64,000 bases of DNA, from contig NZ_JOEZ01000033.1 in the NCBI RefSeq assembly GCF_000721175.1, forward strand, positions 5,930 to 69,929, written 5' to 3'. The translations under genes were made by a program, and so were the position numbers. How positions within the stretch are numbered: the first letter of the stretch is position 1; each line of letters starts with the position of its first letter. Positions 1 to 64,000 of the stretch are shown here, piece by piece. Source of the DNA: Streptomyces anulatus (GTDB lineage: Bacteria; Actinomycetota; Actinomycetes; Streptomycetales; Streptomycetaceae). The notes beneath the pieces are model-generated. The model was not told where the DNA came from. It saw only the letters and a program-made list of their open reading frames with translations, and did not search any database.

Positions 1-339
1 GAGCGTCAGCGGATCAAGCTCGCCACCCAGTTGCACCGCACCTCCAGCGTGTACGTGCTGGACGAGCCGACGACCGGACTGCACCTGGCGGACACGGGCA
101 CACTGGTGGATCTGCTGGACCGGCTGGTCGACGCGGGGAACACGGTGATCTGCGTGGAGCACAACCTGGATGTGGTCAAGCGGGCGGACTGGGTGATCGA
201 CCTGGGTCCGGACGGCGGCAAGGGCGGCGGTGAGCTGGTCTTCGAGGGGACGCCCGCCGGTCTGCTCGCACATCCGACGTCCGTCACCGGGCGGTATCTG
301 CGCCGGGACCCGGGGGTGGAATCACTGATTCCAGCGTAG
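1..339 (+). CDS. UvrA-family ABC ATPase, C-terminal fragment
   Basis: The frame is open from the window edge to a TAG stop, so only about 112 C-terminal residues are present. They begin inside the ABC signature (ERQRIKLA), followed by a Walker B/D-loop segment (VYVLDEPTTGLH), the switch-histidine segment (CVEHNLD) and a UvrA-typical tail (DLGPDGG, EGTP). UvrA is the dimeric damage-recognition ATPase of nucleotide excision repair. Paralogues also occur in antibiotic resistance, and the preceding zinc modules are outside the window, so housekeeping UvrA and a UvrA-like paralogue cannot be separated here. Confidence 0.85.
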   Translation, partial: ERQRIKLATQLHRTSSVYVLDEPTTGLHLADTGTLVDLLDRLVDAGNTVICVEHNLDVVKRADWVIDLGPDGGKGGGELVFEGTPAGLLAHPTSVTGRYLRRDPGVESLIPA

Positions 340-458
340 CGAAACGGCGCCCGGAAGGGCTCGGAGGGGCCTCTCACGCACCTCACCACCTGGACATATG
401 GCCCTGCGTAGCCGACCGCTGCCGGGAGCGGGCTTGGCTTCGGCCTTAACGGCGCTTT

Positions 459-492
459 AACCTACGGTCACGTAACCTACGAAGCCGTAGGT
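459..492. promoter_or_regulatory. Inverted/direct repeat operator upstream of desaturase
   Basis: ACCTACG at 475-481 and CGTAGGT at 486-492 form a perfect 7-bp inverted repeat with a 4-nt centre. A further copy of AACCTACG lies at 459-466, so three related half-sites stand 27-60 bp before the GTG start. TetR-type regulators are known to control fatty-acid desaturase genes from such palindromes. Assigning this site to one is inference, and no regulator gene is adjacent. Confidence 0.55.
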
Positions 493-518
493 AATTCTCC
501 CGTCCCCAGGAGCTCCCC

Positions 519-1493
519 GTGACGATCACCTCTCCCCACCTCGGCAGTTCGAAGGCGTGGACCGACGCCCAGCTGCTGTACGCGCTGGAAGAGGTGGTGG
601 AGAAGGAACTCAACCGCCATCTCAAGGTCGCCAAGGACTGGATGCCCCACGAGTACGTGCCGTTCTCCGACGGGCGTAACTTCCCGGGCGTCTTCGAGGA
701 CGGCGACGCCTGGTCGCCGGACCAGTCCAAGGTCACCGACATCGGCAAGATCGCCCTCGTGGTGAACCTGCTGACCGAGGACAACCTCCCCAGCTACCAC
801 CACGAGATCGCCTCGCTGTTCGGCCGCGACGGCGCGTGGGGCACCTGGGTGCACCGCTGGACCGCCGAGGAGGGCCGTCACGGCATCGTGATGCGCGACT
901 ACCTGCTCACCTCGCGCGCCGTGGACCCCGACAAGCTGGAGCAGTTCCGCATGACGCACATGGCGGAGGGCTTCGAGTCGGACAACCGGCACTCGATGCT
1001 GCACTCCGTCGCGTACGTCGCCTTCCAGGAGCTGGCCACCCGCGTCTCGCACCGCAACACCGGCCACCAGTCCGGCGACCCGGTCTGCGACCGGATGCTG
1101 GCCCGGATCGCGACCGACGAGAACCTCCACATGGTCTTCTACCGCAATCTCCTGGGCGCCTCCTTCGAGCTGGCCCCGGACCTGACCATGCAGGCCGTGC
1201 GCGACGTCGTCGTCAACTTCCGGATGCCCGGACACGGCATGCCCGGCTTCGAGCGGGCCGCCGCGCAGATGGCGATCGGCGAGATCTACAACATGCGCAT
1301 CCACCACGACGACGTGATCCAGCCCGTGCTGCGCTTCCTGAAGGTGATGGACATCGACGGGCTCGGCCCGGAGGGTGCGAAGGCCCAGGAGGAGCTCGGG
1401 CTGTACATGGGCGGACTGGACAGCGAGGCGTCGAAGTTCGACGAGAAGCTCGCCGCCCGCAAGGCCCGGATGGTGGCGCGCGGCCGCGCCTGA
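519..1493 (+). CDS. desA: Acyl-[acyl-carrier-protein] desaturase
   Basis: This 324-residue soluble diiron enzyme is predicted to introduce a cis double bond into ACP-bound saturated fatty acids, setting membrane fluidity. The two carboxylate/histidine iron-binding motifs are visible: EEGRH near residues 115-119 and DENLH near 200-204, with an upstream helix containing EEVVEKEL near residue 24. Length fits the actinobacterial DesA family. The GTG start is supported by AGGAG six bases upstream. It stands alone, with an operator-like inverted repeat before it, which suggests control by fatty-acid status. The GC3 pattern is like its neighbours. Confidence 0.9.
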   Translation: MTITSPHLGSSKAWTDAQLLYALEEVVEKELNRHLKVAKDWMPHEYVPFSDGRNFPGVFEDGDAWSPDQSKVTDIGKIALVVNLLTEDNLPSYHHEIASLFGRDGAWGTWVHRWTAEEGRHGIVMRDYLLTSRAVDPDKLEQFRMTHMAEGFESDNRHSMLHSVAYVAFQELATRVSHRNTGHQSGDPVCDRMLARIATDENLHMVFYRNLLGASFELAPDLTMQAVRDVVVNFRMPGHGMPGFERAAAQMAIGEIYNMRIHHDDVIQPVLRFLKVMDIDGLGPEGAKAQEELGLYMGGLDSEASKFDEKLAARKARMVARGRA

Positions 1494-1533
1494 TCCCAGC
1501 CCCCAGGCCGATGCCCTGATCCGGCCCGGGGTC

Positions 1534-4500
1534 TCACTCCTCGGCGGTGGCCTCGGCGTACGCCACGTCGCGTACATCGTCCGAGGAGTGCTGCCGCAGC
1601 ATCCGCAGCTGGGTGCGCCACGGCCCGGTCCACCCGGTGCGCAGGCCGCACGCCACGGTCAGTTCGGCGGCGAGGAGACCCTCGGCCGGATCCCCCGTCC
1701 CCGCCAGCCGTGCGACGACGAGCAGCAGGGTGTCCGGGTCGCCGGCCTCCGCCCCCCGGAATCCGACGATCCGCCTGCCGACCGTCTGTGCGGTCCTGGC
1801 GGCGAGCGCCGGGCGACCGGTGTGCAGGGCGGCGAGCGCGACCAGTTCGGTGTGCAGCGGGTCCGGGTCCGCCGCCAGGTCCAGGGAGCGCGCGAGCAGG
1901 GCGACGGCGTCCGGCACGAGGTCGCGGTGGGCGGCCAGGGTCCGGCCCGCCTCGGTGAGCACCGCCGAGGCGGGCCGGTTGTCCGGCCCGGCCCGCAGCG
2001 ACAGCGTCCTGGCCAGACGGCCGAGCCGCCGGCGGGCGGGCCGGTCCCGCTCCGCCCCGGCGTCGTCCGCCGTCTCGCCGGTGGCCAGCAGGGACAGGGC
2101 GCGGTTCAGGGCCCCGACCGCGGCCGGGGTGGTCAGGGCCGCGTCCACGAGGGCGTCGGCGGCCGAGCGCCACCTTCCCCGCCGGTCCAGATCGGTGACC
2201 GCGTCGACCAGGACCGCCGCCGCGTGCGGGGCCCAGGGCAGCCAGGGGACCAGCGCGGTGTGGGCGAGGGCGGCCAGCGTGTCGTCGTCGGTACGGCACA
2301 CGTCCTGGATCAGCCGGGCGTAGCGCGGCCGCAGGGCCGGGTCCAGCTCCGTCGGGTGCGCCCGCAGCACCGCTCCGCGCAGCGCGCGTCCGCCGCCCGC
2401 CGCGTCCTCGGTCACCTCCCAGACGCGCTCGTCGCCGAGCAGCGCCGTACCGGCGGCCACGCAGGCGGCCCGCACGTCGAGATGCTGGCCGGGCTGCCCG
2501 TACGCGTCGGCGAGGAGAGCGGCCGCCTCCGCGCGCGGCAGCAGACCGGCGGCGAGCCGGACCATCTCCTTGCGGCTCGTCACCTTGCCGGTGCCGGGAG
2601 CCGTACGGGCGGCGAGCAGCGGGGCCAGCCGGGAGGGCCGGGTGCGGGCGGCGGCCCGGCCCGCCGCGTGGACGGCGACGCGCGCCCGGTCGTCACCGGC
2701 GTGCGCGAGCAGCTCGGGCAGCGTCTCGGCGGGCCGGTCGGTGTACGCGAGGGCGGCGAGCGCGGCCTCGGCGATCACCACCTCCGGGTCGTCCGTCCAG
2801 GCGCGTACGGCGTCGGCGCCCCGTCCGGGTATGCGGGCGAGCTGCCCCAGGGCGGCGGTGCGCAGGTACAGCGGCAGCTTCACGTCCGCCACCGTGCGCT
2901 GCACCGCGCGCAGCGCGGCACGCTGCTGACGGGGCGTCCAGCGCTCGGATCCGGCGACCTCGACCGTCCAGGACGTGCCGGGCCCGAGGAACCGGCCCCG
3001 GGGCGGCGTCCCGTCGAGGTACGGCGCCAGCAGGTCCGTACGCCTGCCGGTCACGACGCGCCGGACCTCCGGGAGTGCGACGGCGGACGGGTGCCGGGCG
3101 AGCAGCCGCTCGGTCCGCTCGTCCCGGCCGGCCGGGGCCCGGAGCCAGAGGGCGGCGGCGCTCCGGGCGGCGGAGGGCTCGCCGTAGTCCACGGCCTGCC
3201 ACAGCAGGTCCTGGAGGCCGGGCATGGCGTCGGCGCGACGGCCCACGGCGCGGGCCAGGGCCAGGACGAGGCCGTAGTCGGAGCGTTCCGCGCCCGCTTC
3301 CAGCCAGGGCCGCAGCGCGTCGAAGACGGTGTGCTCCTGGCCCCTGCGGAGCATCCGGTCCAGGCGGCCCAGGTCGGCGCTGCCGCTGCTGCCGGTGATC
3401 CGGACCAGGGTGCGCAGCGCCCAGTTGAGCAGGTCGCGCTGCCCGGTCACCGCGTGCTCACGCAGCACACCGACGGCCAGGGAGCCGAGGGCGGAGCGGG
3501 TGGCGGCGGAGGAGTCGCGGGCCTCCACGGCGTCGGCGGCGATGCGGTCGAGCAACGGTTCCACCGCGTCGGTGAAGAGGGCGGGCTTCACCCCGTTCAG
3601 GGCGGTGAGGGCGGCGGAGCGGACGGGGTCCTGTTCGTTGCGCAGGCGCAGCAGGTCCTCCAGCACTGTGGCGGCGCGGGCCGGGTCGCCGGAGCGGCCC
3701 GCGCTGCCGACGAGCAGCGCCCAGGCCGTGGCGCGGTCGGCGGCGGCGGGGCCCCGGGTGGCGGCCAGGAGCGGTTCGCGTCCCTCGTCGAAGGGGAGGT
3801 AGGACGTGGCGTCGAGGACGGCGGCGGCGTCTTGGCGCGCCCGGGCCCGTTCCGCCGCCCGCCGGGCGACGGCCACGACCCCGTTGCGGGGCAGCGCGTC
3901 CAGCAGCCGGGTGTCGACGGTGTTCCCCGACGCGCCCTCGCCCCTGCCGTCGGTGACCGCTGCGTGAAGCGCGGTGCGACGGCCGGGCGGCAGGGCGCGG
4001 AGGAGCCGGGGCAGCGGGCCCGCCGGGTCCGGTGCGCTGCGGCCCAGTTCGACGAGGAGCGTGTCGGGGAGCGCCCGGACGAGGCGGCGCAGTTCGGTTC
4101 CGCTGAGTGCGCGGTGCAGGTGCGCGCAGACGTCGGGCCTGATGGCGAGCCGGGCGACGCGGGCGGGGTCGGCGGCGACGAGTCGTCCGAGGCGGCGGTG
4201 CAGGACGACCGGCAGCCGGGTGGGGCCGAAGTGTTCGAGGAGGTCGAGCACCCGGTGCGGGAGGGCCGCCGCCGCCACGGCGATGCCCCGGGGGTGGCCG
4301 TGCCCCTGCCACCAGGCGTCCCGCGCCGATGCGGGGAGGCCGGTCAGTTCCTCCTCGGCGGAGTCCAGGACCGGTCCGGGGTGGTGGTGGCCGAGCGAGG
4401 ACCAGCAGTCCGTCGAGCGCCGCAGCTCCGGCAGCAGAGCCTCGACCGTCGCGGCCGAGCAGCCGGGCAGCAGGCGGGCCGCATCGCGGTCGCCCCAGGT

Positions 4501-4917
4501 GTCGCGCAGGACGGTGACCAGACGGTCGGCGAGCGCGGTGCGGCGGTCGGCGACGATCGCCCGCACGAGTTGTCGGCGTACGGCGGCGGGCGCGTCGGCG
4601 AGTGCGCTTTCGTACGCCGTGTCCGGCACGCCCAGCGCCCGTGCCGTGCGCAGGGCGTGTCCGCGCACGACGGCGTCCTCGTCGGCGAGGTGCGCGGCGA
4701 TCCACGCGGCGTCCCGGCCGGCCGAGGCGGCGATGGCCGCGATCCGGCGCTCGTACGGGTCGCCGTCCTCCAGTTCGTCGAGGACGGCGCGCAGCGTTCC
4801 CTCGGCGGCCAGTCGGCGTGCCCGCACCGCCAGTTCACATCCGCGACCGGCATGGGGCAGCGGTTCGAGCGCGTCGAGGAGGGCGGCGGCGAGGACGAGC
4901 GGCGGGGCGTCGGTCAT
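1534..4917 (-). CDS. Very large HEAT-repeat-like protein, function unknown
   Basis: This 1127-residue protein is composed almost entirely of Ala/Leu/Arg-rich amphipathic helices in pairs, for example DEDAVVRGHALRTARALG near the N-terminus. That is the look of an alpha-solenoid of HEAT/Armadillo type. No signal peptide, membrane segment or catalytic motif is visible. The ATG start MTDAPP gives a protein that begins directly with helices. Similar large solenoids in Streptomyces are annotated only as hypothetical, and a scaffold or protein-binding role is inference. It converges on the desaturase gene and shares the strand with the WhiB gene upstream (70 bp gap). Confidence 0.75.
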   Translation of the reverse strand: MTDAPPLVLAAALLDALEPLPHAGRGCELAVRARRLAAEGTLRAVLDELEDGDPYERRIAAIAASAGRDAAWIAAHLADEDAVVRGHALRTARALGVPDTAYESALADAPAAVRRQLVRAIVADRRTALADRLVTVLRDTWGDRDAARLLPGCSAATVEALLPELRRSTDCWSSLGHHHPGPVLDSAEEELTGLPASARDAWWQGHGHPRGIAVAAAALPHRVLDLLEHFGPTRLPVVLHRRLGRLVAADPARVARLAIRPDVCAHLHRALSGTELRRLVRALPDTLLVELGRSAPDPAGPLPRLLRALPPGRRTALHAAVTDGRGEGASGNTVDTRLLDALPRNGVVAVARRAAERARARQDAAAVLDATSYLPFDEGREPLLAATRGPAAADRATAWALLVGSAGRSGDPARAATVLEDLLRLRNEQDPVRSAALTALNGVKPALFTDAVEPLLDRIAADAVEARDSSAATRSALGSLAVGVLREHAVTGQRDLLNWALRTLVRITGSSGSADLGRLDRMLRRGQEHTVFDALRPWLEAGAERSDYGLVLALARAVGRRADAMPGLQDLLWQAVDYGEPSAARSAAALWLRAPAGRDERTERLLARHPSAVALPEVRRVVTGRRTDLLAPYLDGTPPRGRFLGPGTSWTVEVAGSERWTPRQQRAALRAVQRTVADVKLPLYLRTAALGQLARIPGRGADAVRAWTDDPEVVIAEAALAALAYTDRPAETLPELLAHAGDDRARVAVHAAGRAAARTRPSRLAPLLAARTAPGTGKVTSRKEMVRLAAGLLPRAEAAALLADAYGQPGQHLDVRAACVAAGTALLGDERVWEVTEDAAGGGRALRGAVLRAHPTELDPALRPRYARLIQDVCRTDDDTLAALAHTALVPWLPWAPHAAAVLVDAVTDLDRRGRWRSAADALVDAALTTPAAVGALNRALSLLATGETADDAGAERDRPARRRLGRLARTLSLRAGPDNRPASAVLTEAGRTLAAHRDLVPDAVALLARSLDLAADPDPLHTELVALAALHTGRPALAARTAQTVGRRIVGFRGAEAGDPDTLLLVVARLAGTGDPAEGLLAAELTVACGLRTGWTGPWRTQLRMLRQHSSDDVRDVAYAEATAEE

Positions 4918-4986
4918 GGTCCGATTGTGCCGGGCGCCGCCCGATCACCCCAGGTGTTTACGGTGCGTGGGTGCTACCGGGGGCGT

Positions 4987-5241
4987 TCAGCCCCGGCCGC
5001 GTCCTTCTCTGCGCATCCGCTCGCGCTCCTTCTCGGACAGCCCGCCCCAGACGCCGAACCGCTCGTCGTTGGCGAGTGCGTACTCCAGGCAGGCCAGACG
5101 CCCTTCGCAGGCGTTGCACAGTTGCTTGGCCTCGCGGGTCGAACTGCCCGGGGCCGGGAAGAAGAACTCGGGCCCGGCCTGCGCGCACAACGCGGTCTCC
5201 TGCCAGGCGAGTGCGTCGTCGGTCACGGTGTTGATCAGCAT
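4987..5241 (-). CDS. WhiB-family iron-sulfur transcriptional regulator
   Basis: An 84-residue Wbl protein. The four [4Fe-4S] ligands are C19, C42, C45 and C51 (C-X22-C-X2-C-X5-C), followed by the GVWGG turn at 63-67 and a basic C-terminal tail that contacts DNA. Wbl proteins bind the primary sigma factor region 4 and act as cofactors of transcription in actinobacterial development and redox response. The ATG at 5241 gives a typical length. A TTG 30 bases upstream is in frame but has no better ribosome site. The segment STREAK and LEYALANDERFG resembles WhiB itself more than WblE or WhiB1, but the exact class is not certain. Confidence 0.9.
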   Translation of the reverse strand: MLINTVTDDALAWQETALCAQAGPEFFFPAPGSSTREAKQLCNACEGRLACLEYALANDERFGVWGGLSEKERERMRREGRGRG

Positions 5242-5309
5242 GTGACCACGGTGCCCGGTGGCGATAAACAACTGATCAACGATTCATCAATCAGTGGCCG
5301 CAGGGGCGG

Positions 5310-6104
5310 CTACTGCCTCGGCTCGGGCCTCATGACCGCGAAGACCGCCCCGTACGGATCGGCGACGTTGGCCATCTTGCCGACGCCGGGCACCTCCATG
5401 GCGGCCAGGGTCTCCGTACCGCCGAGCCGCTTGGCCTCGGCCACCGTGGCGTCGACGTCGGCGACGTCGAAGTACGGCAGCCAGTGGGGGCCGCGGGCGG
5501 CCTCGGACGGGACGTCGCCCATCCGGACCAGGCCGCCGAACGACGCCTCCGGTCCGGCGCCGGCCGGGTGGACCGTGGTGTAGGTGTAGTCGGTGCCCTC
5601 CACCTCGAGTTCGTCGGTCCGCCAGCCGAGGACGCTTCCGTAGAACGCGGCCGCCGCTGGGACGTCGGGGGTGTACAGCTCGGCCCAGAGGAACGAGCCG
5701 GGCTCCTGGACGACGCCGAAGCCGGGGTGCTCCTTCGGCTGCCAGACACCGAAATACGCTCCGGCCGGGTCCGTGAAGCCGCCCATGCTGCCGAAGTCCA
5801 GGACGTTCATCGGCTCGAACGCGGCGCGGCCGCCCGCCTGCTCCACCGCCGCCGCGGTGGCGGCGACGTCGGGTGACTGGAAGGAGACCGACCAGGCGCT
5901 CGGCGACTCGTCCTCGGAGACCGTCATCACCCCGCCGACGTACCGCCCGTCCAGGGTGAGCATGCCGTAACCGCCGACCTCGGGGCCGCCGGGGATCAGG
6001 TCCCAGCCGAACAGGTCCCGGTAGAAGGCGGTGGCCCCGTCGAGGTCGGGGGTGCCGAGATCGACCCAACTGGGCGCTCCGTCGGAGAAGGTGGGGCTGG
6101 TCAT
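5310..6104 (-). CDS. VOC/glyoxalase-family protein, two tandem domains
   Basis: 264 residues with two copies of the vicinal-oxygen-chelate fold. The first copy starts PSWVDLGTPDLDGATAFY near residue 11 and the second SFLWAELYTPDVPAAAAFY near 136, each with the YxxxFGW or YGSVLGW signature. Such duplicated proteins are common in Streptomyces and are usually unassigned; resistance-type and hydroxylation roles exist in the superfamily. The ATG at 6104 is preceded by GAGGAG at good spacing, and an upstream extension is not supported. It is monocistronic and divergent from the helicase gene. Confidence 0.85.
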   Translation of the reverse strand: MTSPTFSDGAPSWVDLGTPDLDGATAFYRDLFGWDLIPGGPEVGGYGMLTLDGRYVGGVMTVSEDESPSAWSVSFQSPDVAATAAAVEQAGGRAAFEPMNVLDFGSMGGFTDPAGAYFGVWQPKEHPGFGVVQEPGSFLWAELYTPDVPAAAAFYGSVLGWRTDELEVEGTDYTYTTVHPAGAGPEASFGGLVRMGDVPSEAARGPHWLPYFDVADVDATVAEAKRLGGTETLAAMEVPGVGKMANVADPYGAVFAVMRPEPRQ

Positions 6105-6495
6105 GGCGTGCTCCTCAGTCGGTCCGGGGGTCCCGCTCGTCCGATCCGCGGCCCTGCTCGTCGGTACTGCCGGGGTGATTCCTCTCGTTGCGAGTCTTGC
6201 ACCGGGCACTGGTGACCGCAGTCCGCGCGGGGCCGACCGGGGTGTGGTCCACCGGCGGTGATCGCCACCGCCGTGCGGCCCAGAGTAGGCATCGCGCGCC
6301 CGCCGGGGCGAAGCGTCGGACCGGCGCGTCGCACGTCCACCGTCCCGCGCACCGTCCACCGTCCCGCGCACCCGTCGCCGGTCGCCGGTCGCCCCGACGG
6401 GCCGGGAGTGTCCGCGGGGCGTGGCACGATGGCGAGGAGGCCACGAGAGCGGGGGCCCGGGGCTGCGAGACACCCTCGGGAACAGAAGGACGCAC
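6105..6495. other. Gene-free divergent promoter region with 19-bp tandem duplication
   Basis: I find no convincing gene in these 391 bases between the VOC gene and the helicase gene. An exact 19-bp unit is repeated head-to-tail at 6334-6352 and 6353-6371, followed by a short GTCGCCG repetition. The promoters of both flanking genes must lie here. Confidence 0.6.
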
Positions 6496-8715
6496 ATGAA
6501 GCAGAGCGGGGCGGATGGCGGGACGCTCGCGCGCGGGGTCGCCGAGGGCCCGGTGTCCACCGGCGGCGCGGCCCGTGCGCTGCTCGCCCGCGCGGAGCGG
6601 CTCCTGGAGAGCGCCCGCGCCGTGCCGGCGGACCGGGCGAACGCCGTGGACGCCGTGCGCTCCGTCCTCGATCCGCTGCTCGACTCCCTGGTGGACCGGG
6701 AGCTGGCCCACATCCCCGTCGCCCGGCTCAAGGACGTCACGGAGGGGCGGCTGCGCCTCGTGGCCCTGGAGCAGGCCGGGTTCGGCACGGTCGGGCAGGT
6801 CCACGGCACGAACCGCTACGAGCTCCGGCAGCTCCCCGGGGTCGGGGCGCACACCGCCGACCAGGCGCTGGCCGCCGCCGGGCAGATCGCCCACGCCGTG
6901 CGCGACACCGTCTCGGTACGGCTCGACGTGGACGCCCCTGACGACACGAGCACCGCCCTGGTCATCGCCCTGCACCGGCTGGTCGGGGCCGGTGCGGAGG
7001 CGCGGCGGGCGGTGGACGCTGCCCGTCGGCTGACCGAACTGCTCGGTCCCGCGGTGGCGGCGGCCGCACCGGCCGGGAGCCGGCTGCGGATGCTGTTCAC
7101 CGGGCGGGCGGTGCGGGCCCGGGTGCGGGAGGCGCTCGGTTCGGTGCGGGCGGCCGTGGCGGCCGCCGCGGAGCGGGACCTGCCGGTGCTCCTCGCGCAG
7201 GCGTCGGCCGACCTGCTGCGGTCACCGGCGTCGCCGGCTGAGGCATGGGTGGACTTCGAGCTGCGGTCCGCCGAGTACTACAGCCTGTTGGCCGAGTTGT
7301 CCGGCAGCGGTCCGGACCGGGACGCCGCCGAGGGGTTCCTGCCCGCCGGTATCGCGGACCGGGTGCGTGCGCTCCGGCTCGACGACACGCATCTGCGGGT
7401 GTCGCTGCGCGGCTACCAGGCGTTCGGGGCGCGCTTCGCGCTGGCGCAGAAGCGGGTCGTCATCGGGGACGAGATGGGGCTCGGCAAGACCGTCCAGGCC
7501 ATCGCCGCCCTCGCCCATCTCGCCGCCCACGGCGAGAGACACTTCCTCGTGGTGTGCCCGGCGAGCGTGCTGATCAACTGGACCCGGGAGATCCGGGCCC
7601 GCTCCACGCTGCGCGCCGTTCCGGTGCACGGCGCGGAGCGGACCGAGGCGTTCGCGGACTGGCGCGGGAGCGGTGGGGTGGCGGTGACCACCTTCGACGC
7701 GCTGCATCTGCTGCCCGAGGGTGCGGCGGCCGATGTGCGGCCCGGGATGCTCGTGGTGGACGAGGCCCACTTCGTGAAGAACCCCGCGGCCCGCCGGTCC
7801 CGGGCGGTCGCCGGCTGGGCGGAGCGCGTGGAGCGGGTGCTGTTCCTGACCGGCACTCCGATGGAGAACCGGGTGGAGGAGTTCCGCAGCCTGGTGCGCC
7901 AACTGCGCCCCGAGCTCGCGCCGTCGGTCAGCGGCACGCACGGCGCGGCCGGTTCGCGGGCCTTCCGCCGGGCCGTCGCCCCCGCCTATCTGCGCCGCAA
8001 CCAGGTGGACGTGCTGGCCGAACTCCCGGCGCTGGTCCACGTGGACGAGTGGGAGGAGTTCGGCCCCGAGGACCGGGGCGCCTACCGCGAGGCGGTCGCC
8101 TCCGGGCGGTTCATGCGGATGCGCCGGGCCGCGTACGCCGTGCCCGAGGCGTCCGCCAAACTGGAGCGGCTGCGCGAACTGGTCGGCGAGGCACGGGACA
8201 ACGGCCTGAAGGTGGTCGTCTTCTCGTACTTCCGCGAGGTCCTCGCGACGGTCGGCGACGCCCTGGGGCCGGGGGCGTACGGTCCACTGTCCGGGGGTGT
8301 CCCGCCGGCCCGGCGGCAGGAGCTGGTCGACGCGTTCTCCGCCGTGGACGGGCACGCGGTGCTGCTGAGCCAGATCCAGGCGGGCGGTACCGGGCTGAAC
8401 ATGCAGGCCGCCTCCGTGGTCATCCTGTGCGAGCCGCAGATCAAGCCCACCCTTGAGCACCAGGCCGTCGCCCGCGCCCACCGGATGGGTCAGGTGCGCA
8501 CGGTCCAGGTGCACCGGCTGCTGGCCACGGACAGCGTGGACCAGCGCATGGTGGAGCTGCTGGCCCGCAAGGACCGGCTCTTCGACGCGTACGCCCGGCG
8601 CAGCGACCTCGCGGAGACCACCCCGGACGCGGTGGACGTCTCCGACGCGGAGCTGGTCCGGCGCATCGTCGAGGCGGAGCAGCAGCGGCTGGCGGACGAC
8701 ACCCACCGTCCCTGA
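6496..8715 (+). CDS. SNF2-family DNA-dependent ATPase/helicase
   Basis: 739 residues from the ATG at 6496, which follows AGAAGGA; a more upstream GTG start lacks a ribosome site. Helicase motifs in order are GDEMGLGKT (Walker A, about 325), DEAH (about 422), LTGTPMENR (motif III, about 452), GGTGLN (motif V, about 631) and the arginine-finger motif RAHRMGQ (about 659). The N-terminal third holds an LPGVGAHTADQAL segment resembling a helix-hairpin-helix and no zinc-binding SWIM signature. SNF2 proteins translocate on duplex DNA and remodel protein-DNA complexes. The bacterial role of this one is unknown, and no restriction or repair genes adjoin it. Confidence 0.85.
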   Translation: MKQSGADGGTLARGVAEGPVSTGGAARALLARAERLLESARAVPADRANAVDAVRSVLDPLLDSLVDRELAHIPVARLKDVTEGRLRLVALEQAGFGTVGQVHGTNRYELRQLPGVGAHTADQALAAAGQIAHAVRDTVSVRLDVDAPDDTSTALVIALHRLVGAGAEARRAVDAARRLTELLGPAVAAAAPAGSRLRMLFTGRAVRARVREALGSVRAAVAAAAERDLPVLLAQASADLLRSPASPAEAWVDFELRSAEYYSLLAELSGSGPDRDAAEGFLPAGIADRVRALRLDDTHLRVSLRGYQAFGARFALAQKRVVIGDEMGLGKTVQAIAALAHLAAHGERHFLVVCPASVLINWTREIRARSTLRAVPVHGAERTEAFADWRGSGGVAVTTFDALHLLPEGAAADVRPGMLVVDEAHFVKNPAARRSRAVAGWAERVERVLFLTGTPMENRVEEFRSLVRQLRPELAPSVSGTHGAAGSRAFRRAVAPAYLRRNQVDVLAELPALVHVDEWEEFGPEDRGAYREAVASGRFMRMRRAAYAVPEASAKLERLRELVGEARDNGLKVVVFSYFREVLATVGDALGPGAYGPLSGGVPPARRQELVDAFSAVDGHAVLLSQIQAGGTGLNMQAASVVILCEPQIKPTLEHQAVARAHRMGQVRTVQVHRLLATDSVDQRMVELLARKDRLFDAYARRSDLAETTPDAVDVSDAELVRRIVEAEQQRLADDTHRP

Positions 8716-8753
8716 CCGGGCCCGCCCCCTCCGCGGGCGCGTGACGGACTCGG

Positions 8754-9779
8754 TCAGTGCCGGTGCTCCGCCGCACCCTTGTCGGCGCTCTTCCTCTCGG
8801 CCTTCTCCTCCGTGCCGCCCGCCGCATGGTGGGGTTCGTAGCCCGGGATCGTACCGTCGGCCTTCTTGATCAGCAGGAGCCCCGCCATCCCCATGTCGGA
8901 GTGGCTCTGGACATGGCAGTGGTACATCCACGCGCCCGCGCCCACGCGTTCGCCCGCGATGAACTGGAGGCCGAAGGAGTCGGCGGGCCCGCAGATCTTG
9001 TTGTCGATGACCCTGCTGGGGTCGTCGGGACCGGTCAGCAGGCCCGTCCGGTTGTCGGCCCAGCGGTGACCGTGGATGTGGAACGTGTGGTAGTACTCGC
9101 CGTGCGTGATCATCACGACTTCGAGCCGATCGCCCACCGTGGCCTCGAAGTTGGTGCTGTTGTGCTCCGCCTTGTTGTTGATCGTCATGTCGTTGAAGAC
9201 GATCGTGAACGTCTTGTCGGGCAGGATGTCGCCCTTGCGGCGCACGATGACCGGCCCGTAGAGCCCCTTGCGGATGCCTCCGGTGCCGTGGTCCGTGCCG
9301 ACGACATGGTCGTGGTAGTGCCAGTAGCCCGCACTGCCCGGCTCCCAGGTGCCGTCCTCGCGGCGGCCCGGGGCGTGCGTGCGCCAGGTGTACGTCCGCG
9401 TGCCGCCGGGCTCGACATGGCTCTTGTTCATCCTGGTGCCGTCGTTGGCGATGTCGTAGTCGACGCCGTGGACATGGAGGCTGGCGTCGGCGTCGGTGAG
9501 GTTCTCGAACTCGATGTGCAGCGTGTCGCCCTCGTTGACCTCGATGAGGGGGCCGGGGATCGAGGCCCTGCCCTTCTCGAAGCCGTAGCCGAGCTGCCCG
9601 TCCGCCAGCTTCTCCGCGTACATCTTCAGTCGGCGCACCACCCCGCCGGCCGGGGCGGTACGCGGCGGGTTCTCGGCCGAGCTCGCCTCCACCACTCCGA
9701 GTGACAACGATGTCACACCGGTCGCGGCCGCCGCCGCGCCACCGACCAGCATCCGCCGGCTGAAGGTCCTTCGGTCCAT
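8754..9779 (-). CDS. Two-domain multicopper oxidase (small laccase)
   Basis: A 341-residue secreted laccase of the SLAC/EpoA type, which forms trimers and oxidises phenols with reduction of O2 to water. The N-terminus [14 protein letters not shown] is a Tat signal. Copper ligands are seen in HVHG (about 100), HYHDH (about 153), HTFHIHGH (about 230) and [13 protein letters not shown] (about 284), giving one T1 and one trinuclear set per two-domain chain. Length matches the roughly 343 residues of the S. coelicolor enzyme, and there is no third cupredoxin domain. It diverges from the secreted redox operon starting at 10063, which also encodes a cupredoxin domain. Confidence 0.95.
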
Positions 9780-10062
9780 GTCGAACTCCCCACTGCGATA
9801 AGGAACCTGGCGCGATCGCCGATCGGAACACCGCTCACGGGATCCCCGGAACGGGCCACACCGTAGCCGGGGCACTTCCGTTTATCCACACCCAGGACAA
9901 AGTTCGTGCGATTGCTGCCATAGCTATTGGCGGACCACGAAAAGAGGTCTAGCTTCGTGCGCTGTCGCAGTGAATCAAGAGGTACGGACGAAGAACTGAC
10001 GAAGAGCAGAGCGAGCCACAGTCACCGAGAGGTGCAGTGACCACAGAGGGGTGGGTGACCAC

Positions 10063-12567
10063 ATGCAGCGCGCATCACATCACCGGTCCAGATCGCGACG
10101 CGGCCTCGCGGCGGCCGTGGCGGCCGGCGCACTGACCGTGTCCATGCTGGGCAGCGGCGGCCCGGCCAGCGCGGATCCGTCGCCGGACCGGGCCCTGGTC
10201 GAGAGAATGGCGACAACGTTGTCGCTGCCGTCTCCGCCCGGTTCCGCGAAGCGGGTCAAGGTGCTGGTCTTCCACGCGTCGGCGGGCGACGAGGCGCCGT
10301 ACACGGACGCCGGCATCGCGGCGATCGAGAAGATCGGGCTGAGCGGCCCGGAGTCCGGGCGGTTCGCCACCGTGGCCACGGCCGACCCCGGGGTCTTCAC
10401 CAACGGCAAGCGGCTCGGTTCCTTCCACGCCGTCGTCTTCCTGACCGGCGGGGGCGACGTCCTCGACCCGGAGCAGGAAGCGGGCCTGGAGGCCTACATG
10501 GAGGCCGGCGGCGGTTTCCTCGGCGTCCATGACGCGGCGCGCACCGAGCCGTACTCGGACTGGTTCACCGGTCTGGTCGGAGCCCGCCCGGCGGCGAACG
10601 GTCCGACGTCCGTGCAGCGGGCGACCGTCGAGATCGGCGACCGGGTCCACCCGGCCACCAGGAGCCTGCCGCTGGAGTGGAAGCGGCCCGACAAGTGGCT
10701 GAACTGGACGAAGAACCCGTCCGGTGACGTCCACACCGTGGCGCGCGTGAGGGAGTTGACGTACAAGCCGGGTGCGAGCGCCAACGGCTGGGACCACCCG
10801 GTCTCCTGGTGCCGTGACTACGACGGCGGACGGTCCTTCTACACGGCCATGGGCGGTACGGCGGACAGCTTCGCGGAGACCGACTTCCGCGAGCACCTGC
10901 GCGGCGCCCTCGCCTGGACGAACCGGACCTCGCAGGCCGACTGCAAGGCGACGATCACCTCGAACTACACCGCCGAGCGCGTCACCGAGCCCAACCAGCC
11001 GGGCCGGAACGACCAGATCGGCGAACCGCACGGTCTGGTGACCGCGCCGGACGGGCGGGTCTTCTACATCGGGCGCGGCGGCGCCGACAGCTCCGTCCCG
11101 GTCGTCATCGACTGGAGCGACCCGAACATCGGCAAGGGCAAGGGCGAGATCCACGTCTACGACCCGAAGACCGGCAAGGTCACCCTGGCCGGTGCGGTGG
11201 ACGTCTTCGGCAACAAGGGCGGCGGCGACGAACTGGTCAAGGTCGAGGAGGGGTTGCTCGGCATCGAGCTGGACCCGGACTTCGCGTCGAACGGGTGGGT
11301 GTACCTGCACTACACACCGCACGCGAAGATCGACCGCGACAAGCGCATGGCGACCCGGCAGGTCTCGCGCTTCACCTTCGACTCCGCGTCCGACAAGCTG
11401 GACCTGGCCTCGGAGAAGGTGCTGCTCGGCTGGCCGGTGCAGATCAACAGCTGCTGCCACGCGGGTGGTGGCATGGCGTGGGACTCGAAGGACAACCTGT
11501 ACATCGCGACCGGTGACAACAACTCCTCCGGTTTCAGCAACGGTTACTCCGGCAACAACCCGCAGCCGAACTACAAGGGCGTCTCCTTCGCCGACGCGCG
11601 GCGCACCGCGGGCAACACCAACAACCTCAACGGGAAGATCCTGCGGATCCACCCTGAGGACGACGGGACGTACACCCTGCCGTCCGGCAACCTCTTCACC
11701 GGTGACGAGCCGGACGAGGGCGGCGGCAAGACCCGCGGCGAGATCTATGTGATGGGTGTGCGCAACCCGGCCCGGATCTCGGTCGACACCTCGACGGACA
11801 CGCTGTACGCGGGCTGGGTCGGCCCGGACGCGGGCTCGCCCTCCACCACCTGGGGTCCGGCGAAGTACGACACGTTCGCCGCGATCACCAAGGCCGGCAA
11901 CCACGGCTGGCCGTACTGCATGGGCAACAACCAGCCCTACCGGGACCGCAACCTGCCGGACCCGGCCAAGCCGCTGGGCTGGTACGACTGCGACGCCCCG
12001 AAGAACGAGTCGCCGCACAACGACGGCCTGGTCAAGCTGCCGCCGGTGACCCCGAACACCATCTGGTACTCGCCGCAGGGCGGCGGGGTCGACTACCCGC
12101 GCGACGAGAACGGCGTACCGAGCTACGAGGCGGAGGAGGGCAAGGAGCTGCTGCCCTGGCTCAAGGGCGGCGGGCAGGCCACGATGAACGGCCCGGTCTA
12201 CCGCTACGACGCGCAGAGCGAGTCCACCGCCAAGTGGCCCGCCTACTGGGACGGCAAGTGGTTCGTCGGCGACTTCTACGACGACACCCAGCCCCGGCAC
12301 GCCGTGCTCACCGACCCGAAGACGGCCGGAAGGGGCGGACTGCCCACGCACGCCGAGTCGTTGAAGAAGATCATCCCGGTCGGGGCCGACGGCATCCGCA
12401 ATCTGATGGACTGGAGGTTCGCGCCGGACGGTTCGCTGTACGTCCTGGACTACGGGCGCGGGTTCTTCACCTCCGACCCCAAGTCCGCGCTGTGGCGGGT
12501 TTCGTACAAGGGCGGCGGCGCTACCCCGGCCGCCAGGGATCTCGTCGGAAAGGCGGCGGCGAAGTGA
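10063..12567 (+). CDS. Secreted ThuA-domain + PQQ-type sugar dehydrogenase fusion
   Basis: About 834 residues. A signal peptide (SRRGLAAAVAAGALTVS, Ala-X-Ala site near SADPS) is followed by a ThuA-like domain (about residues 60-285, VKVLVFHASAG to GALAWTN) and a glucose/sorbosone-dehydrogenase beta-propeller (about 310-810). The propeller shows HGLVTAPDGRVFYIGRGG, GLLGIELDPDF and HAGGGMAWDSKDNLYIATGDN, typical of PQQ-dependent soluble dehydrogenases. The ATG at 10063 is preferred over GTG at 10051, which abuts the purine-rich stretch. Its stop overlaps the next start (GTGA), so the two are translationally coupled. Predicted role: extracellular carbohydrate oxidation or processing; substrate unknown. 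Confidence 0.88.
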   Translation: MQRASHHRSRSRRGLAAAVAAGALTVSMLGSGGPASADPSPDRALVERMATTLSLPSPPGSAKRVKVLVFHASAGDEAPYTDAGIAAIEKIGLSGPESGRFATVATADPGVFTNGKRLGSFHAVVFLTGGGDVLDPEQEAGLEAYMEAGGGFLGVHDAARTEPYSDWFTGLVGARPAANGPTSVQRATVEIGDRVHPATRSLPLEWKRPDKWLNWTKNPSGDVHTVARVRELTYKPGASANGWDHPVSWCRDYDGGRSFYTAMGGTADSFAETDFREHLRGALAWTNRTSQADCKATITSNYTAERVTEPNQPGRNDQIGEPHGLVTAPDGRVFYIGRGGADSSVPVVIDWSDPNIGKGKGEIHVYDPKTGKVTLAGAVDVFGNKGGGDELVKVEEGLLGIELDPDFASNGWVYLHYTPHAKIDRDKRMATRQVSRFTFDSASDKLDLASEKVLLGWPVQINSCCHAGGGMAWDSKDNLYIATGDNNSSGFSNGYSGNNPQPNYKGVSFADARRTAGNTNNLNGKILRIHPEDDGTYTLPSGNLFTGDEPDEGGGKTRGEIYVMGVRNPARISVDTSTDTLYAGWVGPDAGSPSTTWGPAKYDTFAAITKAGNHGWPYCMGNNQPYRDRNLPDPAKPLGWYDCDAPKNESPHNDGLVKLPPVTPNTIWYSPQGGGVDYPRDENGVPSYEAEEGKELLPWLKGGGQATMNGPVYRYDAQSESTAKWPAYWDGKWFVGDFYDDTQPRHAVLTDPKTAGRGGLPTHAESLKKIIPVGADGIRNLMDWRFAPDGSLYVLDYGRGFFTSDPKSALWRVSYKGGGATPAARDLVGKAAAK

Positions 12568-14801
12568 GACACCACGCGCTCCTGGCACGCGGGCGGCATC
12601 GTCCGCCGGACTTCTGGGTGGCCCTGCTGGCCTCCCTCCTGATGGTCCTCGGGCTGACCTCGACGGCCGCGTACGGCAAGGGGGACGACGCTCCCCCGGC
12701 GGCCGCCGCCAACCAGGTGCTGACCTGGACCGCGGGCGATCCGATCGACCACTACCTGTCCGCGCCGAAGACGGCGGTGGCCGGCAAGGCGACCATCGTC
12801 TTCGAGAACAGCACGGCCACCGGGAACACGACGAGCATGCCGCACACGCTGACGTTCGGCGTGTCGGACCCGGAGTTCAACGACGACGTCCAGCTGAACA
12901 TCCTGGCCAACCCGGGCGACGCGGAGGGCGGCAAGCACAGCGTGGAGGTCACGCTGTCGCCCGGCCGGTACTTCTACCACTGCACGATCCCCGGCCACGG
13001 CCAGATGCAGGGCATCCTGACCGTCACCGAGGGCAGCGGTGACGACACCGAGGCCCCCGCGACCTCGGCGAAGGTCGACGGCGACAGAGACGGCGACGGC
13101 GCGTACATCGGCCAGGCCACGGTCAGTGTCGAGGCCACCGACGAGGGCTCCGGCGTCGACACCGTCGAGATCGCCCTCGGGACGGACGGCGAGTGGCAGC
13201 CCTACACCACACCCGTCGTGGTGAACGAGGTCGGCGACCACACGGTCCGCTACCGGGCCACCGACAAGGCCGGCAACGCCGCGGCGGAGAAGTCCGTCGA
13301 CTTCGCGGTCGCCGCGCCGCCGACCGACGACGAGACGCCGCCGGAGACCTCGGCGACCGTCTCGGGCGAGAAGGACGACGCGGGCGCGTACCTGGGGATG
13401 GCCACGGTCACCGTGACCGCGTCCGACACCGGGTCCGGCGTCAACACCATCGAGTACGCGCTCGGCGCGGCCGGCGCGTGGCAGCCGTACACCGCACCGG
13501 TGATGGTCCACGAGGTGGGCGAGCACCAGGTCCGCTACCGGGCCACCGACCGGTCGGGCAATGTCGCCGACGAGAAGTCCGTCGACTTCACCGTGGTCGA
13601 GCCGCCGTCGCAGGACCGGACGGCTCCGGAGACCTCGGTGAAGGTCGAGGGCGACAGGAACTCCGACGGAGCGTTCATCACCAGCGCCAGGGCCACCGTC
13701 TCCGCTACCGACGACGACTCGGGCGTGGACAAGGTGGAGTACTCCCTCGACGGCGGCCCCTACCTGGCGTACACCACTGCGGTGATCGTCGACCGGGTCG
13801 GTCACCACTCCATCGTCCACCGGGCGACGGACAAGGCCGGCAACACCTCCGAGGCGAAGAAGGTGTCGTTCACCATCGCCCAGGGCGGCGGGGTTCCCGC
13901 GCCGAACTGCGCGGAGTTCGACGAGCGGCACACCGTCTTCGTCGGCACGATCGACACGGGCGTGCCGAACAGGATCACCCGTAACCGCTGCACGATCAAC
14001 GAGCTGATCGAGGACGAGAAGGACTGGTCCTCCCACGCGCTGTTCCTCAAGCACGTGACGTCGGTGCTCGACAAGCTGAAGACCGACGGTGTCATCGACC
14101 AGCGTGAGCGCAGGGCGATCAACCAGGCCGCCAAGCAGTCGGGCATCGGGAAGCCGGGCCAGGTCGAGGGCTACACCAAGCTCTTCGACGGCACGGCGGC
14201 CTCGCTCGCCAGGTGGAGCCACGTGGGCGGCGGCGCGTTCGGGCTGAACGAGGAGGAGGGCTCGATCACCAGCTCCACCGCGGTGGACGGCATGGGCATG
14301 CTGTGGTTCCCGACCCGTGCGTACGGTGACTTCTCGCTGAAGCTCCAGTGGCGGGACGACGCCCCGGGCTCGGGCAACGCCAACGGCGGGGTCTTCGTCC
14401 GCTTCCCGAAGGTCCACGACCACCCGGAGGAGTCGCGTCCGGAGTGGGTCGCCATCAAGTACGGCCATGAGATCCAGGTCAACGACCGGCCGGACGGAGA
14501 CATGTACAAGACCGGTTCGGTGTACGGCTTCGACCGGGTGGGGCTCGGCGGCGCCGGCGTCACGCCCAAGGGCACCTGGAACGACTACGAGATCAAGGTG
14601 GTGGACCAGCACTACGAGATCTACCGCAACGGTGTCCTGATCAACGAGTTCGACAACACCGGCGGTCAGCTCTTCGAGCCGCCGCGCGGCGACGACCCGG
14701 GCACCGACGGCCGGCGGTTCGCCTCCGGTCACATCGGACTCCAGGTGCACGGCGTCACCGACGTCATCTCGTACCGCGACATCCGGATCAAGGAGCTGTA
14801 G
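12564..14801 (+). CDS. Secreted cupredoxin + three Ig-like repeats + DUF1080 protein
   Basis: 745 residues from a GTG that overlaps the previous stop. Order: hydrophobic export segment (about 18-40), plastocyanin-like cupredoxin (about 50-155; ligands in MPHTLTF near 93 and YHCTIPGHGQM near 136-146), then three near-identical beta-sandwich repeats of OmpL47/chitobiase type (about 160-250, 256-345, 349-440, each with YRATD and SGV). After a helical linker with two Cys comes a C-terminal DUF1080 (3-keto-disaccharide hydrolase-like) lectin fold (about 534-745, LFDG to YRDIRIK). The copper centre may take electrons from the coupled dehydrogenase, with DUF1080 acting on or binding sugar; this is inference. 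Confidence 0.88.
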   Translation: MRHHALLARGRHRPPDFWVALLASLLMVLGLTSTAAYGKGDDAPPAAAANQVLTWTAGDPIDHYLSAPKTAVAGKATIVFENSTATGNTTSMPHTLTFGVSDPEFNDDVQLNILANPGDAEGGKHSVEVTLSPGRYFYHCTIPGHGQMQGILTVTEGSGDDTEAPATSAKVDGDRDGDGAYIGQATVSVEATDEGSGVDTVEIALGTDGEWQPYTTPVVVNEVGDHTVRYRATDKAGNAAAEKSVDFAVAAPPTDDETPPETSATVSGEKDDAGAYLGMATVTVTASDTGSGVNTIEYALGAAGAWQPYTAPVMVHEVGEHQVRYRATDRSGNVADEKSVDFTVVEPPSQDRTAPETSVKVEGDRNSDGAFITSARATVSATDDDSGVDKVEYSLDGGPYLAYTTAVIVDRVGHHSIVHRATDKAGNTSEAKKVSFTIAQGGGVPAPNCAEFDERHTVFVGTIDTGVPNRITRNRCTINELIEDEKDWSSHALFLKHVTSVLDKLKTDGVIDQRERRAINQAAKQSGIGKPGQVEGYTKLFDGTAASLARWSHVGGGAFGLNEEEGSITSSTAVDGMGMLWFPTRAYGDFSLKLQWRDDAPGSGNANGGVFVRFPKVHDHPEESRPEWVAIKYGHEIQVNDRPDGDMYKTGSVYGFDRVGLGGAGVTPKGTWNDYEIKVVDQHYEIYRNGVLINEFDNTGGQLFEPPRGDDPGTDGRRFASGHIGLQVHGVTDVISYRDIRIKEL

Positions 14802-14825
14802 AAGCTCCGGCACCGAGGAGATCCC

Positions 14826-15893
14826 TCAGGTGGCCGCGGCCGCATGCTCCGGCGTGCGGGCGCGGCCACCGGGGTGTCGGTGCCGCCACACCCAGAACAC
14901 CGTGCAGGAGACCAGCGCCCAGCCGGCCAGGACCAGGTACGGGAAGACGAACTGGTGGCCCTGGTAGTACACGGCGGTGTGCTGGGCGTTGACGGCGGCG
15001 CCCGGTGGCAGCCAGCGGCCGATGTGCCCGAGCGCCGAGGGCAGCAGCGGCCAGGACACCGCCCCGCCGGAGGAGGGGTTGCCGAGCAGCACCATCACGC
15101 CCCAGGTCGGGATCATCGCCCAGCGGCCCATCAGGGTGTTGAACATGGTGAAGACCATGCCGGAGGTGAACATCGTGAACGCCAGGATCAGCCAGGACTG
15201 GACGAACGGCAGGTCCACCGCCCCGAGCCACCAGTCCACGGCCGCCGCGATGGCGAAGCCGCCGAGCAGGGCGTACGCCGCGGTGAAGGCGATCCGCTCG
15301 GCCGGGTTCAGGCCGTGGGCGTGCACGCTGAGCTGGATCGCGCCGAGGAAGCCCATGATCACGGCGGCCAGCGAGATGTAGAACAGGGCGAGCCCGCGCG
15401 GATCGCCGCGCTGGAGCGGCTTCACGTCCCGGACCGTGACCTCGGCCCCGGTGGCGTCACCCACCTCGAGGCCCGCCTCGGCGAGCAGTTCGGCCACGGA
15501 CGCACCGGAGGCGCCGGCCACGTCGAGCGCCACTCCCCCGTCGGACGCGCGCACGATCGCGAAGACCTTCTGCTCGTCCAGGGCCCGGCGGGCGTCGGCG
15601 GCGTCCGGGTAGTCGCGCGGTTCGAGCGAGGCGTCGAGCGCCTTCTCCATGCCCGCGACGAACTCCTCGCCGCGCTCCACCTCCGGCCGGGTGACCAGCG
15701 CCGCCGGGATCCGGTGCGGAGTGGGGTCGGCCATCGCGTACGTGTAGGAGCCGGCGAAGAGCCCGGCCGCGGCGGCGACGATCAGGACGAGGACGGTCGC
15801 GGGGAGGAACGGGCTGTTCTTGTACGCCTCCCAGCGGTCGCGGAGGGTGAGCGGACGCCCGTGCGCACCGTGCCGGTCGTCGCTCCCGCTCAC
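14826..15893 (-). CDS. Membrane protein, ABC-2/YhgE-type permease-like
   Basis: 355 residues with one TM helix near 28-48 (LPATVLVLIVAAAAGLF), a soluble domain of about 130 residues, then five or six TM helices from about 170 to 340. This N-TM plus extracytoplasmic domain plus C-terminal TM bundle resembles YhgE/Pip and DUF3533-type ABC-2 membrane proteins, which export peptides or lipids; no ATPase gene is adjacent. The GTG start overlaps the stop of the LigD-type polymerase gene (GTGA), so it is co-translated with a DNA-repair gene, an odd pairing. Substrate unknown. Confidence 0.75.
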   Translation of the reverse strand: MSGSDDRHGAHGRPLTLRDRWEAYKNSPFLPATVLVLIVAAAAGLFAGSYTYAMADPTPHRIPAALVTRPEVERGEEFVAGMEKALDASLEPRDYPDAADARRALDEQKVFAIVRASDGGVALDVAGASGASVAELLAEAGLEVGDATGAEVTVRDVKPLQRGDPRGLALFYISLAAVIMGFLGAIQLSVHAHGLNPAERIAFTAAYALLGGFAIAAAVDWWLGAVDLPFVQSWLILAFTMFTSGMVFTMFNTLMGRWAMIPTWGVMVLLGNPSSGGAVSWPLLPSALGHIGRWLPPGAAVNAQHTAVYYQGHQFVFPYLVLAGWALVSCTVFWVWRHRHPGGRARTPEHAAAAT

Positions 15894-16915
15894 GCCGTCT
15901 CGCCGTCGTCAACATGGCGGGCGCGGCTGGGCTGGACCCGCTTGGGCTCGCCGGGCATCTTCGGATACTCCGGCGGATAGGGCATGTCGCCGAGCCCGCG
16001 CTCCTTCTCGTCCCGGTCGGCCAGCTCCAGCAGCCCGTCGAGCCGGAACGCCTCCTGGTCCATGTCGGCGTGGACGTCGCCGAGTTCGGCGTAGCGCACC
16101 GGGAGCGTGACGATGTCGAAGTCGCGCGGTTCGGCGTCGTCGATCTCCTCCCAGCGCAGCGGCGCGGAGACCGGGGCGTGCGGAAAGGGGCGCACGGAGT
16201 AGGCGGAGGCGATGGTGCGGTCGCGGGCGGTCTGGTTGAAGTCGACGAAGATCCGCTCGCCGCGCTCCTCCTTCCACCAGGCGGTCGTGATCCGCTCGGG
16301 CATCCGCCGCTCCAGCTCGCGCCCGGCGGCGATGGTGGCGCGCCGCACCTCGGTGAAGGTCCAGGCGGGCTCGATGGGCACGAAGACGTGGATGCCCCGG
16401 CCGCCGGAGGTCTTGGGCCAGCCGCGTACGCCGTGGTCCTCCAGGACGGAGCGCAGCTCGTGGGCGGCGGTGACGGCGTCGGCGTAGTCGGTGCCGGGCT
16501 GCGGGTCCAGGTCGATGCGCAGTTCGTCCGGGTGGTCGGTGTCCCCGGCGCGGACCGGCCACGGGTGGAAGGTGAGGGTGCCGAGGTTGGCGGCCCAGAT
16601 CACGGCGGCGAGCTCGGTGGGGCAGATCTCGTCGGCGGGTCGGCCGCTGGGGAAGGCGATACGGGCCGTGGGGATCCACTCGGGGAGGTTCTTCGGGGCG
16701 CGCTTCTGGTAGAAGAAGTCGCCCTCGACCCCGTCCACGAAGCGCTGGAGCGTGGTCGGCCGGTGGCTCAGGGCACGCGTGATCCCGGGTCCTACCGCCA
16801 GGAAGTACTCGGCCACGTCCCTCTTGGTGTAGCCCTTCTCCGGGAAGTACACCTTGTCCGGGTTGGACAGCCTCACGGACCGTCCGCCCGCGTCCAGCTC
16901 CACCGCTGCTCCCAT
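15890..16915 (-). CDS. LigD-type NHEJ polymerase/primase domain protein
   Basis: 341 residues of the archaeo-eukaryotic primase-like polymerase domain found in bacterial LigD. The family start (LSNPDKVYFPEKGYTKRD, about residues 16-33), the catalytic DLD in RIDLDPQPG (about 131-136), SGGRGIHVFVP (about 165) and the third metal-binding Asp in FVDFNQ (about 225) are all present. It acts as a stand-alone polymerase that fills gaps at double-strand breaks. The ligase sits on the opposite strand, 76 bp away. I chose the ATG at 16915; starts further upstream would run into a palindrome. No Ku gene lies in the window. Confidence 0.9.
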   Translation of the reverse strand: MGAAVELDAGGRSVRLSNPDKVYFPEKGYTKRDVAEYFLAVGPGITRALSHRPTTLQRFVDGVEGDFFYQKRAPKNLPEWIPTARIAFPSGRPADEICPTELAAVIWAANLGTLTFHPWPVRAGDTDHPDELRIDLDPQPGTDYADAVTAAHELRSVLEDHGVRGWPKTSGGRGIHVFVPIEPAWTFTEVRRATIAAGRELERRMPERITTAWWKEERGERIFVDFNQTARDRTIASAYSVRPFPHAPVSAPLRWEEIDDAEPRDFDIVTLPVRYAELGDVHADMDQEAFRLDGLLELADRDEKERGLGDMPYPPEYPKMPGEPKRVQPSRARHVDDGETA

Positions 16916-16940
16916 GTCGGCCACCGTAGGCCGGTCGCAC

Positions 16941-16953
16941 ATATGCTGCATAT
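16941..16953. promoter_or_regulatory. Perfect palindrome between the divergent NHEJ genes
   Basis: ATATGC-T-GCATAT is a perfect 6-1-6 inverted repeat in the 76-bp gap that must hold both promoters of the polymerase and ligase genes. It could be a shared operator, or overlapping -10 elements; nothing adjacent identifies a cognate regulator. Confidence 0.45.
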
Positions 16954-16991
16954 CGGGAGACATGGGTGGGTGCGCGGTCCAGAATCAGGTT

Positions 16992-18053
16992 ATGGACCTG
17001 CCGGTGATGCCACCTGTGAAGCCGATGCTCGCCAAGTCGGTGTCCAAGATCCCGCCGGGCATGAGTTACGAGGCGAAGTGGGACGGCTTCCGGGCGATCG
17101 TGTACCGGGACGGCGACGAGGTGGAGATCGGCAGCCGCACCGGAAAGCCGCTGACCCGTTACTTCCCCGACCTGGTCGACGCCGTGCGGGACAACCTTCC
17201 GCCGCGCTGTGTGATCGACGGGGAGATCGTCATCGCCCACGAGGGCCGGCTCGACTTCGACCGGCTCAGCGAGCGCATCCATCCGGCGGACTCCCGGGTG
17301 CGGATGCTGGCGCAGCAGACCCCGGCGAGCCTGATCGCCTTCGACATCCTCGCGGTCGACGACGCCTCCCTCCTCTCCACTCCCCAGGCGGACCGGCGGG
17401 AGGTGCTGCGAGCGGCGCTCTCCGGCGCGGACGCGCCCGTCCTCCTCGCCCCGTCCACCACGGACATCGAGATCGCGCGCCGGTGGTTCGAGCGGTACGA
17501 GGGGGCCGGGCTCGACGGGGTCGTGGCCAAACCGCTCGACCTGCCCTACCGGCCCGACACCCGGGCGATGTACAAGATCAAGCACGAGCGGACCGCCGAC
17601 GTCGTGGTGGCGGGCTACCGCGAGCACAAGAGCGGCCCGGTCGTCGGCTCGCTGCTGCTCGGCCTGTACGACGCCGAGGGCGTGCTCCAGCACGTCGGGG
17701 TCTGCGCGGCCTTCCCGATGAAGCGGCGTGCCGAGCTCGCCGAGGAACTCGCCTCGCTGCGCGCCGAGTTCGCCGAGCACCCGTGGGGCTCGTGGGCGGA
17801 CGCGGCGGCGCACGAGCAGTCACGGCTGCCGGGGACGCAGAGCCGCTGGTCGGGCAAGAAGGACCAGTCCTGGATTCCGCTGCGTCCGGAACGGGTCTGC
17901 GAGGTGGCCTACGACCACATGGAGGGCGACCGGTTCCGGCACACCACGCAGTTCCGCCGGTGGCGTCCCGACCGGTCCCCCGCCGGCTGTACGTACGCGC
18001 AGTTGGAGGAGGTCGTCTCCTACGACCTGTCCGAGGTGCTGTCAGGCGGCTGA
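16992..18053 (+). CDS. ATP-dependent DNA ligase (LigC/LigD ligase-domain type)
   Basis: 353 residues with the ATP-ligase adenylation domain and OB-fold. The nucleophile is K29 in KWDGFR (motif I). Further motifs are DGEIV (motif III region, about 76), FDILAVD (about 118), DGVVAK (motif IV, about 176) and KIKHERTADVVVAGYREH (motif V, about 195). It seals nicks using ATP, probably in non-homologous end joining together with the divergent LigD-type polymerase. Together the two genes form a split LigD without the nuclease domain. The ATG at 16992 starts immediately upstream of the conserved fold. A hairpin terminator follows at 18112. Confidence 0.9.
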   Translation: MDLPVMPPVKPMLAKSVSKIPPGMSYEAKWDGFRAIVYRDGDEVEIGSRTGKPLTRYFPDLVDAVRDNLPPRCVIDGEIVIAHEGRLDFDRLSERIHPADSRVRMLAQQTPASLIAFDILAVDDASLLSTPQADRREVLRAALSGADAPVLLAPSTTDIEIARRWFERYEGAGLDGVVAKPLDLPYRPDTRAMYKIKHERTADVVVAGYREHKSGPVVGSLLLGLYDAEGVLQHVGVCAAFPMKRRAELAEELASLRAEFAEHPWGSWADAAAHEQSRLPGTQSRWSGKKDQSWIPLRPERVCEVAYDHMEGDRFRHTTQFRRWRPDRSPAGCTYAQLEEVVSYDLSEVLSGG

Positions 18054-18111
18054 ACGAGGTCTCCGGGCCTCGCCCGGACATGCCTGGCGGAAGTCGGGGA
18101 ACATTCCCGTG

Positions 18112-18150
18112 CGGGAGAGGGCTCATCCGCGGCGGGTGGGCCCTCTCCCG
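18112..18150 (+). terminator. Hairpin terminator after DNA ligase gene
   Basis: CGGGAGAGGGC at 18112-18122 pairs perfectly with GCCCTCTCCCG at 18140-18150 (11-bp stem, 17-nt loop). There is no T-run, as is common in Streptomyces. It separates the ligase gene from ppk2. Confidence 0.65.
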
Positions 18151-18182
18151 CCTCACCGGACCACGCGACGAACGGGGACACC

Positions 18183-19148
18183 ATGACCGGAGGTCCTGAG
18201 ACCGACCCGGAGGAGCTGCTGAAGGGCCTGACCGTGGACGGTCGGCGTCCTGAGCAGCCCGTGCTGCTCGACGGCCGGGGCCGTCCGATCGAGACATGGC
18301 GGGAGAACTATCCGTACGAATGGCGGATGCGCCGCAGGGCGTACGAGCAGGAGAAGCGGGTCCTCCAGATCGAACTGCTGAAGCTCCAGCGGTGGGTCCG
18401 CGAGAGCGGACAGCGGTTGGTGGTTCTGTGCGAGGGCCGCGACGCAGCAGGCAAGGGCGGGACGATCCAGCGGTTCACCGAGCGGCTCAACCCGCGCGGG
18501 GCACGCGTGGTCGCCCTGGAGAAGCCCAGCGAGCGCGAGAGCGGGCAGTGGTACTTCCAGCGCTACGTGGCCCATCTCCCGACCGCCGGCGAGATCGTCT
18601 TCTTCGACCGCTCCTGGTACAACCGGGCGGGGGTGGAGCGGGTGATGGGCTTCTGCACGCCGGAGCAGTACGAGCACTTCCTGAAGCAGGCCCCGCAGTT
18701 CGAGCGGATGCTCGTCGAGGACGGCGTCCTGCTGGTGAAGTTCTGGTTCTCGGTGTCCCGCAGTGAGCAGCGGACACGGTTCGCGATCAGGCAGGTCGAC
18801 CCGGTGCGCCAGTGGAAGCTGTCACCGACCGACGTGGCCTCGTTGGACCTCTGGGACGAGTACACCACCGCGAAGGTCGAGATGTTCCGGGCCACGGACA
18901 CCGAGTGTGCGCCGTGGACCGTGGTCAAGAACAACGACAAGAAGCGGGGCAGGCTGGAGGCGATGCGCAGCCTTCTGTGGCGTTTCGCCTACGACAGCAA
19001 GGACGAGAAGGCCGTCGGAACGCCGGATCCGCTGATCCTGGGTCCCGCGGACACCTTGCTGGAGCCCGGGGAGGAGCGAGCGGATCTCTCGCCCACCCCC
19101 CTGTCCGGCCGGGCACAGGGGCCGGGCGACCACCCCGCTCAGCCGTGA
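18183..19148 (+). CDS. ppk2: Polyphosphate kinase 2 (PPK2 family)
   Basis: 321 residues, the single-domain PPK2 size. Walker A GRDAAGKGGT (about 85-94), the lid segment with NPRGARVVALEKPSERE (about 102-118) and Walker B FFDRSWYNRAG (about 140-150) identify the P-loop kinase that transfers phosphate between polyphosphate and nucleotides (class I: NDP to NTP). The C-terminal tail of about 40 residues is low-complexity and probably disordered. The ATG is preceded by GGGGACACC, a modest ribosome site. It is monocistronic between a hairpin terminator and a MITE-like element. Confidence 0.92.
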   Translation: MTGGPETDPEELLKGLTVDGRRPEQPVLLDGRGRPIETWRENYPYEWRMRRRAYEQEKRVLQIELLKLQRWVRESGQRLVVLCEGRDAAGKGGTIQRFTERLNPRGARVVALEKPSERESGQWYFQRYVAHLPTAGEIVFFDRSWYNRAGVERVMGFCTPEQYEHFLKQAPQFERMLVEDGVLLVKFWFSVSRSEQRTRFAIRQVDPVRQWKLSPTDVASLDLWDEYTTAKVEMFRATDTECAPWTVVKNNDKKRGRLEAMRSLLWRFAYDSKDEKAVGTPDPLILGPADTLLEPGEERADLSPTPLSGRAQGPGDHPAQP

Positions 19149-19241
19149 CCGTGAGCAGGTGTGCCATCCGGCGACTTCTGAGCTTCGGCTCAAGTGGCGG
19201 TCCGGACGCGGGTGCGGAACGCGCGGACCGGACCGGGCTCA

Positions 19242-19405
19242 GAGCCTGTCGGGTGGTCTTCGATCGAAAAGGCGGACGCGGCCTGGTGCGTGCGGTTCCC
19301 AGGCGCCGAGAGGTCCTCGTTGCGGAGCTGCCAGGGCATCTCGGCAACGCCGGAAGCGTGCGTGCCAGGGCGTGGCCGCCCGGTCAGAGGTCACCCGACA
19401 GGCTC
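19242..19405. mobile_element. MITE-like element, copy 1 (164 bp)
   Basis: Perfect 14-bp terminal inverted repeats, GAGCCTGTCGGGTG at 19242-19255 and CACCCGACAGGCTC at 19392-19405, are flanked by a 3-bp duplication TCA (19239-19241 and 19406-19408). No transposase fits in 164 bp. The right 30 bp are identical to the right end of the 52-bp copy at 45472. TNA duplications are typical of IS5/IS1031-type elements, so this looks like an internally deleted, non-autonomous derivative. The right TCA is also the TGA stop codon of the minus-strand transglycosylase-like gene. Confidence 0.75.
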
Positions 19406-20695
19406 TCAGGCGTCGGCCCCTTCGCCCGGTGCGCAGGGATCGCCGGGTTCTTCCCGGCCGCCCGGTGTCTCCTCGGTCGGGGGCGGCCCGGACGGGGACG
19501 GTGACGGGGTGTCGTCGGCGCAGCCCGGGCCGGTCTCGCCGGGATCGGGGTCGGGCGGTGTGGTGGGTCCGGTCGGGTCGGGGCTGGGGCCCGGGCCCGG
19601 ATCGGTGGGACCCGGGTCGGTCGGATCGGGGCTGGGGCTCGGGCCGGGGTCGGTGGGGCCGGGATCGGTCGGGCCGGGGTCGGTGGGGCCGGGGTCGGTC
19701 GGGTCGGGGCTGGGGCTCGGCGATCCGGGGTCCGTGGGGCGAGGGGTGGGGGTCGGGCTCGGCGGCCGCGTGGGCTGCGGGCCGACGACGACGCCTCCGT
19801 CGCCCTTGCCGGGACGCTTCGGCGCACCGGGCCCGCCGACCGGGGCCTTGGGCGGGGTCTTCCCGCCGGGGCCGGGGCTGGCCGGGAGAACGCCCTGGCC
19901 GTCGGCGACCGGGTGGCTGCCCTTGCGGTAGAACTCCAGCCAGGACAGCACCGTCCGCAGATAGGTGTCGGAGCGGTTGTAGCTGAGGATCGCCCGGTCC
20001 AGGTCGGCTCGGCGGGTCAGGTCGCGGGGCCCGGCACAGAGGTAGTGCCCGGCGGCGAGCGCCGCGTCGTAGATGTTGTTCGGGTCCCGGCGGCCGTCGC
20101 CGTTGCCGTCCGCTCCCCAGGCCGCCCAGGTGGACGGGATGAACTGCATCGGTCCGACGGCCCGGTCGTAGCCGCGGTCGCCGTCGTACGCCCCGTCGTC
20201 GGTGTCCCGGATCAGCGCGAAGCCCCTCCCGTCGAGCGCGGGGCCGAGGATCGGGGTGAGCGTCGTCCCGCGCGCGTCGACCCGCCCGCCGGACGCCTGG
20301 CCGGACTCGACCTTGCCGATCGCCGCGAGCAGCTGCCACGGCAGCCCGCAGCCCGGGTCGCTGCGGCCCACCGCGCTCTCGGCCTTGCGGTAGGCGGCCA
20401 GCACGGTGGCCGGGATGCCCGCCTCGGACCAGGCACGGGCCACGAGGGGATCGGGTTCCGTCCCGGGCTTCTGGCGTGCGGGCGGCTTCGGGGACCGCAG
20501 CGGCGGTAACTCGGTGTGGTAGACGTCGTCGCCCGGTACCTCGGTCCACACGACATCGTCCGACGAGGCAGCCTTCTCCTGCCGGGGCTCGGGCGGCGTG
20601 AACCCGGGGGCCTGGGACGCGGTGAGCGCGGTCATCGCGACGACGGCGGTGGCCGTGGTGCTCAGCCGGCGGCGCACGGTGCGGTTGAAGCTCAT
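19406..20695 (-). CDS. Secreted lytic transglycosylase-like protein with Pro-rich repeat tail
   Basis: 429 residues. A signal peptide (TATAVVAMTALTASQAPG, cleavage near 30) is followed by an SLT/MltB-like domain at about residues 85-265. That domain shows LPWQLLAAIGKVESG with the catalytic Glu, GPMQFIPSTW and a calcium-loop-like DGNGDGRRDPNN. The last 150 residues are a low-complexity Pro/Thr/Asp/Gly tail built from PTDPGP and PSPSPDP units that probably spans the cell wall. The domain cleaves peptidoglycan without hydrolysis. It starts 22 bp after the last Mce-associated gene, on the same strand, so it is likely the last gene of the mce operon. Confidence 0.85.
   Translation of the reverse strand: MSFNRTVRRRLSTTATAVVAMTALTASQAPGFTPPEPRQEKAASSDDVVWTEVPGDDVYHTELPPLRSPKPPARQKPGTEPDPLVARAWSEAGIPATVLAAYRKAESAVGRSDPGCGLPWQLLAAIGKVESGQASGGRVDARGTTLTPILGPALDGRGFALIRDTDDGAYDGDRGYDRAVGPMQFIPSTWAAWGADGNGDGRRDPNNIYDAALAAGHYLCAGPRDLTRRADLDRAILSYNRSDTYLRTVLSWLEFYRKGSHPVADGQGVLPASPGPGGKTPPKAPVGGPGAPKRPGKGDGGVVVGPQPTRPPSPTPTPRPTDPGSPSPSPDPTDPGPTDPGPTDPGPTDPGPSPSPDPTDPGPTDPGPGPSPDPTGPTTPPDPDPGETGPGCADDTPSPSPSGPPPTEETPGGREEPGDPCAPGEGADA
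19550..19745. repeat. Short tandem repeats coding the Pro-Thr-Asp-Gly tail
   Basis: About ten degenerate 9-18 bp units (GGGTCGGTCGGGCC-like on the plus strand) encode the repeated PTDPGP/PSPDPTDPG motif of the transglycosylase-like protein. The repeat number is expected to vary between strains, and the region is prone to slippage and misassembly. Confidence 0.7.
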
Positions 20696-20717
20696 GCGGG
20701 CTTCCCCTCTCCGGGGC

Positions 20718-21464
20718 TCAGCGAGTGAACGTGTCGATGGCGGCGATCAGCCAGGTGTCCCCGCGGCGAACGGCGTCCACGGCGAACATGGCCGCCGCGT
20801 ACGTCGTCTCCTCGTCCTTGCCGGTACGGGTGTTGCTCTGGTCGGCGAAGACCAGCAGCCGGGCGCGGTCGCCGTCGAGGAACTCGACCCCGCTCTCGGT
20901 GACGGTGGTGGTCAGGACGAGCTTCTGCTTCGGGGCCTGCTCCCGTACGTCGGCGAGCATGTCCTTGTGCTGCTGCACGGCCCGGCCGGTCAGATAGGTG
21001 CTCGCCGCACGGTCGGACCGGGCGGGCGAGGCGTAGTCGTACGAGAACACCGCGCCGACCGCCTCACCGATCCGGCCCTTCACCTCACTGGTCCTGCCGA
21101 TGTCGGTGAGCGCGGTGTTCTGCCGGGCCGGCTCGTCGCGGAGGCCGTCGGCCGAGGCGAACGCCCAGGCGGCGAAGGCCCCGAGGAGGACGGTGAGGGC
21201 GCACAGCACGACGGGCAGCGTGCCCCGGAGACGGGAGCCCCGCTCGCGTGGAGCGTTCGCCGGGGCATCAGGAGCGGCATCGGCTTCGGTGCTGGGCTCG
21301 GCCCGCGGATCGAGTTCGGTGGCGGAGGTGCCGGTGGCCGTGGCGGAGGCGGCGCGGGTGGTGGTGTCCGGCTCGGGTGCCGGATCCGTCTCCGCCTCCG
21401 GCGTACGCGGTGGTGCCGTGGCCAGCCGGCGGCGGCGGTTGACGAGGTGACGGGTCGTCGACAT
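20718..21464 (-). CDS. Mce-associated membrane protein (Mam) 4
   Basis: 248 residues: a disordered cytosolic N-terminus of about 80 residues rich in Ala/Glu/Thr/Pro, one TM helix (about 84-106, TLPVVLCALTVLLGAFAAWAF), then an extracytoplasmic NTF2-like domain with RIGEAVGAVFSYDYASPAR and a C-terminal beta sheet ending TWLIAAIDTF. This is the layout of Mas/Mam proteins that stabilise Mce complexes. It is the fourth of four in a row after mceF, with 61 bp to the previous gene and 22 bp to the transglycosylase-like gene. Confidence 0.82.
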   Translation of the reverse strand: MSTTRHLVNRRRRLATAPPRTPEAETDPAPEPDTTTRAASATATGTSATELDPRAEPSTEADAAPDAPANAPRERGSRLRGTLPVVLCALTVLLGAFAAWAFASADGLRDEPARQNTALTDIGRTSEVKGRIGEAVGAVFSYDYASPARSDRAASTYLTGRAVQQHKDMLADVREQAPKQKLVLTTTVTESGVEFLDGDRARLLVFADQSNTRTGKDEETTYAAAMFAVDAVRRGDTWLIAAIDTFTR

Positions 21465-21525
21465 GGGCGGGGGTCCTCTCCGGGCGTGCGGGGCGGGCGA
21501 ATGCGGGCGGATGCGGGGGCGGAGG

Positions 21526-22128
21526 TCAGCCGGCCGTGCTGCCGACGGGCGCCTGGCCGAGCGCGCTGAGCTTCCACCCCTCGGCGGTCCGGGTGAGGCT
21601 CCCGAGCAACCGGCTCTCCTTCACCGCAGGTTCACCCTTCGGCGCGGTCACGGTGACCCGGATCGCCACCATCACCCCTGCGCGGCCCGCCCGTTGGTCC
21701 AGCTCGGTCACCGCGCCGGAGAGGACCTTGGCCGTGCTCACCGTCTTCGCCTCGGCGATCTGCTGCGCGAACGCGTCACGTCCGTCGATGAGTTGGCGGT
21801 GCAGATCTCCGGTGGTGGACTGCTCCCAGCTGTCGAGCCCCTTCTCCAGTGAGCGGTGGTCCAGGGTGTTCATGTTCTGCACCGCCTGTTCGCCCGCCGC
21901 CAGCGCGTCGTCCCGCGCCTGCGCGAAGGACGCCGCGTCGTCGTGCGTGGCCTCGTAGCGGAGCCAGCCGCCCCAGCCCGCCGCTCCGGCCGCGCACACG
22001 GCCAGGGCCAGCGCGGCGATCACCAGCGGATTCCTGGTGCCCGCCCGTACCGCCGCCGCGGGTGCCGTGTCCTCTTCCGCCGTGTCCTGCTCCGCCGTGC
22101 CCTGCTCTGCCGTCCGCTGACGTGCCAT
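21526..22128 (-). CDS. Mce-associated membrane protein (Mam) 3
   Basis: 200 residues from the ATG at 22128, preceded by GGGGAGAGG. A short N-terminus with repeated Thr-Ala-Glu (TAEQGTAEQDTAEEDTA) precedes one TM helix (about 34-52, LVIAALALAVCAAGAAGW) and an extracytoplasmic domain with YEATHDDAASFAQARDDAL and a closing beta sheet (TAEGWKLSALGQAP). It resembles the 173-residue protein at 22811 (RTADGWKVKALTAIG), so the four Mam proteins form two alternating types. Confidence 0.8.
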   Translation of the reverse strand: MARQRTAEQGTAEQDTAEEDTAPAAAVRAGTRNPLVIAALALAVCAAGAAGWGGWLRYEATHDDAASFAQARDDALAAGEQAVQNMNTLDHRSLEKGLDSWEQSTTGDLHRQLIDGRDAFAQQIAEAKTVSTAKVLSGAVTELDQRAGRAGVMVAIRVTVTAPKGEPAVKESRLLGSLTRTAEGWKLSALGQAPVGSTAG

Positions 22129-22187
22129 GTGCTGCCTCTCCCCTGCCTGCCGAACCGGACCGGTGCGCCATCGCTTCCGGCCCGCCC

Positions 22188-22814
22188 TCATATGGAGCCG
22201 ATCTCGACGATCCACCAGCGCCCGCCGCGGAGTTCCGCGGTCACCGTGAGCTGCGCGGAGGCGGTGGTGGGGGCGCGTCCCCGGCGCTCGTAGACCTGGT
22301 CGAGGAAGACCAGGAGGTGGGCGCTGCTGCCGGTCAGCCGGGTCACCCCGGCCTTGACGACCTCGGTGGTGAGCGTCAGCTCCTGGTCGGTGGACTGCCG
22401 CTCGACCTGGCCGAACAGCGCCGCGTACTGCTGGAGCGCCTGGTCGGCCAGGACCTCCTTCGCCGCCGCCCTGGTGACGCCGGTGGCCCCGGGACCGTAC
22501 GAGAAGATCTTCGCGAGCGCGCTGCTGACGTCGCCGGTGACGCGAGCGGTCGCCTCCGTGTCGGTGAGCGCGAGGTTCGCGGTGGCCGGTGTGTCGCGCA
22601 GCTGGCGCCCCTCGGCGTACAGGGCGCCCCCCGTGGCGATCAGGGAGACCGTCAGCAGCACGCCGAGGACGCGCGGCCACCGGCGGGGGGACGCGTCCAC
22701 GGCGTCCGTCGCGTCCACCGCGACCGCCTCTGCCACGGCGTCCGTCGGGCCCGACGCGTCCGTCGCGTCCGTCGTCGTGCTGGTCACCGTCGGCGTCCCT
22801 CCCCGTGCTCTCAT
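22188..22814 (-). CDS. Mce-associated membrane protein (Mam) 2
   Basis: 208 residues. The N-terminal 45 residues are rich in Asp-Ala-Val repeats, followed by one TM helix (about 48-67, VLGVLLTVSLIATGGALY) and an extracytoplasmic NTF2-like domain with SALAKIFSYGPGA and RWWIVEIGSI at the end. It is of the same type as the protein at 20718. Its start overlaps the previous gene by 4 bp, so the two are co-translated. Confidence 0.82.
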   Translation of the reverse strand: MRARGGTPTVTSTTTDATDASGPTDAVAEAVAVDATDAVDASPRRWPRVLGVLLTVSLIATGGALYAEGRQLRDTPATANLALTDTEATARVTGDVSSALAKIFSYGPGATGVTRAAAKEVLADQALQQYAALFGQVERQSTDQELTLTTEVVKAGVTRLTGSSAHLLVFLDQVYERRGRAPTTASAQLTVTAELRGGRWWIVEIGSI

Positions 22815-23332
22815 CGGCCGCCGCCCGTTCCGATCGCGGTGAGCGCCTTGACCTTCCAGCCGTCGGCCGTACGGGCGAGGGTCGCCGCGAACCGCTTGCG
22901 CTGGGTGCCGGCCGCGCCGGTGCGCGGGGTGACCTCGACGTCCACGGTGGCGATCAGTTCCGCCGTGCCCGTGCGCTCGTCCAGTGCGGTCAGCGCCGCC
23001 GATGTGACCTTGCCCCGGGCCGTGTCGCCCGCTGTCGTCAGGGACTTCGCGTCGGCTTTCCGGGTCCGCTTCAGCTGGTCGTGCAACGGTCCCGTCGAGG
23101 AGTCCAGCCAGGCCCGCAGGCCGGCGTCCACCCGCTTGGCGTTCTCGCCGTCCAGGCTGTTCAGCGTGGCGAGGTGCCGCTCGCCCTCGGTCAGGGCCGT
23201 GTCGCGGGCCTTCGCGTAGGACAGGGTGCGGTCGCCGCGCGCCTGCCCGTACGACCAGGCCCCCAGGCCGCAGACCAGGGCGGCTGCGAGCAGCACGGCC
23301 CAGCCGGCCCGGCGTCGGCTGCGGGGGGTCAT
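22811..23332 (-). CDS. Mce-associated membrane protein (Mam) 1
   Basis: 173 residues with a basic N-terminus (MTPRSRRRAG), one TM helix (about 10-28) and an extracytoplasmic domain of about 140 residues. This is the short Mam type, paired with the protein at 21526. Start and stop overlap both neighbours by 4 bp (mceF and Mam 2), tying it firmly to the mce transcription unit. Confidence 0.82.
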   Translation of the reverse strand: MTPRSRRRAGWAVLLAAALVCGLGAWSYGQARGDRTLSYAKARDTALTEGERHLATLNSLDGENAKRVDAGLRAWLDSSTGPLHDQLKRTRKADAKSLTTAGDTARGKVTSAALTALDERTGTAELIATVDVEVTPRTGAAGTQRKRFAATLARTADGWKVKALTAIGTGGGR

Positions 23333-24564
23333 GAGCCGCCTCCCAGGCCCAGCAGCCCGGCCATGCCCTCGGCCGGCGGCCGCGCGGTCGCGGGTCCGCC
23401 GTCCACGGCTCCGGGCAGCTTCATCGAGCCCGGTACGGCCGGTTTCGGGACCGGGCCGCCCTTGGGGGCATTCGCGCTGCCCCGGACGTTGATGCCGGTG
23501 CCGGGCGAGGACGTGCAGCGGGCGGCGGTGTTCACGGCGGGCCCGGCCGAGGTGTCGAGGCCGTTGCGGTAGACCGTGCCGCCGTAGCCGGCGGTGCAGG
23601 GCAGCGGTTCGAAGAAGGTGACGGACATCCCGAACCGGGCGCCGTCGTCGTCGACCGCGCTCGCCCCGGCGGCGGCGACGGCGGGGAGCTTCACGAGGAG
23701 TTCCTCCAGGCCGCGTTGGCGGGTGACGGCGACCTCCGAGGTGGTGAGGAGGTTGGCGACGACGACGCCGAAGGCCGGGTCCACGTCGCGCAGCAGTCCG
23801 CTGATCTGGACGGCGGCGTCCGGGGTGGTCGCGATGAGGCGGCGCAGGTCGCCGTCGGAGCCCTTGAGTTCGGCGGCCAGCTCCTTGGCTCCCGAGGCGA
23901 AGCCCCTGAGGGCCTGCCCCTGTTCGGCCTGGGTCCGCAGGACGCGCTCACCGTCGGCCATCAGCCGGGTGGTGACCGGCAGCGCCTTGTCGGCTGCCTC
24001 GATGAAGTCGCCCCCGGTGTCCAGCAGGACCTGGAGGTCGTCACCGCGCCCTTCGAAGGCGGCCCCGAACTCCTCGACGACGGTCCGCAGGCTCTCCAGG
24101 TCCACGGAGCTCGCCAGGTCGTCGACGCTGGTGAGGACGTCGGTGGGAGGTGCGGGGATGGTGGTGTCGGCCTCGTCGATGACCGAGCCGTCGCCCAGGA
24201 AGGGCCCGTCCTTGCGGGTGGGCCGCAGATCGACGTACTGCTCGCCGACCGCCGAGAGGTTCGCGACGACCGCGGTGAGGCTGTCGGGGATCGGCGGGGC
24301 GTCCTTCTCGATCCGCAGCTCGGCCTCGACGCCCTCCTCGGTCAGCTCGATGGGGCCGACGCGGCCCACGGAGACGCCTCGGTAGGTGACGTTGGAGTGC
24401 GTGTACAGGCCTCCCGTCTGCGGGAGTTGGACCGTGACGGTGTAGTAGCTGCGCAGTCCGACGTAGTGGCCGAGATCGGCGTACCGCACGCCCAGATAGC
24501 CGAGGACCAGAACGGCGATGACGAGGAAGGCTAGGTTCTTCAGCCGGATGGCGGGAGTGATCAC
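23329..24564 (-). CDS. mceF: Mce family protein, MceF position
   Basis: 411 residues: N-terminal TM helix (about 10-28), MCE domain (about 37-115: YTVTVQLPQTGGLYTHSNVTYRGVSVGRV) and a long helical region to about 330. A Pro/Gly/Ala tail contains a Cys pair (LPCTAGYGG and AARCTSSP). MCE proteins form a hexameric channel that carries lipids or sterols from the outer layer to the YrbE permease. It is the sixth mce gene and overlaps mceE and Mam 1 by 4 bp each. Confidence 0.88.
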   Translation of the reverse strand: MITPAIRLKNLAFLVIAVLVLGYLGVRYADLGHYVGLRSYYTVTVQLPQTGGLYTHSNVTYRGVSVGRVGPIELTEEGVEAELRIEKDAPPIPDSLTAVVANLSAVGEQYVDLRPTRKDGPFLGDGSVIDEADTTIPAPPTDVLTSVDDLASSVDLESLRTVVEEFGAAFEGRGDDLQVLLDTGGDFIEAADKALPVTTRLMADGERVLRTQAEQGQALRGFASGAKELAAELKGSDGDLRRLIATTPDAAVQISGLLRDVDPAFGVVVANLLTTSEVAVTRQRGLEELLVKLPAVAAAGASAVDDDGARFGMSVTFFEPLPCTAGYGGTVYRNGLDTSAGPAVNTAARCTSSPGTGINVRGSANAPKGGPVPKPAVPGSMKLPGAVDGGPATARPPAEGMAGLLGLGGGS

Positions 24565-25814
24565 GGTGTCGCCTCCTGCTCGGTCTTCGGCGCCTCGGGC
24601 ACGGCGGCCTGCGGCGTGCCCGGAACGGTGCTCCTCGGCGTGCCCGAAGCGGCTGTCCTCGGCGTGCCCGACACGGCGGGCAGCGGCAGCGGGAGTGCGC
24701 TGCGGGCCGCTGCCGCCGCCCCCTCGCCCTCGGCCGGGGGCAGCGGGATCCCGGGCTCGTCCGGGGTGAGCGGCGGGATGATCTGCGTACCGGGCAGGGC
24801 CGTCACGTCCAGGTAGACGTTGAGGTAGTCGCCCTTGACGCCGCGCAGCACCTCGTCCGTGAAGGGGTAGGTCAGCAGCACCTGGAGGGAGTCGGGGAGG
24901 TCCTGGCCGGAGTCGGCGAGCGCCTTGAGGGTCGGGGCGAGCGCCTTGAGGTCAGCGATCATGTCGGCTTTGCTCCGGTTGATCGTGTCGACGGCCACGA
25001 TGGAGAGGGTGTCGAGGGAGCGCAGCATGGTCAGCAGGGAGCCGCGCTGCTTCTCCAGGACCTTGAGTCCGGGGCTGAGCCCGGTCAGGACCGTGCCGAC
25101 GTCCTGCTTGCGGGTGGCGAGGGTGGCGGAGAGCCGGTTGACGCCGTCGAGGGCCTTGGTGATGTCGCTCTTGTTCTCGTCCAGGTCGGTGACGAGGGTG
25201 TCGACCCGCTTGAGCATGGAGCGGATCTGCGGTTCCTGTCCGGCGAGCGCCTTGTTCAGCTCGGTGGTGATGGTCTTGAGCTGGTTGACGCCGCCGCCGT
25301 TGAGGAGCAGGGACAGGGCTCCGAAGACCTCTTCGACCTCCGGGTTCCGGTTGGTGCGGGAGAGCGGGATGCGGCCGCCGGCGGCGAGCGAGCCGCGTGC
25401 GGTGCCCTCGGGGGGCGGGGCGAGCTGGATGAACTTCTCGCCGAGCAGGCTGGACTGTTCGAGGCGGGCGTAGGCGTTCGCGGGGAGCTTGATCTTCCCG
25501 TTGACCCGCATGGTGACCCGGGCCCGCCAGCCGTGCGGGGCGAGGCTGATCTTCGTGACGCGCCCGACGGACACGTCGTTGACCTTGACCGAGGACTGCG
25601 GGGCGAGGCTGAGGACGTCGCCGAACTCGGCGGTGACCTCGTAACTGCGGTCGCCGAGGTCCGCGCCCCCGGGCAGCGGGATCTGTTCGATGCCGGTGAA
25701 GGAGGGTCCGTCGGGGCGGACCACGACCAGGGCGATCAGGGCGCCGGTGGCGAGCAGGGCCATGGCTCCGACGGCGGCCCGCACGACGGGTCTGCGCCGG
25801 GCGTCGTCGTTCAT
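24561..25814 (-). CDS. mceE: Mce family protein, MceE position (no lipobox)
   Basis: 417 residues: TM helix (about 13-30), MCE domain (about 55-135: YEVTAEFGDVLSLAPQSSVKVNDVSVGRV), a long coiled helical region and a C-terminal tail of SGTPR/PGTPQ repeats. Mycobacterial MceE homologues (for example LprK) are lipoproteins. Here the N-terminus has no cysteine at all, so lipidation is not possible and the protein should be anchored by its TM helix. Overlaps mceD and mceF by 4 bp. Confidence 0.88.
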   Translation of the reverse strand: MNDDARRRPVVRAAVGAMALLATGALIALVVVRPDGPSFTGIEQIPLPGGADLGDRSYEVTAEFGDVLSLAPQSSVKVNDVSVGRVTKISLAPHGWRARVTMRVNGKIKLPANAYARLEQSSLLGEKFIQLAPPPEGTARGSLAAGGRIPLSRTNRNPEVEEVFGALSLLLNGGGVNQLKTITTELNKALAGQEPQIRSMLKRVDTLVTDLDENKSDITKALDGVNRLSATLATRKQDVGTVLTGLSPGLKVLEKQRGSLLTMLRSLDTLSIVAVDTINRSKADMIADLKALAPTLKALADSGQDLPDSLQVLLTYPFTDEVLRGVKGDYLNVYLDVTALPGTQIIPPLTPDEPGIPLPPAEGEGAAAAARSALPLPLPAVSGTPRTAASGTPRSTVPGTPQAAVPEAPKTEQEATP

Positions 25815-26941
25815 CGTCGCGCCCCCTTCTGTTTGCCGGGCTGCTTCTCGGGGGTGCCGTAGACCGTGCCGACCTCCGGCAGCGGCAGGACGGGCAGGGC
25901 CTTGCGGCGGGTCGCGTCGACGGGGGCGAGGCCGGTGAGCCGGCCGGCCGCGTCTGCGGCCCCGGGGTCGACGAGCGGTCCGCCCATGGACAGTTCGTTG
26001 AGGTTGGTGCGCCCGTTGAGGGTGCGGTTGGCCGGGTCGTAGGCGCCCAGCACGTTGCCCGCGGCGAGCGGCAGGGTGTCCATCGCCTCGGCGAGCGAGG
26101 CGCGCTGGTCGACGAGCGCCTGGGTGACGGGCACCAGGGCCTCGACGTTCTTCTTGAGCGAGCCGCGGTTCTTCGCGATGAAGACCTTGACCTGTCCCAG
26201 GGCGGTGCCGAGTTCCTTGAGGGCCGCGCTGAGGTTCTTCTTGTCGTCGGCGAGGAAGGAGGTGACCGTGTTCAGCTGCTGCTCGGCGCTGCGGACGTTG
26301 CCGTCGTTCTCCTTGAGCATGGTGGTGAAGGTCTGGAGGTGGGTGAGGGTGTCGAAGAGGTCGCCGCTGCTTTTGTCGAGCGTCTTGGTGGCCTTGCCGA
26401 ACTGCTCGATGGAGTTCCCGATGGCCTTGCCGTTGCCGTCGAGGTTCTTCGCCCCGGTGTCCAGGAGCCGGGCGAGCGCCCCGTCGGCGTTGGCGCCGTT
26501 CGGGCCGAGCGCGGTGGAGAGTTCGGTGATGGAGGCGTAAAGCTCGTCGACCTCGACGGGGGTGGCGTTGCGGGCTGCGGGCAGGACCGCGTCGTCGGCG
26601 AGGCGGGGGCCGCCGTCGTAGGCCGGGGCGAGCTGGATGTAGCGGTCGGCGACGAGGCTGGGGGCGACGACGACGGCGTGGGCGTCCTGGGGGACGTCGA
26701 CGCCCCGGTCGAGGCGCAGGACGACCTTCACCTCCTCGCCGCGCGGCTCGACGGAGTCGACGGTGCCGACCTTGACGCCGAGGATGCGCAGGTCTGATCC
26801 GGCGTAGACGCCGGTCGCCTGATCGAAGTAGGCGGTGACCGTGGTCTTCCCGTCCTCCTCCAGGGCGCTCACGCCGGTGGCGGCCGCGACGGCGACGAGG
26901 ACCAGTCCGGCGCCGATGCCGATGATGCGGGTGCGTCTCAT
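25811..26941 (-). CDS. mceD: Mce family protein, MceD position
   Basis: 376 residues from the ATG at 26941, which gives MRRTRIIGIGAG and an N-terminal TM helix. A longer upstream start would overlap mceC. The MCE domain (about 32-110: TVTAYFDQATGVYAGSDLRILGVKVGTV) is followed by a helical needle-forming region and a C-terminus with two short conserved blocks (NGRTNLNELSMGGPLVDPG). No Cys pair is seen, unlike A, B, C and F. It begins one base after the mceC stop. Confidence 0.88.
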   Translation of the reverse strand: MRRTRIIGIGAGLVLVAVAAATGVSALEEDGKTTVTAYFDQATGVYAGSDLRILGVKVGTVDSVEPRGEEVKVVLRLDRGVDVPQDAHAVVVAPSLVADRYIQLAPAYDGGPRLADDAVLPAARNATPVEVDELYASITELSTALGPNGANADGALARLLDTGAKNLDGNGKAIGNSIEQFGKATKTLDKSSGDLFDTLTHLQTFTTMLKENDGNVRSAEQQLNTVTSFLADDKKNLSAALKELGTALGQVKVFIAKNRGSLKKNVEALVPVTQALVDQRASLAEAMDTLPLAAGNVLGAYDPANRTLNGRTNLNELSMGGPLVDPGAADAAGRLTGLAPVDATRRKALPVLPLPEVGTVYGTPEKQPGKQKGARR

Positions 26942-26942
26942 G

Positions 26943-27962
26943 TCAGCGGCCCCCTTGCTGCCGGGGTGGCATGCATCCGGTCGCCGGGGGTGTGCCGGCG
27001 GGAAGGTAGTTCTTGGGCACGACACCGCAGACGTAGTTGTCGAACCAGCGTCCGCTGCCGAGGGTGTTGCCGACGAGCCGGCTGTACGAGCCGGTGGCGG
27101 CGAGGACCTTGTCCAGACTCTTGCGGTTCTTCACCAGGACGGCGGTGACCCGGCCGAGGGACTCCAGGGTCGGCCCGAGTTGCTTGTCGTTGTCCCGGAC
27201 CAGTCCGGTGAGCTGGGTGCCGAGGTCGCGGGTGCCGGTGAGCAGCAGATGGATGGAGTCGCGGCGGGCCTGGATCTCGCCGAGGAGCAGGTTCCCGTCC
27301 TCCAGGAGCGTTTCGAAGCTGCTCTTCTTCCCGGCGAGGGTCTTGGTGAGCCGCTTGCTGCTGCGGAGCAGGGTGGCGAGCTGGGCGTCGCGTTCGGAGA
27401 CCGTACGGGAGAGGGCGGAGAGCCCGTCGGCGGCGCTGCGGACGTGGGGCGGGGAGTCCTTGAAGGTGGCGGAGATCGCCTCGAAGCTCGTGGCGAGCTG
27501 CTCGGTGTCGATCTCCCCGATGGTCTCCCCCAGCCCGTTGAAGGCCTGGGTGACGTCGTACGGGGAGGTGGTGCGGCTCGCGGTGATGCGGGAGCCGGGG
27601 TCCTGGGGGGCGTCGCCGAGGGGGTCGACGGCGAGGTACTTCTCGCCGAGCAGGGTCTTGACGGCGATGCCCACGGTGGAGGAGTCGCCGATCCAGGCGT
27701 CCTTCACCCGGAAGTCGACCCGGACCTTCGCGCCGTCGAGGGAGACGCCGGTGACCTCGCCGACCTTCACTCCGGCGATCCGTACCTCGTCGCCGTCGGC
27801 GAGTCCGGCGGATTCGGTGAAGTCGGCGCTGTAGGAGGTGCCGCTCTCGACGAAGGGCAGGGCGTCGGCGCGCCAGGCGGCGAGGCCGAGCAGGGTCAGG
27901 ACGAGGAGCCCGACGACGGCGACGGCGACCGGGTTGCGCTCCCGGATGGGGGTGATTCTCAT
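26943..27962 (-). CDS. mceC: Mce family protein, MceC position
   Basis: 339 residues: TM helix (about 13-32, VAVAVVGLLVLTLLGLAAW), MCE domain (about 42-120: SYSADFTESAGLADGDEVRIAGVKVG), helical region, and a C-terminal Cys pair (NYVCGVVP and TGCMPP). The ATG at 27962 overlaps the mceB stop by 4 bp. Together with A, B and D-F it should build the periplasm-spanning Mce hexamer. Confidence 0.88.
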   Translation of the reverse strand: MRITPIRERNPVAVAVVGLLVLTLLGLAAWRADALPFVESGTSYSADFTESAGLADGDEVRIAGVKVGEVTGVSLDGAKVRVDFRVKDAWIGDSSTVGIAVKTLLGEKYLAVDPLGDAPQDPGSRITASRTTSPYDVTQAFNGLGETIGEIDTEQLATSFEAISATFKDSPPHVRSAADGLSALSRTVSERDAQLATLLRSSKRLTKTLAGKKSSFETLLEDGNLLLGEIQARRDSIHLLLTGTRDLGTQLTGLVRDNDKQLGPTLESLGRVTAVLVKNRKSLDKVLAATGSYSRLVGNTLGSGRWFDNYVCGVVPKNYLPAGTPPATGCMPPRQQGGR

Positions 27963-28990
27963 GCCAGGCACCTCGGTTGGGTGATCGCGATGCCGCCTGG
28001 CGGCGTGCTGCCGTCGTCGTGGGTGACGCCGCTGACCTTCGCTTCGCAGAGGTAGAGGTTGAGCCACGATCCGTAGGACGTCAGTCGGCTGATGGCCGCC
28101 ATCTTGGCCGGGGTCTTCTGGAGGAAGTTCTCGATCTGCGGGGTGCCCTTGTCCAACTGACGGCTGAGCCGACCGAGTTGGCGGATGTCGTCCTTGAGGG
28201 GCTTCCTGCCGTCCTGGAAGAGATCGGCGGTGACGGTGGTGAGCGCGCCCATCGCGGTGATGGCCTCGCCGAGCGGTTCGCGGTCGCCGGAGAAGCCGGT
28301 GACGAGCTTCTGGAGGGTGACGACGAGGTCGTCGAAGCCCGCCTCCCGGTCGTTGACCGTCTTGAGCACGGTGTTGAGGTTCTTGATCACCTCGCCGATC
28401 ACCTTGTCCTTCGCGGCGACGGTGGTGGTGAGCGAGCCGACGTGCCGCAGGATGCTGTCGACGGTGCCGCCCTCGCCCTGGAGGACCTGGACGATGGAGC
28501 CGGCGAGCTGGTTGACGTCGGGCGGCGACAGCCCTTCGAACAGGGGCTGGAAGCCGTTGAAGAGCTGGGTGAGGTCGAGCGCCGGCGTGGTGCGGGAGAG
28601 CGGGATGGTGTCCCCGGGCGCGAAGGCCCGGCCGACGGGTCCGGCGCCCCGGTCGAGGTCGACGTACCGCTGGCCGACCATGTTGAGGTACTTGATGGAC
28701 GCCGTCACCGAGGCGGGGAGGGCGCGCCCCTTGCGTACGGCGAAGGACACCTCGGCGACCCGGCGGTCGGCGACCTTCACGGATTCGACCTGGCCGACCT
28801 TCACCCCGGCGATCCGGACGCTGTCGCCGGGGATGAGCCCGGTGGCGTCGGTGAACCGGGCCTTGTACGTGGTGGTGTCCCCGACGCCCTTGTTGGCGAT
28901 GGAGAGCCCGAGGACGGTGGTGGCCAGCACGGTGACCACGATGAAGACGAGGGACTTGGTGACCGGTCCCGCGAGCGAGCGGCGTTTCAC
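27959..28990 (-). CDS. mceB: Mce family protein, MceB position
   Basis: 343 residues: TM helix (about 12-30), MCE domain (about 38-118: YKARFTDATGLIPGDSVRIAGVKVG), helical region, and a C-terminal Cys pair (LYLCEAK and QPRCLA at the very end). It overlaps mceA and mceC by 4 bp each. MceB typically has the shortest tail of the six, as here. Confidence 0.88.
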   Translation of the reverse strand: MKRRSLAGPVTKSLVFIVVTVLATTVLGLSIANKGVGDTTTYKARFTDATGLIPGDSVRIAGVKVGQVESVKVADRRVAEVSFAVRKGRALPASVTASIKYLNMVGQRYVDLDRGAGPVGRAFAPGDTIPLSRTTPALDLTQLFNGFQPLFEGLSPPDVNQLAGSIVQVLQGEGGTVDSILRHVGSLTTTVAAKDKVIGEVIKNLNTVLKTVNDREAGFDDLVVTLQKLVTGFSGDREPLGEAITAMGALTTVTADLFQDGRKPLKDDIRQLGRLSRQLDKGTPQIENFLQKTPAKMAAISRLTSYGSWLNLYLCEAKVSGVTHDDGSTPPGGIAITQPRCLA

Positions 28991-30285
28991 CTGAGCTTCA
29001 CCTCCGCACCGCGGAAGGCCGGACCGATGAGCACGCTGCTCCAGTCGGCCAGGTCGCCCGGCCGGACCTTCAGCGAGGGTGCGACCAGTTCGTTGACGAG
29101 CCGGGACTCCTGCGGCGAGTTGGGCAGGCCGAGCGCGGTGTCCGCGTCGCCGCCGCCGACGTCCGGGACCGGCGGCGGCGCGGTGACGTCGGCGGCCCGG
29201 CGGGTGTCGGCGGTCGGGGCGTGCTTGCCGACGTACGGCACCGAGTAGCAGTGCGGTCCGCCGGAGGCGTTGTAGACCGGGGTGTCCTTGCCGGGGACGT
29301 ACTTGCCCTGGGAGGGGACGGACCTGACCGACACGTGCAGTCCCGGCTGATCGGTTCCCTTGCCGAGCGCCTTGTCCATGGCGGGCACGAAGCCGGCCAT
29401 GGTGCGCAGGGTGCAGGGGAACGAATCGGCGTATTCGGCGAGGAGTTCGAGGGAGGGCCTGCCGGAGGCGGAGAGCCGGATGAGGTTGTCCTTGTTCTCC
29501 CGCAGGAAGGAGGTGACGTCCTGCGCGGCGGCCGTGGTGGTGCCGTGGAGGCCGGCGAGCCGCGCCTCCTGGTCGGCGAGTGTGGAGCTGGTGACCGTGG
29601 CGTCGGTCAGCGCGTCGAGGACGTCCGGCGCGGCCTCCGCGTACAGCGTGCTCACCTTGACGAGTTCCTTGATGTCGGCGTTGAGGGTGGGGAGTTGGGG
29701 GTTGAACTTCTTCAGGTGACCGTCCAGCGTGGTCAGCGTCTCGCCGAGGCGCTCACCGCGGCCCTCCAGTGCCTGGGAGACGGCGCCCAGGGTGGCGGAG
29801 AGCTTCTCGGGCTTCACGGCGGTCAGCAGCGGCAGGACGTTGTCCAGGACCTGTTCCAGTTCGATGGCGTTGCTGGAGCGGTCCTGCGGGATGACGGCCC
29901 CGGCCCGCAGGGCTCCGCCCGTGGGGATGCGGGGCGGGACGAGCGCGACGAACCGTGCGCCGAAGAGGGTCGTGGGCAGCATCTGGGCGGTGACGTCGGC
30001 GGGGACCTGTCCGAGCTTGTCCCGGTCGATGGCCAGGGTCAGGCGGGCGCCGTCGCCGTCGGTGGCGATGGAGCGGACCTGCCCGATGACGACGCCGCGC
30101 AGCTTCACGTCCGCGTTGTCGTGCATCTCGTTGCCGACCGAGCCGGTGCGGACCGTGACGGTCGCGTCGTCGGTGAAGTCCTTCTCGTACACGGAGACCG
30201 ATACCCACACCAGGATGGCGGGCACCAGCAGGAAGGTGACTCCGGCCAGGCGCCGGCGGACCGTGCGTGTGCTGGATGTTCGCAT
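28987..30285 (-). CDS. mceA: Mce family protein, MceA position
   Basis: 432 residues from the ATG at 30285. TM helix (about 12-32), MCE domain (about 40-125: ATVTVRTGSVGNEMHDNADVKLRG), long helical segment, then a C-terminal extension with a Cys pair (FPCTLRT and PHCYSV) and a Pro/Ala-rich stretch before ADWSSVLIGPAF. MceA contacts substrate and the permease in the Mce1 complex. It overlaps the YrbE-B stop by one base (ATGA). Confidence 0.88.
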   Translation of the reverse strand: MRTSSTRTVRRRLAGVTFLLVPAILVWVSVSVYEKDFTDDATVTVRTGSVGNEMHDNADVKLRGVVIGQVRSIATDGDGARLTLAIDRDKLGQVPADVTAQMLPTTLFGARFVALVPPRIPTGGALRAGAVIPQDRSSNAIELEQVLDNVLPLLTAVKPEKLSATLGAVSQALEGRGERLGETLTTLDGHLKKFNPQLPTLNADIKELVKVSTLYAEAAPDVLDALTDATVTSSTLADQEARLAGLHGTTTAAAQDVTSFLRENKDNLIRLSASGRPSLELLAEYADSFPCTLRTMAGFVPAMDKALGKGTDQPGLHVSVRSVPSQGKYVPGKDTPVYNASGGPHCYSVPYVGKHAPTADTRRAADVTAPPPVPDVGGGDADTALGLPNSPQESRLVNELVAPSLKVRPGDLADWSSVLIGPAFRGAEVKLR

Positions 30286-31088
30286 CAGCCGGCCACCTTC
30301 ACCGTCGTCGTGGCGCCCCAGATGGCGAGCGAGAGGAAGAAGTCGGTGACGCTGATGAGGACGATGGCGTTGCGCACCGACCGGCCGACCGCCACGCCCA
30401 CACCGGCCGGTCCGCCGGTGGCGTGGAAGCCGTAGTAGCAGTGGGCGAGGATCACCAGCACGCTGAAGATCAGCACCTTGAGCACCGACAGCAGGACGTC
30501 CTGCGGGGAGAGGAAGAGATTGAAGTAGTGGTCGTAGGTGCCCGCCGACTGGCCGTTGAAGAAGATGGTGATGTAGCGGGAGGCGACGTACGAGGAGAGC
30601 AGCCCGATCGCGTACAGCGGGATGATCGCGACGACTCCCGCGATGATGCGGGTGGTGACGAGGTAGGGCATGGACCGCACGCCCATCGCCTCCAGGGCGT
30701 CGACCTCCTCGTTGATCCGCATCGCGCCGAGCTGGGCGGTGAAGCCGGCGCCGACGGTGGCGGAGAGGGCGAGTCCGGCGACCAGGGGGGCGATCTCCCG
30801 GGTGTTGAAGTAGGCGGAGATGAACCCGGTGAACGCCGAGGTGCCGATCTGGTTGAGGGCCGCGTAGCCCTGGAGTCCGACGACCGTGCCGGTGAACAGG
30901 GTCATGGCGACCATCACGCCGATGGTGCCGCCGATGACGCCGAGGCCGCCGCTGCCGAAGGCGACCTCGGCCAGCAGCCGCTGCACCTCCCGCAGGTAGC
31001 GGCGCAGGGTGCGCGGGATCCAGAGAAGTGCTGTGACGTAGAAGGTGAGCTGGTCGCCCGATCGGTCGAGCCGGCTGAGCATCGCCAT
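30285..31088 (-). CDS. YrbE/MlaE-family permease, second copy (YrbE-B)
   Basis: 267 residues with five or six TM helices and the MlaE-family core: GFTAQLGAMRINEEVDALEAMGV (about 120-142) is the coupling helix that docks to the ATPase, with an amphipathic N-terminal helix. Permease partner of YrbE-A in the Mce importer. It starts 3 bp after the end of YrbE-A and overlaps mceA, the canonical order yrbEA-yrbEB-mceA. Confidence 0.92.
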   Translation of the reverse strand: MAMLSRLDRSGDQLTFYVTALLWIPRTLRRYLREVQRLLAEVAFGSGGLGVIGGTIGVMVAMTLFTGTVVGLQGYAALNQIGTSAFTGFISAYFNTREIAPLVAGLALSATVGAGFTAQLGAMRINEEVDALEAMGVRSMPYLVTTRIIAGVVAIIPLYAIGLLSSYVASRYITIFFNGQSAGTYDHYFNLFLSPQDVLLSVLKVLIFSVLVILAHCYYGFHATGGPAGVGVAVGRSVRNAIVLISVTDFFLSLAIWGATTTVKVAG

Positions 31089-31091
31089 CGG

Positions 31092-31958
31092 TCAGCTCCC
31101 CTTCGCGGGGACGATCTGGAGGTAGATCGCCGTGAGGACCATGTTCACGAAGAACAGCAGCATGAAGGTGATGACGACGGACTGATTGACCGCGTCGCCG
31201 ACGCCCTTGGGGCCGCCGCGCGGGTTCAGGCCCCGGTATGCGGCCACGATGCCCGCGATGAAGCCGAAGATCAGGGCCTTGAGCTCGCTGATGTAGAGGT
31301 CGGGCAGCTGGGCGAGGGCGGAGAAGCTCGCGAGGTACGCGCCCGGGGTGCCGTCCTGCATGATCACGTTGAAGAAGTAGCCGCCGAGCGTGCCGACCAC
31401 CGAGATCAGCCCGTTGAGCAGCACGGCGACGAGCATGGTGGCCAGCACCCGGGGGACGACGAGGCGCTGGATGGGTGATACGCCCATGACCTCCATCGCG
31501 TCGAGTTCCTCGCGGATCTTCCGCGAGCCGAGGTCGGCGCAGATCGCGGATCCGGCGGCGCCGGAGATCAGCAGCGCCACGATGATCGGGCTGGCCTGCT
31601 GGATCACGGCGAGGACGCTGGCGCCGCCGGTGAAGGACTGGGCGCCGAGCTGCTGGGTGAGGGAGCCGACCTGGAGGGCGATGACCGCGCCGAACGGGAT
31701 GGAGACGAGGGCGGCGGGCAGGATCGTGACGCTGGCGACGAACCAGAACTGCTCGATGAACTCCCGCACCTGGAACGGTCTGCGGAAGATGGCCCGGGCC
31801 ACCGCGACGGCGAGCGCGAACAGCTTCCCGGTCTCGTGGAGCGGGGCGAGCAGCCGGGACGGCCGCCGCTGCTCGGGCGCGGGCCCGGCGGCGGGGCCGG
31901 TGACCGGCGGGGGCTTCTCGGGCGGCTCGGGCGGCCGCACCGGCATCGGGGCGGTCAC
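31092..31958 (-). CDS. YrbE/MlaE-family permease, first copy (YrbE-A)
   Basis: 288 residues: a Pro-rich cytosolic N-terminus of about 35 residues (PPEPPEKPPPV), then the MlaE fold. The coupling segment SAICADLGSRKIREELDAMEVMGV lies at about 140-163 and a PRG GPKGVGDAVN loop near the C-terminus. It forms the transmembrane heterodimer with YrbE-B. It overlaps the ATPase gene by 4 bp. Confidence 0.92.
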   Translation of the reverse strand: MTAPMPVRPPEPPEKPPPVTGPAAGPAPEQRRPSRLLAPLHETGKLFALAVAVARAIFRRPFQVREFIEQFWFVASVTILPAALVSIPFGAVIALQVGSLTQQLGAQSFTGGASVLAVIQQASPIIVALLISGAAGSAICADLGSRKIREELDAMEVMGVSPIQRLVVPRVLATMLVAVLLNGLISVVGTLGGYFFNVIMQDGTPGAYLASFSALAQLPDLYISELKALIFGFIAGIVAAYRGLNPRGGPKGVGDAVNQSVVITFMLLFFVNMVLTAIYLQIVPAKGS

Positions 31959-32941
31959 GCGCGCGCACCTCCCGCGGCCGGGGTGTAGCTGTCGAGGATC
32001 GCCGTACGGGCGGCCTCCGGCAGCTGGCCCATCATCGACATGACCCGCTCGCGGCGGCGCAGCGCTCCCTGGCGTACGGGCATGCCGGGCGAGGGCTCCA
32101 GCTGCGGGACGACGGTGCGGGGCCCGGTGTGCAGCGGGGCGGTGTCGACCAGCTGCTCGGCGGCGAGGGTGGCGGCGTCCTTCTCCTCGGACATGCCGAT
32201 GGGTCCTTCGCGGCGTCCGGCGAGGAACTGGGAGACGACCGGGGTGTCACTGGTGAGCAGCACCTCGCGTGGGCCGAAGGTGACGAGGTTGCGGCAGAAC
32301 AGCATGCCCATGTTGTCGGGGACGGTGGCCGCGATGTCGAGGTTGTGGGTGACGATGAGCATCGTCGCGTCGATCTGCGCGTTGAGGTCGATGAGGAGTT
32401 GCGACAGATAGGCGGTGCGGACCGGGTCGAGGCCGGAGTCCGGCTCGTCGCAGAGGATGATCTGCGGGTCCAGGACGAGGGCGCGGGCGAGGCCCGCCCG
32501 TTTGCGCATGCCGCCGGATATCTCGCCCGGCAGCTTTCCCTCGGCGCCGAGGAGCCCGACGACGTCGATGCGCTCCATGACGATGCGGCGGATCTCGGAT
32601 TCCTTCTTGCGGGTGTGCTCGCGCAGCGGGAAGGCGATGTTGTCGAAGAGCGACATCGAGCCGAAAAGGGCCCCGTCCTGGAACATGAGGCCGAAGAGCT
32701 TGCGGGTCTCCATGATGTCGCGCTCGGAGCTGTTCACCATGTCGACGCCGTTGATGAGGACGCGTCCCTGTTCGGGCTTCAGGAGTCCGATGATGGATTT
32801 CAGGAAAACCGTCTTCCCGGTTCCGGAAGGACCGAGCATGACGCTCACTTCACCGGCGGGCAGGGTGAGGCTGACGTCCTGCCAGATGTTCTGCTTGCCG
32901 AAGGACTTCGTCAGGCCTTCGACGACTACTTCGATTCCCAT
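31955..32941 (-). CDS. mkl: Mce/Mla-type ABC transporter ATP-binding protein
   Basis: 328 residues. Walker A GPSGTGKT at 37-44, a Q-loop (MFQDGALFGSM), an atypical signature SGGMRKR characteristic of MlaF/Mkl, Walker B ILCDEPDSGLDP and the H-loop VTHNLD. An extra C-terminal stretch of about 85 residues is typical of actinobacterial Mkl. It energises lipid or sterol import through YrbE/Mce. In mycobacteria mkl is unlinked; here it is the first gene of the operon, so one promoter upstream of 32941 can drive the whole importer. Confidence 0.93.
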   Translation of the reverse strand: MGIEVVVEGLTKSFGKQNIWQDVSLTLPAGEVSVMLGPSGTGKTVFLKSIIGLLKPEQGRVLINGVDMVNSSERDIMETRKLFGLMFQDGALFGSMSLFDNIAFPLREHTRKKESEIRRIVMERIDVVGLLGAEGKLPGEISGGMRKRAGLARALVLDPQIILCDEPDSGLDPVRTAYLSQLLIDLNAQIDATMLIVTHNLDIAATVPDNMGMLFCRNLVTFGPREVLLTSDTPVVSQFLAGRREGPIGMSEEKDAATLAAEQLVDTAPLHTGPRTVVPQLEPSPGMPVRQGALRRRERVMSMMGQLPEAARTAILDSYTPAAGGARA

Positions 32942-33482
32942 CGGCCCTCCCTCGATGTGGCGGTGAACGTGTTCATCGTTTAGCGCTCCGGCTCTGAGAA
33001 AAGCGATGGCGGCTCGTCACACATGCACCAGGGGGCGCACGTTATGTCCGCCGAAACCGCCAGGGCAAGCCGTTGAACAGCGGAGATCGACGAACACGGT
33101 GCTGAGAATGGATCACTTGTCATTCGGTGACAAGGCCGGTTCCCGTCCTTGTCGAAATCTGCGCAAGTACCCGGACGTTCGACCCGGGGTGTTCCCGGAC
33201 CGGAGCGGAGCAAACCGGGCCCGAGTGTGTGGGCCGAGCTGGTTGGCAGGGGTATTCGATCGGCACGCCTGGGACGCTACGGGCCGGTAACCTGACTTCG
33301 CAATACTGGGTACAGATTTTCCTCGGCAAGAATTCATGAGCCGCTGAGGATTGTTCACGGGTGAGCAATCCGGTTGCCAAACCTGTCGGATGATGAGGAA
33401 TCACAGGGCCGGCGGGCCTGCCCTGCGGGCACGGAGGAGCCCCTCCGGTCCTGGGGCCGGAGGGGCTCGGAGGGTGTTCAGC
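32942..33482. other. Gene-free region carrying the mce operon promoter
   Basis: No frame in these 541 bases has Streptomyces-like codon use; several short frames are too AT-mixed at third positions. GC is lower than in the flanks, notably 33285-33420, which fits a regulatory region. The mce promoter (minus strand) and the terminator of the gene ending at 33483 lie here. Confidence 0.6.
33437..33468 (-). terminator. Hairpin terminator after the DUF6801-like gene
   Basis: GAGCCCCTCCGG at 33437-33448 pairs perfectly with CCGGAGGGGCTC at 33457-33468 (12-bp stem, 8-nt loop), 14 bp beyond the stop of the minus-strand gene. No U-run. Confidence 0.75.
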
Positions 33483-34973
33483 TCACCGTTCGGGGTCGGG
33501 CACCCTCGGCGGGCAGTCGGGCCCTTCCGGGTTGGTGGCCACACACAGGGGGGCCTGGGTCATCTTGGTGTAGTTGTCGGCCTTCTTGCCCGGACTGGAG
33601 ATGGCCGAGGTGAAGATCGGGTCGAGGTCCTCGCCCACCCCGCACCCCTCGAACGGTGGGATATGGGCGTAGCCGGTCAGGGTGCCGCCGAACGCCACGA
33701 GGTAGCCGGCCGGTGGATAGCTCTGGCCGTACCCCCTCAGCACCTGTTCGAAGGGCCGTTCCGTGCGGCAGTCGGGGCCCACGTCCAGGGGCACCCCGTT
33801 CACCTTCACGTCGGAGAGCCGCATGACGAGCTGGGCCGTGACCGTCGTCTCCTCCGGGTAGGTCGGCGTGTTGGTGACCGTGTGGGTGTGGATCGCGGCC
33901 GGGGGGCCGACCTGTTCCAGTGTCATGGTCGCGGTCGTCGGCATGAATCCGTAACTGAGGAACGTGGCCTTCGTCGGCGGGAGTTGACGGCGTCCCTCGT
34001 AGTCGAAGTTCACCTCCGACGTGACGTCGACGGTCGAGGCGCAGGAGTCGTTGATGTAGCGCTTGTTCAGCACCACCTTCATGAACGCCGGCCCCAGGGC
34101 CGCCGCGCCGTCCAGCTTGGCGGCGTTGGCGTAGCCGGCCGCGTAGGTCTCCGCGGTCGTCATCACCCACTCGGGCGGGATCTCGATCGGGCAGCTGCCC
34201 GGGTCCTCGTCGGCGAGCGCTTCGAGCCGTTCGTCGGTGAGGGCGTCGATCTTCTCCCGTGCGGTGGGCGGCAGGCCCTCGTCCGGGCGGCCGGGCGTGG
34301 GTTCCGGTGCGGGGTCGCTCTCCCCGGGCCGGGGGGCGGGGGCCGTGGGGTCGGTGTCGCCGCGGACCGTGATCGCGGTCAGTTCGGGCTCCTGACCCGG
34401 GACCGGCTCGCAGGCGACGTCGAGGCCCGGGGGTGCGGTCGGCTCGCCGGCCTCCGTGCGGGAGGCCAGCGAGAGGGCGAGCGCGGCGGGCGCCAGCGTC
34501 GCCCGCCCGGGGCTGCCGAAGGAGACCGTCGGCACGTCCCCGGTCGCGGTCAGGGCCAGTTCGCCCTCGTCCGGCAGGGCGACGGGCGGGGCGGTCAGGT
34601 CCTGCCAGGAGGCGTCGGCGGACCGGTCGCCGACGGTGTTGCGGACGGTGAGCCGCGCGACGGCCGACAGGGTTTCGGCGTCGAGGTCACGGAACCGGGC
34701 GAGCGCCGTGGGCGGCAGGTTCACGTCCACCGAGACCTGGCCGGGGCGGATCTCCTCGCCCGTGCGGACCGAGGTGGGGAGGACCGCCGAGACGACGACG
34801 TCCACCTCCTCGGGCCCGGAGGGAAAGGGACAGGCGTAGCGGAGGGTGACCTCCGACTTCTGTTCCGCGGCGGCCGATTCGGCGCTGGGGACGAGCGCGG
34901 TGGCGACGACGAGCGCTCCGCCCACGGCCCAGTGGATCGGTGCTCTCGCTGCGGCGCGTGCATCGACGGTCAT
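33483..34973 (-). CDS. Secreted DUF6801-like protein
   Basis: 496 residues. An export signal (VGGALVVATALVPSAESAAA) precedes an N-terminal beta-sandwich (about 40-205, beginning VTLRYACPFPSG) that matches my memory of DUF6801. A Pro/Asp/Glu linker (about 222-255) and a C-terminal beta-rich domain (about 275-480) with at least six Cys follow (SCPIEIP, DSCAST, PDCRTE, EGCGVG, PLCVATN, PDCPP). No catalytic motif is visible. DUF6801 proteins are actinobacterial surface proteins of unknown role. Its position next to the Mce importer and two more secreted proteins suggests a cell-surface lipid-handling group (inference). Confidence 0.75.
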   Translation of the reverse strand: MTVDARAAARAPIHWAVGGALVVATALVPSAESAAAEQKSEVTLRYACPFPSGPEEVDVVVSAVLPTSVRTGEEIRPGQVSVDVNLPPTALARFRDLDAETLSAVARLTVRNTVGDRSADASWQDLTAPPVALPDEGELALTATGDVPTVSFGSPGRATLAPAALALSLASRTEAGEPTAPPGLDVACEPVPGQEPELTAITVRGDTDPTAPAPRPGESDPAPEPTPGRPDEGLPPTAREKIDALTDERLEALADEDPGSCPIEIPPEWVMTTAETYAAGYANAAKLDGAAALGPAFMKVVLNKRYINDSCASTVDVTSEVNFDYEGRRQLPPTKATFLSYGFMPTTATMTLEQVGPPAAIHTHTVTNTPTYPEETTVTAQLVMRLSDVKVNGVPLDVGPDCRTERPFEQVLRGYGQSYPPAGYLVAFGGTLTGYAHIPPFEGCGVGEDLDPIFTSAISSPGKKADNYTKMTQAPLCVATNPEGPDCPPRVPDPER

Positions 34974-35346
34974 ACGGATGTGTCCTTCCGGCGCGCGTGG
35001 GCCCAGAGGAGGGGGTGGCTGCGGACTGCGGGTCCGCTTCGCGGCGACGGCCCCTGCGGGCGGAGGCCGAGCGGACCGCGAACGGACGTCGAGCGGGGTT
35101 CGGCCGTACGTCGACCGGGCTCGGCCGGGCTTCGGATCGCCCTACCGACGGGTACGGTACGCACGCCGACGACGCCTGGGAAGGGCCGGGTTCCCGATCG
35201 GGTCTCCGGCCCGCGGACTTTGGCAGACGGTGACAATCCACCGTCGCGCCCTTGTCGGCGGGTGCGCGGAAAATGAGGACGTGCCCGGCCGTCGGGTGCG
35301 CTCGGCCGGGCACGACGCTCACGTACAGGACGTCATCGGCGGTGGG
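34974..35346. other. Gene-free region between secreted-protein genes
   Basis: 373 bases without a supported gene. It should contain the promoter of the 34973 gene, and it carries the hairpin at 35281-35313 that terminates the gene ending at 35347. Several ACGG/CCGTACG-rich stretches at 35100-35165 show no clear repeat. Confidence 0.6.
35281..35313 (-). terminator. Hairpin terminator after secreted protein gene
   Basis: GTGCCCGGCCG at 35281-35291 pairs with CGGCCGGGCAC at 35303-35313 (11-bp perfect stem, 11-nt loop), 34 bp beyond the stop at 35347. Confidence 0.7.
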
Positions 35347-36003
35347 TCAGCCGCTGATGACCGGGGACTTGCCCGATGCCGTGTTCACGATGGTGTACAG
35401 ACCCTGGAAACTGGCGGTGGTGCCGACGATGCCGCAGCCGCCGCCGACCTTGTTGGCGATGGCCAGGGTGAGCCCGCCGCCCGCGGTGCTCAGGGTGCCG
35501 TTGCTGCCGCCCGCGCTCGGGTTGTTGTACTTGGCCGCGACCTTGCCGGTCACGTCGAAGGTGCAGGGTCCGAGGATGCTGCTCCCGGACACCTTCGCCT
35601 TGATCGCTCTGATCTCACCGGTCGTCTGGCCCGTGGAGTTGGTGCCGGCGCCCGCCGTGTAGTCCAGGCCCCAGATCTCCCACGGCGGCGTGGTGGTCAC
35701 CGTCCACGTGGAGCTGAACGGCCCGGTGCACGGCGAGTTGAACGAGATCGCCGAGATGGACGCGAGCTTGGCCGGGCTCCCGGCGACCGGGGAGGTCGGC
35801 GCCGAGCCCGAGGCTGCGGAGGAGGCACACTGGATCTTGTTGCCGTTGTTGTCGGTCAGGACGGTCACTCCGGCGCTGCCCTTGAAGGCACCGGTCGGGC
35901 TGATCGTCCAGCTGGTCGGCGCGGCGACGGCCGAGGGGGCGGCCAGGACGACGGATGCCGCGGCGGCACCGATCGCGGTCAGGACACCGGTTCGCTTGAA
36001 CAT
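35347..36003 (-). CDS. Secreted beta-rich protein, function unknown
   Basis: 218 residues from the ATG at 36003 (MFKRTGVLTAIGAAAASV), a clear Sec signal cleaved near AVAAPTS. The mature protein is Ser/Thr/Gly-rich, beta-like, with four Cys (IQCASS, SPCTGP, GPCTFD, GGCGIV) likely in two disulfides. I do not recognise a family. Ser/Thr-Gly content and size resemble small wall-associated proteins of mycolata. It is one of three consecutive minus-strand secreted genes between the mce operon and a PucR regulator. Confidence 0.8.
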   Translation of the reverse strand: MFKRTGVLTAIGAAAASVVLAAPSAVAAPTSWTISPTGAFKGSAGVTVLTDNNGNKIQCASSAASGSAPTSPVAGSPAKLASISAISFNSPCTGPFSSTWTVTTTPPWEIWGLDYTAGAGTNSTGQTTGEIRAIKAKVSGSSILGPCTFDVTGKVAAKYNNPSAGGSNGTLSTAGGGLTLAIANKVGGGCGIVGTTASFQGLYTIVNTASGKSPVISG

Positions 36004-36166
36004 GGGGGTACTCCCTTTTCTCGTCCCGTTGGGGATTCGGTCGAACGTGACTGGAGAGGTTCGTGCGCTGTTGTTCGCCGTGCCGGACGGTGCGGCACTC
36101 GGCGGTTCCATGAGGGTGGACGTGAGGGCGGCTTTCGCGTCACCTCCTCGTACCGGGGGGGAAGGC

Positions 36167-37102
36167 CTACCGCTTCGCGGAGTGCCAGAATTCCGACAGC
36201 TTCCTGCCCTCGTCGGGTGCGAGGCCGGCGGGGTCGTAGGGGCTGCCGAAGTACGTCGAGGTGGCGTCCAGCGTCACGCTGTTCTTCCCGGCGGCGGACG
36301 GGAGGCCGGTCTTGAGGTTCACCGCCCAGTCCAGGAGCCCGGCCCCGCAGCCGCTGGCCCCCGGAACGGCGAAGGCCGCATCGCCCTGGTCGGCGCCTTC
36401 GAAGGTGTAGCGCCCCATCTCACCCTCGTCGTCGTTCGGGGTGCCGTCGGCCGCGAACCGCTGGAGCGACAGGGTCGGCGCCGTCACGTTCTGCGGCTTC
36501 AGGAGCACCGGATTCGCGGTGGTCCCGATGTAGCACTTGTCACCCAGGAACGGATTCTTGAGGTGGATGCGGACCGGGATGGTGAGAATGGGCTCACCGG
36601 TGGAGAAAGCGGCGCTCATATTGAAGTCGCGCGGCGCTCCGGCCGGTTCGATGGTGGCGGTCACACGGTTGAGATTGTTGTCCGTCAGCTGGCGGCAGAT
36701 TCCTGATACGAGCGGAATTCCGCTGGGGCACATCAGCCCGATCAGCCCGCCCGGGATCTCCGCCGGGTCCGCGGTCAGCGCCCCCTCGGGCGGAGCCACC
36801 AGCGAGGCGGTGCCGTCGGCGCGCTGGATGACGCCGAGCTGCAGATCGGTACGGCCCGTGGTGACCTGCGTCTTGCCCAGCGTGATGGACCCGGTGGCCG
36901 AGCTCGACGCTATGCAGGTCGCGATGGTGTTGATCCCGTCGGCGGCCAGCATGGCGGGCGCGTCGACCGGGCAGCGGTCGAAGGGCGCCCAGTCGCCGTT
37001 GAGCTGGGTGGCGGCGGTGGCCGATCCGGTGGAGAGCAGAGCGCTGAACGCCGTGAATGCCGCGAGCAGACCTACGCGGGTTCGATTGGAAACGGATCTC
37101 AT
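36167..37102 (-). CDS. Secreted Cys-containing protein, function unknown
   Basis: 311 residues from the ATG at 37102 (MRSVSNRTRVGLLAAFTAFSALL), a Sec signal with cleavage near TATAAT. The mature region (QLNGDWAPFDRCPVDAPAML) has six Cys (DRCPVD, ATCIAS, LMCPSG, GICRQL, DKCYIG, SGCGAG) and beta-rich composition. No family is named with certainty; related proteins in actinobacteria occur near lipid or steroid genes as far as I recall. First gene of the secreted trio and divergent from the PucR-type regulator across 812 bp. Confidence 0.78.
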   Translation of the reverse strand: MRSVSNRTRVGLLAAFTAFSALLSTGSATAATQLNGDWAPFDRCPVDAPAMLAADGINTIATCIASSSATGSITLGKTQVTTGRTDLQLGVIQRADGTASLVAPPEGALTADPAEIPGGLIGLMCPSGIPLVSGICRQLTDNNLNRVTATIEPAGAPRDFNMSAAFSTGEPILTIPVRIHLKNPFLGDKCYIGTTANPVLLKPQNVTAPTLSLQRFAADGTPNDDEGEMGRYTFEGADQGDAAFAVPGASGCGAGLLDWAVNLKTGLPSAAGKNSVTLDATSTYFGSPYDPAGLAPDEGRKLSEFWHSAKR

Positions 37103-37914
37103 GTCGTCCCCTCTGTCGGCCGCCGTGGTGCGGCCTCGTGCACGAAGTTGACCGGTTCTGCAATGCATGCCCGCACCGCGACGACCGTCGACGGTGATGG
37201 AGCCTCGGGTGGGCCCAAAGGCGGAGGATCGGAGCATCAAATTTCGGGCAGATTTCTTGACCGAATTGATCGAGGCGTGATGTTACTCGCGGGAAACCGG
37301 GCGACACAATCCGTCCGTCTAAGATTCTTTGCGCCGCACTATTTTTGATCCGGAAATGAGCATGGGAGCACGGTCTCCTTATCAAGGAATGCGCACCCGG
37401 CGGCATGGAATTACGCAGCGGCGGCCGGAACCCCGCGCGTCGTGCGCACGTGGCGCCGCCGGAGCGACGGGCCACGGAAGCCCTGCCTCCGCCCACTCGC
37501 CGACCGCACGCAGAATCGGCCACGCGGCCGGAAATGCCTGTCGAGGAAGGGGCTTTCACCCGCGTTCTCCGTGGTGAGCCGCCCGTGCGCCCGGCCGCCA
37601 CAAAGGCCGGCCGACGCGGTGCGCACCATGCCGGGAACAACTCGGTCGCCGTGGAACGGCTTTGTTGTCATCGCCGGAGCAGGCGGCCGAAATTCATTGT
37701 CCGAAAGCGCGTAGTACCGCCCGACCTGCACGGAAGTCGCACAGTGCGGCCAGGATGCGTGCCCCCTGCACTTCGATCTTGTCCAAGTGGTGTGCAGTGC
37801 CTGTTCCTTGGTCTATCTTCGTCGCGGACTTGGTACGCACCTGTCGGTTCGTGGGAGCGCTTTCCCCCCACCGCCTCACCCCACCACCGGGCGCCGAGAG
37901 CAAGGGGACATGTC
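37103..37914. other. 812-bp gene-free, relatively AT-rich divergent region
   Basis: The stretch 37225-37400 is markedly less GC-rich than the window average (for example CTAAGATTCTTTGCG and CACTATTTTTGATCC), typical of Streptomyces regulatory DNA. Open frames from 37405 into the PucR gene have poor codon bias upstream of 37915, so I do not call them. Promoters for the secreted trio and for the regulator are expected here. Confidence 0.6.
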
Positions 37915-39129
37915 ATGGCACATCTCATACAGCCGCTGGATACCGAAGACCCACTGGGGCCCCTCCCCCAGGAATTCGCGGCGATCATGCGGCCCGAACT
38001 GCCCAGCCTCATCAAGGAAATCGGCGTCGAGGTCACCCGGGCCTATCCGGAGTACGCCCGACTGCTCGACGGCCCGAACGGGCAGGCCATCCGGGTGGGC
38101 GTGGAGCTGAGCCTCGCCTCCTTCGTCGATCTGGTGGCCGAGCCCTCCTCCCCCACCACGCTCCGGGACGACATGTGCCGGCGGTTCGGGCGGTTCGAGG
38201 CGTACGAGGGCCGGAGCATGGACACCCTCCAGGGGGCCTACCGGCTCGGCGCACGGGTGGCGCTGCGGCGGGCGAAGAAGGTCGGGCAGAGCTATCACCT
38301 GTCCCCCACCTTGATGCTGAGCTTCGCCGACGCGCTCTTCGCGTACGTCGACGAACTGGAATCGCTTTCCCGGGAAGGGTTCCTGGAGGTGCAGTCCCAG
38401 TCGGGCGAGCACAGCGAGGCGCTGCGCCGCCGCCTGCTCCACCTCATCCTCGCCGGGCGCCCGGCCCCGGGCGGCGCCATCGCCGATCTGTGCGAGCAGG
38501 CCGGGTGGCCGCTGCCGCAGGAGGTCACCTTGATCGCCGTCCGGGCCCCGGCGGAGCTGGACCGGCTCAGCGCGGACCGTGACCTGCTCGTCGACCTCAG
38601 CGCCCCACAGCCCCACCTGCTGATCCCGGGAGCACTGGACGACGCACGGAGATCCATGCTCGAACAGGCCCTGCCGGCGGGCCGTGCGGCGATCGGACTG
38701 ACCGTCCCCACGGCGCTGGCCTGCGAGTCGATCCGCTGGGCCCGCCGGGTGCTGGAGCTCGTCGACTCCGGCGTGATCGACGACGCTCCGCTGATCCGCT
38801 GCGAGGACCACCTCACCACCCTGTGGCTGCTGTCCGACCCCGCCCTGCTGGACCAGCTCGCCCAGCGGGAACTGGCCGCCGTCGCGGGGATCAGCGCCAC
38901 CCGCCGCGAACGGCTGGTCGAGACGCTGCGGATCTGGCTCGACACCCGGGGCACCGCGGCGCAGATGGGGGCTCTGCTGGATGTCCACCCGCAGACCGTG
39001 CGCTACCGCATGCGGAGCCTGGAGACCATCTTCGGTGACCAACTCGTCGATCCCGAGCGCCGATTCGCCACCGAGGCCGTCCTGCGCGCGCTGCGCCTGC
39101 GCTCCCGTTCCACCGGCACATCCCCCTGA
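37915..39129 (+). CDS. PucR-family helix-turn-helix transcriptional regulator
   Basis: 404 residues from the ATG at 37915, preceded by AAGGGG at 7-bp spacing. The N-terminal two thirds are helical sensor-like sequence (RsbRD/CdaR-type: FEAYEGRSMDTLQGAYRLGARVALR near 95-120). The C-terminus is a PucR HTH_30 domain (about 330-395, TAAQMGALLDVHPQTVRYRMRS). PucR-type proteins activate or repress catabolic and transport genes. By position it is the candidate regulator of the divergent secreted trio and perhaps the mce operon (inference). Confidence 0.88.
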   Translation: MAHLIQPLDTEDPLGPLPQEFAAIMRPELPSLIKEIGVEVTRAYPEYARLLDGPNGQAIRVGVELSLASFVDLVAEPSSPTTLRDDMCRRFGRFEAYEGRSMDTLQGAYRLGARVALRRAKKVGQSYHLSPTLMLSFADALFAYVDELESLSREGFLEVQSQSGEHSEALRRRLLHLILAGRPAPGGAIADLCEQAGWPLPQEVTLIAVRAPAELDRLSADRDLLVDLSAPQPHLLIPGALDDARRSMLEQALPAGRAAIGLTVPTALACESIRWARRVLELVDSGVIDDAPLIRCEDHLTTLWLLSDPALLDQLAQRELAAVAGISATRRERLVETLRIWLDTRGTAAQMGALLDVHPQTVRYRMRSLETIFGDQLVDPERRFATEAVLRALRLRSRSTGTSP

Positions 39130-39329
39130 TCCGGATCACGTTCGGCGCGGCGGGTCAACTTACCGGCGCGTAAGGCGAAATAGACGGTCAGTCCCAAACG
39201 GTTGCGACACGGAGACGTATCCGGCGAGAAACCCGGAACCGCGTCCCGTACACAGGGAGGAACCTGCCGCTCGTCAGGCGGCGGGCCCGTGCAGCGCCTC
39301 CTGGCCGACCATCCGAGAGGGAACGCCCC

Positions 39330-39593
39330 ATGACCGCCTCGCACCTCCTCGTCCCCGTGCCGATTCCGGACCGGGTCGCCGCGCTGATCGGTTCGTGCGT
39401 TCCGCCGCACATCCTCCAGGCGGAGTTCGACGCCGACTGCGCGGCCCGGGAGGTCCGCAGGTTCCGTGGCCCCCGGCTCGGCGTCGAGGACCAGGCCGAC
39501 CGCGAGCAGGCCCTGTCCGACCTGGCCCGCGCCAACAAGGTGCTGGCCGCGCACCATCCGCGGCTGGCGGTGCTGCCCGGCTCGCCCTTCTGA
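39330..39593 (+). CDS. Small protein of 87 residues, unknown
   Basis: The ATG is preceded by GAGAGGGAA at about 8-bp spacing and codon use is Streptomyces-like. The sequence (MTASHLLVPVPIPDRV to LAVLPGSPF) is mostly helical, with two Cys (GSCVPP, ADCAAR), and matches no family I know. In the same reading frame, three codons beyond its TGA stop, lies the C-terminus of an acyl-CoA dehydrogenase, so this locus may be a rearranged gene. Moderately likely to be a real gene. Confidence 0.5.
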   Translation: MTASHLLVPVPIPDRVAALIGSCVPPHILQAEFDADCAAREVRRFRGPRLGVEDQADREQALSDLARANKVLAAHHPRLAVLPGSPF

Positions 39594-39602
39594 ACCGCTC
39601 CC

Positions 39603-39674
39603 CTCTTCGAGGGGACGAGCGAGATCCAGCGGCTGGTGATCGCGCGGGCGATCTCGGGGCGGCACATCCGCTGA
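39603..39674 (+). pseudogene. Acyl-CoA dehydrogenase C-terminal remnant
   Basis: The 23 codons before TGA read LFEGTSEIQRLVIARAISGR then HIR. This is the near-invariant C-terminal end of acyl-CoA dehydrogenases, including the FEGTSEIQR segment with the glycine-rich FAD-contact region. No upstream part of the enzyme is present: the same frame has a stop at 39591-39593 and then the unrelated 87-residue frame. It is a deletion remnant. The intact gene would have encoded fatty-acyl or steroid side-chain beta-oxidation. Confidence 0.75.
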
Positions 39675-40052
39675 GAAGGACGGCGACGACGAGGCGAATC
39701 GGGCGCTTCCCTCCGGTCGGTGACGGTCGGCACATGTGATCCTCGTCGCGCCGAACGCGTACGAGAACGCGGAACGGAGCCGTGGTGTCCGTCGTCCGGG
39801 CGGGACGGCCGGGGGCCGTCACCGAGCGCGTCGGGGCGTGCGCCCAACAGCCGCTCGGCACCCCGGCAAACGCCGCCGACGTGCGGCAACCGGGACCGGA
39901 TCGCCCGGTCGTGACGACCCGTGGGGACGGCGTGGAGGGGTTCGCGGCACCGGTGCCGGTGCCGCTTCGAGGCCGGGAACGAACGGCGCACGTGGTGGGC
40001 CCCACACGGATGACCGGCGCCCGGCCCGCTCCCGTACCACTAGCCTCTTCAC
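39675..40052. other. Gene-free spacer
   Basis: 378 bases without a supported gene; short frames on both strands lack third-position bias. It ends in a -10-like TAGCCT (40041-40046) just before the small gene at 40053. Confidence 0.55.
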
Positions 40053-40229
40053 ATGACCTCCACTTCGACCGAGCCGACGCCTGCCCGCCCGATGGTTGAG
40101 CTGAACGCGGAGATCCGCGCTCTGGTCGCCGACGGTGGTGTGGTGTCGCCGGAGGGCCGCCGGGAGTACGAGCGGCTTCTCGTCGAGTGGGTCGCGGCCG
40201 TCCGGGGCGGATCCGCGGAAGCCGTCTGA
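40053..40229 (+). CDS. Small conserved Streptomyces protein, 58 residues
   Basis: Encodes a protein beginning MTSTSTEPTPARPMVELN and ending SAEAV, with a helical core containing EIRALVADGG and YERLLVEWVAAV. Third-position GC is high and the TAGCCT hexamer six bases before the ATG suggests a leaderless transcript. Near-identical short proteins occur across Streptomyces as far as I recall; function unknown. It precedes the ATP-grasp gene by 131 bp. Confidence 0.65.
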   Translation: MTSTSTEPTPARPMVELNAEIRALVADGGVVSPEGRREYERLLVEWVAAVRGGSAEAV

Positions 40230-40360
40230 CCGTACGGCGGCGGGTGCCGGCCGGGAGCCGTGAAGGCTCCGGCGCAACGGGAGCCACCCCCTCCGCGAGG
40301 CCCGGCCGGGATGTCGGCGATAGTGATCGTCCGTCCGCGTCCTCACCTCGGGAGAACCCC

Positions 40361-41266
40361 ATGACCGCCGCGTCATCCGCCGGCGCCCGCCGCCCGTCCC
40401 TCCTGTTCGTCACCGATCTCGCGTACGAGGCGCGCGGCCGCCGCTACTGCGACGAGGACATCTACCTCGGCTCCCGGCTGCGCGAGGAGTTCGACGTCGC
40501 GCTGTGCCATCCCCGGGACGCGGCCGCGCTGCTGGAGGGCTTCGACATCGTGCTGATCCGCAACAGCGGACCCGTGCTGCACTACCGGGAGGCGTACGAC
40601 GCGTTCCGCGCGCGGGCGCGGGAGCTGCGGACGCCGGTCTACAACCCGCTGGGCGGGCGCGGCGACATGGCGGGCAAGGAGTATCTCGTCGAGATGAGCC
40701 GGGCCGGCCTCCCGGTCATCCCCACGGTGGACCGGGCGGCGGATCTGCCGGAGCTGCCCGACGTCCCGCAGTACGTGGTGAAGCCGAAGCTGGGGGCGGA
40801 CTCGGTCGGGCTGCGGTTCGTCACGGCGGCGGAGGCCCGGGCCGAGCTGGAGCGGGCGGCCGAGGGCTCCCTGCTCGTACAGCCGCGGATCGGCTTCCGC
40901 CACGAGGTGTCCTTCTACTTCGTCGACCACGACTTCCAGTACGCGCTGTACGCCCCGGATCCGGAGCGGCGCTGGGTGCTGGAGCCGTACGCGGCGAGCG
41001 CGCAGGACCTGGAGTTCGCCCGGCGCTTCATCGCCTGGAACTCCCTCACGCACGGGATCCAGCGGGTCGACGCCTGCCGGGCGCCGGACGGCGCGCTGCT
41101 GCTCGTGGAGCTGGAGGACCTCAATCCGTATCTGTCGCTCGACCGGGTCGGCGAGGACGTCCGGGAGGCGTTCGTGACCAGGCTGAAGGCGTCGATCGCC
41201 GCGCTGCCCCGTCCGGCCCGCTCCCGCATGCGGGGGCGTGGGGCCGGTGTGAGGGTGCAGAGGTGA
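40361..41266 (+). CDS. ATP-grasp-like protein
   Basis: 301 residues from the ATG at 40361 (GGGAG upstream). The N-terminal part reads like a pre-ATP-grasp Rossmann domain ([14 protein letters not shown]). The central and C-terminal parts show the ATP-grasp pattern: [13 protein letters not shown] (phosphate-binding lysine region, about 145), [17 protein letters not shown] (about 177) and the metal-binding [12 protein letters not shown] (about 250). ATP-grasp enzymes join a carboxylate to an amine or thiol. The stop overlaps the start of the MFS gene (GTGA), so it is co-translated with an exporter, which hints at a peptide-like product that is exported (inference). Confidence 0.75.
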
Positions 41267-43356
41267 CCACTGCCAGCGAGCATGCCCCCGCCGCGCAGCG
41301 TGCCGCCGGGCAGCCGCCCGTCCTCGACCGGCGGCGGCGCAACATCGTCTTCGCCACGATCGTGCTCGGCATGCTGCTCGCCGCGCTGGACCAGACGATC
41401 GTGGGCACGGCCCTGCCGACGATCGTCTCGGACCTGGGCGGCGCCGCGCACATGTCGTGGGTGGTCACCGCCTATCTGCTGGCCGAGACGGTGGCGACCG
41501 TCCTGGTCGGCAAGTTCGGCGACCTGTTCGGGCGAAAACTGGTCTTCCAGGTCTCGGCGGTCATCTTCATCACGGGGTCGTTCCTGTGCGGCCTCGCGTC
41601 GGACATGCTGCTGCTGATCATCTGGCGCGGTATGCAGGGCATCGGCGCCGGCGGCCTCATGGTGACGTCGATGGCGCTGATCGCGGATGTGATCCCGCTG
41701 CGCGAACGGGGCAAGTACCAGGGCGCGATCGGGGCGGTCTTCGGCATCTCGACCGTGATCGGGCCACTGCTCGGCGGGCTGTTCACCGACCACCTCACCT
41801 GGCGCTGGGCGTTCTACGTCAATGTGCCGATCGCCATCGTGGTGGTGATCGCCGCCGCCCGGAACATCCCGTCGGTGAAGGCGGCCGGCCGGCCGGTCAT
41901 CGACTATGCCGGAATCGCACTGGTCACCGTCGGGGCGAGCGCGCTGATCCTGGCGACGAGCTGGGGCGGGAACGAGTACGCCTGGGGCTCGCCCGTGATC
42001 ATCGGACTGTTCGTCGCCGGGCTGATCGCCCTGACGCTGTTCTGTCTGGTGGAGACGCGGGCGAAGGAGCCGATGCTGCCCATGCGGCTGTTCCGGAACC
42101 CGGTGTTCACCGTCTGCTCGATCCTCAGCTTCATCGTGGGATTCGCGATGCTGGGCTCGATCATCTTCGTGCCGACCTACCTCCAGTACGTGGACGGGGA
42201 CTCGGCGACGCTCTCGGGGGTGCGGACGCTGCCCCTGGTCGCCGGTCTGCTGGCCGCCTCGATCTTCAGCGGCAACGTGGTGAGCAAGACGGGCCGCTAC
42301 CGGGTGTTCCCGATCGTGGGGACGCTGGTCATGGCGGCGGGGCTGTTCCTGCTGTCCCGGATGGGGCCGGAGACCGGCGTCCGGCTGGAGTCCCTGTACA
42401 TGGTGGTGCTGGGGCTCGGCATCGGCCTGGCCATGCAGGTGCTGACGATCGCCGTGCAGAACACCGTCGACTACGAGGACCTGGGCACGGCCACCTCGGG
42501 CGTGACGTTCTTCCGTACGCTGGGCAGCGCCTTCGGCACGGCGGTGTTCGGCACCATCTACGCCAACGCGCTCAAGCCGAACCTCACCGACGGCGTCGCG
42601 CGGGCGGTCGCCGCCGGCGGCGATCCCGCGGTCCTGTCCGGCGCCTCGCAGAGCCCGCAGGCCCTGCACGCGCTGCCCGCCGCCCAGTCGGAACCGCTGG
42701 CGCTGGCCTACGCGGACACGCTGCACACCGTGTTCCTGTGGACGGTGCCCATCGCGCTGATCGGCTTCGTCGTGGCGCTGTTCCTGAAGGAGGTGAAGCT
42801 GCGGGACTCGGCACGGCTCGGGTCGACGGACATGGGCGAGGGCTTCGCCCAGCCGGGCAGCGGGGACTCGGCGAAGCTCCTCGAGTACTCGGTGGCCACG
42901 ATCCTGCACGGCGCGGGCCCGGACACCGCCCGGCGGATCACCGCCGGGTCGGACACCCGCCTGGACATGGCGGGCGCCTGGGCGGTGATGCAGGTGGACC
43001 TGTTCACCCGGATGGTCGGCCATGCGGGCCTCGGGCTGATCGCCGCCCGGCACCGTATCCCGCCGGAGGTGCTGGTGCCCGTCTTCGACCGGATGATCGA
43101 GGAGGGCTATCTGACGGGCGACGGCCGGCTCTTCTCGCACACGGCGGCGGGCCGGCGCGAGGCGGCGGTGATCTCCGACGCCTGGGGCCGCTGGCTCAAC
43201 GACCGGCTGGCCGAGGACGGCGCCCGCCCGGACGACCGTCAGCTCCGGGCCACCGTGGACGTGATCGCCAAGCGGCTGCTGGCGGAGGACCTGGCCCAGG
43301 AGCTGTCCCCCGCGGCCGGCCCCGGCGGCTCGACGCGGGTGGGGGCCCCGGTCTGA
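41263..43356 (+). CDS. DHA2-family MFS exporter with winged-helix-like C-terminal domain
   Basis: 697 residues from GTG 41263. Fourteen TM helices span about 25-525. Family motifs include [13 protein letters not shown] (motif D1, about 44), [10 protein letters not shown] (motif A, about 85) and [21 protein letters not shown] (motif C, about 167). This is the QacA/EmrB drug:H+ antiporter class. Unusually, about 150 cytosolic residues follow the last helix, with alternating helices and a beta-hairpin-like [21 protein letters not shown], like the wing of a MarR-type domain. The tail may sense ligand. Coupled to the ATP-grasp gene upstream. Confidence 0.88.
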
Positions 43357-43563
43357 GTCGGCTGCTCGGCCCGCTCCCGGTCGCCACTCCCGTGCGGGCG
43401 GGTCAGTGCTCCCAGGACCGGGGCGCTCCGGCGCCTCCCACTGCGCGCGGAGCAGGCCGAGGACCGCGTTCCCGCGCGGCGTACGGCGCCACTGCCCCGT
43501 CCTCGTCCATGCGCGGATCGTACGGTCGGCCGGGAAACGGATTTCGGGTGTCCGGGGCGCCGT

Positions 43564-43998
43564 TCAGTCGACGAAGACGGCGGTCGAGTAGACCCAGGCG
43601 CCCTCGTGCCGGACGAAGCGGCTCTTCTCGTGGAGGGAGTCGGGGCGGCCGTCGTCGGTGTAGTGGGCGCGGAAGGTGACCGTTCCGGTGGAGTGGAAGG
43701 CGCTGCCCTCGGTGGTGTCCAGGATCTCCAGGCGTACCCAGCGCATCGCCGGGTCGAAGTCGACGCCGGGCGGCCGGGTCCCGGGGTGCCAGGTGCGCAG
43801 CAGATAAGCGGCGTCCCGGACGACGAAGGCCGCGTAGCGCGAGCGCATCAGGGCCTCACAGGCCGGCGCGGCGGCGCCGCCGGAGTGGAAGCGGCCGCAG
43901 CAGTCCCCGTAGGCGGCGGGCAGGCCGCAGGGGCACGGGGAGGCGGAGGTGATCCGCGGGGCGGCGGGCCCCCGGGGCCGGGAGGTGCGTCGTGACAT
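43564..43998 (-). CDS. YchJ-family (UPF0225) protein with SEC-C motif
   Basis: 144 residues. The N-terminal zinc-binding SEC-C motif (CPCGLPAAYGDCCGRF, about 23-38) is followed by the YchJ/NTF2-like domain (ALMRSRYAAFVVRDAAYLLRTWHP). The family is widespread with no settled function. The start (ATG 43998) lies 28 bp from the end of the GlxA-type regulator on the same strand, so the two may be co-transcribed. Confidence 0.88.
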   Translation of the reverse strand: MSRRTSRPRGPAAPRITSASPCPCGLPAAYGDCCGRFHSGGAAAPACEALMRSRYAAFVVRDAAYLLRTWHPGTRPPGVDFDPAMRWVRLEILDTTEGSAFHSTGTVTFRAHYTDDGRPDSLHEKSRFVRHEGAWVYSTAVFVD

Positions 43999-44026
43999 GG
44001 GTCCATTGTGACGCGGGGCGGCGGGC

Positions 44027-44992
44027 TCAGCGGGCCGGGGCGAAGCGGCGGCGGTATTCGGTGGGCGTCAGCCCGGTACGGCGGCGGAGCTGGGTGCGCA
44101 GGCTGGTCGCCGTGCCGAGTCCGCTGGCGCGGGCGATCACGTCGAGGCGTTCCTCGCCGCGCTCCATGAGGCGGCGGGCGAGGGTCACGCGCTGCTCGGT
44201 GAGCCAGGCCAGCGGGGTGGTGCCGAGCTGGGCGCGGAAGCGGCGGTGGAGGGTGGCGGGGCTGACGGCGGCGCGGGCGGCGAGCGCCGCCACGTCCAGG
44301 CCGTCGGCCAGGTGCTCGCCGGCCCACTCCAGGAGCGGCCCGAGCGAGGCGTCGGAGGTCCCGGGGACGGGATGCTCGACGAACTGGCGCTGACCGCCGT
44401 CCCGGTGGGCCGGGTGGACGAGCCGTCTGCTGACGGCCGCCGCGGTCTCGGCCCCGTGGTCGGCGCGGACGAGATGGAGGGCGGCGTCCAGGGCGGCGGC
44501 GCTGCCGGCCGCCGTGATCACCTGCCCGTCGTCGACGAAGAGGACGTCCGGGTCGAGATCGACCCGCGGGTAGCGAGCGCTGAAGGCGTCCGCCCATCGC
44601 CAGTGCGTGGTGGCCCGTCTGCCGTCCAGCACCCCGGCGGCGGCGAGGGTGAAGGTGCCGGTGCAGAAGCTGACGAGACGCGCGCCGCGGGCGTCGGCGC
44701 GCCGGATCGCCGCGAGGACGTCCGGGTCGGGCTCCTCCAGCGGGTCGGGCCGGTTGGGCACGATGACGGTGTCCGCCCGGTCGACGGCCGTCAGCCCGGG
44801 GACGCCGGAGAGCTGGAAGAAGCAGGCGTGCATACGGATCGTGGGAGTGGGCGAGCAGAGGGTGAAGTCGTACCAGTCGACGGGCAGCTCGGGCCGGCGC
44901 AGGCCGAAGAGCTCGGTCGCCACACCCATCTCGAACGGGTTGGAACCGGCCGAGACGATCATCACCACCCGGTGCGAGGTTTCTTTCGCCAT
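44027..44992 (-). CDS. GlxA/FtrA-type AraC-family regulator
   Basis: 321 residues from the ATG at 44992 (MAKETSHRVVMIV). The N-terminal DJ-1/PfpI-like domain (about 8-175) contains the nucleophile-elbow SFCTGTFTLAAAG near 110, and the C-terminal AraC HTH (about 215-318) has two helix-turn-helices ending TGLTPTEYRRRF. Such regulators control amine, choline or stress genes. It is divergent from the cupin gene 54 bp away, a likely target or partner. Confidence 0.88.
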   Translation of the reverse strand: MAKETSHRVVMIVSAGSNPFEMGVATELFGLRRPELPVDWYDFTLCSPTPTIRMHACFFQLSGVPGLTAVDRADTVIVPNRPDPLEEPDPDVLAAIRRADARGARLVSFCTGTFTLAAAGVLDGRRATTHWRWADAFSARYPRVDLDPDVLFVDDGQVITAAGSAAALDAALHLVRADHGAETAAAVSRRLVHPAHRDGGQRQFVEHPVPGTSDASLGPLLEWAGEHLADGLDVAALAARAAVSPATLHRRFRAQLGTTPLAWLTEQRVTLARRLMERGEERLDVIARASGLGTATSLRTQLRRRTGLTPTEYRRRFAPAR

Positions 44993-45045
44993 ATGCGATT
45001 CGTAGCACTCACGGGCGGCGGGGTCCAGCACCCAGGATGGAGCTC

Positions 45046-45471
45046 ATGAGCAACGAGAACGCGGGGCGGCCCGCCACCGAGCCGATTGAGCTGAGCGCGG
45101 CCCTGGCCTCCTTCGAGGCGCTGTGGAGTCCGCGCATCGTGACCCGGGTCAACGACTACGACGTACGTGTGGCCAAGGTGTCCGGCGAGCACGTGTGGCA
45201 TGTGCACGAGGACACTGACGAGTTCTTCCTCGTGCTGGACGGAACGCTGGACATCGCTCTCCGCGGTGACCAGGGGGGCGGTGAGCGGTCCGTGACCCTG
45301 GAGCAGGGCGCGGTCTTCGTCGTCCCGCGCGGTGTCTGGCACCTGCCCCGTTCCGGTCGCGGCGCCTCGATCCTCCTCTTCGAACCGTCGGGTACGTCGA
45401 CGGTGGGCGATGCGCACGACGAGGTGCCCGGGCATGTGGACGCCACGACGGGACACGCGCTCGGCGCCTGA
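45046..45471 (+). CDS. Cupin-fold protein
   Basis: 141 residues forming a single conserved-barrel cupin. Motif 1 is WHVHEDTDEFFLVLDGTL (about 45-62, with metal ligands H, H, E) and motif 2 is VPRGVWHLPRS (about 95-105). It may bind a metal and a small molecule; enzymatic or sensor role is unknown. An alternative start at 45037 is 3 codons longer; ribosome sites do not decide. Its TGA stop (45469-45471) is also the left target-site duplication of MITE copy 2. Confidence 0.85.
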   Translation: MSNENAGRPATEPIELSAALASFEALWSPRIVTRVNDYDVRVAKVSGEHVWHVHEDTDEFFLVLDGTLDIALRGDQGGGERSVTLEQGAVFVVPRGVWHLPRSGRGASILLFEPSGTSTVGDAHDEVPGHVDATTGHALGA

Positions 45472-45523
45472 GAGCCTGTCGGGTGGCCTGCGTCCGCCCG
45501 GTCAGAGGTCACCCGACAGGCTC
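45472..45523. mobile_element. MITE-like element, copy 2 (52 bp)
   Basis: The same 14-bp terminal inverted repeats as copy 1 (45472-45485 and 45510-45523) flank only 24 internal bases. The flanking duplication is TGA (45469-45471 and 45524-45526). The right 30 bp (45494-45523) equal the right end of copy 1. The short interior makes it a 14-bp-stem hairpin in the gap between convergent genes, so it probably also serves as a bidirectional terminator. Confidence 0.75.
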
Positions 45524-45537
45524 TGAGCACGTACGGG

Positions 45538-46347
45538 TCAGAGCTTGCGCGCGACGCCCGCGTATCCGGGGATCGGCTCGTCGCCCGGGACGTCGATGAC
45601 CTCGCCGAGTTCCGGATGCCACGCGGCGGAGAGCGTGACGCCCGGCTCGACCAGTTCGAGGCCGTCGAAGAACGCCGTGAGTTCGGCATGGCTGCGGGGC
45701 CGCAGCGTCATGCCGCGCGCCTTGTACATCGCCCGTGCCTGTGCGGCGCCCTCCGGGTTGAAGTCGCCGGTGGTGTGCGAGAGCACCAGATAGCTGCCGG
45801 AGGGAAGCTGCTCGACCAGCTTGTCGACCAGTTCGCCCGCGCCGTCCTCGTCGTCGATGAAGTGCAGCAGCGCCAGCAGCGACAGGGCGATCGGCCGGTC
45901 GAAGTCCAGGACCTTGCCGGCCTGCTCCAGGATGGTCTCGGGCTTGCGGGCGTCGGCCTGGATGTACTCGGTGGCGCCCTCGGGTGTGGAGCGGAGCAGG
46001 GCCGCCGCGTGGGCGAGAACGATCGGGTCGTTGTCGCAGTAGACGACGCGCGCGTCGGGCGCGGCCCGCTGGGCGATCTGGTGGAGGTTCGGCTCGGTGG
46101 GTATGCCGGTGCCGATGTCCAGGAACTGGCGCACCCCGTTCTCGGCGAGCCAGCGGGTGGCCCGGTGCATGAACGCCCGGTTGACCCGCGCCATGTCACG
46201 GCCCCGCGCGTCCAGGGTGAGCAGCTGACGCGCCATCTGTTCGTCGACCGGGTAATTGTCCTTGCCGCCGAGGAACCAGTCGTACATCCGCGCCGGATGC
46301 GGCTTGCTGGTGTCGATCTCGATGGAGTGGGGTTCTTGCCCGGTCAT
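45538..46347 (-). CDS. SAM-dependent methyltransferase (DUF574/Methyltransf_19 type)
   Basis: 269 residues. The family start (IDTSKPHPARMYDWFLGGKDNYPVD, about 11-35) is specific to actinobacterial DUF574 methyltransferases. Motif I is FLDIGTGIP (about 75-83), with VVYCDNDPIVL (about 101) as motif II. These genes are highly expanded in Streptomyces and typically sit beside XRE/DUF397 pairs, as here. Substrate unknown. It converges on the cupin gene across MITE copy 2. Confidence 0.9.
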   Translation of the reverse strand: MTGQEPHSIEIDTSKPHPARMYDWFLGGKDNYPVDEQMARQLLTLDARGRDMARVNRAFMHRATRWLAENGVRQFLDIGTGIPTEPNLHQIAQRAAPDARVVYCDNDPIVLAHAAALLRSTPEGATEYIQADARKPETILEQAGKVLDFDRPIALSLLALLHFIDDEDGAGELVDKLVEQLPSGSYLVLSHTTGDFNPEGAAQARAMYKARGMTLRPRSHAELTAFFDGLELVEPGVTLSAAWHPELGEVIDVPGDEPIPGYAGVARKL

Positions 46348-46486
46348 GGCTCGCTCCGTGGTCAGTGGTCCGTACGTCGGCGACGGGAATCGGACGAGGG
46401 AAGGTGCGGGGTGGTGCCCAAGTGCTCTGCCGGGCCTGCCCCTTCGGCGGGCCCTCCGGTGCCCGGACAGAGTACGGCGGGCGGTC

Positions 46487-46723
46487 TCAGGTGAGAAGGA
46501 AGTCCGCCTGGCCGGCCTTGGCGCCCTGGATGAACGCGGCGATCTCGCCGTTGGAGTAGATGAGAGCGGGGCCGTCCGGGTCGGCCGACTGGCGTACGGC
46601 GACCCGCCCGTCGGCGAGTTTCATGGCCTCGATGCAGTTGCCGCCGTTCCCGCCGCTCCACGGCTTGTACCAGCCTTCGGAGCCGAGGTCAGCGGCGGGC
46701 ATGCCGTTGTATATGTGGTTCAT
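46487..46723 (-). CDS. DUF397 small protein (WhiJ-partner type)
   Basis: 78 residues with the DUF397 pattern WYKPWSGGNGGNCIEAM, VAVRQSADPDGPALIYSNGEIAAFI and a short C-terminal helix. DUF397 proteins act with an upstream XRE regulator in WhiJ-like developmental switches. The ATG overlaps the XRE stop (ATGA), so they are co-translated. Confidence 0.9.
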   Translation of the reverse strand: MNHIYNGMPAADLGSEGWYKPWSGGNGGNCIEAMKLADGRVAVRQSADPDGPALIYSNGEIAAFIQGAKAGQADFLLT

Positions 46724-47598
46724 CACAGCTCCTCGCGGAAGTCCCGGAGGGCTTCCTTCGTGCGTTGTGCAGTCGCGGCCTGAGCCGCCATGCGGTCCAT
46801 GACTTCGAGGTAGGAGGCCACCTCGGGTCGGGCGTCGAAGTAGACGGCTCCGGTCAGGTACTCGCTGTAGACCATGTCGGGGAGTTCGGGAACGGCGAAG
46901 CGGAAGAGGACGAACGGACCGTAGGTTCCCGGGTGGTGGCCGGTGGCGAACTCCGCGATCTGCAGCGTGACGTGGGGAAGTTCCGTGGCTTCGAGCAGCT
47001 TGTCGATCTGCCCGCGCATCACCTGCGGGCTGCCGACGGGCCGCCGCAGGACGGTCTCGTCCATGATCGCCCACAGTCTGGGGGCGTCGTCCTTGGCCAG
47101 CAGGGACTGACGCTCCATACGCAGCGCCACATGGCGCTCGATGTCCTCGGGGCGGGTCTGGCCGATCGCTCCGGTCCGCATCACGGAGCGGGCGTAGTCC
47201 TCGGTCTGGAGCAGTCCGGGCACGAAGTGCGGCTCGTACATGCGCAGCAGGCTCGCCGCACCCTCCAGGCTGACGTACATGCTGAACCAGTCGGGCAGGA
47301 CGTCGTGGAAACGCTGCCACCAGCCCGGCTTGTTCGCCTCCTCCGCCAGCTCGACGAAGGCGTCGGCCTCCTGTTCGGCGACGCCGTACGCCTTCAGCAG
47401 CGACTGGACGTAGGGGATCTTCAGCCCGACCTCGGCCGTCTCCATTCTGCGTATCGTCGCCGGAGCGACCCTGAGCACTTTCGCCGCCTGGTCACGGGTC
47501 AGGCCGACACGCTCACGCAGATCCTGCAGGCGCTTGCCGAGAACGACCTGGCCCACGGTAGGGGCGGACCGCGGTTCGCTCACTTCAGACCTCCCCAT
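46723..47598 (-). CDS. XRE-family regulator with DUF5753 (WhiJ-like)
   Basis: 291 residues. The N-terminal HTH (about 18-75, LRERVGLTRDQAAKVLRVAPATIRRMETAEVG) is followed by the DUF5753 ligand-like domain (about 95-275, LLRMYEPHFVPGLLQTEDYAR and YLEVMDRMAAQA). WhiJ-type proteins repress differentiation genes until the DUF397 partner counters them. A near-palindrome upstream at 47649 is the likely operator, shared with the divergent ATP-binding gene. Confidence 0.9.
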   Translation of the reverse strand: MGRSEVSEPRSAPTVGQVVLGKRLQDLRERVGLTRDQAAKVLRVAPATIRRMETAEVGLKIPYVQSLLKAYGVAEQEADAFVELAEEANKPGWWQRFHDVLPDWFSMYVSLEGAASLLRMYEPHFVPGLLQTEDYARSVMRTGAIGQTRPEDIERHVALRMERQSLLAKDDAPRLWAIMDETVLRRPVGSPQVMRGQIDKLLEATELPHVTLQIAEFATGHHPGTYGPFVLFRFAVPELPDMVYSEYLTGAVYFDARPEVASYLEVMDRMAAQAATAQRTKEALRDFREEL

Positions 47599-47648
47599 GC
47601 GCTGTTTTGCGAGCAGTGTGCCATGCGTGCGCCCCCAACGACACAGTC

Positions 47649-47667
47649 ACTCTGGAAATTTCAGAGT
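47649..47667. promoter_or_regulatory. Inverted repeat between WhiJ-like gene and ATP-binding gene
   Basis: ACTCTG-GAAATTT-CAGAGT is a 6-7-6 inverted repeat, set in the lower-GC intergenic region, 51 bp before the XRE start and 124 bp before the GTG of the ATP-binding gene. A plausible XRE operator; the assignment is inference. Confidence 0.5.
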
Positions 47668-47790
47668 GCCCCTTGCCAAGTGTCATCGTCAGGGGGAGAG
47701 TTGACTCCCGAACCAGTTCGCTCAGTCACGTCCGTCCCCGATCACCCGGGGAGCGAAGCGTGACGCAGCCCCCACTGTGAGGAATCGGTC

Positions 47791-48267
47791 GTGGCACCTG
47801 GCAGTGCGCTCATCCCCCGGCTCATGGACCTCAGTCCCGGGACGGAGGCGCTCCGTTACTGCTTCGCGCTGCCGGCGCAACCCGAGTCGGTGGCCGGCGC
47901 GCGCGAGCTGACGCGGGCCCGGCTGGACGCCTGGAAGCTGGGCAGCGACGCCTGTGACGCGGCCGTCCTCATCGTCTCCGAGCTGGTGACCAACGCGGTC
48001 GTGCACACCGCGAGCACCCGGGTGGTGTGCGAGCTGAGCCACCTCGGCAGACGCCTGCGGATAGCCGTGCAGGACCAGGGGCACCAGCCCGGCGGCCCTC
48101 GGCTGCGCCGCTCGTCCGACGACGAGCACGGCCGTGGTCTGCTCCTCGTCGACGCGATGAGCAGCGCCTGGGGTTCGCACGACGCCGGTGACGCCTCGGG
48201 GCGCATCGTCTGGGCGGAACTGCCGCACGATGCCGGGCGACCGTCCGGCACGGAGCGGCCGTGCTGA
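47791..48267 (+). CDS. RsbW-type ATP-binding (anti-sigma-like) protein
   Basis: 158 residues with a GHKL ATPase fold: N-box ELVTNAVVHT (about 64-73), G1 VQDQG (about 92) and G2 HGRGLLLVDAM (about 111). It belongs to HATPase_c_2 proteins that resemble RsbW/SpoIIAB anti-sigma kinases. With divergent XRE and DUF397 genes this completes the WhiJ/AbaA-like trio. The GTG start is preceded by a purine-rich stretch. It overlaps the next gene by 7 bp. Confidence 0.88.
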   Translation: MAPGSALIPRLMDLSPGTEALRYCFALPAQPESVAGARELTRARLDAWKLGSDACDAAVLIVSELVTNAVVHTASTRVVCELSHLGRRLRIAVQDQGHQPGGPRLRRSSDDEHGRGLLLVDAMSSAWGSHDAGDASGRIVWAELPHDAGRPSGTERPC

Positions 48268-48698
48268 GGAACGCGCTGTCCCGGCTGCGCGCGGCGCATC
48301 GGGGCCGGACACCCGAGCAGGCGACCGGCGGCCGGGTGCGGCTGGCCCTGCCGGCCTCGATGACCGCCAGCCTGGGCTGCGACGCGGTCGGAGTGCCCGC
48401 CCGGCACGGTTTCCGCCTGATGTCCCATCTGCCGCGCACCGGATGCGTGTTCGCCGACGCGGACCGCTGGTGGTGGATCGTCCCGGCCGGCTCCGACCTG
48501 GATCTCGACTGGCCCGAGCAGGTGACGTACGCGCGGGACGCGGACGTGCCCGGCGGGCGGCCCCGGTTGATCCACGCGCCGGAGGGCCTCACTCCGTACA
48601 CCCCGCCCATTCCGCTCTTCCTGATGGTCTGCCAGGTGACGGGGGTGGCGCCGAGCTGGGCCGCCGCCGGTACGCCGAGCGTCGTGTCCGCGCCGTAG
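48261..48698 (+). CDS. Conserved hypothetical protein, 145 residues
   Basis: Soluble Ala/Pro/Arg-rich protein with a core of GVPARHGFRLMSHLPRTGCVFAD and WWWIVPAGSDLDLDWP, suggestive of a mixed alpha/beta fold. Similar proteins occur next to RsbW-like genes in Streptomyces; no function assigned. It overlaps the ATP-binding gene by 7 bp, so it is coupled. Confidence 0.75.
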   Translation: MLRNALSRLRAAHRGRTPEQATGGRVRLALPASMTASLGCDAVGVPARHGFRLMSHLPRTGCVFADADRWWWIVPAGSDLDLDWPEQVTYARDADVPGGRPRLIHAPEGLTPYTPPIPLFLMVCQVTGVAPSWAAAGTPSVVSAP

Positions 48699-48710
48699 GA
48701 AGGCGGCGGC

Positions 48711-50057
48711 TCAGGGCCGGTCGAGGTAGGCGAGCCCCGGGTGGACCTCGGTGTACCGGTCGGCCAGCCGCCGGGCCACGGTCACGGAGTCGACCAGCGG
48801 GTGCAGCGAGAAGGCCCGGACGGCCGCCGCGCGGGACCCGCTCTCCGCCGCCTCCAGCACCGCCCGCTCGACGGCCTTCACGGCGGTGACGAGGCCGACC
48901 GCGTGGTACGGGAGGGGCGAGACGGCCACCGGGTGGGCTCCGTTGGCGTCGACGAGGCAGGGCACCTCGACGACGGCGTCCGCGTCCAGGGCCGCGAGGG
49001 CCGTGCGGTTGCGGACGTTGAGGATCAGGCAGGTGCGTTCGTTGCGGGCGACGGCCCGCATCAGGGCGAGCGCGACCTGTTCGTAGCCGCCGGACTCCAG
49101 GTCGCTCTCCTGGCGCTCCCCCGCCCCGGCGACCTCGCGGCTCTCCGCCATGTACGTCGCCTCGCGTTCGGCGCGGCTGCGGTTCCAGGTGTCCAGGGCG
49201 GGGGTGCCGGGCTCCCGCATGCGGGCGTAGAAGCCTTCCTGGTGGTCCCGGAGGAAGGCGCCCCGGGTCTGTTCGGCGTTCCGGTAGGCGCGGACGGTTT
49301 CCCGGTTGAAGTAGTAGTAGTGCAGGTATTCGTTGGGGATCGCACCCAGCGACCGGAGCAGCTCGGCGCCGAAGAGGCGGCCCTGCTCGAAGGATTCGAG
49401 CAGCTTCGGGTCGGCGAGCAGCCGGGGCAGTTCGTCCCGCCCGTCCACGTACAGCCCTCGCACCCACCCGAGGTGGTTGAGCCCGGCGTAGTCGATCCAG
49501 GCCCGGTCCGGGTCGGCTCCCAGGACGCGGGCGATGCGCCGCCCCAGCCCGACCGGCGAGTCGCAGATCCCGATGACCCGGTCGCCCAGGTGGCGCGACA
49601 TGGCCTCGGTGACGAGGCCCGCAGGGTTGGTGAAGTTGATGACCCAGGCGTGCGGGGCGAGCCGGGCGATGCGCCGGGCGAGGTCGATGGCGACGGGGAC
49701 GGTGCGCAGCCCGTACGCGATGCCTCCGGCGCCGACGGTCTCCTGGCCGAGCACGCCTTCGTCGAGGGCCACCCGTTCGTCGGCGGCGCGTCCGGCCAGA
49801 CCGCCGACGCGGATGGCGGAGAAGACGAAGTCGGCGCCGCGCAGTGCCTCGTCGAGGTCGGTGGTGACGACGACGGCGGGGGCGTCCGCGATGCCCCGCC
49901 CCTGTTCCTCCAGGACGCGGGCGACGGCGGTGAGCCGGTCGGCGTCGGTGTCGTACAACGTGACCCGGGAGACGCGGCCCTCGGCGTGATCGCCGAGGAG
50001 GGCCCCGTACACGAGAGGCACCCGGAATCCGCCACCGCCAAGAATTGTCAGCTTCAC
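48711..50057 (-). CDS. Family 4 glycosidase (6-phospho-beta-glucosidase type)
   Basis: 448 residues from GTG 50057. The N-terminal Rossmann NAD-binding start (VKLTILGGGGFRVP) is characteristic of GH4. Other family blocks are VGAGGIAYGLRTVPV, INFTNPAG (about 140), the metal-site CDSP (about 163) and GLNHLGW (about 192). GH4 enzymes hydrolyse phosphorylated disaccharides by an NAD and Mn-dependent oxidation-elimination mechanism. No PTS or sugar transporter is adjacent, so the physiological substrate is unknown. It follows the P450 on the same strand behind a terminator. Confidence 0.9.
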   Translation of the reverse strand: MKLTILGGGGFRVPLVYGALLGDHAEGRVSRVTLYDTDADRLTAVARVLEEQGRGIADAPAVVVTTDLDEALRGADFVFSAIRVGGLAGRAADERVALDEGVLGQETVGAGGIAYGLRTVPVAIDLARRIARLAPHAWVINFTNPAGLVTEAMSRHLGDRVIGICDSPVGLGRRIARVLGADPDRAWIDYAGLNHLGWVRGLYVDGRDELPRLLADPKLLESFEQGRLFGAELLRSLGAIPNEYLHYYYFNRETVRAYRNAEQTRGAFLRDHQEGFYARMREPGTPALDTWNRSRAEREATYMAESREVAGAGERQESDLESGGYEQVALALMRAVARNERTCLILNVRNRTALAALDADAVVEVPCLVDANGAHPVAVSPLPYHAVGLVTAVKAVERAVLEAAESGSRAAAVRAFSLHPLVDSVTVARRLADRYTEVHPGLAYLDRP

Positions 50058-50196
50058 GCTGCTCGATGGTACGGGCACGTCCGGGCTCCCCGGCTGCTGC
50101 CCACGCGGGCACGTCCGGGCTCCGGCGGGTGCCCGCACCGACAGGTCCGGGCTCCGGCTCCCTGTGGTGCCCGCGCCCGGTCCGGGCGCGGGGACG

Positions 50197-50235
50197 CGGC
50201 GGCCCCGGGCCCGTGGGCGTGATCCGGGGCCGCCG
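50197..50235 (-). terminator. Hairpin terminator after P450 gene
   Basis: CGGCGGCCCCGG at 50197-50208 pairs perfectly with CCGGGGCCGCCG at 50224-50235 (12-bp stem, 15-nt loop), 22 bp beyond the P450 stop. It marks the end of the conservon. Confidence 0.75.
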
Positions 50236-50257
50236 CGGCCGGACGGTCGACGACGTG

Positions 50258-51823
50258 TCAGTAGCCGCTCCACCAGCGGGCGACCGCCTGCCAGAGCCTT
50301 GCGGGGGCGGCCGGGCGGCGCGGCTGCGGGATCGTCGCCACCGGAGCGGGTTCGGAGGCGGGGGCCGGTTCGGAGGCGGGGGGTGCGGCCGGGGCGGGCC
50401 GGGGGGCCGCGCCCTGGGCGTGGACGGGCTGCGCCCCGGCCGCCTCGTGCCGGGGCTCGGGGACGGACCTGGCCGGGGAGGAGATCTCCCAGGCGTCGGC
50501 CGGGCGGGCGGTACGGGCCATCACCGAGAGCGGGTCGGCGTCCAGCTCCTGCTGCGGACTGGGGGCGAACTTCACCGGCAGCTCGACCAGGTGGCGGGAG
50601 ATGATGTTGCCCACCCGGCGCAGCTCGCTCTCGCCGACGCCGAGTTCCATGCCGGGCAGGCGCATCAGCAGGGCGTCGACGCCGACGTCGGCGATGGCGC
50701 GGCCGATATCCTGTCCCGGGCACTCGTGGGGGCCGCCGCTGAAGGCGAGGTGGGCGCGGTTGCCGCCCATGTCGGCGCCCAGGTCCGGGCGGACGGTGGG
50801 GTCGGTGTTGGCCGGGGCGATCCCGACGAGCAGGGCGTCGCCCGCCTTGATCTGCTGGCCGCCCAGCTCGGTGTCGCCGACCGCCCAGCGGCCGAAGACC
50901 GCGGTGAACGGCGGCTCGTCCCAGAGGGTCTGCTCCACCGCCTCGGGCACGGTCATGTGCCCGCCGCTGAGCCGGGCGCGGAAGCGCGGGTCGGTCAGGA
51001 CCATGCGCAGCACGTTGGCGATGAGGTTGGCCGTGGACTCGTAGGCGGCGATCATGATGAGGCGCAGATGCTCGACGACCTCGGTGTCGGTCATCGTCGC
51101 GGGGTGCTCGACGAGCCAGGAGGCCAGGTCCGGCGCGGATTCGGCGCGGCGCCGCTCGACCAGGCGCGTCAGCACGGACACGATGTGGGCGTTGCTGGCC
51201 ACGGCGGTCTCGGTGCCGCGGGTCATGTCCCGGGCCGCCTGGACGAGGCGCTCGTCGTACTCCTCGGGCATGCCGAAGATCGCGCACACCACCATCATCG
51301 GCAGATGCTCCGCGAACTGGCTGACCAGGTCCGCCGTGCCCTTCTCGCAGAAATCGTTGACGAGGCGGTTACTGAAGCGGTTGATGTGGCGGCGGACGCC
51401 GCGGGTGTCGATGCGCTCCATGCTGTCGGTGACCGCGCCGCGCTGGCGTTCGTGCTTGGCGCCGTCGGCGAACACGCAGACGGGCTGCCAGGTGAAGATC
51501 GGGGCGAGCGGGTGGTCCGGGGCGACGCTGCCGTCCTGGAGGGCGCGCCAGCGCCGTGAGTCCCGGGAGAACTGGGACGGCGTACGGGTGACGTGGAGGT
51601 TCTCGCTGTGGCCGAGCACCAGCCAGGCGGGCACGTCGCCGTGGAGCAGGACCGGGGCGACCGTGCCGTGTTCGGCGCGGAGCTTGTCGTAGAGGCCTGC
51701 GGGGTTGTTCTCCGCCTCGGGGCCGTAGAGCCGGCGCAGTCCGCCGGGGCCGACGTCGAGGTTGTGGGCCGGACACTGGGGCGGCGGCACGGCGCCGGGT
51801 TCGTGGTGGAAGGGGGTTGTCAC
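50258..51823 (-). CDS. Conservon cytochrome P450, CYP157-like, lacking ExxR
   Basis: 521 residues from GTG 51823 (GGAG at 5-bp spacing). The heme ligand motif FSGGPHECPGQDIGR carries the axial Cys and is intact. The I-helix area reads MIAAYESTANLIANVL. In the K-helix the usual ExxR is replaced by EQTLW (about 305), as reported for the CYP157 family, in which only the Cys is invariant. A Pro/Ala-rich tail of about 75 residues (PAPASEPAPA) ends RLWQAVARWWSGY. It is the last gene of the conservon, 212 bp after cvnD with a strong hairpin between them. Confidence 0.9.
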   Translation of the reverse strand: MTTPFHHEPGAVPPPQCPAHNLDVGPGGLRRLYGPEAENNPAGLYDKLRAEHGTVAPVLLHGDVPAWLVLGHSENLHVTRTPSQFSRDSRRWRALQDGSVAPDHPLAPIFTWQPVCVFADGAKHERQRGAVTDSMERIDTRGVRRHINRFSNRLVNDFCEKGTADLVSQFAEHLPMMVVCAIFGMPEEYDERLVQAARDMTRGTETAVASNAHIVSVLTRLVERRRAESAPDLASWLVEHPATMTDTEVVEHLRLIMIAAYESTANLIANVLRMVLTDPRFRARLSGGHMTVPEAVEQTLWDEPPFTAVFGRWAVGDTELGGQQIKAGDALLVGIAPANTDPTVRPDLGADMGGNRAHLAFSGGPHECPGQDIGRAIADVGVDALLMRLPGMELGVGESELRRVGNIISRHLVELPVKFAPSPQQELDADPLSVMARTARPADAWEISSPARSVPEPRHEAAGAQPVHAQGAAPRPAPAAPPASEPAPASEPAPVATIPQPRRPAAPARLWQAVARWWSGY

Positions 51824-51981
51824 AGGGGCTCCAGGGATCAGGATTCCAGGGCTGGTGCACAAGCGGGCGGGACGGGCTGGACGGGCGGGCGGTTCGGGCG
51901 CGGAACGGGCCGGACCGGACCGGGGGCGTACGCCGGGGGATGGCGCGCGCCCCCGGTCAGGGATCCGGTCGTGGATCCGGG

Positions 51982-52022
51982 CCTCCGGGGACGTCCCGAA
52001 GCCGACCGGGACGTCCCGGAGG
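51982..52022 (-). terminator. Strong intra-operon hairpin between cvnD and P450
   Basis: A 16-bp stem (51982-51998 with 52007-52022, one bulged G) built on GGGACGTCCCG repeats closes an 8-nt loop. It starts 14 bp after the cvnD stop. It may attenuate read-through into the P450 gene or protect the 3' end of the cvnABCD message. Confidence 0.6.
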
Positions 52023-52035
52023 TGAGCCCTCGGCG

Positions 52036-52650
52036 TCAGGCGAGCGGGACGGCCAGGCTGTGCAGATAGCGCATCAGGGTCATCAGCACATCGCGGCTGG
52101 AGGCCCGCAGCCGGGCGTCGCAGTCGATCATCGGGACCTCGTCCGGCAGGTCGAGGGCCCTGCGCAGGGCCTCGACCGGGTGGTTCGGCGCGTCGGGGAA
52201 GGTGTTCACGGCCACCACGAACGGCACTCCGCGCTCCTCCAGCCGGCCGATGACGTCGAAGCTGACTTCGAGCCGTCTCGTGTCGATGAGGACGACCGCG
52301 CCGAGAGCACCCTCGAAGAGGCCGTTCCACAGGAACCAGAAGCGTTCCTGGCCGGGGGTGCCGAACAGATAGAGGATCAGTTCCTCGCTGAGGCTGATCC
52401 GGCCGAAGTCCATGGCGACGGTGGTGGCGGTCTTCGTCTCCACCCCGGCGTTGTCGTCCACGCCGACGCCGGCCTGGGTCATGGTCTCTTCGGTCGTCAG
52501 TGGCCGGATCTCGCTCACCGAGCCGACCATGGTCGTCTTGCCGACGCCGAACCCGCCGACGATCACGACCTTCACCGCGGCGGTGGCCGTGGTGGGAAGG
52601 ACGTCCTCGCTGCGGGGGCCGGCGATCGTGTCAGAGCTTCTGAAGTCCAT
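52036..52650 (-). CDS. cvnD: Conservon small GTPase-like ATP/GTP-binding protein
   Basis: 204 residues. G1 GGFGVGKTT (about 32-40), a switch-II FGTPGQERFWFLW (about 95-107), and VAVNTF (about 147) in the G4 position place it in the MglA/Ras-like CvnD family. CvnD releases signal after exchange, with CvnB/CvnA as regulators. It overlaps cvnC by 20 bp. Confidence 0.92.
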   Translation of the reverse strand: MDFRSSDTIAGPRSEDVLPTTATAAVKVVIVGGFGVGKTTMVGSVSEIRPLTTEETMTQAGVGVDDNAGVETKTATTVAMDFGRISLSEELILYLFGTPGQERFWFLWNGLFEGALGAVVLIDTRRLEVSFDVIGRLEERGVPFVVAVNTFPDAPNHPVEALRRALDLPDEVPMIDCDARLRASSRDVLMTLMRYLHSLAVPLA

Positions 52651-53002
52651 GCATCACCGCTTCGAGAAGGGACCTGTCGGGGAGGGTGGCGCGGACGACC
52701 GGCGCGCGCGACTCGATGAGTTCGGTCGCGAGGAGATCGCTCAGGAGCGAGGTGACCACGCTGAACGGCAGCCTGAGGTAGGCCGAGATCTCGGCGACGG
52801 ACAGGGGGGCCTGGCAGAGCCGCAGGATGGCCGCCTGCTCGGGCTGGAACGTCGGCGAGGGCTCCGCCTGTGCGACGACCATCGTGACCAGGTCGAGCGC
52901 GGCCCGTTCGCTGTCGTCGAGATCACCGGTGATCACGTACAGCCGTTCCGGATCGAGGAGATCCGGATCGGCCTTGCGGCGTTCTCGTCGAGGTCCACTC
53001 AT
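52631..53002 (-). CDS. cvnC: Conservon DUF742 protein
   Basis: 123 residues of DUF742: DLLDPERLYVITGD, a central ALDLVTMV, and a winged-helix-like end (PLSVAEISAYLRLPFSVVTSLLSDLLATELI). Partner of CvnD in the membrane-associated signalling complex. Overlaps cvnB and cvnD. Confidence 0.92.
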   Translation of the reverse strand: MSGPRRERRKADPDLLDPERLYVITGDLDDSERAALDLVTMVVAQAEPSPTFQPEQAAILRLCQAPLSVAEISAYLRLPFSVVTSLLSDLLATELIESRAPVVRATLPDRSLLEAVMHGLQKL

Positions 53003-53406
53003 CCGGACTGCCCGCCGTGGCGGGGCGGACTGGTCAGGTGGGCTCCGATCCGCACGACCATGTCCCGCATCCGGGCGCCGACGAGTCCGGCGTCGACGGT
53101 CTCGCCGGCCAGGACCGCGAGATAGGCGCCGGTGCCGGCCGCCATCAGGTAGAAGAACCCGCCCGTCACCTCGATGACGACGAGCTTCATGAGGCCGTCG
53201 CTGTACGGGATCTCGGTGGCCACCGCGGCGGCCAGGCTCTGCAGTCCGGCGCAGGCCGCCGCGAGCCGGTCGGCGACGTCGGGATCGCCACCGTGCATCG
53301 CGATGCGCAGGCCGTCCGAGGAGAGCACCACGATCTGGTGGATGCTCGGAACGTCGTCGGCCAGTTCCTTGAGCATCCAGTCCATGTTTCCCCGCTGCTG
53401 GATCAC
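52999..53406 (-). CDS. cvnB: Conservon roadblock/LC7-domain protein
   Basis: 135 residues of roadblock/LC7 fold (MLKELADDVPSIHQIVVLSSDGLRIA, then YLAVLAGETVDAGLVGARMRDMV). I chose GTG 53406, which has GGGAG seven bases upstream and overlaps the cvnA stop (GTGA). A shorter start at 53385 is also possible. LC7 proteins act as GTPase-activating partners of MglA-like CvnD. Confidence 0.9.
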   Translation of the reverse strand: MIQQRGNMDWMLKELADDVPSIHQIVVLSSDGLRIAMHGGDPDVADRLAAACAGLQSLAAAVATEIPYSDGLMKLVVIEVTGGFFYLMAAGTGAYLAVLAGETVDAGLVGARMRDMVVRIGAHLTSPPRHGGQSG

Positions 53407-55049
53407 TTCAGGTCTCCCTTGTCCCACGCGTCATCGGAGTCTTCGCCGTGCTTTCGTTCCTGCGGTACGCCGTTGACGGCCTTGGTGAAGGCCTCCAGCC
53501 ACAGGCCGGGGGGCTTCTCCTCGCCGTGTCCGTCGTCCGCGCCCTCGTCCCGGCCGGGCTGGAACCCGTTCGTGGGGGCGGGGGGCGGCGGGGGCTGCTG
53601 CGGGAGGTTGTGCGAGCCGAGCGGGGCGCGGCCCCGGCTGCGGCGCTGCGGCAGCCCGTTCTCGGTCCACTCGGTGACCACGGGCAGGTCGTCCTCCATG
53701 GCCGCCGCGGGAACGGCCGGGCGCGGGGCGGCCGCGGGAGCGCCGGTGGAGACCGGTGCGGCGACGGACGGCACGGGGCCGGTGGCGGCGGGCTTGGGCT
53801 TGGGCTTGCGCTTGCCGGGGGGCGGCACCACGTGCTGGAGCTGCGACATGTCCAGGGAGCTGGTGGGCCGCGAGGTGGCGCCGATGCCGTGGGCGATGCC
53901 CGGGGCGGGCCCGGTGGTGATCATGTCGCGCGGCACGATGAGGACGGCGCGGACGCCGCCGTACGCCGACTGACGCAGCGACACCTGGAGCTGGTACATC
54001 CGGGAGAGCCGGCCGACGACGGCCATGCCGAGGCGGGGGGACTCCCCGAGGTCGTTCATGTTGATGCCGGCCTGAGCCTGGGCGAGCATGTTCTCGGCCC
54101 GGGCGCGGGCCTCCTCGCTGAGGCTGACGCCACCGTCCTCGATCTCGATGGCGATGCCGGTCTGCACCTCGACCGCGGTGACGTGCACCCGGGTCTGGGG
54201 AGGCGAGTAGCGGGTCGCGTTGTCGAGGAGTTCGGCGCAGGCGTGGATGAGCGGTTCGACCGAGGTGCCGACGATGGCGACCTTGGCGATCGAGTGCAGA
54301 TCGACGCGCTGGTACTCCAGGATGCGGGACATCGCGCCGCGCAGCACGCTGAACAGCGGTACGGGCTTGGGCCACTGGCGGCTCGGGCGGGCGCCGCCGA
54401 GCACGGCGATGGAGTCGGCGAGGCGGCCGATCAGCGCGGTGCCGTGGTCGATGCGCAGCAGGTCGTCGAAGACCTCGGGGTTGCGCCCGTAGTGGTCCTC
54501 CATCTCCCGCAGTTCACTGGCCTGACGGTGCACGATCGCCTGGACGCGGCGGGCGACGCTGACGAAGGCGCGCTGAGCGGAGTCACGCCGCGCCTCCTCG
54601 TTGTCGATGACTTCGAGGACCTGGTGGATCTGCTCGCGCAGCGCCTTGGGCAGATGGCGGTTGGCCACGTCCGCGTCGACGATGTCGCGCATCACTTCCT
54701 CGGGCGAATTGCCCACGCGCAGCCGCCGGATGGCGGCGGGCATGACCTCCTTGGTGAGCCGCACCGTCTCGGAGTCGTGCGAGAGGATGCGGTGTTCCAG
54801 GTAGGCGATGCGCTGTTCGTACTGCGCGCGCTGGACGCGCATGGCATGCCGGCGGCGGTGCAGCGCCACGGTGAGTGCGGCGACCACGAGCGTGGTGATC
54901 GCGCCGCACACGGCGACTGGTATCCGCGCGGCCGGTGCGACCAGGGCCGATCCGGCGGCGGTGACGCCGAGGAGCAGGACCACGGGCGGCAGGACTACGC
55001 GGACGACAGGAATCTCTCTGTCGGTCGGCGGTGATTCAACACGGACCAT
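53403..55049 (-). CDS. cvnA: Conservon sensor histidine-kinase-like protein
   Basis: 548 residues. Two TM helices lie at about 15-38 and 45-63, followed by a long coiled-coil/HAMP-like helix (about 70-190) and a GHKL ATPase domain (N-box ELLDNATRYSPP about 270, G1 EIEDGG about 299, a further G box LGMAVVGRLS about 340). A Pro/Lys-rich cytosolic tail of about 165 residues follows. There is no clear H-box histidine, as in other CvnA proteins that signal through CvnB-D rather than a response regulator. Confidence 0.92.
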   Translation of the reverse strand: MVRVESPPTDREIPVVRVVLPPVVLLLGVTAAGSALVAPAARIPVAVCGAITTLVVAALTVALHRRRHAMRVQRAQYEQRIAYLEHRILSHDSETVRLTKEVMPAAIRRLRVGNSPEEVMRDIVDADVANRHLPKALREQIHQVLEVIDNEEARRDSAQRAFVSVARRVQAIVHRQASELREMEDHYGRNPEVFDDLLRIDHGTALIGRLADSIAVLGGARPSRQWPKPVPLFSVLRGAMSRILEYQRVDLHSIAKVAIVGTSVEPLIHACAELLDNATRYSPPQTRVHVTAVEVQTGIAIEIEDGGVSLSEEARARAENMLAQAQAGINMNDLGESPRLGMAVVGRLSRMYQLQVSLRQSAYGGVRAVLIVPRDMITTGPAPGIAHGIGATSRPTSSLDMSQLQHVVPPPGKRKPKPKPAATGPVPSVAAPVSTGAPAAAPRPAVPAAAMEDDLPVVTEWTENGLPQRRSRGRAPLGSHNLPQQPPPPPAPTNGFQPGRDEGADDGHGEEKPPGLWLEAFTKAVNGVPQERKHGEDSDDAWDKGDLK

Positions 55050-55616
55050 CTAAAACCCTCTGGCGGTTGATTCCGGGATGTATGCGCACGTGAGCGGAGA
55101 CTCAGGAACAAGTGCTCGAATTCATCTCAACTCGACTTCACTGCGCGTGAGCTTAGCCAGATCAGAACAGTGCTTCGGCATATTCACCCAACCCCCTGCG
55201 GATGCCCGCCGAGAGGAATACACTCACCAGTTTTTGCACTCAGCGCTGTGGAGCGTGCGCGAGGAGTGACAGTCTCCGGAAGTTGCTGTTCCGGAAAGCT
55301 CACCGTTCCCGAGAACGGTACGAACACCTCCACCCAAAAGCGCCGTACGGGACAACTCATCGCAAAGGTCCTGCTCTTCGCCCCGCAGAGCAGGACAGAA
55401 GCACAGGTGATCGAACCGGATCGAAAGGTGCAGATTCCTGACCGGCAGGCGGGTGGCGCGCGAAGTCGCCGTGCTGACGCGTATACGGACGCCCCCGCCG
55501 CGCACGGCGGACCCCATCCGCCACGTACGCTCCGATCGCCCGGCACGGGGGCGCCGGACCGGGAATCATGTCGGTCGGCGGCACACCGACGGTGACGAGA
55601 AGGAGCAGGCGGGAAC
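55050..55616. other. Gene-free region upstream of cvnA and the IclR gene
   Basis: 567 bases with no frame of Streptomyces-like codon use; GC is below the window average, especially 55060-55260. It should hold the conservon promoter and the IclR promoter. I see no repeat clear enough to call an operator. Confidence 0.55.
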
Positions 55617-56387
55617 ATGAGCATGACGGCGGCCGGCGACTACACGATCACATCGCTGGACACGGGACTCCGGGCCCTGCGGCTCTTCCTCACCCATGAC
55701 ACCCTCACCGTCAGCGAGGCCGCCGAGCGGCTGTCCGTCGGGCGGTCCACCGCTCACCGGGTGCTGAGCACCCTGGAGAGCAGGGGGTTCGCCATCCGCG
55801 ACACGTCGGGGCGGGGTTACGCGGCGGGGCCGGAGCTGGTGCGGCTCGGCCGCCCCGCCGGGTTCGGCCCGGCAGCCCGCGGCCGGCTGCGGCCGGTGCT
55901 GGACGACGCCGTCGCGCGGACGGGCGAAACGGTGCACAGCGTGGCGCTCATCGGCGATCAGGTCGTCGTCACCGACGGCCGTGAGTCGCCCCATCCGGTG
56001 CGGGTGGCCCTGGAGTTGGGCTGGACCGGGCCGGCCCACGCGGAGGCGGGCGGCAAGCTGCTCCTGTCCCGGATGACGGCTGACCAGGTGTGCGCGCTGT
56101 ATCCGCGGGAGGAGCTGGAGCCGCTGACGCCGCACACCCTCACCTCGCGTACGGCCCTGCTGGACGAGCTGGCGCTGATCCGGCGCACAGGGCACGCGGT
56201 CAGCCGGGGCGAGTCGGTCCCCGGCATGACCGCGGTCGCCGTCTCCCTGGGCGGGTCCAGCTGGCGGGACCGGCTCGCTCTGGTGGCCGCCGCCCCCGCC
56301 GACCGGTCCGACGAGACCGCGACGGCCGAACGGGCGTCCCTGCTCGGGGAGTCGGCCGCGTCGGCGCCCCCCGCACACCCCGGCTGA
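55617..56387 (+). CDS. IclR-family transcriptional regulator
   Basis: 256 residues. N-terminal winged HTH (about 10-70, LTVSEAAERLSVGRSTAHRVLSTLESRGF) and a C-terminal effector domain (about 85-235, AHAEAGGKLLLSRM and ESVPGMTAVAVSL). IclR proteins usually repress catabolic genes until an aromatic or sugar acid binds. No catabolic gene adjoins. It converges on the MarR gene, 14 bp away. Confidence 0.9.
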   Translation: MSMTAAGDYTITSLDTGLRALRLFLTHDTLTVSEAAERLSVGRSTAHRVLSTLESRGFAIRDTSGRGYAAGPELVRLGRPAGFGPAARGRLRPVLDDAVARTGETVHSVALIGDQVVVTDGRESPHPVRVALELGWTGPAHAEAGGKLLLSRMTADQVCALYPREELEPLTPHTLTSRTALLDELALIRRTGHAVSRGESVPGMTAVAVSLGGSSWRDRLALVAAAPADRSDETATAERASLLGESAASAPPAHPG

Positions 56388-56401
56388 GCCGGCCCGCCAA
56401 G

Positions 56402-56908
56402 TCAGCGTCGGGCGCCGCCGAGGCGCCCCTCCAGCTGGACGAGCAACTCGCTCAGCCGGGAGCCGAGTTCGTCGCGACCGTCCGCGTCGAGGCCGGCGAG
56501 CACCGCGCGTTCGTAGGCGAGCTGCTCGGGCAGCAGCCGGTCGACCAGGGCCCGGCCCTCGTCGGTGAGGCGGACATGGGCGACCCTGCGGTCGCGGTCG
56601 TCGCCCCGGCGGTCGACCAGAGCGCGGTCCTGGAGGGCACGCAGCCGCTTGGTGACGGCGGCTCCGGAGGAGAAGGTCTCGCGGGCCAGCTCGCCGGGGG
56701 TCAGCTCCCGGTCCGTGCGGCGTACGGCGCCGAGCAGGTCGAATTCGGCGCGGGTCAGTCCGGCGGAGCGCAGCGGGGCGTCCTCCGCCTGCTGGAGCAG
56801 GGCGGCGCAGCGGTTGATCCGGCCGATGATCTCCATCGGTCCGGTGTCGAGCTCGGGGTTGACGGCCTGCCACTGCCGGACCACCGAGGCAACGATGTCG
56901 TCGGTCAC
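56402..56908 (-). CDS. MarR-family transcriptional regulator
   Basis: 168 residues from GTG 56908 (GGAG upstream). Winged HTH: LTRAEFDLLGAVRRTDRELTPGELARETFSSGAAVTKRLRAL with the wing RRGDDRDRRVAHVRLTDEG, then a C-terminal dimerisation helix. MarR regulators respond to phenolic compounds or drugs and often repress themselves. The start overlaps the stop of a possible 76-residue upstream frame, and operator-like palindromes lie at 57150-57173. Confidence 0.9.
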   Translation of the reverse strand: MTDDIVASVVRQWQAVNPELDTGPMEIIGRINRCAALLQQAEDAPLRSAGLTRAEFDLLGAVRRTDRELTPGELARETFSSGAAVTKRLRALQDRALVDRRGDDRDRRVAHVRLTDEGRALVDRLLPEQLAYERAVLAGLDADGRDELGSRLSELLVQLEGRLGGARR

Positions 56909-57135
56909 TCCGCTCCGATCGAAGGGGCGTGGACCGTGGGCCCGCGCCGTTGTGCTGTCGCGGCGAGCGTACGGTGTCCGGCCTGCTCGGCCGCGAGAAG
57001 GCGCTGCTCGGGCAGGGCGCGCTGCCACCATTCGCCCGCCGCGGTGTCACCCGCCTCGCGCAGTTCGACGAGGCTCGCCGTGAGCGGTCGGCGGGAGGGC
57101 GCGGACGGAGGGCCGCCGAGGCCGTACGGATGCAT
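56905..57135 (-). CDS. Possible small coupled ORF upstream of MarR gene
   Basis: 76 residues starting MHPYGLGGPPSAP, with a helical core ASLVELREAGDTAAGEWWQRALPEQRLLAAEQAG. Its TGA overlaps the MarR GTG (GTGA), and GGGTGAG lies just before the ATG. It may be a genuine small partner or a leader frame; function unknown. Confidence 0.4.
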   Translation of the reverse strand: MHPYGLGGPPSAPSRRPLTASLVELREAGDTAAGEWWQRALPEQRLLAAEQAGHRTLAATAQRRGPTVHAPSIGAE

Positions 57136-57149
57136 CACTCACCCATATG

Positions 57150-57173
57150 CGTTAACGGGTATTACACCTGTAA
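57150..57173. promoter_or_regulatory. Two palindromes upstream of the MarR transcription unit
   Basis: CGTTAACG (57150-57157) and TTACACCTGTAA (57162-57173, 5-2-5) are perfect inverted repeats 15-39 bp before the start of the small ORF/MarR unit. They could be the autoregulatory MarR operator. Confidence 0.45.
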
Positions 57174-57280
57174 ATAATCAACTTCGCCACCCCTCCCCGC
57201 AGGAGATCGCCGCGACAGGGCCGGACCCCTGTCGCAGCACCCGGTGACTCGGGCACACTGTCCCGCGGACAGCGGCCATA

Positions 57281-57310
57281 TTGTTTGAATCTTCATGTAC
57301 CCACTACGAT
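57281..57310 (+). promoter_or_regulatory. Promoter of the small secreted protein gene
   Basis: TTGTTT (57281-57286) and TACGAT (57305-57310) are 18 bp apart, a good vegetative promoter. The ATG at 57319 is only 9 bp beyond the -10, so the transcript is probably leaderless. Confidence 0.55.
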
Positions 57311-57318
57311 GGCGGGCG

Positions 57319-57741
57319 ATGACCAGGGTGAGCACGCGGACCGACCGGCAGCGGTACCGCTCCCATGCGCCCCTCGCCCTGGGCTGGGTGTTCTTCCTGC
57401 TGTCCATGCTCTTCTGCTGTTCGGTCACCACAGCGTCGGCCACCGTGCCGGTCGCGGCCGGCGCGAGTGCCGTCCACGCGTTCACCCCGGCGCCCTCTTC
57501 GGACTTCGAGCCGGTCTTCATGGCCACCGCGGCGGACCACGGGCTCGGGTCGTCGTGCCACGGCGGCTCGACGCACACGGCGGCCGTCGTGCTGCCGGCG
57601 TCGTCCGCCCCCGTGGCCGTCCCCTCCTCCGTGGCCTTCGTCCCCGCCGCCCCGCTCACCGGTGCGGCGGCCATCCGGGGTCCCGCGCACGACGGTGTGC
57701 GTTCCGTCGATCAACTGCGCCTTCAGGTCCAACGGGTCTAG
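57319..57741 (+). CDS. Small secreted/membrane protein, unknown
   Basis: 140 residues from the ATG at 57319, chosen because a -10 element lies 9 bp upstream and no ribosome site is present. One hydrophobic segment (about 20-42, LGWVFFLLSMLFCCSVTTASA), a stretch with Cys/His (SSCHGGSTHT) and a low-complexity Ala/Val/Pro region follow. It may be a metal- or thiol-binding exported protein; I do not recognise the family. It precedes the DUF3105/DUF305 pair by 125 bp. Confidence 0.65.
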   Translation: MTRVSTRTDRQRYRSHAPLALGWVFFLLSMLFCCSVTTASATVPVAAGASAVHAFTPAPSSDFEPVFMATAADHGLGSSCHGGSTHTAAVVLPASSAPVAVPSSVAFVPAAPLTGAAAIRGPAHDGVRSVDQLRLQVQRV

Positions 57742-57866
57742 AGGCCGGATCCGCTCTCCCGCCGCGCCCTGGCGCCGGTTCACCGGGAGCGGCTTTCCGC
57801 ATGCCCCGCACCCCTCCCCCTTCATGCACCGTCCCGTATGCATCGGTTGAACGACGAGGACTTCCC

Positions 57867-58517
57867 ATGGCTTCCCCCAAGAACCAGAACAACCCGGCCT
57901 CGGCGCGTCGCGCCAAGCTCGAAGAGGCGCGCCGCAAGGAGCGCGCCCGCGAGCGCCGTGGCCGCGTCATCACCATCGGCGCGTCGGTGGCCGTCGTCGC
58001 CGCCCTGGTCGCCGGAGGCGGCTATCTGATGGCGCAGGCGAACGAGAAGGACGAGAAGGAGGAGCAGGCCAGGACCTCGCCCGTCACCGGCGAGCGCAGC
58101 TGGGACAAGCTGACGCAGGAGCACGTGGCGACCAAGGTCGACTACCCGATGAACCCGCCCGTCGGCGGCGACCACAACCAGGTCTGGATGAACTGCAACG
58201 CGGACGTCTACACCGACGAGATACCGAAGGAGAACGCCGTGCACTCGCTGGAGCACGGCGCGGTCTGGGTCACGTACAACGACAAGGCCTCGGACGCGGA
58301 CATCGAGGCGCTCACGAAGAAGGTCAAGTCCACCCCGTACTCCCTGATGAGCCCGGTCAAGGACCAGAAGGACCCGCTGATGCTCAGTGCGTGGGGCAAG
58401 CAGGTCACCATCAAGAGCGCCTCGGACGAGCGCGTCGCACAGTTCTTCACCAAGTACGTGCAGGGCCCGCAGACCCCTGAGCCGGGGGCCGCCTGCACCG
58501 GCGGGCTGGACAAGTGA
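57867..58517 (+). CDS. DUF3105 membrane-anchored protein
   Basis: 216 residues. A basic N-terminus (KLEEARRKERARERRGR), one TM helix (about 33-55) and the DUF3105 domain (about 85-205) with PPVGGDHNQVWMNCNADVY, NAVHSLEHGAVWVTYN and a C-terminal Cys (GAACTGG). The domain is common in actinobacteria; role unknown. GAGGA precedes the ATG. It overlaps the DUF305 gene by 4 bp and forms a usual pair with it. Confidence 0.9.
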   Translation: MASPKNQNNPASARRAKLEEARRKERARERRGRVITIGASVAVVAALVAGGGYLMAQANEKDEKEEQARTSPVTGERSWDKLTQEHVATKVDYPMNPPVGGDHNQVWMNCNADVYTDEIPKENAVHSLEHGAVWVTYNDKASDADIEALTKKVKSTPYSLMSPVKDQKDPLMLSAWGKQVTIKSASDERVAQFFTKYVQGPQTPEPGAACTGGLDK

Positions 58518-59173
58518 CCGTCCTGGCGCCTTCCGGCTCGACCCGTCGGATGGTCATCGCGGGGGCCTCCGTGCTGCTCGTGGCGCTGGGGCTGGTGGCG
58601 CTGATGGTCGTACGCCCCTCCGCGGCCTCCCCGTCCGGGGCGTCCTCGGCGGCGCGGTCCGCTCCGGCGGAGGACTCCGTGGACGCGGGCTTCGCCCGGG
58701 ACATGGCGATCCACCACCAGCAGGCGGTCGAGATGTCGTTCATCGTGCGGGACCGCAGCGACGACGAGGACGTGCGGCGGCTCGCGTACGACATCATCAA
58801 CACCCAGGCCAACCAGCGCGGCATGATGCTGGGCTGGCTGGAGATGTGGGGGTTGCCGAAGAGCGCGGCCGGGCCGCCGATGGAGTGGATGGGGCACGCC
58901 CTCACCCCGGCCGGCGACGGTTCGCTGATGCCGGGCATGGCCACCGACGCGGAGCTGGCGGCGCTCACGGCCGCGAAGGGCGAGAAGGCCGAGGTGCTGT
59001 TCCTGCGGCTGATGACCGTGCACCACCGTGCGGGTGCCGATATGGCGCGGGCCGCCGCGGGTGCGGCGAAGACGGACGCCATCCGGAACCTGGCGGCGGG
59101 CATGGTCCGCGGCCAGCAGTCGGAGATCGGCCTGATGGCGGACATGCTGACGGCCAGGGGCGCCAAGCCCTGA
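58514..59173 (+). CDS. DUF305 secreted/membrane protein
   Basis: 219 residues. A TM/signal segment (about 15-35, MVIAGASVLLVALGLVALM) is followed by DUF305 (about 60-215): AIHHQQAVEMS (about 74), YDIINTQANQRGMMLGWL and MTVHHRAGADMA (about 172). The His/Met-rich pattern suggests metal (copper) binding, as in other DUF305 proteins. Coupled to DUF3105. The poly-C tract begins about 20 bp after the stop. Confidence 0.9.
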   Translation: MTVLAPSGSTRRMVIAGASVLLVALGLVALMVVRPSAASPSGASSAARSAPAEDSVDAGFARDMAIHHQQAVEMSFIVRDRSDDEDVRRLAYDIINTQANQRGMMLGWLEMWGLPKSAAGPPMEWMGHALTPAGDGSLMPGMATDAELAALTAAKGEKAEVLFLRLMTVHHRAGADMARAAAGAAKTDAIRNLAAGMVRGQQSEIGLMADMLTARGAKP

Positions 59174-59187
59174 GCGGAGCCTGAAGA

Positions 59188-59250
<63 letters not shown>

Positions 59251-59253
59251 CCG

Positions 59254-60398
59254 ATGCCCCCCGCCGTTTCCGCGCCCCGCCCGGAACGCCCCACAACCCT
59301 GGCGCCGGACCCGCAGGACACACCGGCGGCCACCAAGGCAGCGGGTTCCTCACCGAGTCGGGCAAGACGTTCAGCGGGCACGCGGGCCGCCCCGGCACCG
59401 CGCTCAAGGTGGCCCGCACCGGTCCGGCCGGGCTCGGCGTGGAGATCAACATCGATTACGTGTCGGTGTGCGTGGTGGACCTGGCGGGCACCGGCCGGGT
59501 CCGGCAGACCGAACACCTCGACAACCGGGGCGCCTCCGCCGGGGAGGCCCTGGCGCGGGCGGCCCGGATCGCCGCGCGGACCCTGGAGTCGGCGTACGAA
59601 CAGGAGCTGCGCCCGGTGGGCGCGGCGCTGGCGCTGCCGGGCCTCGTCTCCGGCGGCTCGGTGCGGCAGGCCCCCAACCTCGGCTGGAACGAGGTCCCGG
59701 CGCAGGAGCTGTTCGCCGACGCGCTGACCGCCCTGCGCCCCGGCCACCCGGCGCTGCCGGTCGCCTCGGAGAACGAGGCCAATCTCGCGGCGCTGGCCGA
59801 GCTGTGGTTCGGCGGGCTGGACGACGTGCGCAGCTTCCTCTATCTGACCGGGGAGATCGGGGTCGGCGGCGCGCTCGTCCTGAACGGGGAGCTGCTGCGC
59901 GGGGCGCACGGTTTCGCCGGGGAGATCGGCCATGTGGTGGTGGATCCGGCGGGTCCGGAGTGCCGGTGCGGGTCGCGGGGGTGCCTGGAGCAGTACGCCG
60001 GGCAGGCGGCGCTGTTGCGGGCGGCCGGGGTCGAGGACCTCGGCGGCGCGTCCGGGGTGCTGGAGCTGGAGCGGCGCGCGGAGGCCGGGGACCCGCGCGC
60101 GGTGGCCGCGGTCGCTGAGGCGGGGCAGATGCTGGGCCGGGTGCTGTCGGGGGCGGTGAACCTGATCGACCCGGACGCGGTGGTGCTCGGCGGGATCTAC
60201 CGGGGCCTGATGCCGTGGCTGGCACCGCCCGCCGACGAGGAGCTGACCGGCCGCGTGGTGTCGGGGCTCTGGGCCCCGGGCAGCGGCCGGCTCCGGGCGT
60301 CGTCGGTGGCGGGCGACGCGGCGCGGGGCGCGGCGGCGCTCGTGGTGCAGGACGTGCTGGACGATCCGGTGGCGTACGCGGAGCCGTCCGGCGGGTGA
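59254..60398 (+). pseudogene. ROK-family repressor with disrupted N-terminal region
   Basis: The region from 59346 onward (GFLTESGKTFSG, then HAGRPGTALKVARTGPAGLG) to 60398 is a full ROK sugar-binding/kinase-like domain with the zinc motif CRCGSRGCLEQ and ENEANLAALAEL. A plausible N-terminus (MPPAVSAPRPERPTTLAP, then DPQDTPAA) starts at 59254 but in another frame. The helix-turn-helix expected between them is missing. This looks like a deletion plus frameshift. A shorter start (GTG 59409) would give a protein without a DNA-binding domain. It is next to xylA, the usual place of the xylose repressor. Confidence 0.65.
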
Positions 60399-60423
60399 GC
60401 CGGGCCCGGACGGACCCGGCTCA

Positions 60424-60740
60424 GCCGGTAGGCCAGCCCCCGGCTCACCCGGTACGCCGACGGCCATGGTCTTCCCGGTACGCCGATGGCCCCGGTTCGC
60501 CCGGTACGCCAACCGCCTCGGCACACCCGGTACGCAAACGACCATGGTTCCCGCGGCACGCCACCGCCTCGGCACACCCGTACGCCGACGGCCGTGGTTC
60601 CCCCGGCACGCCAACGGCCAGGGTTCGCCCGGTACGCCAACCGCCCCGGCACACCCGGTACGCAAACGACCATGGTTGCCCCGGTACGCCAACGGCAAGG
60701 GTTCCCCCTGTACGTCAACCGCCCCGGCTCACCCGGCGCG
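60424..60740. repeat. Degenerate tandem repeat of about 26 bp (about 12 units)
   Basis: Units of the type CCCGGTACGCCAACCGCC followed by TCGGCACA or GACCATGGTTCC repeat about twelve times between convergent ROK and xylA genes. A higher-order period of 128 bp (5 units) is seen: CCGGTACGCCAACCGCC occurs at 60501 and again at 60629, each followed by GGCACACCCGGTACGCAAAC. The unit is not a multiple of three, so it is unlikely to code. Confidence 0.75.
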
Positions 60741-61907
60741 TCAGCGCACGGCGAGCAGGTGGTCCATGGCGAGCTGGTCCAGCGCCTCGAAGGCCATGCC
60801 GCGTTCGGCGGCGGCGTCCACGTCGAAGTCCTCGTAGGCGCTGCGGTCGGCGAGGAGGCTCGCCAGGCCCTCGCCGGCGGTGGGACGCGCCAGTTCGTCC
60901 AGGCGGGACGCGCGCAGGGCCGCCCGCACCTCGGGGTCGGCGCGGAAGGCGGCGGCCCGCTCCTTGAGGATGAGGTAGTTGCGCATGCAGCCCGCGGCCG
61001 AGGCCCAGACCCCGTCGTAGTCCTCGGTGCGCGGGGGCTTGAAGTCGAAGTGGCGGGGTCCTTCGTAGCCGCTCTCCAGCAGGTCGACGAGCCAGAACGC
61101 CTGGCGCAGGTCGCCCGCGCCGAAGCGCAGGTCCTGGTCGTACTTGATGCCGGACTGGCCGTTGAGGTCGATGTGGAAGAGCTTGTCCGCCCACATGGCC
61201 TGGGCGATGCCGTGCGGGAAGTTGAGCCCGGCCATCTGCTCGTGCCCGGTCTCCGGGTTGACGCCGACCAGCTCGGGGCGCTCCAGGCGCTCGATGAAGG
61301 CCAGGGCGTGGCCGATGGTGGGCAGCAGGATGTCGCCGCGCGGCTCGTTCGGCTTGGGTTCGATGGCGAAGCGGAGGTCGTAGCCCTGCTCGACGACGTA
61401 CTCGCCCAGCAGGTCGAAGGCCTCCTTCATCCTGTGCAGCGCGAGGCGGACGTCCTTCGCCCCGCCGGACTCGGCGCCCTCGCGGCCGCCCCACGCCACG
61501 AACGTGGTCGCGCCCAGTTCGACGGCGAGGTCGATGTTGCGCAGGGTCTTGCGCAGTGCGTAGCGGCGTACGCCACGGTCGTTGGCGGTGAACCCGCCGT
61601 CCTTGAAGACCGGGTGGGTGAAGAGGTTCGTCGTCACCATGGGCACCACGAGCCCACTGCTGTCGACCGCCTGCCGGAAGCGCTTGACGATCGCCTCGCG
61701 CTCCGTCTCCGGCGCCCCGAAGGGGATCAGGTCGTCGTCGTGGAAGGTCACGCCCCAGGCGCCCAGCTCCGCGAGCCGCTGCACCGACTCGACGGGGTCG
61801 ATGGCCGCGCGGGTCGCGTCGCCGAAGGGGTCCCGGCCCTGCCAGCCCACGGTCCACAGCCCGAAACTGAACTTGTCCTCAGGGGTGGGGGTGAAGCGTT
61901 CCGTCAT
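60741..61907 (-). CDS. xylA: Xylose isomerase
   Basis: 388 residues, the standard Streptomyces class I size. Signature blocks are [18 protein letters not shown] (about 13-30), FHDDDL with the catalytic His (about 54), FVAWGGREG (about 135), [11 protein letters not shown] with the metal/substrate Lys and Asp (about 180) and [12 protein letters not shown] (about 214). It converts xylose to xylulose. It is divergent from xylB, sharing 234 bp with two operator-like sites. Its stop lies right at the tandem repeat. Confidence 0.97.
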
Positions 61908-61964
61908 CGTCGTCCGACCGCCTTCGTCTGCCGTCGGGACGCCTGGCGGAAGCCCGGCACCCCT

Positions 61965-61994
61965 ATTTGTTCAGTGTCATGATTAATCAAGCAC
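61965..61994. promoter_or_regulatory. Operator-like site 1 in the xylA/xylB divergent region
   Basis: Begins ATTTGTTC and ends AATCAAGCAC about 30 bp on. A second copy of the ATTTGTTC and ATCAGCAC blocks lies at 62072-62103. Proposed ROK (XylR) binding sites for the two divergent genes. Confidence 0.5.
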
Positions 61995-62071
61995 ACCGTA
62001 CCCCGGGCACGGAACCCCCTTGCCGCACGGAGCACCTCCGGCCCCCTGTGCAGGTGGCTGCGCATCCCGTA

Positions 62072-62103
62072 ATTTGTTCGTGCCGCAGCCGAATGATCAG
62101 CAC
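62072..62103. promoter_or_regulatory. Operator-like site 2 before xylB
   Basis: ATTTGTTC at 62072 and GATCAGCAC ending at 62103 repeat the order and spacing of site 1. It ends 38 bp before the xylB ATG. Confidence 0.5.
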
Positions 62104-62141
62104 CCGTGCCACCCAGCACCCGCAGCGTGAAAGAGGCCCCC

Positions 62142-63626
62142 ATGCCGTCACCCGCCGTCGTCATCGGCGTGGACAGCTCCACCCAGTCCACCAAGGCCGC
62201 CTTCATCGACGCCGTGACCGGCGAGCAGCTCGCCGTGGGGCGCGCCCCGCACGTGGTCACCGGCGAGGGCGGGGCCCGGATGAGCGATCCGGAGATCTGG
62301 TGGCGGGCCCTGTGCGAGGCGGTGGCCACCGGGCTGAAGGAGTCCGGCCTCCCCGCGCGCGCGGTCACCGGCATCGCGGTCGCCGGGCAGCAGCACGGGC
62401 TCGTCGTACTGGACGGGGCGGGCCGGCCGCTGCGCCCGGCGCTGCTGTGGAACGACACCCGCTCCGCTCCGCAGGCCGCCGCTCTCACCGAGGCGTTCGG
62501 CGGGCCCGAGGCCTGGACGGAGCGGACCGGATCGGTGCCGGTGGCGTCCATCACGGCCTCCAAATGGCAGTGGCTGCGCGAGAACGACCCCGCGAGCGCC
62601 GCGAACGCGGCTGCGGTCCGGCTCCCCCACGACTTCCTGACCGAGCGCCTCGCGGGCGTCGCCGCCACCGACCCGGGGGACGCATCGGGCAGCGGCTGGT
62701 ACTCCACCGCGACCGGCGCCTACGACCCCGACCTGCTGGAGCTCCTCGGCCTCGACGCGGCCCTGCTCCCGGAGGTCGCGCCCACCGGGGCGGCCCGGAT
62801 CGGCTCGCTCACCGAAGCGGCGGCCCGCGCGCTCGGGCTGCCCGCGGGCATCGCGGTGGCGGCCGGTACCGGCGACAACATGAGCGCCGCCGTGGGCCTC
62901 GGGCTGGGCGGCGACGGGCTGCTGGACCACCCGGCCCTCAGCCTCGGCACCTCCGGCACGGTGTTCGCCGCCTCCCGCACCCGGCCCACGTCCACCGCGC
63001 TGAACGGGTTCGCCGCCGCCGACGGCACGTACCTCCCACTGGCCTGCACCCTCAACTGCACGCTCGCCGTCGACAAGGTGGCCGCCCTGCTCGGCCTGGA
63101 CCGCGAGGACGCGGCACCCGGCGGCGAGGCGGTCCTGCTCCCGTACCTCGACGGCGAACGGACCCCCGACCTGCCGACCGCCTCCGGGCTGCTGACCGGC
63201 CTGCGCCATGACACGACCCGGCGGCAACTGCTGGGCGCCGCCTACGAGGGCGCGGCCGTCACCGTGCTGCGGGCCATGGACGGACTGCTGTCGGCCTGCG
63301 GCCTCGACCCCGCCGCGCCCGAGGTCGCCGCCCGGCCGCTGCGCCTGATCGGCGGCGGGGCGCGGGGGCGGATGTGGGTGGAGACGGTGCGCCGGCTCTC
63401 GGGCCGCCCGCTCGTGATCCCCGGCAGCGGAGAGCTGGTGGCCTTCGGCGCTGCGGCGCTCGCCGCGTCGGCGGCGGGCGGCGGTGACCCGGTGGCGCTG
63501 GCGACGGCCTGGCAGAAGTCGGGGACGGACCGTCAGCTGCCCCCGGTGGAAAGGGACGTGGAGACCTGGGGGCGGGTCACATCGGTCCTTGAGCGTGCGT
63601 CCGGTCCCCTGCTCGGCGGTCCCTGA
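62142..63626 (+). CDS. xylB: Xylulokinase
   Basis: 494 residues from the ATG at 62142 (AAAGAGG upstream). FGGY-family blocks: IGVDSSTQSTKAAF (phosphate 1, about 9-22), GQQHGLVVLD (about 80), WNDTRS (about 100), LGTSGTVFAA (about 270) and GGGARGRMWVETV (about 405). It phosphorylates xylulose for the pentose phosphate pathway. It completes the xyl locus with divergent xylA and the ROK regulator. Confidence 0.96.
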   Translation: MPSPAVVIGVDSSTQSTKAAFIDAVTGEQLAVGRAPHVVTGEGGARMSDPEIWWRALCEAVATGLKESGLPARAVTGIAVAGQQHGLVVLDGAGRPLRPALLWNDTRSAPQAAALTEAFGGPEAWTERTGSVPVASITASKWQWLRENDPASAANAAAVRLPHDFLTERLAGVAATDPGDASGSGWYSTATGAYDPDLLELLGLDAALLPEVAPTGAARIGSLTEAAARALGLPAGIAVAAGTGDNMSAAVGLGLGGDGLLDHPALSLGTSGTVFAASRTRPTSTALNGFAAADGTYLPLACTLNCTLAVDKVAALLGLDREDAAPGGEAVLLPYLDGERTPDLPTASGLLTGLRHDTTRRQLLGAAYEGAAVTVLRAMDGLLSACGLDPAAPEVAARPLRLIGGGARGRMWVETVRRLSGRPLVIPGSGELVAFGAAALAASAAGGGDPVALATAWQKSGTDRQLPPVERDVETWGRVTSVLERASGPLLGGP

Positions 63627-63896
63627 CACCGCCGAGGGCCATCATGTCCTCGTTGAGGCCGACGGCGCGCGGAGTGCCGCCCTCGCTCCGGGCGGCGGCG
63701 CGCGACTGTGCGGACCGGCGGGCGGGCACCGGCGGCAGAACTCGGGCCGGTGCGTGTACGCCGAGCCGAGGGAAATCGACAGGGGGTTCTCCGCGTCGTC
63801 CGGCCGGGTCCACCGGCCGGTGCCGGCGTGGGCGTCGAAGCAGGGCCCGACGAAGGACACCGTCCCGCTGTCGGCCTTGTCGGCGCGGGGCCGCAC
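63577..63896 (-). pseudogene. Possible degraded coding fragment
   Basis: On the minus strand 63896-63720 has near-perfect third-position GC (SFVGPCFDAHAGTG, then ENPLSISLGSAYTHRPEFCRRC). Further on the bias continues in another frame (EGGTPRAVGLNEDMMALGG). This fits a gene with a frameshift near 63700-63720 and a 3' end running into xylB. I do not recognise the protein. It could also be chance in high-GC DNA. Confidence 0.3.
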
Positions 63897-64000
63897 GGCC
63901 CTGGTGAAGTTCCCCCCGGGCCCTGGACAGCGGGTGTTTACGCTGCGGGGGTGAGGTCTTGCCTGAGCAAGGTTCTCGTTTCGAGTGGGGTGACGTACCC
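63627..64000. other. Window end without confident gene
   Basis: Apart from the degraded fragment on the minus strand, nothing in the last 374 bases is well supported. A GTG at 63951 after a TACGCT hexamer could begin a gene that continues beyond the window, but only 50 bases are seen. Confidence 0.5.

Follow-up and report, generated by a model that had tools for sequence, protein, structure and literature searches.

Why does a short mobile element lie exactly at the stop codon of a gene, and why does it do so more than once? This question is raised by a stretch of 64,000 nucleotides from the Streptomyces anulatus genome (hereafter the window), in which a first-pass annotation had noticed two copies of a MITE-like element, both at a TGA stop codon. 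Copy 1 (positions 19242..19405, plus strand; 164 bp), delimited by the pairing of its inverted ends and by BLAST, carries no transposase. Its left terminal inverted repeat, GAGCCTGTCGGGTG (19242..19255, plus strand), and its right one (19392..19405, minus strand) are exact matches to the same 14-mer, pair at 14 of 14 positions and enclose 136 bp. The element is flanked by TCA at 19239-19241 and by TCA at 19406-19408. Read on the minus strand this duplication is TGA: its outer copy (19239..19241) corresponds to a single TGA in the orthologue at locus L316, and its gene-side copy (19406..19408) is the stop codon of a transglycosylase-like gene of 429 aa bearing the Pfam SLT_2 domain (19406..20695, minus strand). 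The annotation had thus placed the element and its duplication correctly, and had rightly read the inner duplication as the stop of this gene. The C-terminal part of the gene, adjoining copy 1, contains a 15/48/78-bp tandem repeat array (19565-19740).

Copy 2 (45472..45523, plus strand) is a short form of only 52 bp. Its left (45472..45485, plus strand) and right (45510..45523, minus strand) terminal repeats are again exact 14-mer matches, identical to those of copy 1, and it is inserted behind a cupin gene of 144 aa (45037..45471, plus strand), whose TGA stop (45469..45471, plus strand) is the gene-side duplication; the outer TGA lies at 45524..45526 on the plus strand. The arrangement of copy 1, which had been said to recur here, is therefore the same in ends and duplication and differs in length, copy 2 not being full-length. 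Such 52-bp forms with one common internal junction were found at four places in two genomes (window 45472-45523; L038, at 4076; L073, at 4016; L259, at 3384). They could belong to a 52-bp subfamily that is itself mobile, or could have arisen several times over when the hairpin was deleted at a short sequence common to the copies. Forms shorter than 110 bp retain the element ends. At locus L123 of genome G274 (1526-1625), a related transglycosylase-like gene has at its 3' end a 100-bp form without a matching duplication, and is now predicted to terminate at a TGA within the element.

Orthologous loci lacking the insert had been proposed as a test of the duplication, and for both window sites such loci carry one TGA. 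The cupin orthologue of genome G115 (L286) reads GCGCCTGAGCACG at this point, with a single TGA, and over the longer comparison CTCGGCGCCTGAGCACG, which corresponds to the flanks of copy 2 joined via that TGA. Likewise, the SLT orthologue of genome G066 (L316) ends in [TGA]GCCCGG, in agreement with the outer flank of copy 1, TGAGCCCGG. The two empty targets, CTCAG and CTGAG, are the same pentamer on opposite strands. Because the element runs from GAG to CTC, an empty site is equally compatible with a duplication of 3 bp (TSA) and with one of 5 bp (CTSAG).

In the S. anulatus draft assembly (8.4 Mb, 166 contigs) the exact 14-mer ends occur 82 times, versus 0 for the reversed control pattern, so that the repeat is not due to chance. 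A BLAST search with copy 1, in which 40 of 177 candidates were scored, matched at least 40 places, that of copy 1 among them, at 90-100% identity. Single ends with up to two mismatches numbered 266 against 138 for the reversed control (places listed in part), and about half of them are thus expected by chance. For the pairing of ends we took every exact match and, of the mismatched ends, six places with one mismatch, each with approximately 4 kb of flank if its contig was long enough. Pairing yielded 59 candidate pairs and 5 single ends without a partner; four pairs (L031, one in L065, L086 and L087) were dropped as chance pairs. The remaining 55 copies comprise 43 with an exact 3-bp duplication and 12 without a 3-bp match, and stricter mismatch limits gave 53 rows, 42 with and 11 without the duplication. 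Being short, bounded by terminal inverted repeats, devoid of transposase, flanked by a target duplication and present in many copies, the element is indeed a MITE, as had been suggested from the window; we classify it as a MITE of the foldback type, derived from IS5, with a target that suits stop codons.

The coincidence with stop codons extends far beyond the two copies in which it was noticed. Genes were called by a home-made codon-usage finder trained on the S. anulatus loci, not by curated annotation, after removal of the element and one duplication per site; the same codon table was applied to the other genomes, and the predicted coding share of the window was 0.86. Of the 43 S. anulatus copies that retain the duplication, 35 coincide exactly with a TGA stop predicted by this finder, six fall between genes and two inside genes; with the stricter pairing the stop codon is hit in 34 of 42. 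Stops are also occupied by 11 of 16 copies in genome G025, where 30 loci were sampled, by 26 of the 39 classifiable copies in loci from named genomes (four further copies at locus edges being excluded from the classification) and by 2 of 4 in the remaining genomes. Pooled, 101 of 105 copies could be classified, as 73 stop, 23 intergenic and 5 intragenic. These counts exclude 41 pooled copies without a 3-bp match, 20 of which still have a stop on the gene side.

What the element recognizes is narrower than the TNA first proposed. Its target is C-TSA-G, inside a looser CG-N-CTSAG-N-CG palindrome: 99 of the 105 pooled copies are at CTSAG and none at CTWAG. The named loci (at least 80 readable) were found by a pattern requiring CTSAG at one end, so their CTSAG share arises partly by construction; in the S. 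anulatus genome, searched by the ends alone, the target is CTSAG in 39 of 42. Nor is TNA scarce, as had been supposed: the S. anulatus loci, 558 kb after subtraction of the elements, contain 9,854 TNA sites, only 371 of them (3.8%) at stops. The same loci hold 453 unoccupied CTSAG sites, 91 (20%) at stops, 78 intergenic and 284 intragenic. Steering by target choice therefore stands, with CTSAG and not TNA as such as its source. Across all sets, the copy-holding loci contain 772 unoccupied CTSAG sites (131 stop, 177 intergenic, 455 intragenic, 9 at edges), against which intragenic elements are strongly depleted (5 of 101 versus 455 of 772, p = 5e-28); four of the five intragenic copies lie within 55 bp of the 3' end of the gene.

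Very probably, then, copies of this IS5-derived foldback MITE gather on stop codons through the supply of CTSAG targets combined with the loss of harmful insertions. The element would be a non-autonomous derivative of an IS5-family (DUF4096/DDE_Tnp_1) insertion sequence, probably moved in trans by an IS5-type transposase cutting the C-TSA-G palindrome and leaving a TSA duplication. In this GC-rich genome, the stop context C-TGA-G makes up about one fifth of the CTSAG sites, and because the duplication keeps the stop codon intact on the gene side, the protein is unchanged. Selection appears to have removed insertions within genes and, less evidently, insertions in divergent regions or a short way upstream of the next gene, so that surviving copies would accumulate on stops. 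The proposal that the element is steered to gene ends where it does no harm is thus supported, with target choice and harmlessness as the likely cause.

Could the stop or the gene end instead be actively targeted before selection acts, by a transposition complex that reads gene-end structure or terminator hairpins, or is coupled to the completion of transcription or translation? When 93 elements at non-genic sites are compared with 308 non-genic controls, stops are favoured with a raw odds ratio of 4.4, the four locus sets giving 4.9, 4.3 (p = 0.055), 5.3 and 6.6 (p = 0.11), of which the second and fourth are not significant alone; the overall ratio falls to 3.2 on adjustment for region and to 2.6 (p = 0.002) when the wider palindrome is added, a residue which active targeting would account for. 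The excess, however, is mainly found in tandem regions (odds ratio 4.9; 29:10 versus 62:104, p = 3e-5), where interior sites adjoin the start of the next gene, and convergent regions, in which selection should be weakest, do not significantly favour stops (odds ratio 1.8; 42:9 versus 69:27, p = 0.23); 69 of their 96 unoccupied CTSAG sites are already stops. Moreover, a gene begins within 10 bp of none of the 29 occupied but of 10 of the 62 unoccupied tandem stops (p = 0.027), which looks like selection. Occupancy is also lower in divergent regions, but not significantly (odds ratio 0.32, p = 0.098), and increases 2.4-fold (as an odds ratio) with each matching base of CG-N-CTSAG-N-CG (p = 7e-10). 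Given these region and motif statistics, target supply and purifying selection can explain most of the stop pattern and leave a modest residue, and we regard active targeting as unlikely. That faulty gene calls or a handful of inherited insertions produce the coincidence is scarcely credible, and this explanation is already largely refuted. Although the gene finder is simple, 28 of the 30 stop genes tested (of 34 in S. anulatus) have a Pfam match at an E-value of 0.001 or better, 27 of them above the curated cut-off, with families such as His_biosynth, Dus, tRNA methyltransferase and prephenate dehydrogenase, and the empty orthologues of both window sites end at the same TGA; related flanks do occur, but 7 such pairs in a set of 101 classified copies carry too little weight to change the picture.

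It had also been suggested that the element supplies a terminator, and copies might accordingly be kept because a hairpin behind the stop codon acts as a transcription terminator or as a 3' stabiliser of the mRNA. The folds are strong: 94 full-length copies give a 163-bp consensus that forms a nearly perfect hairpin of -123.5 kcal/mol, and copies 1 and 2 fold at -88.9 (z -4.7) and -44.5 kcal/mol (z -6.9), respectively. Transposon ends alone, however, predict a hairpin. In the mixed named set, compensatory changes are more numerous than in shuffles (12 versus a mean of 3.8 and a maximum of 8), an excess that may reflect subfamilies, but they remain at the shuffle level among the S. anulatus copies (4 versus 4.5; mean identity 91.5%) and those of G025 (28 versus 27.2; mean identity 87%). 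Neither window copy has a T-tract terminator, that is, a GC-rich stem followed by a T-tract, and a search of the copy 1 region (18900-19700) against Rfam gave no family match at E-values up to 1. Convergent stops are not preferred to tandem ones (42:29 versus 69:62 unoccupied, p = 0.46), and the orientation of the element relative to the gene is 32:20 (p = 0.13). The missing T-tract, the convergent-to-tandem ratio resembling that of unoccupied stops and the orientation counts led us to rank a well-tolerated parasite above a domesticated terminator; the terminator proposal is not supported by these comparisons, and a retained hairpin function seems to us slightly less probable even than active targeting.

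A search for a full-length IS5-like parent with the same ends had been suggested; an IS5-type element with these ends, the likely parent, was found in another Streptomyces genome and not in that of S. anulatus. In genome G197 a 1013-bp element occurs twice, near opposite chromosome ends; its two 14-bp ends are identical to those of the MITE, and it encodes a 277-aa transposase with DUF4096 and DDE_Tnp_1 domains. Between the same ends at locus L118 (1820-2653), PF13340 and PF01609 both score above cut-off, indicating a DDE transposase of the IS5 type. TCA adjoins one end of the G197 insertion sequence and TGA the other, so that it lacks the exact duplication seen at MITE copies; it is inserted between convergent genes, 20 bp beyond the end of one of them. 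Partial relatives in G085 (92% identity over the matched part) and G021 (84%) also begin with CTGA followed by GAGCC. A scan of 30 transposase loci revealed eight more distant relatives with a TNA duplication beside other ends, CTGAG in three of the eight. No autonomous relative was found on a stop codon at any of the nine loci, the likely parent included: three are intergenic (one being the likely parent), two were called intragenic, and four are intergenic with one side unresolved. This counts against a bias of the whole family, on few loci, five of which have both sides resolved. In the S. anulatus genome itself, an inverted-repeat scan of the loci of 12 DUF4096 hits gave other ends in five and no pair in seven, and no protein match at an E-value of 1e-60 was present among the 8 scored of 44 candidates. 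A further candidate parent, in G235 (L120, 1780-3281), was rejected: it has the same ends, but is a 1502-bp element without an intact transposase. This element has perfect ends, a TCA duplication, a gene of the MDMPI_N/Wyosine_form type and, close to one end, a reading frame similar to a portion of the antisense frame of the parent; from its sequence it is perhaps a passenger-carrying derivative.

At least one exact end is present in 36 of 295 sampled genomes of the genus, S. anulatus included (places listed in part). Single matches mean little, since 25 of these 36 genomes show no more than one and approximately 44 genomes are matched once or twice by the reversed control. Besides S. anulatus, eight genomes have at least three exact ends: G025 (157), G274 (18), G232 (12), G149 (8), G204 (8), G197 (5, the insertion sequence included), G225 (3) and G259 (3). 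Carriers of the longer pattern, among the matches listed, are Streptomyces griseus BIG105, S. atratus, S. corynorhini, S. sp. NBC_01669 and Actinacidiphila species. Only 7 of 72,556 plasmid records match, five of them only in the inner part of the element, and the phages searched gave no match.

Copies may also stand end to end. Genome G025 has seven element-3bp-element junctions in six of its 30 sampled loci (up to three mismatches per end), one locus having two, and the spacer is TSA in four of the seven. A TSA beside GAG or CTC re-creates CTSAG, so an occupied site offers two new targets; the GAG...CTC ends would do so at both junctions and permit tandem copies, which probably grew by such re-targeting. 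In the locus with two junctions, the flanks of two neighbouring copies are 99.7% identical, and local duplication is an alternative there. In eight of the 41 copies that lack an exact duplication (L129, L132, L139, L140, L146, L152, L214 and L097), CTGA adjoins the left end and CGAG the right, the same T-to-C difference recurring at one copy of the duplication; some of them may be decayed element-element junctions.

Within the IS5 family, the IS427/IS1031-like groups have ends beginning with GAG and a 3-bp TNA duplication. The element shares both features with them, as well as a DUF4096 and DDE_Tnp_1 transposase in its 1013-bp relative, and differs in being non-autonomous. ISLxx6 has been described, in the available part of the source, as an IS5-family element of group IS427 with features in common with IS1031 and a three-nucleotide insertion site; that part mentions neither CTSAG nor a coincidence with stop codons (PMC2516522). 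The NuwaII group of the eukaryotic PHIS superfamily, in whose tree bacterial IS5 transposases form a separate clade, has the target C-TNA-G, with a duplication that can be read as 3 bp (TNA) or 5 bp (CTNAG), the ambiguity met here; it is eukaryotic, and the available part of the article mentions no stop-codon bias (PMC4482050). Coxiella QMITE2 resembles our element as a short, non-coding bacterial MITE lying mainly in 3' untranslated regions, but section 3.3 of the review that names it does not state that the stop codon is the duplicated target (PMC10969869). No description of the element, or of a MITE whose duplicated target is a stop codon, is to be found in the titles and abstract beginnings of the open-access literature searched, or in the available parts of PMC10969869, PMC12730594, PMC4482050, PMC2229807 and PMC2516522.

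The case illustrates, in a simple and countable form, that target choice alone can make a transposon nearly harmless, since a duplicated stop codon leaves the gene intact, and this can explain many copies directly behind conserved genes. Other CTNAG-type elements, of IS5 groups and perhaps of NuwaII, are predicted to share the bias in GC-rich genomes and less so in AT-rich ones, which the nine autonomous relatives examined do not yet show. The case also allows the supply of targets and selection to be told apart by experiment. It is conceivable, though rather doubtful, that CTSAG specificity is an evolved safe-haven strategy: with the C-TGA-G stop context as its target, a duplication that restores the codon and ends that renew the target, an IS5-type element of GC-rich actinobacteria could spread behind important genes, and do so in tandem too, while costing next to nothing, with a second targeting cue if the residual preference for stops is real. 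As a separate observation on inverted repeats in the window, a long G-run/C-run repeat lies at 59190-59252, with 30-nt arms that are 83% complementary and 3 nt apart.
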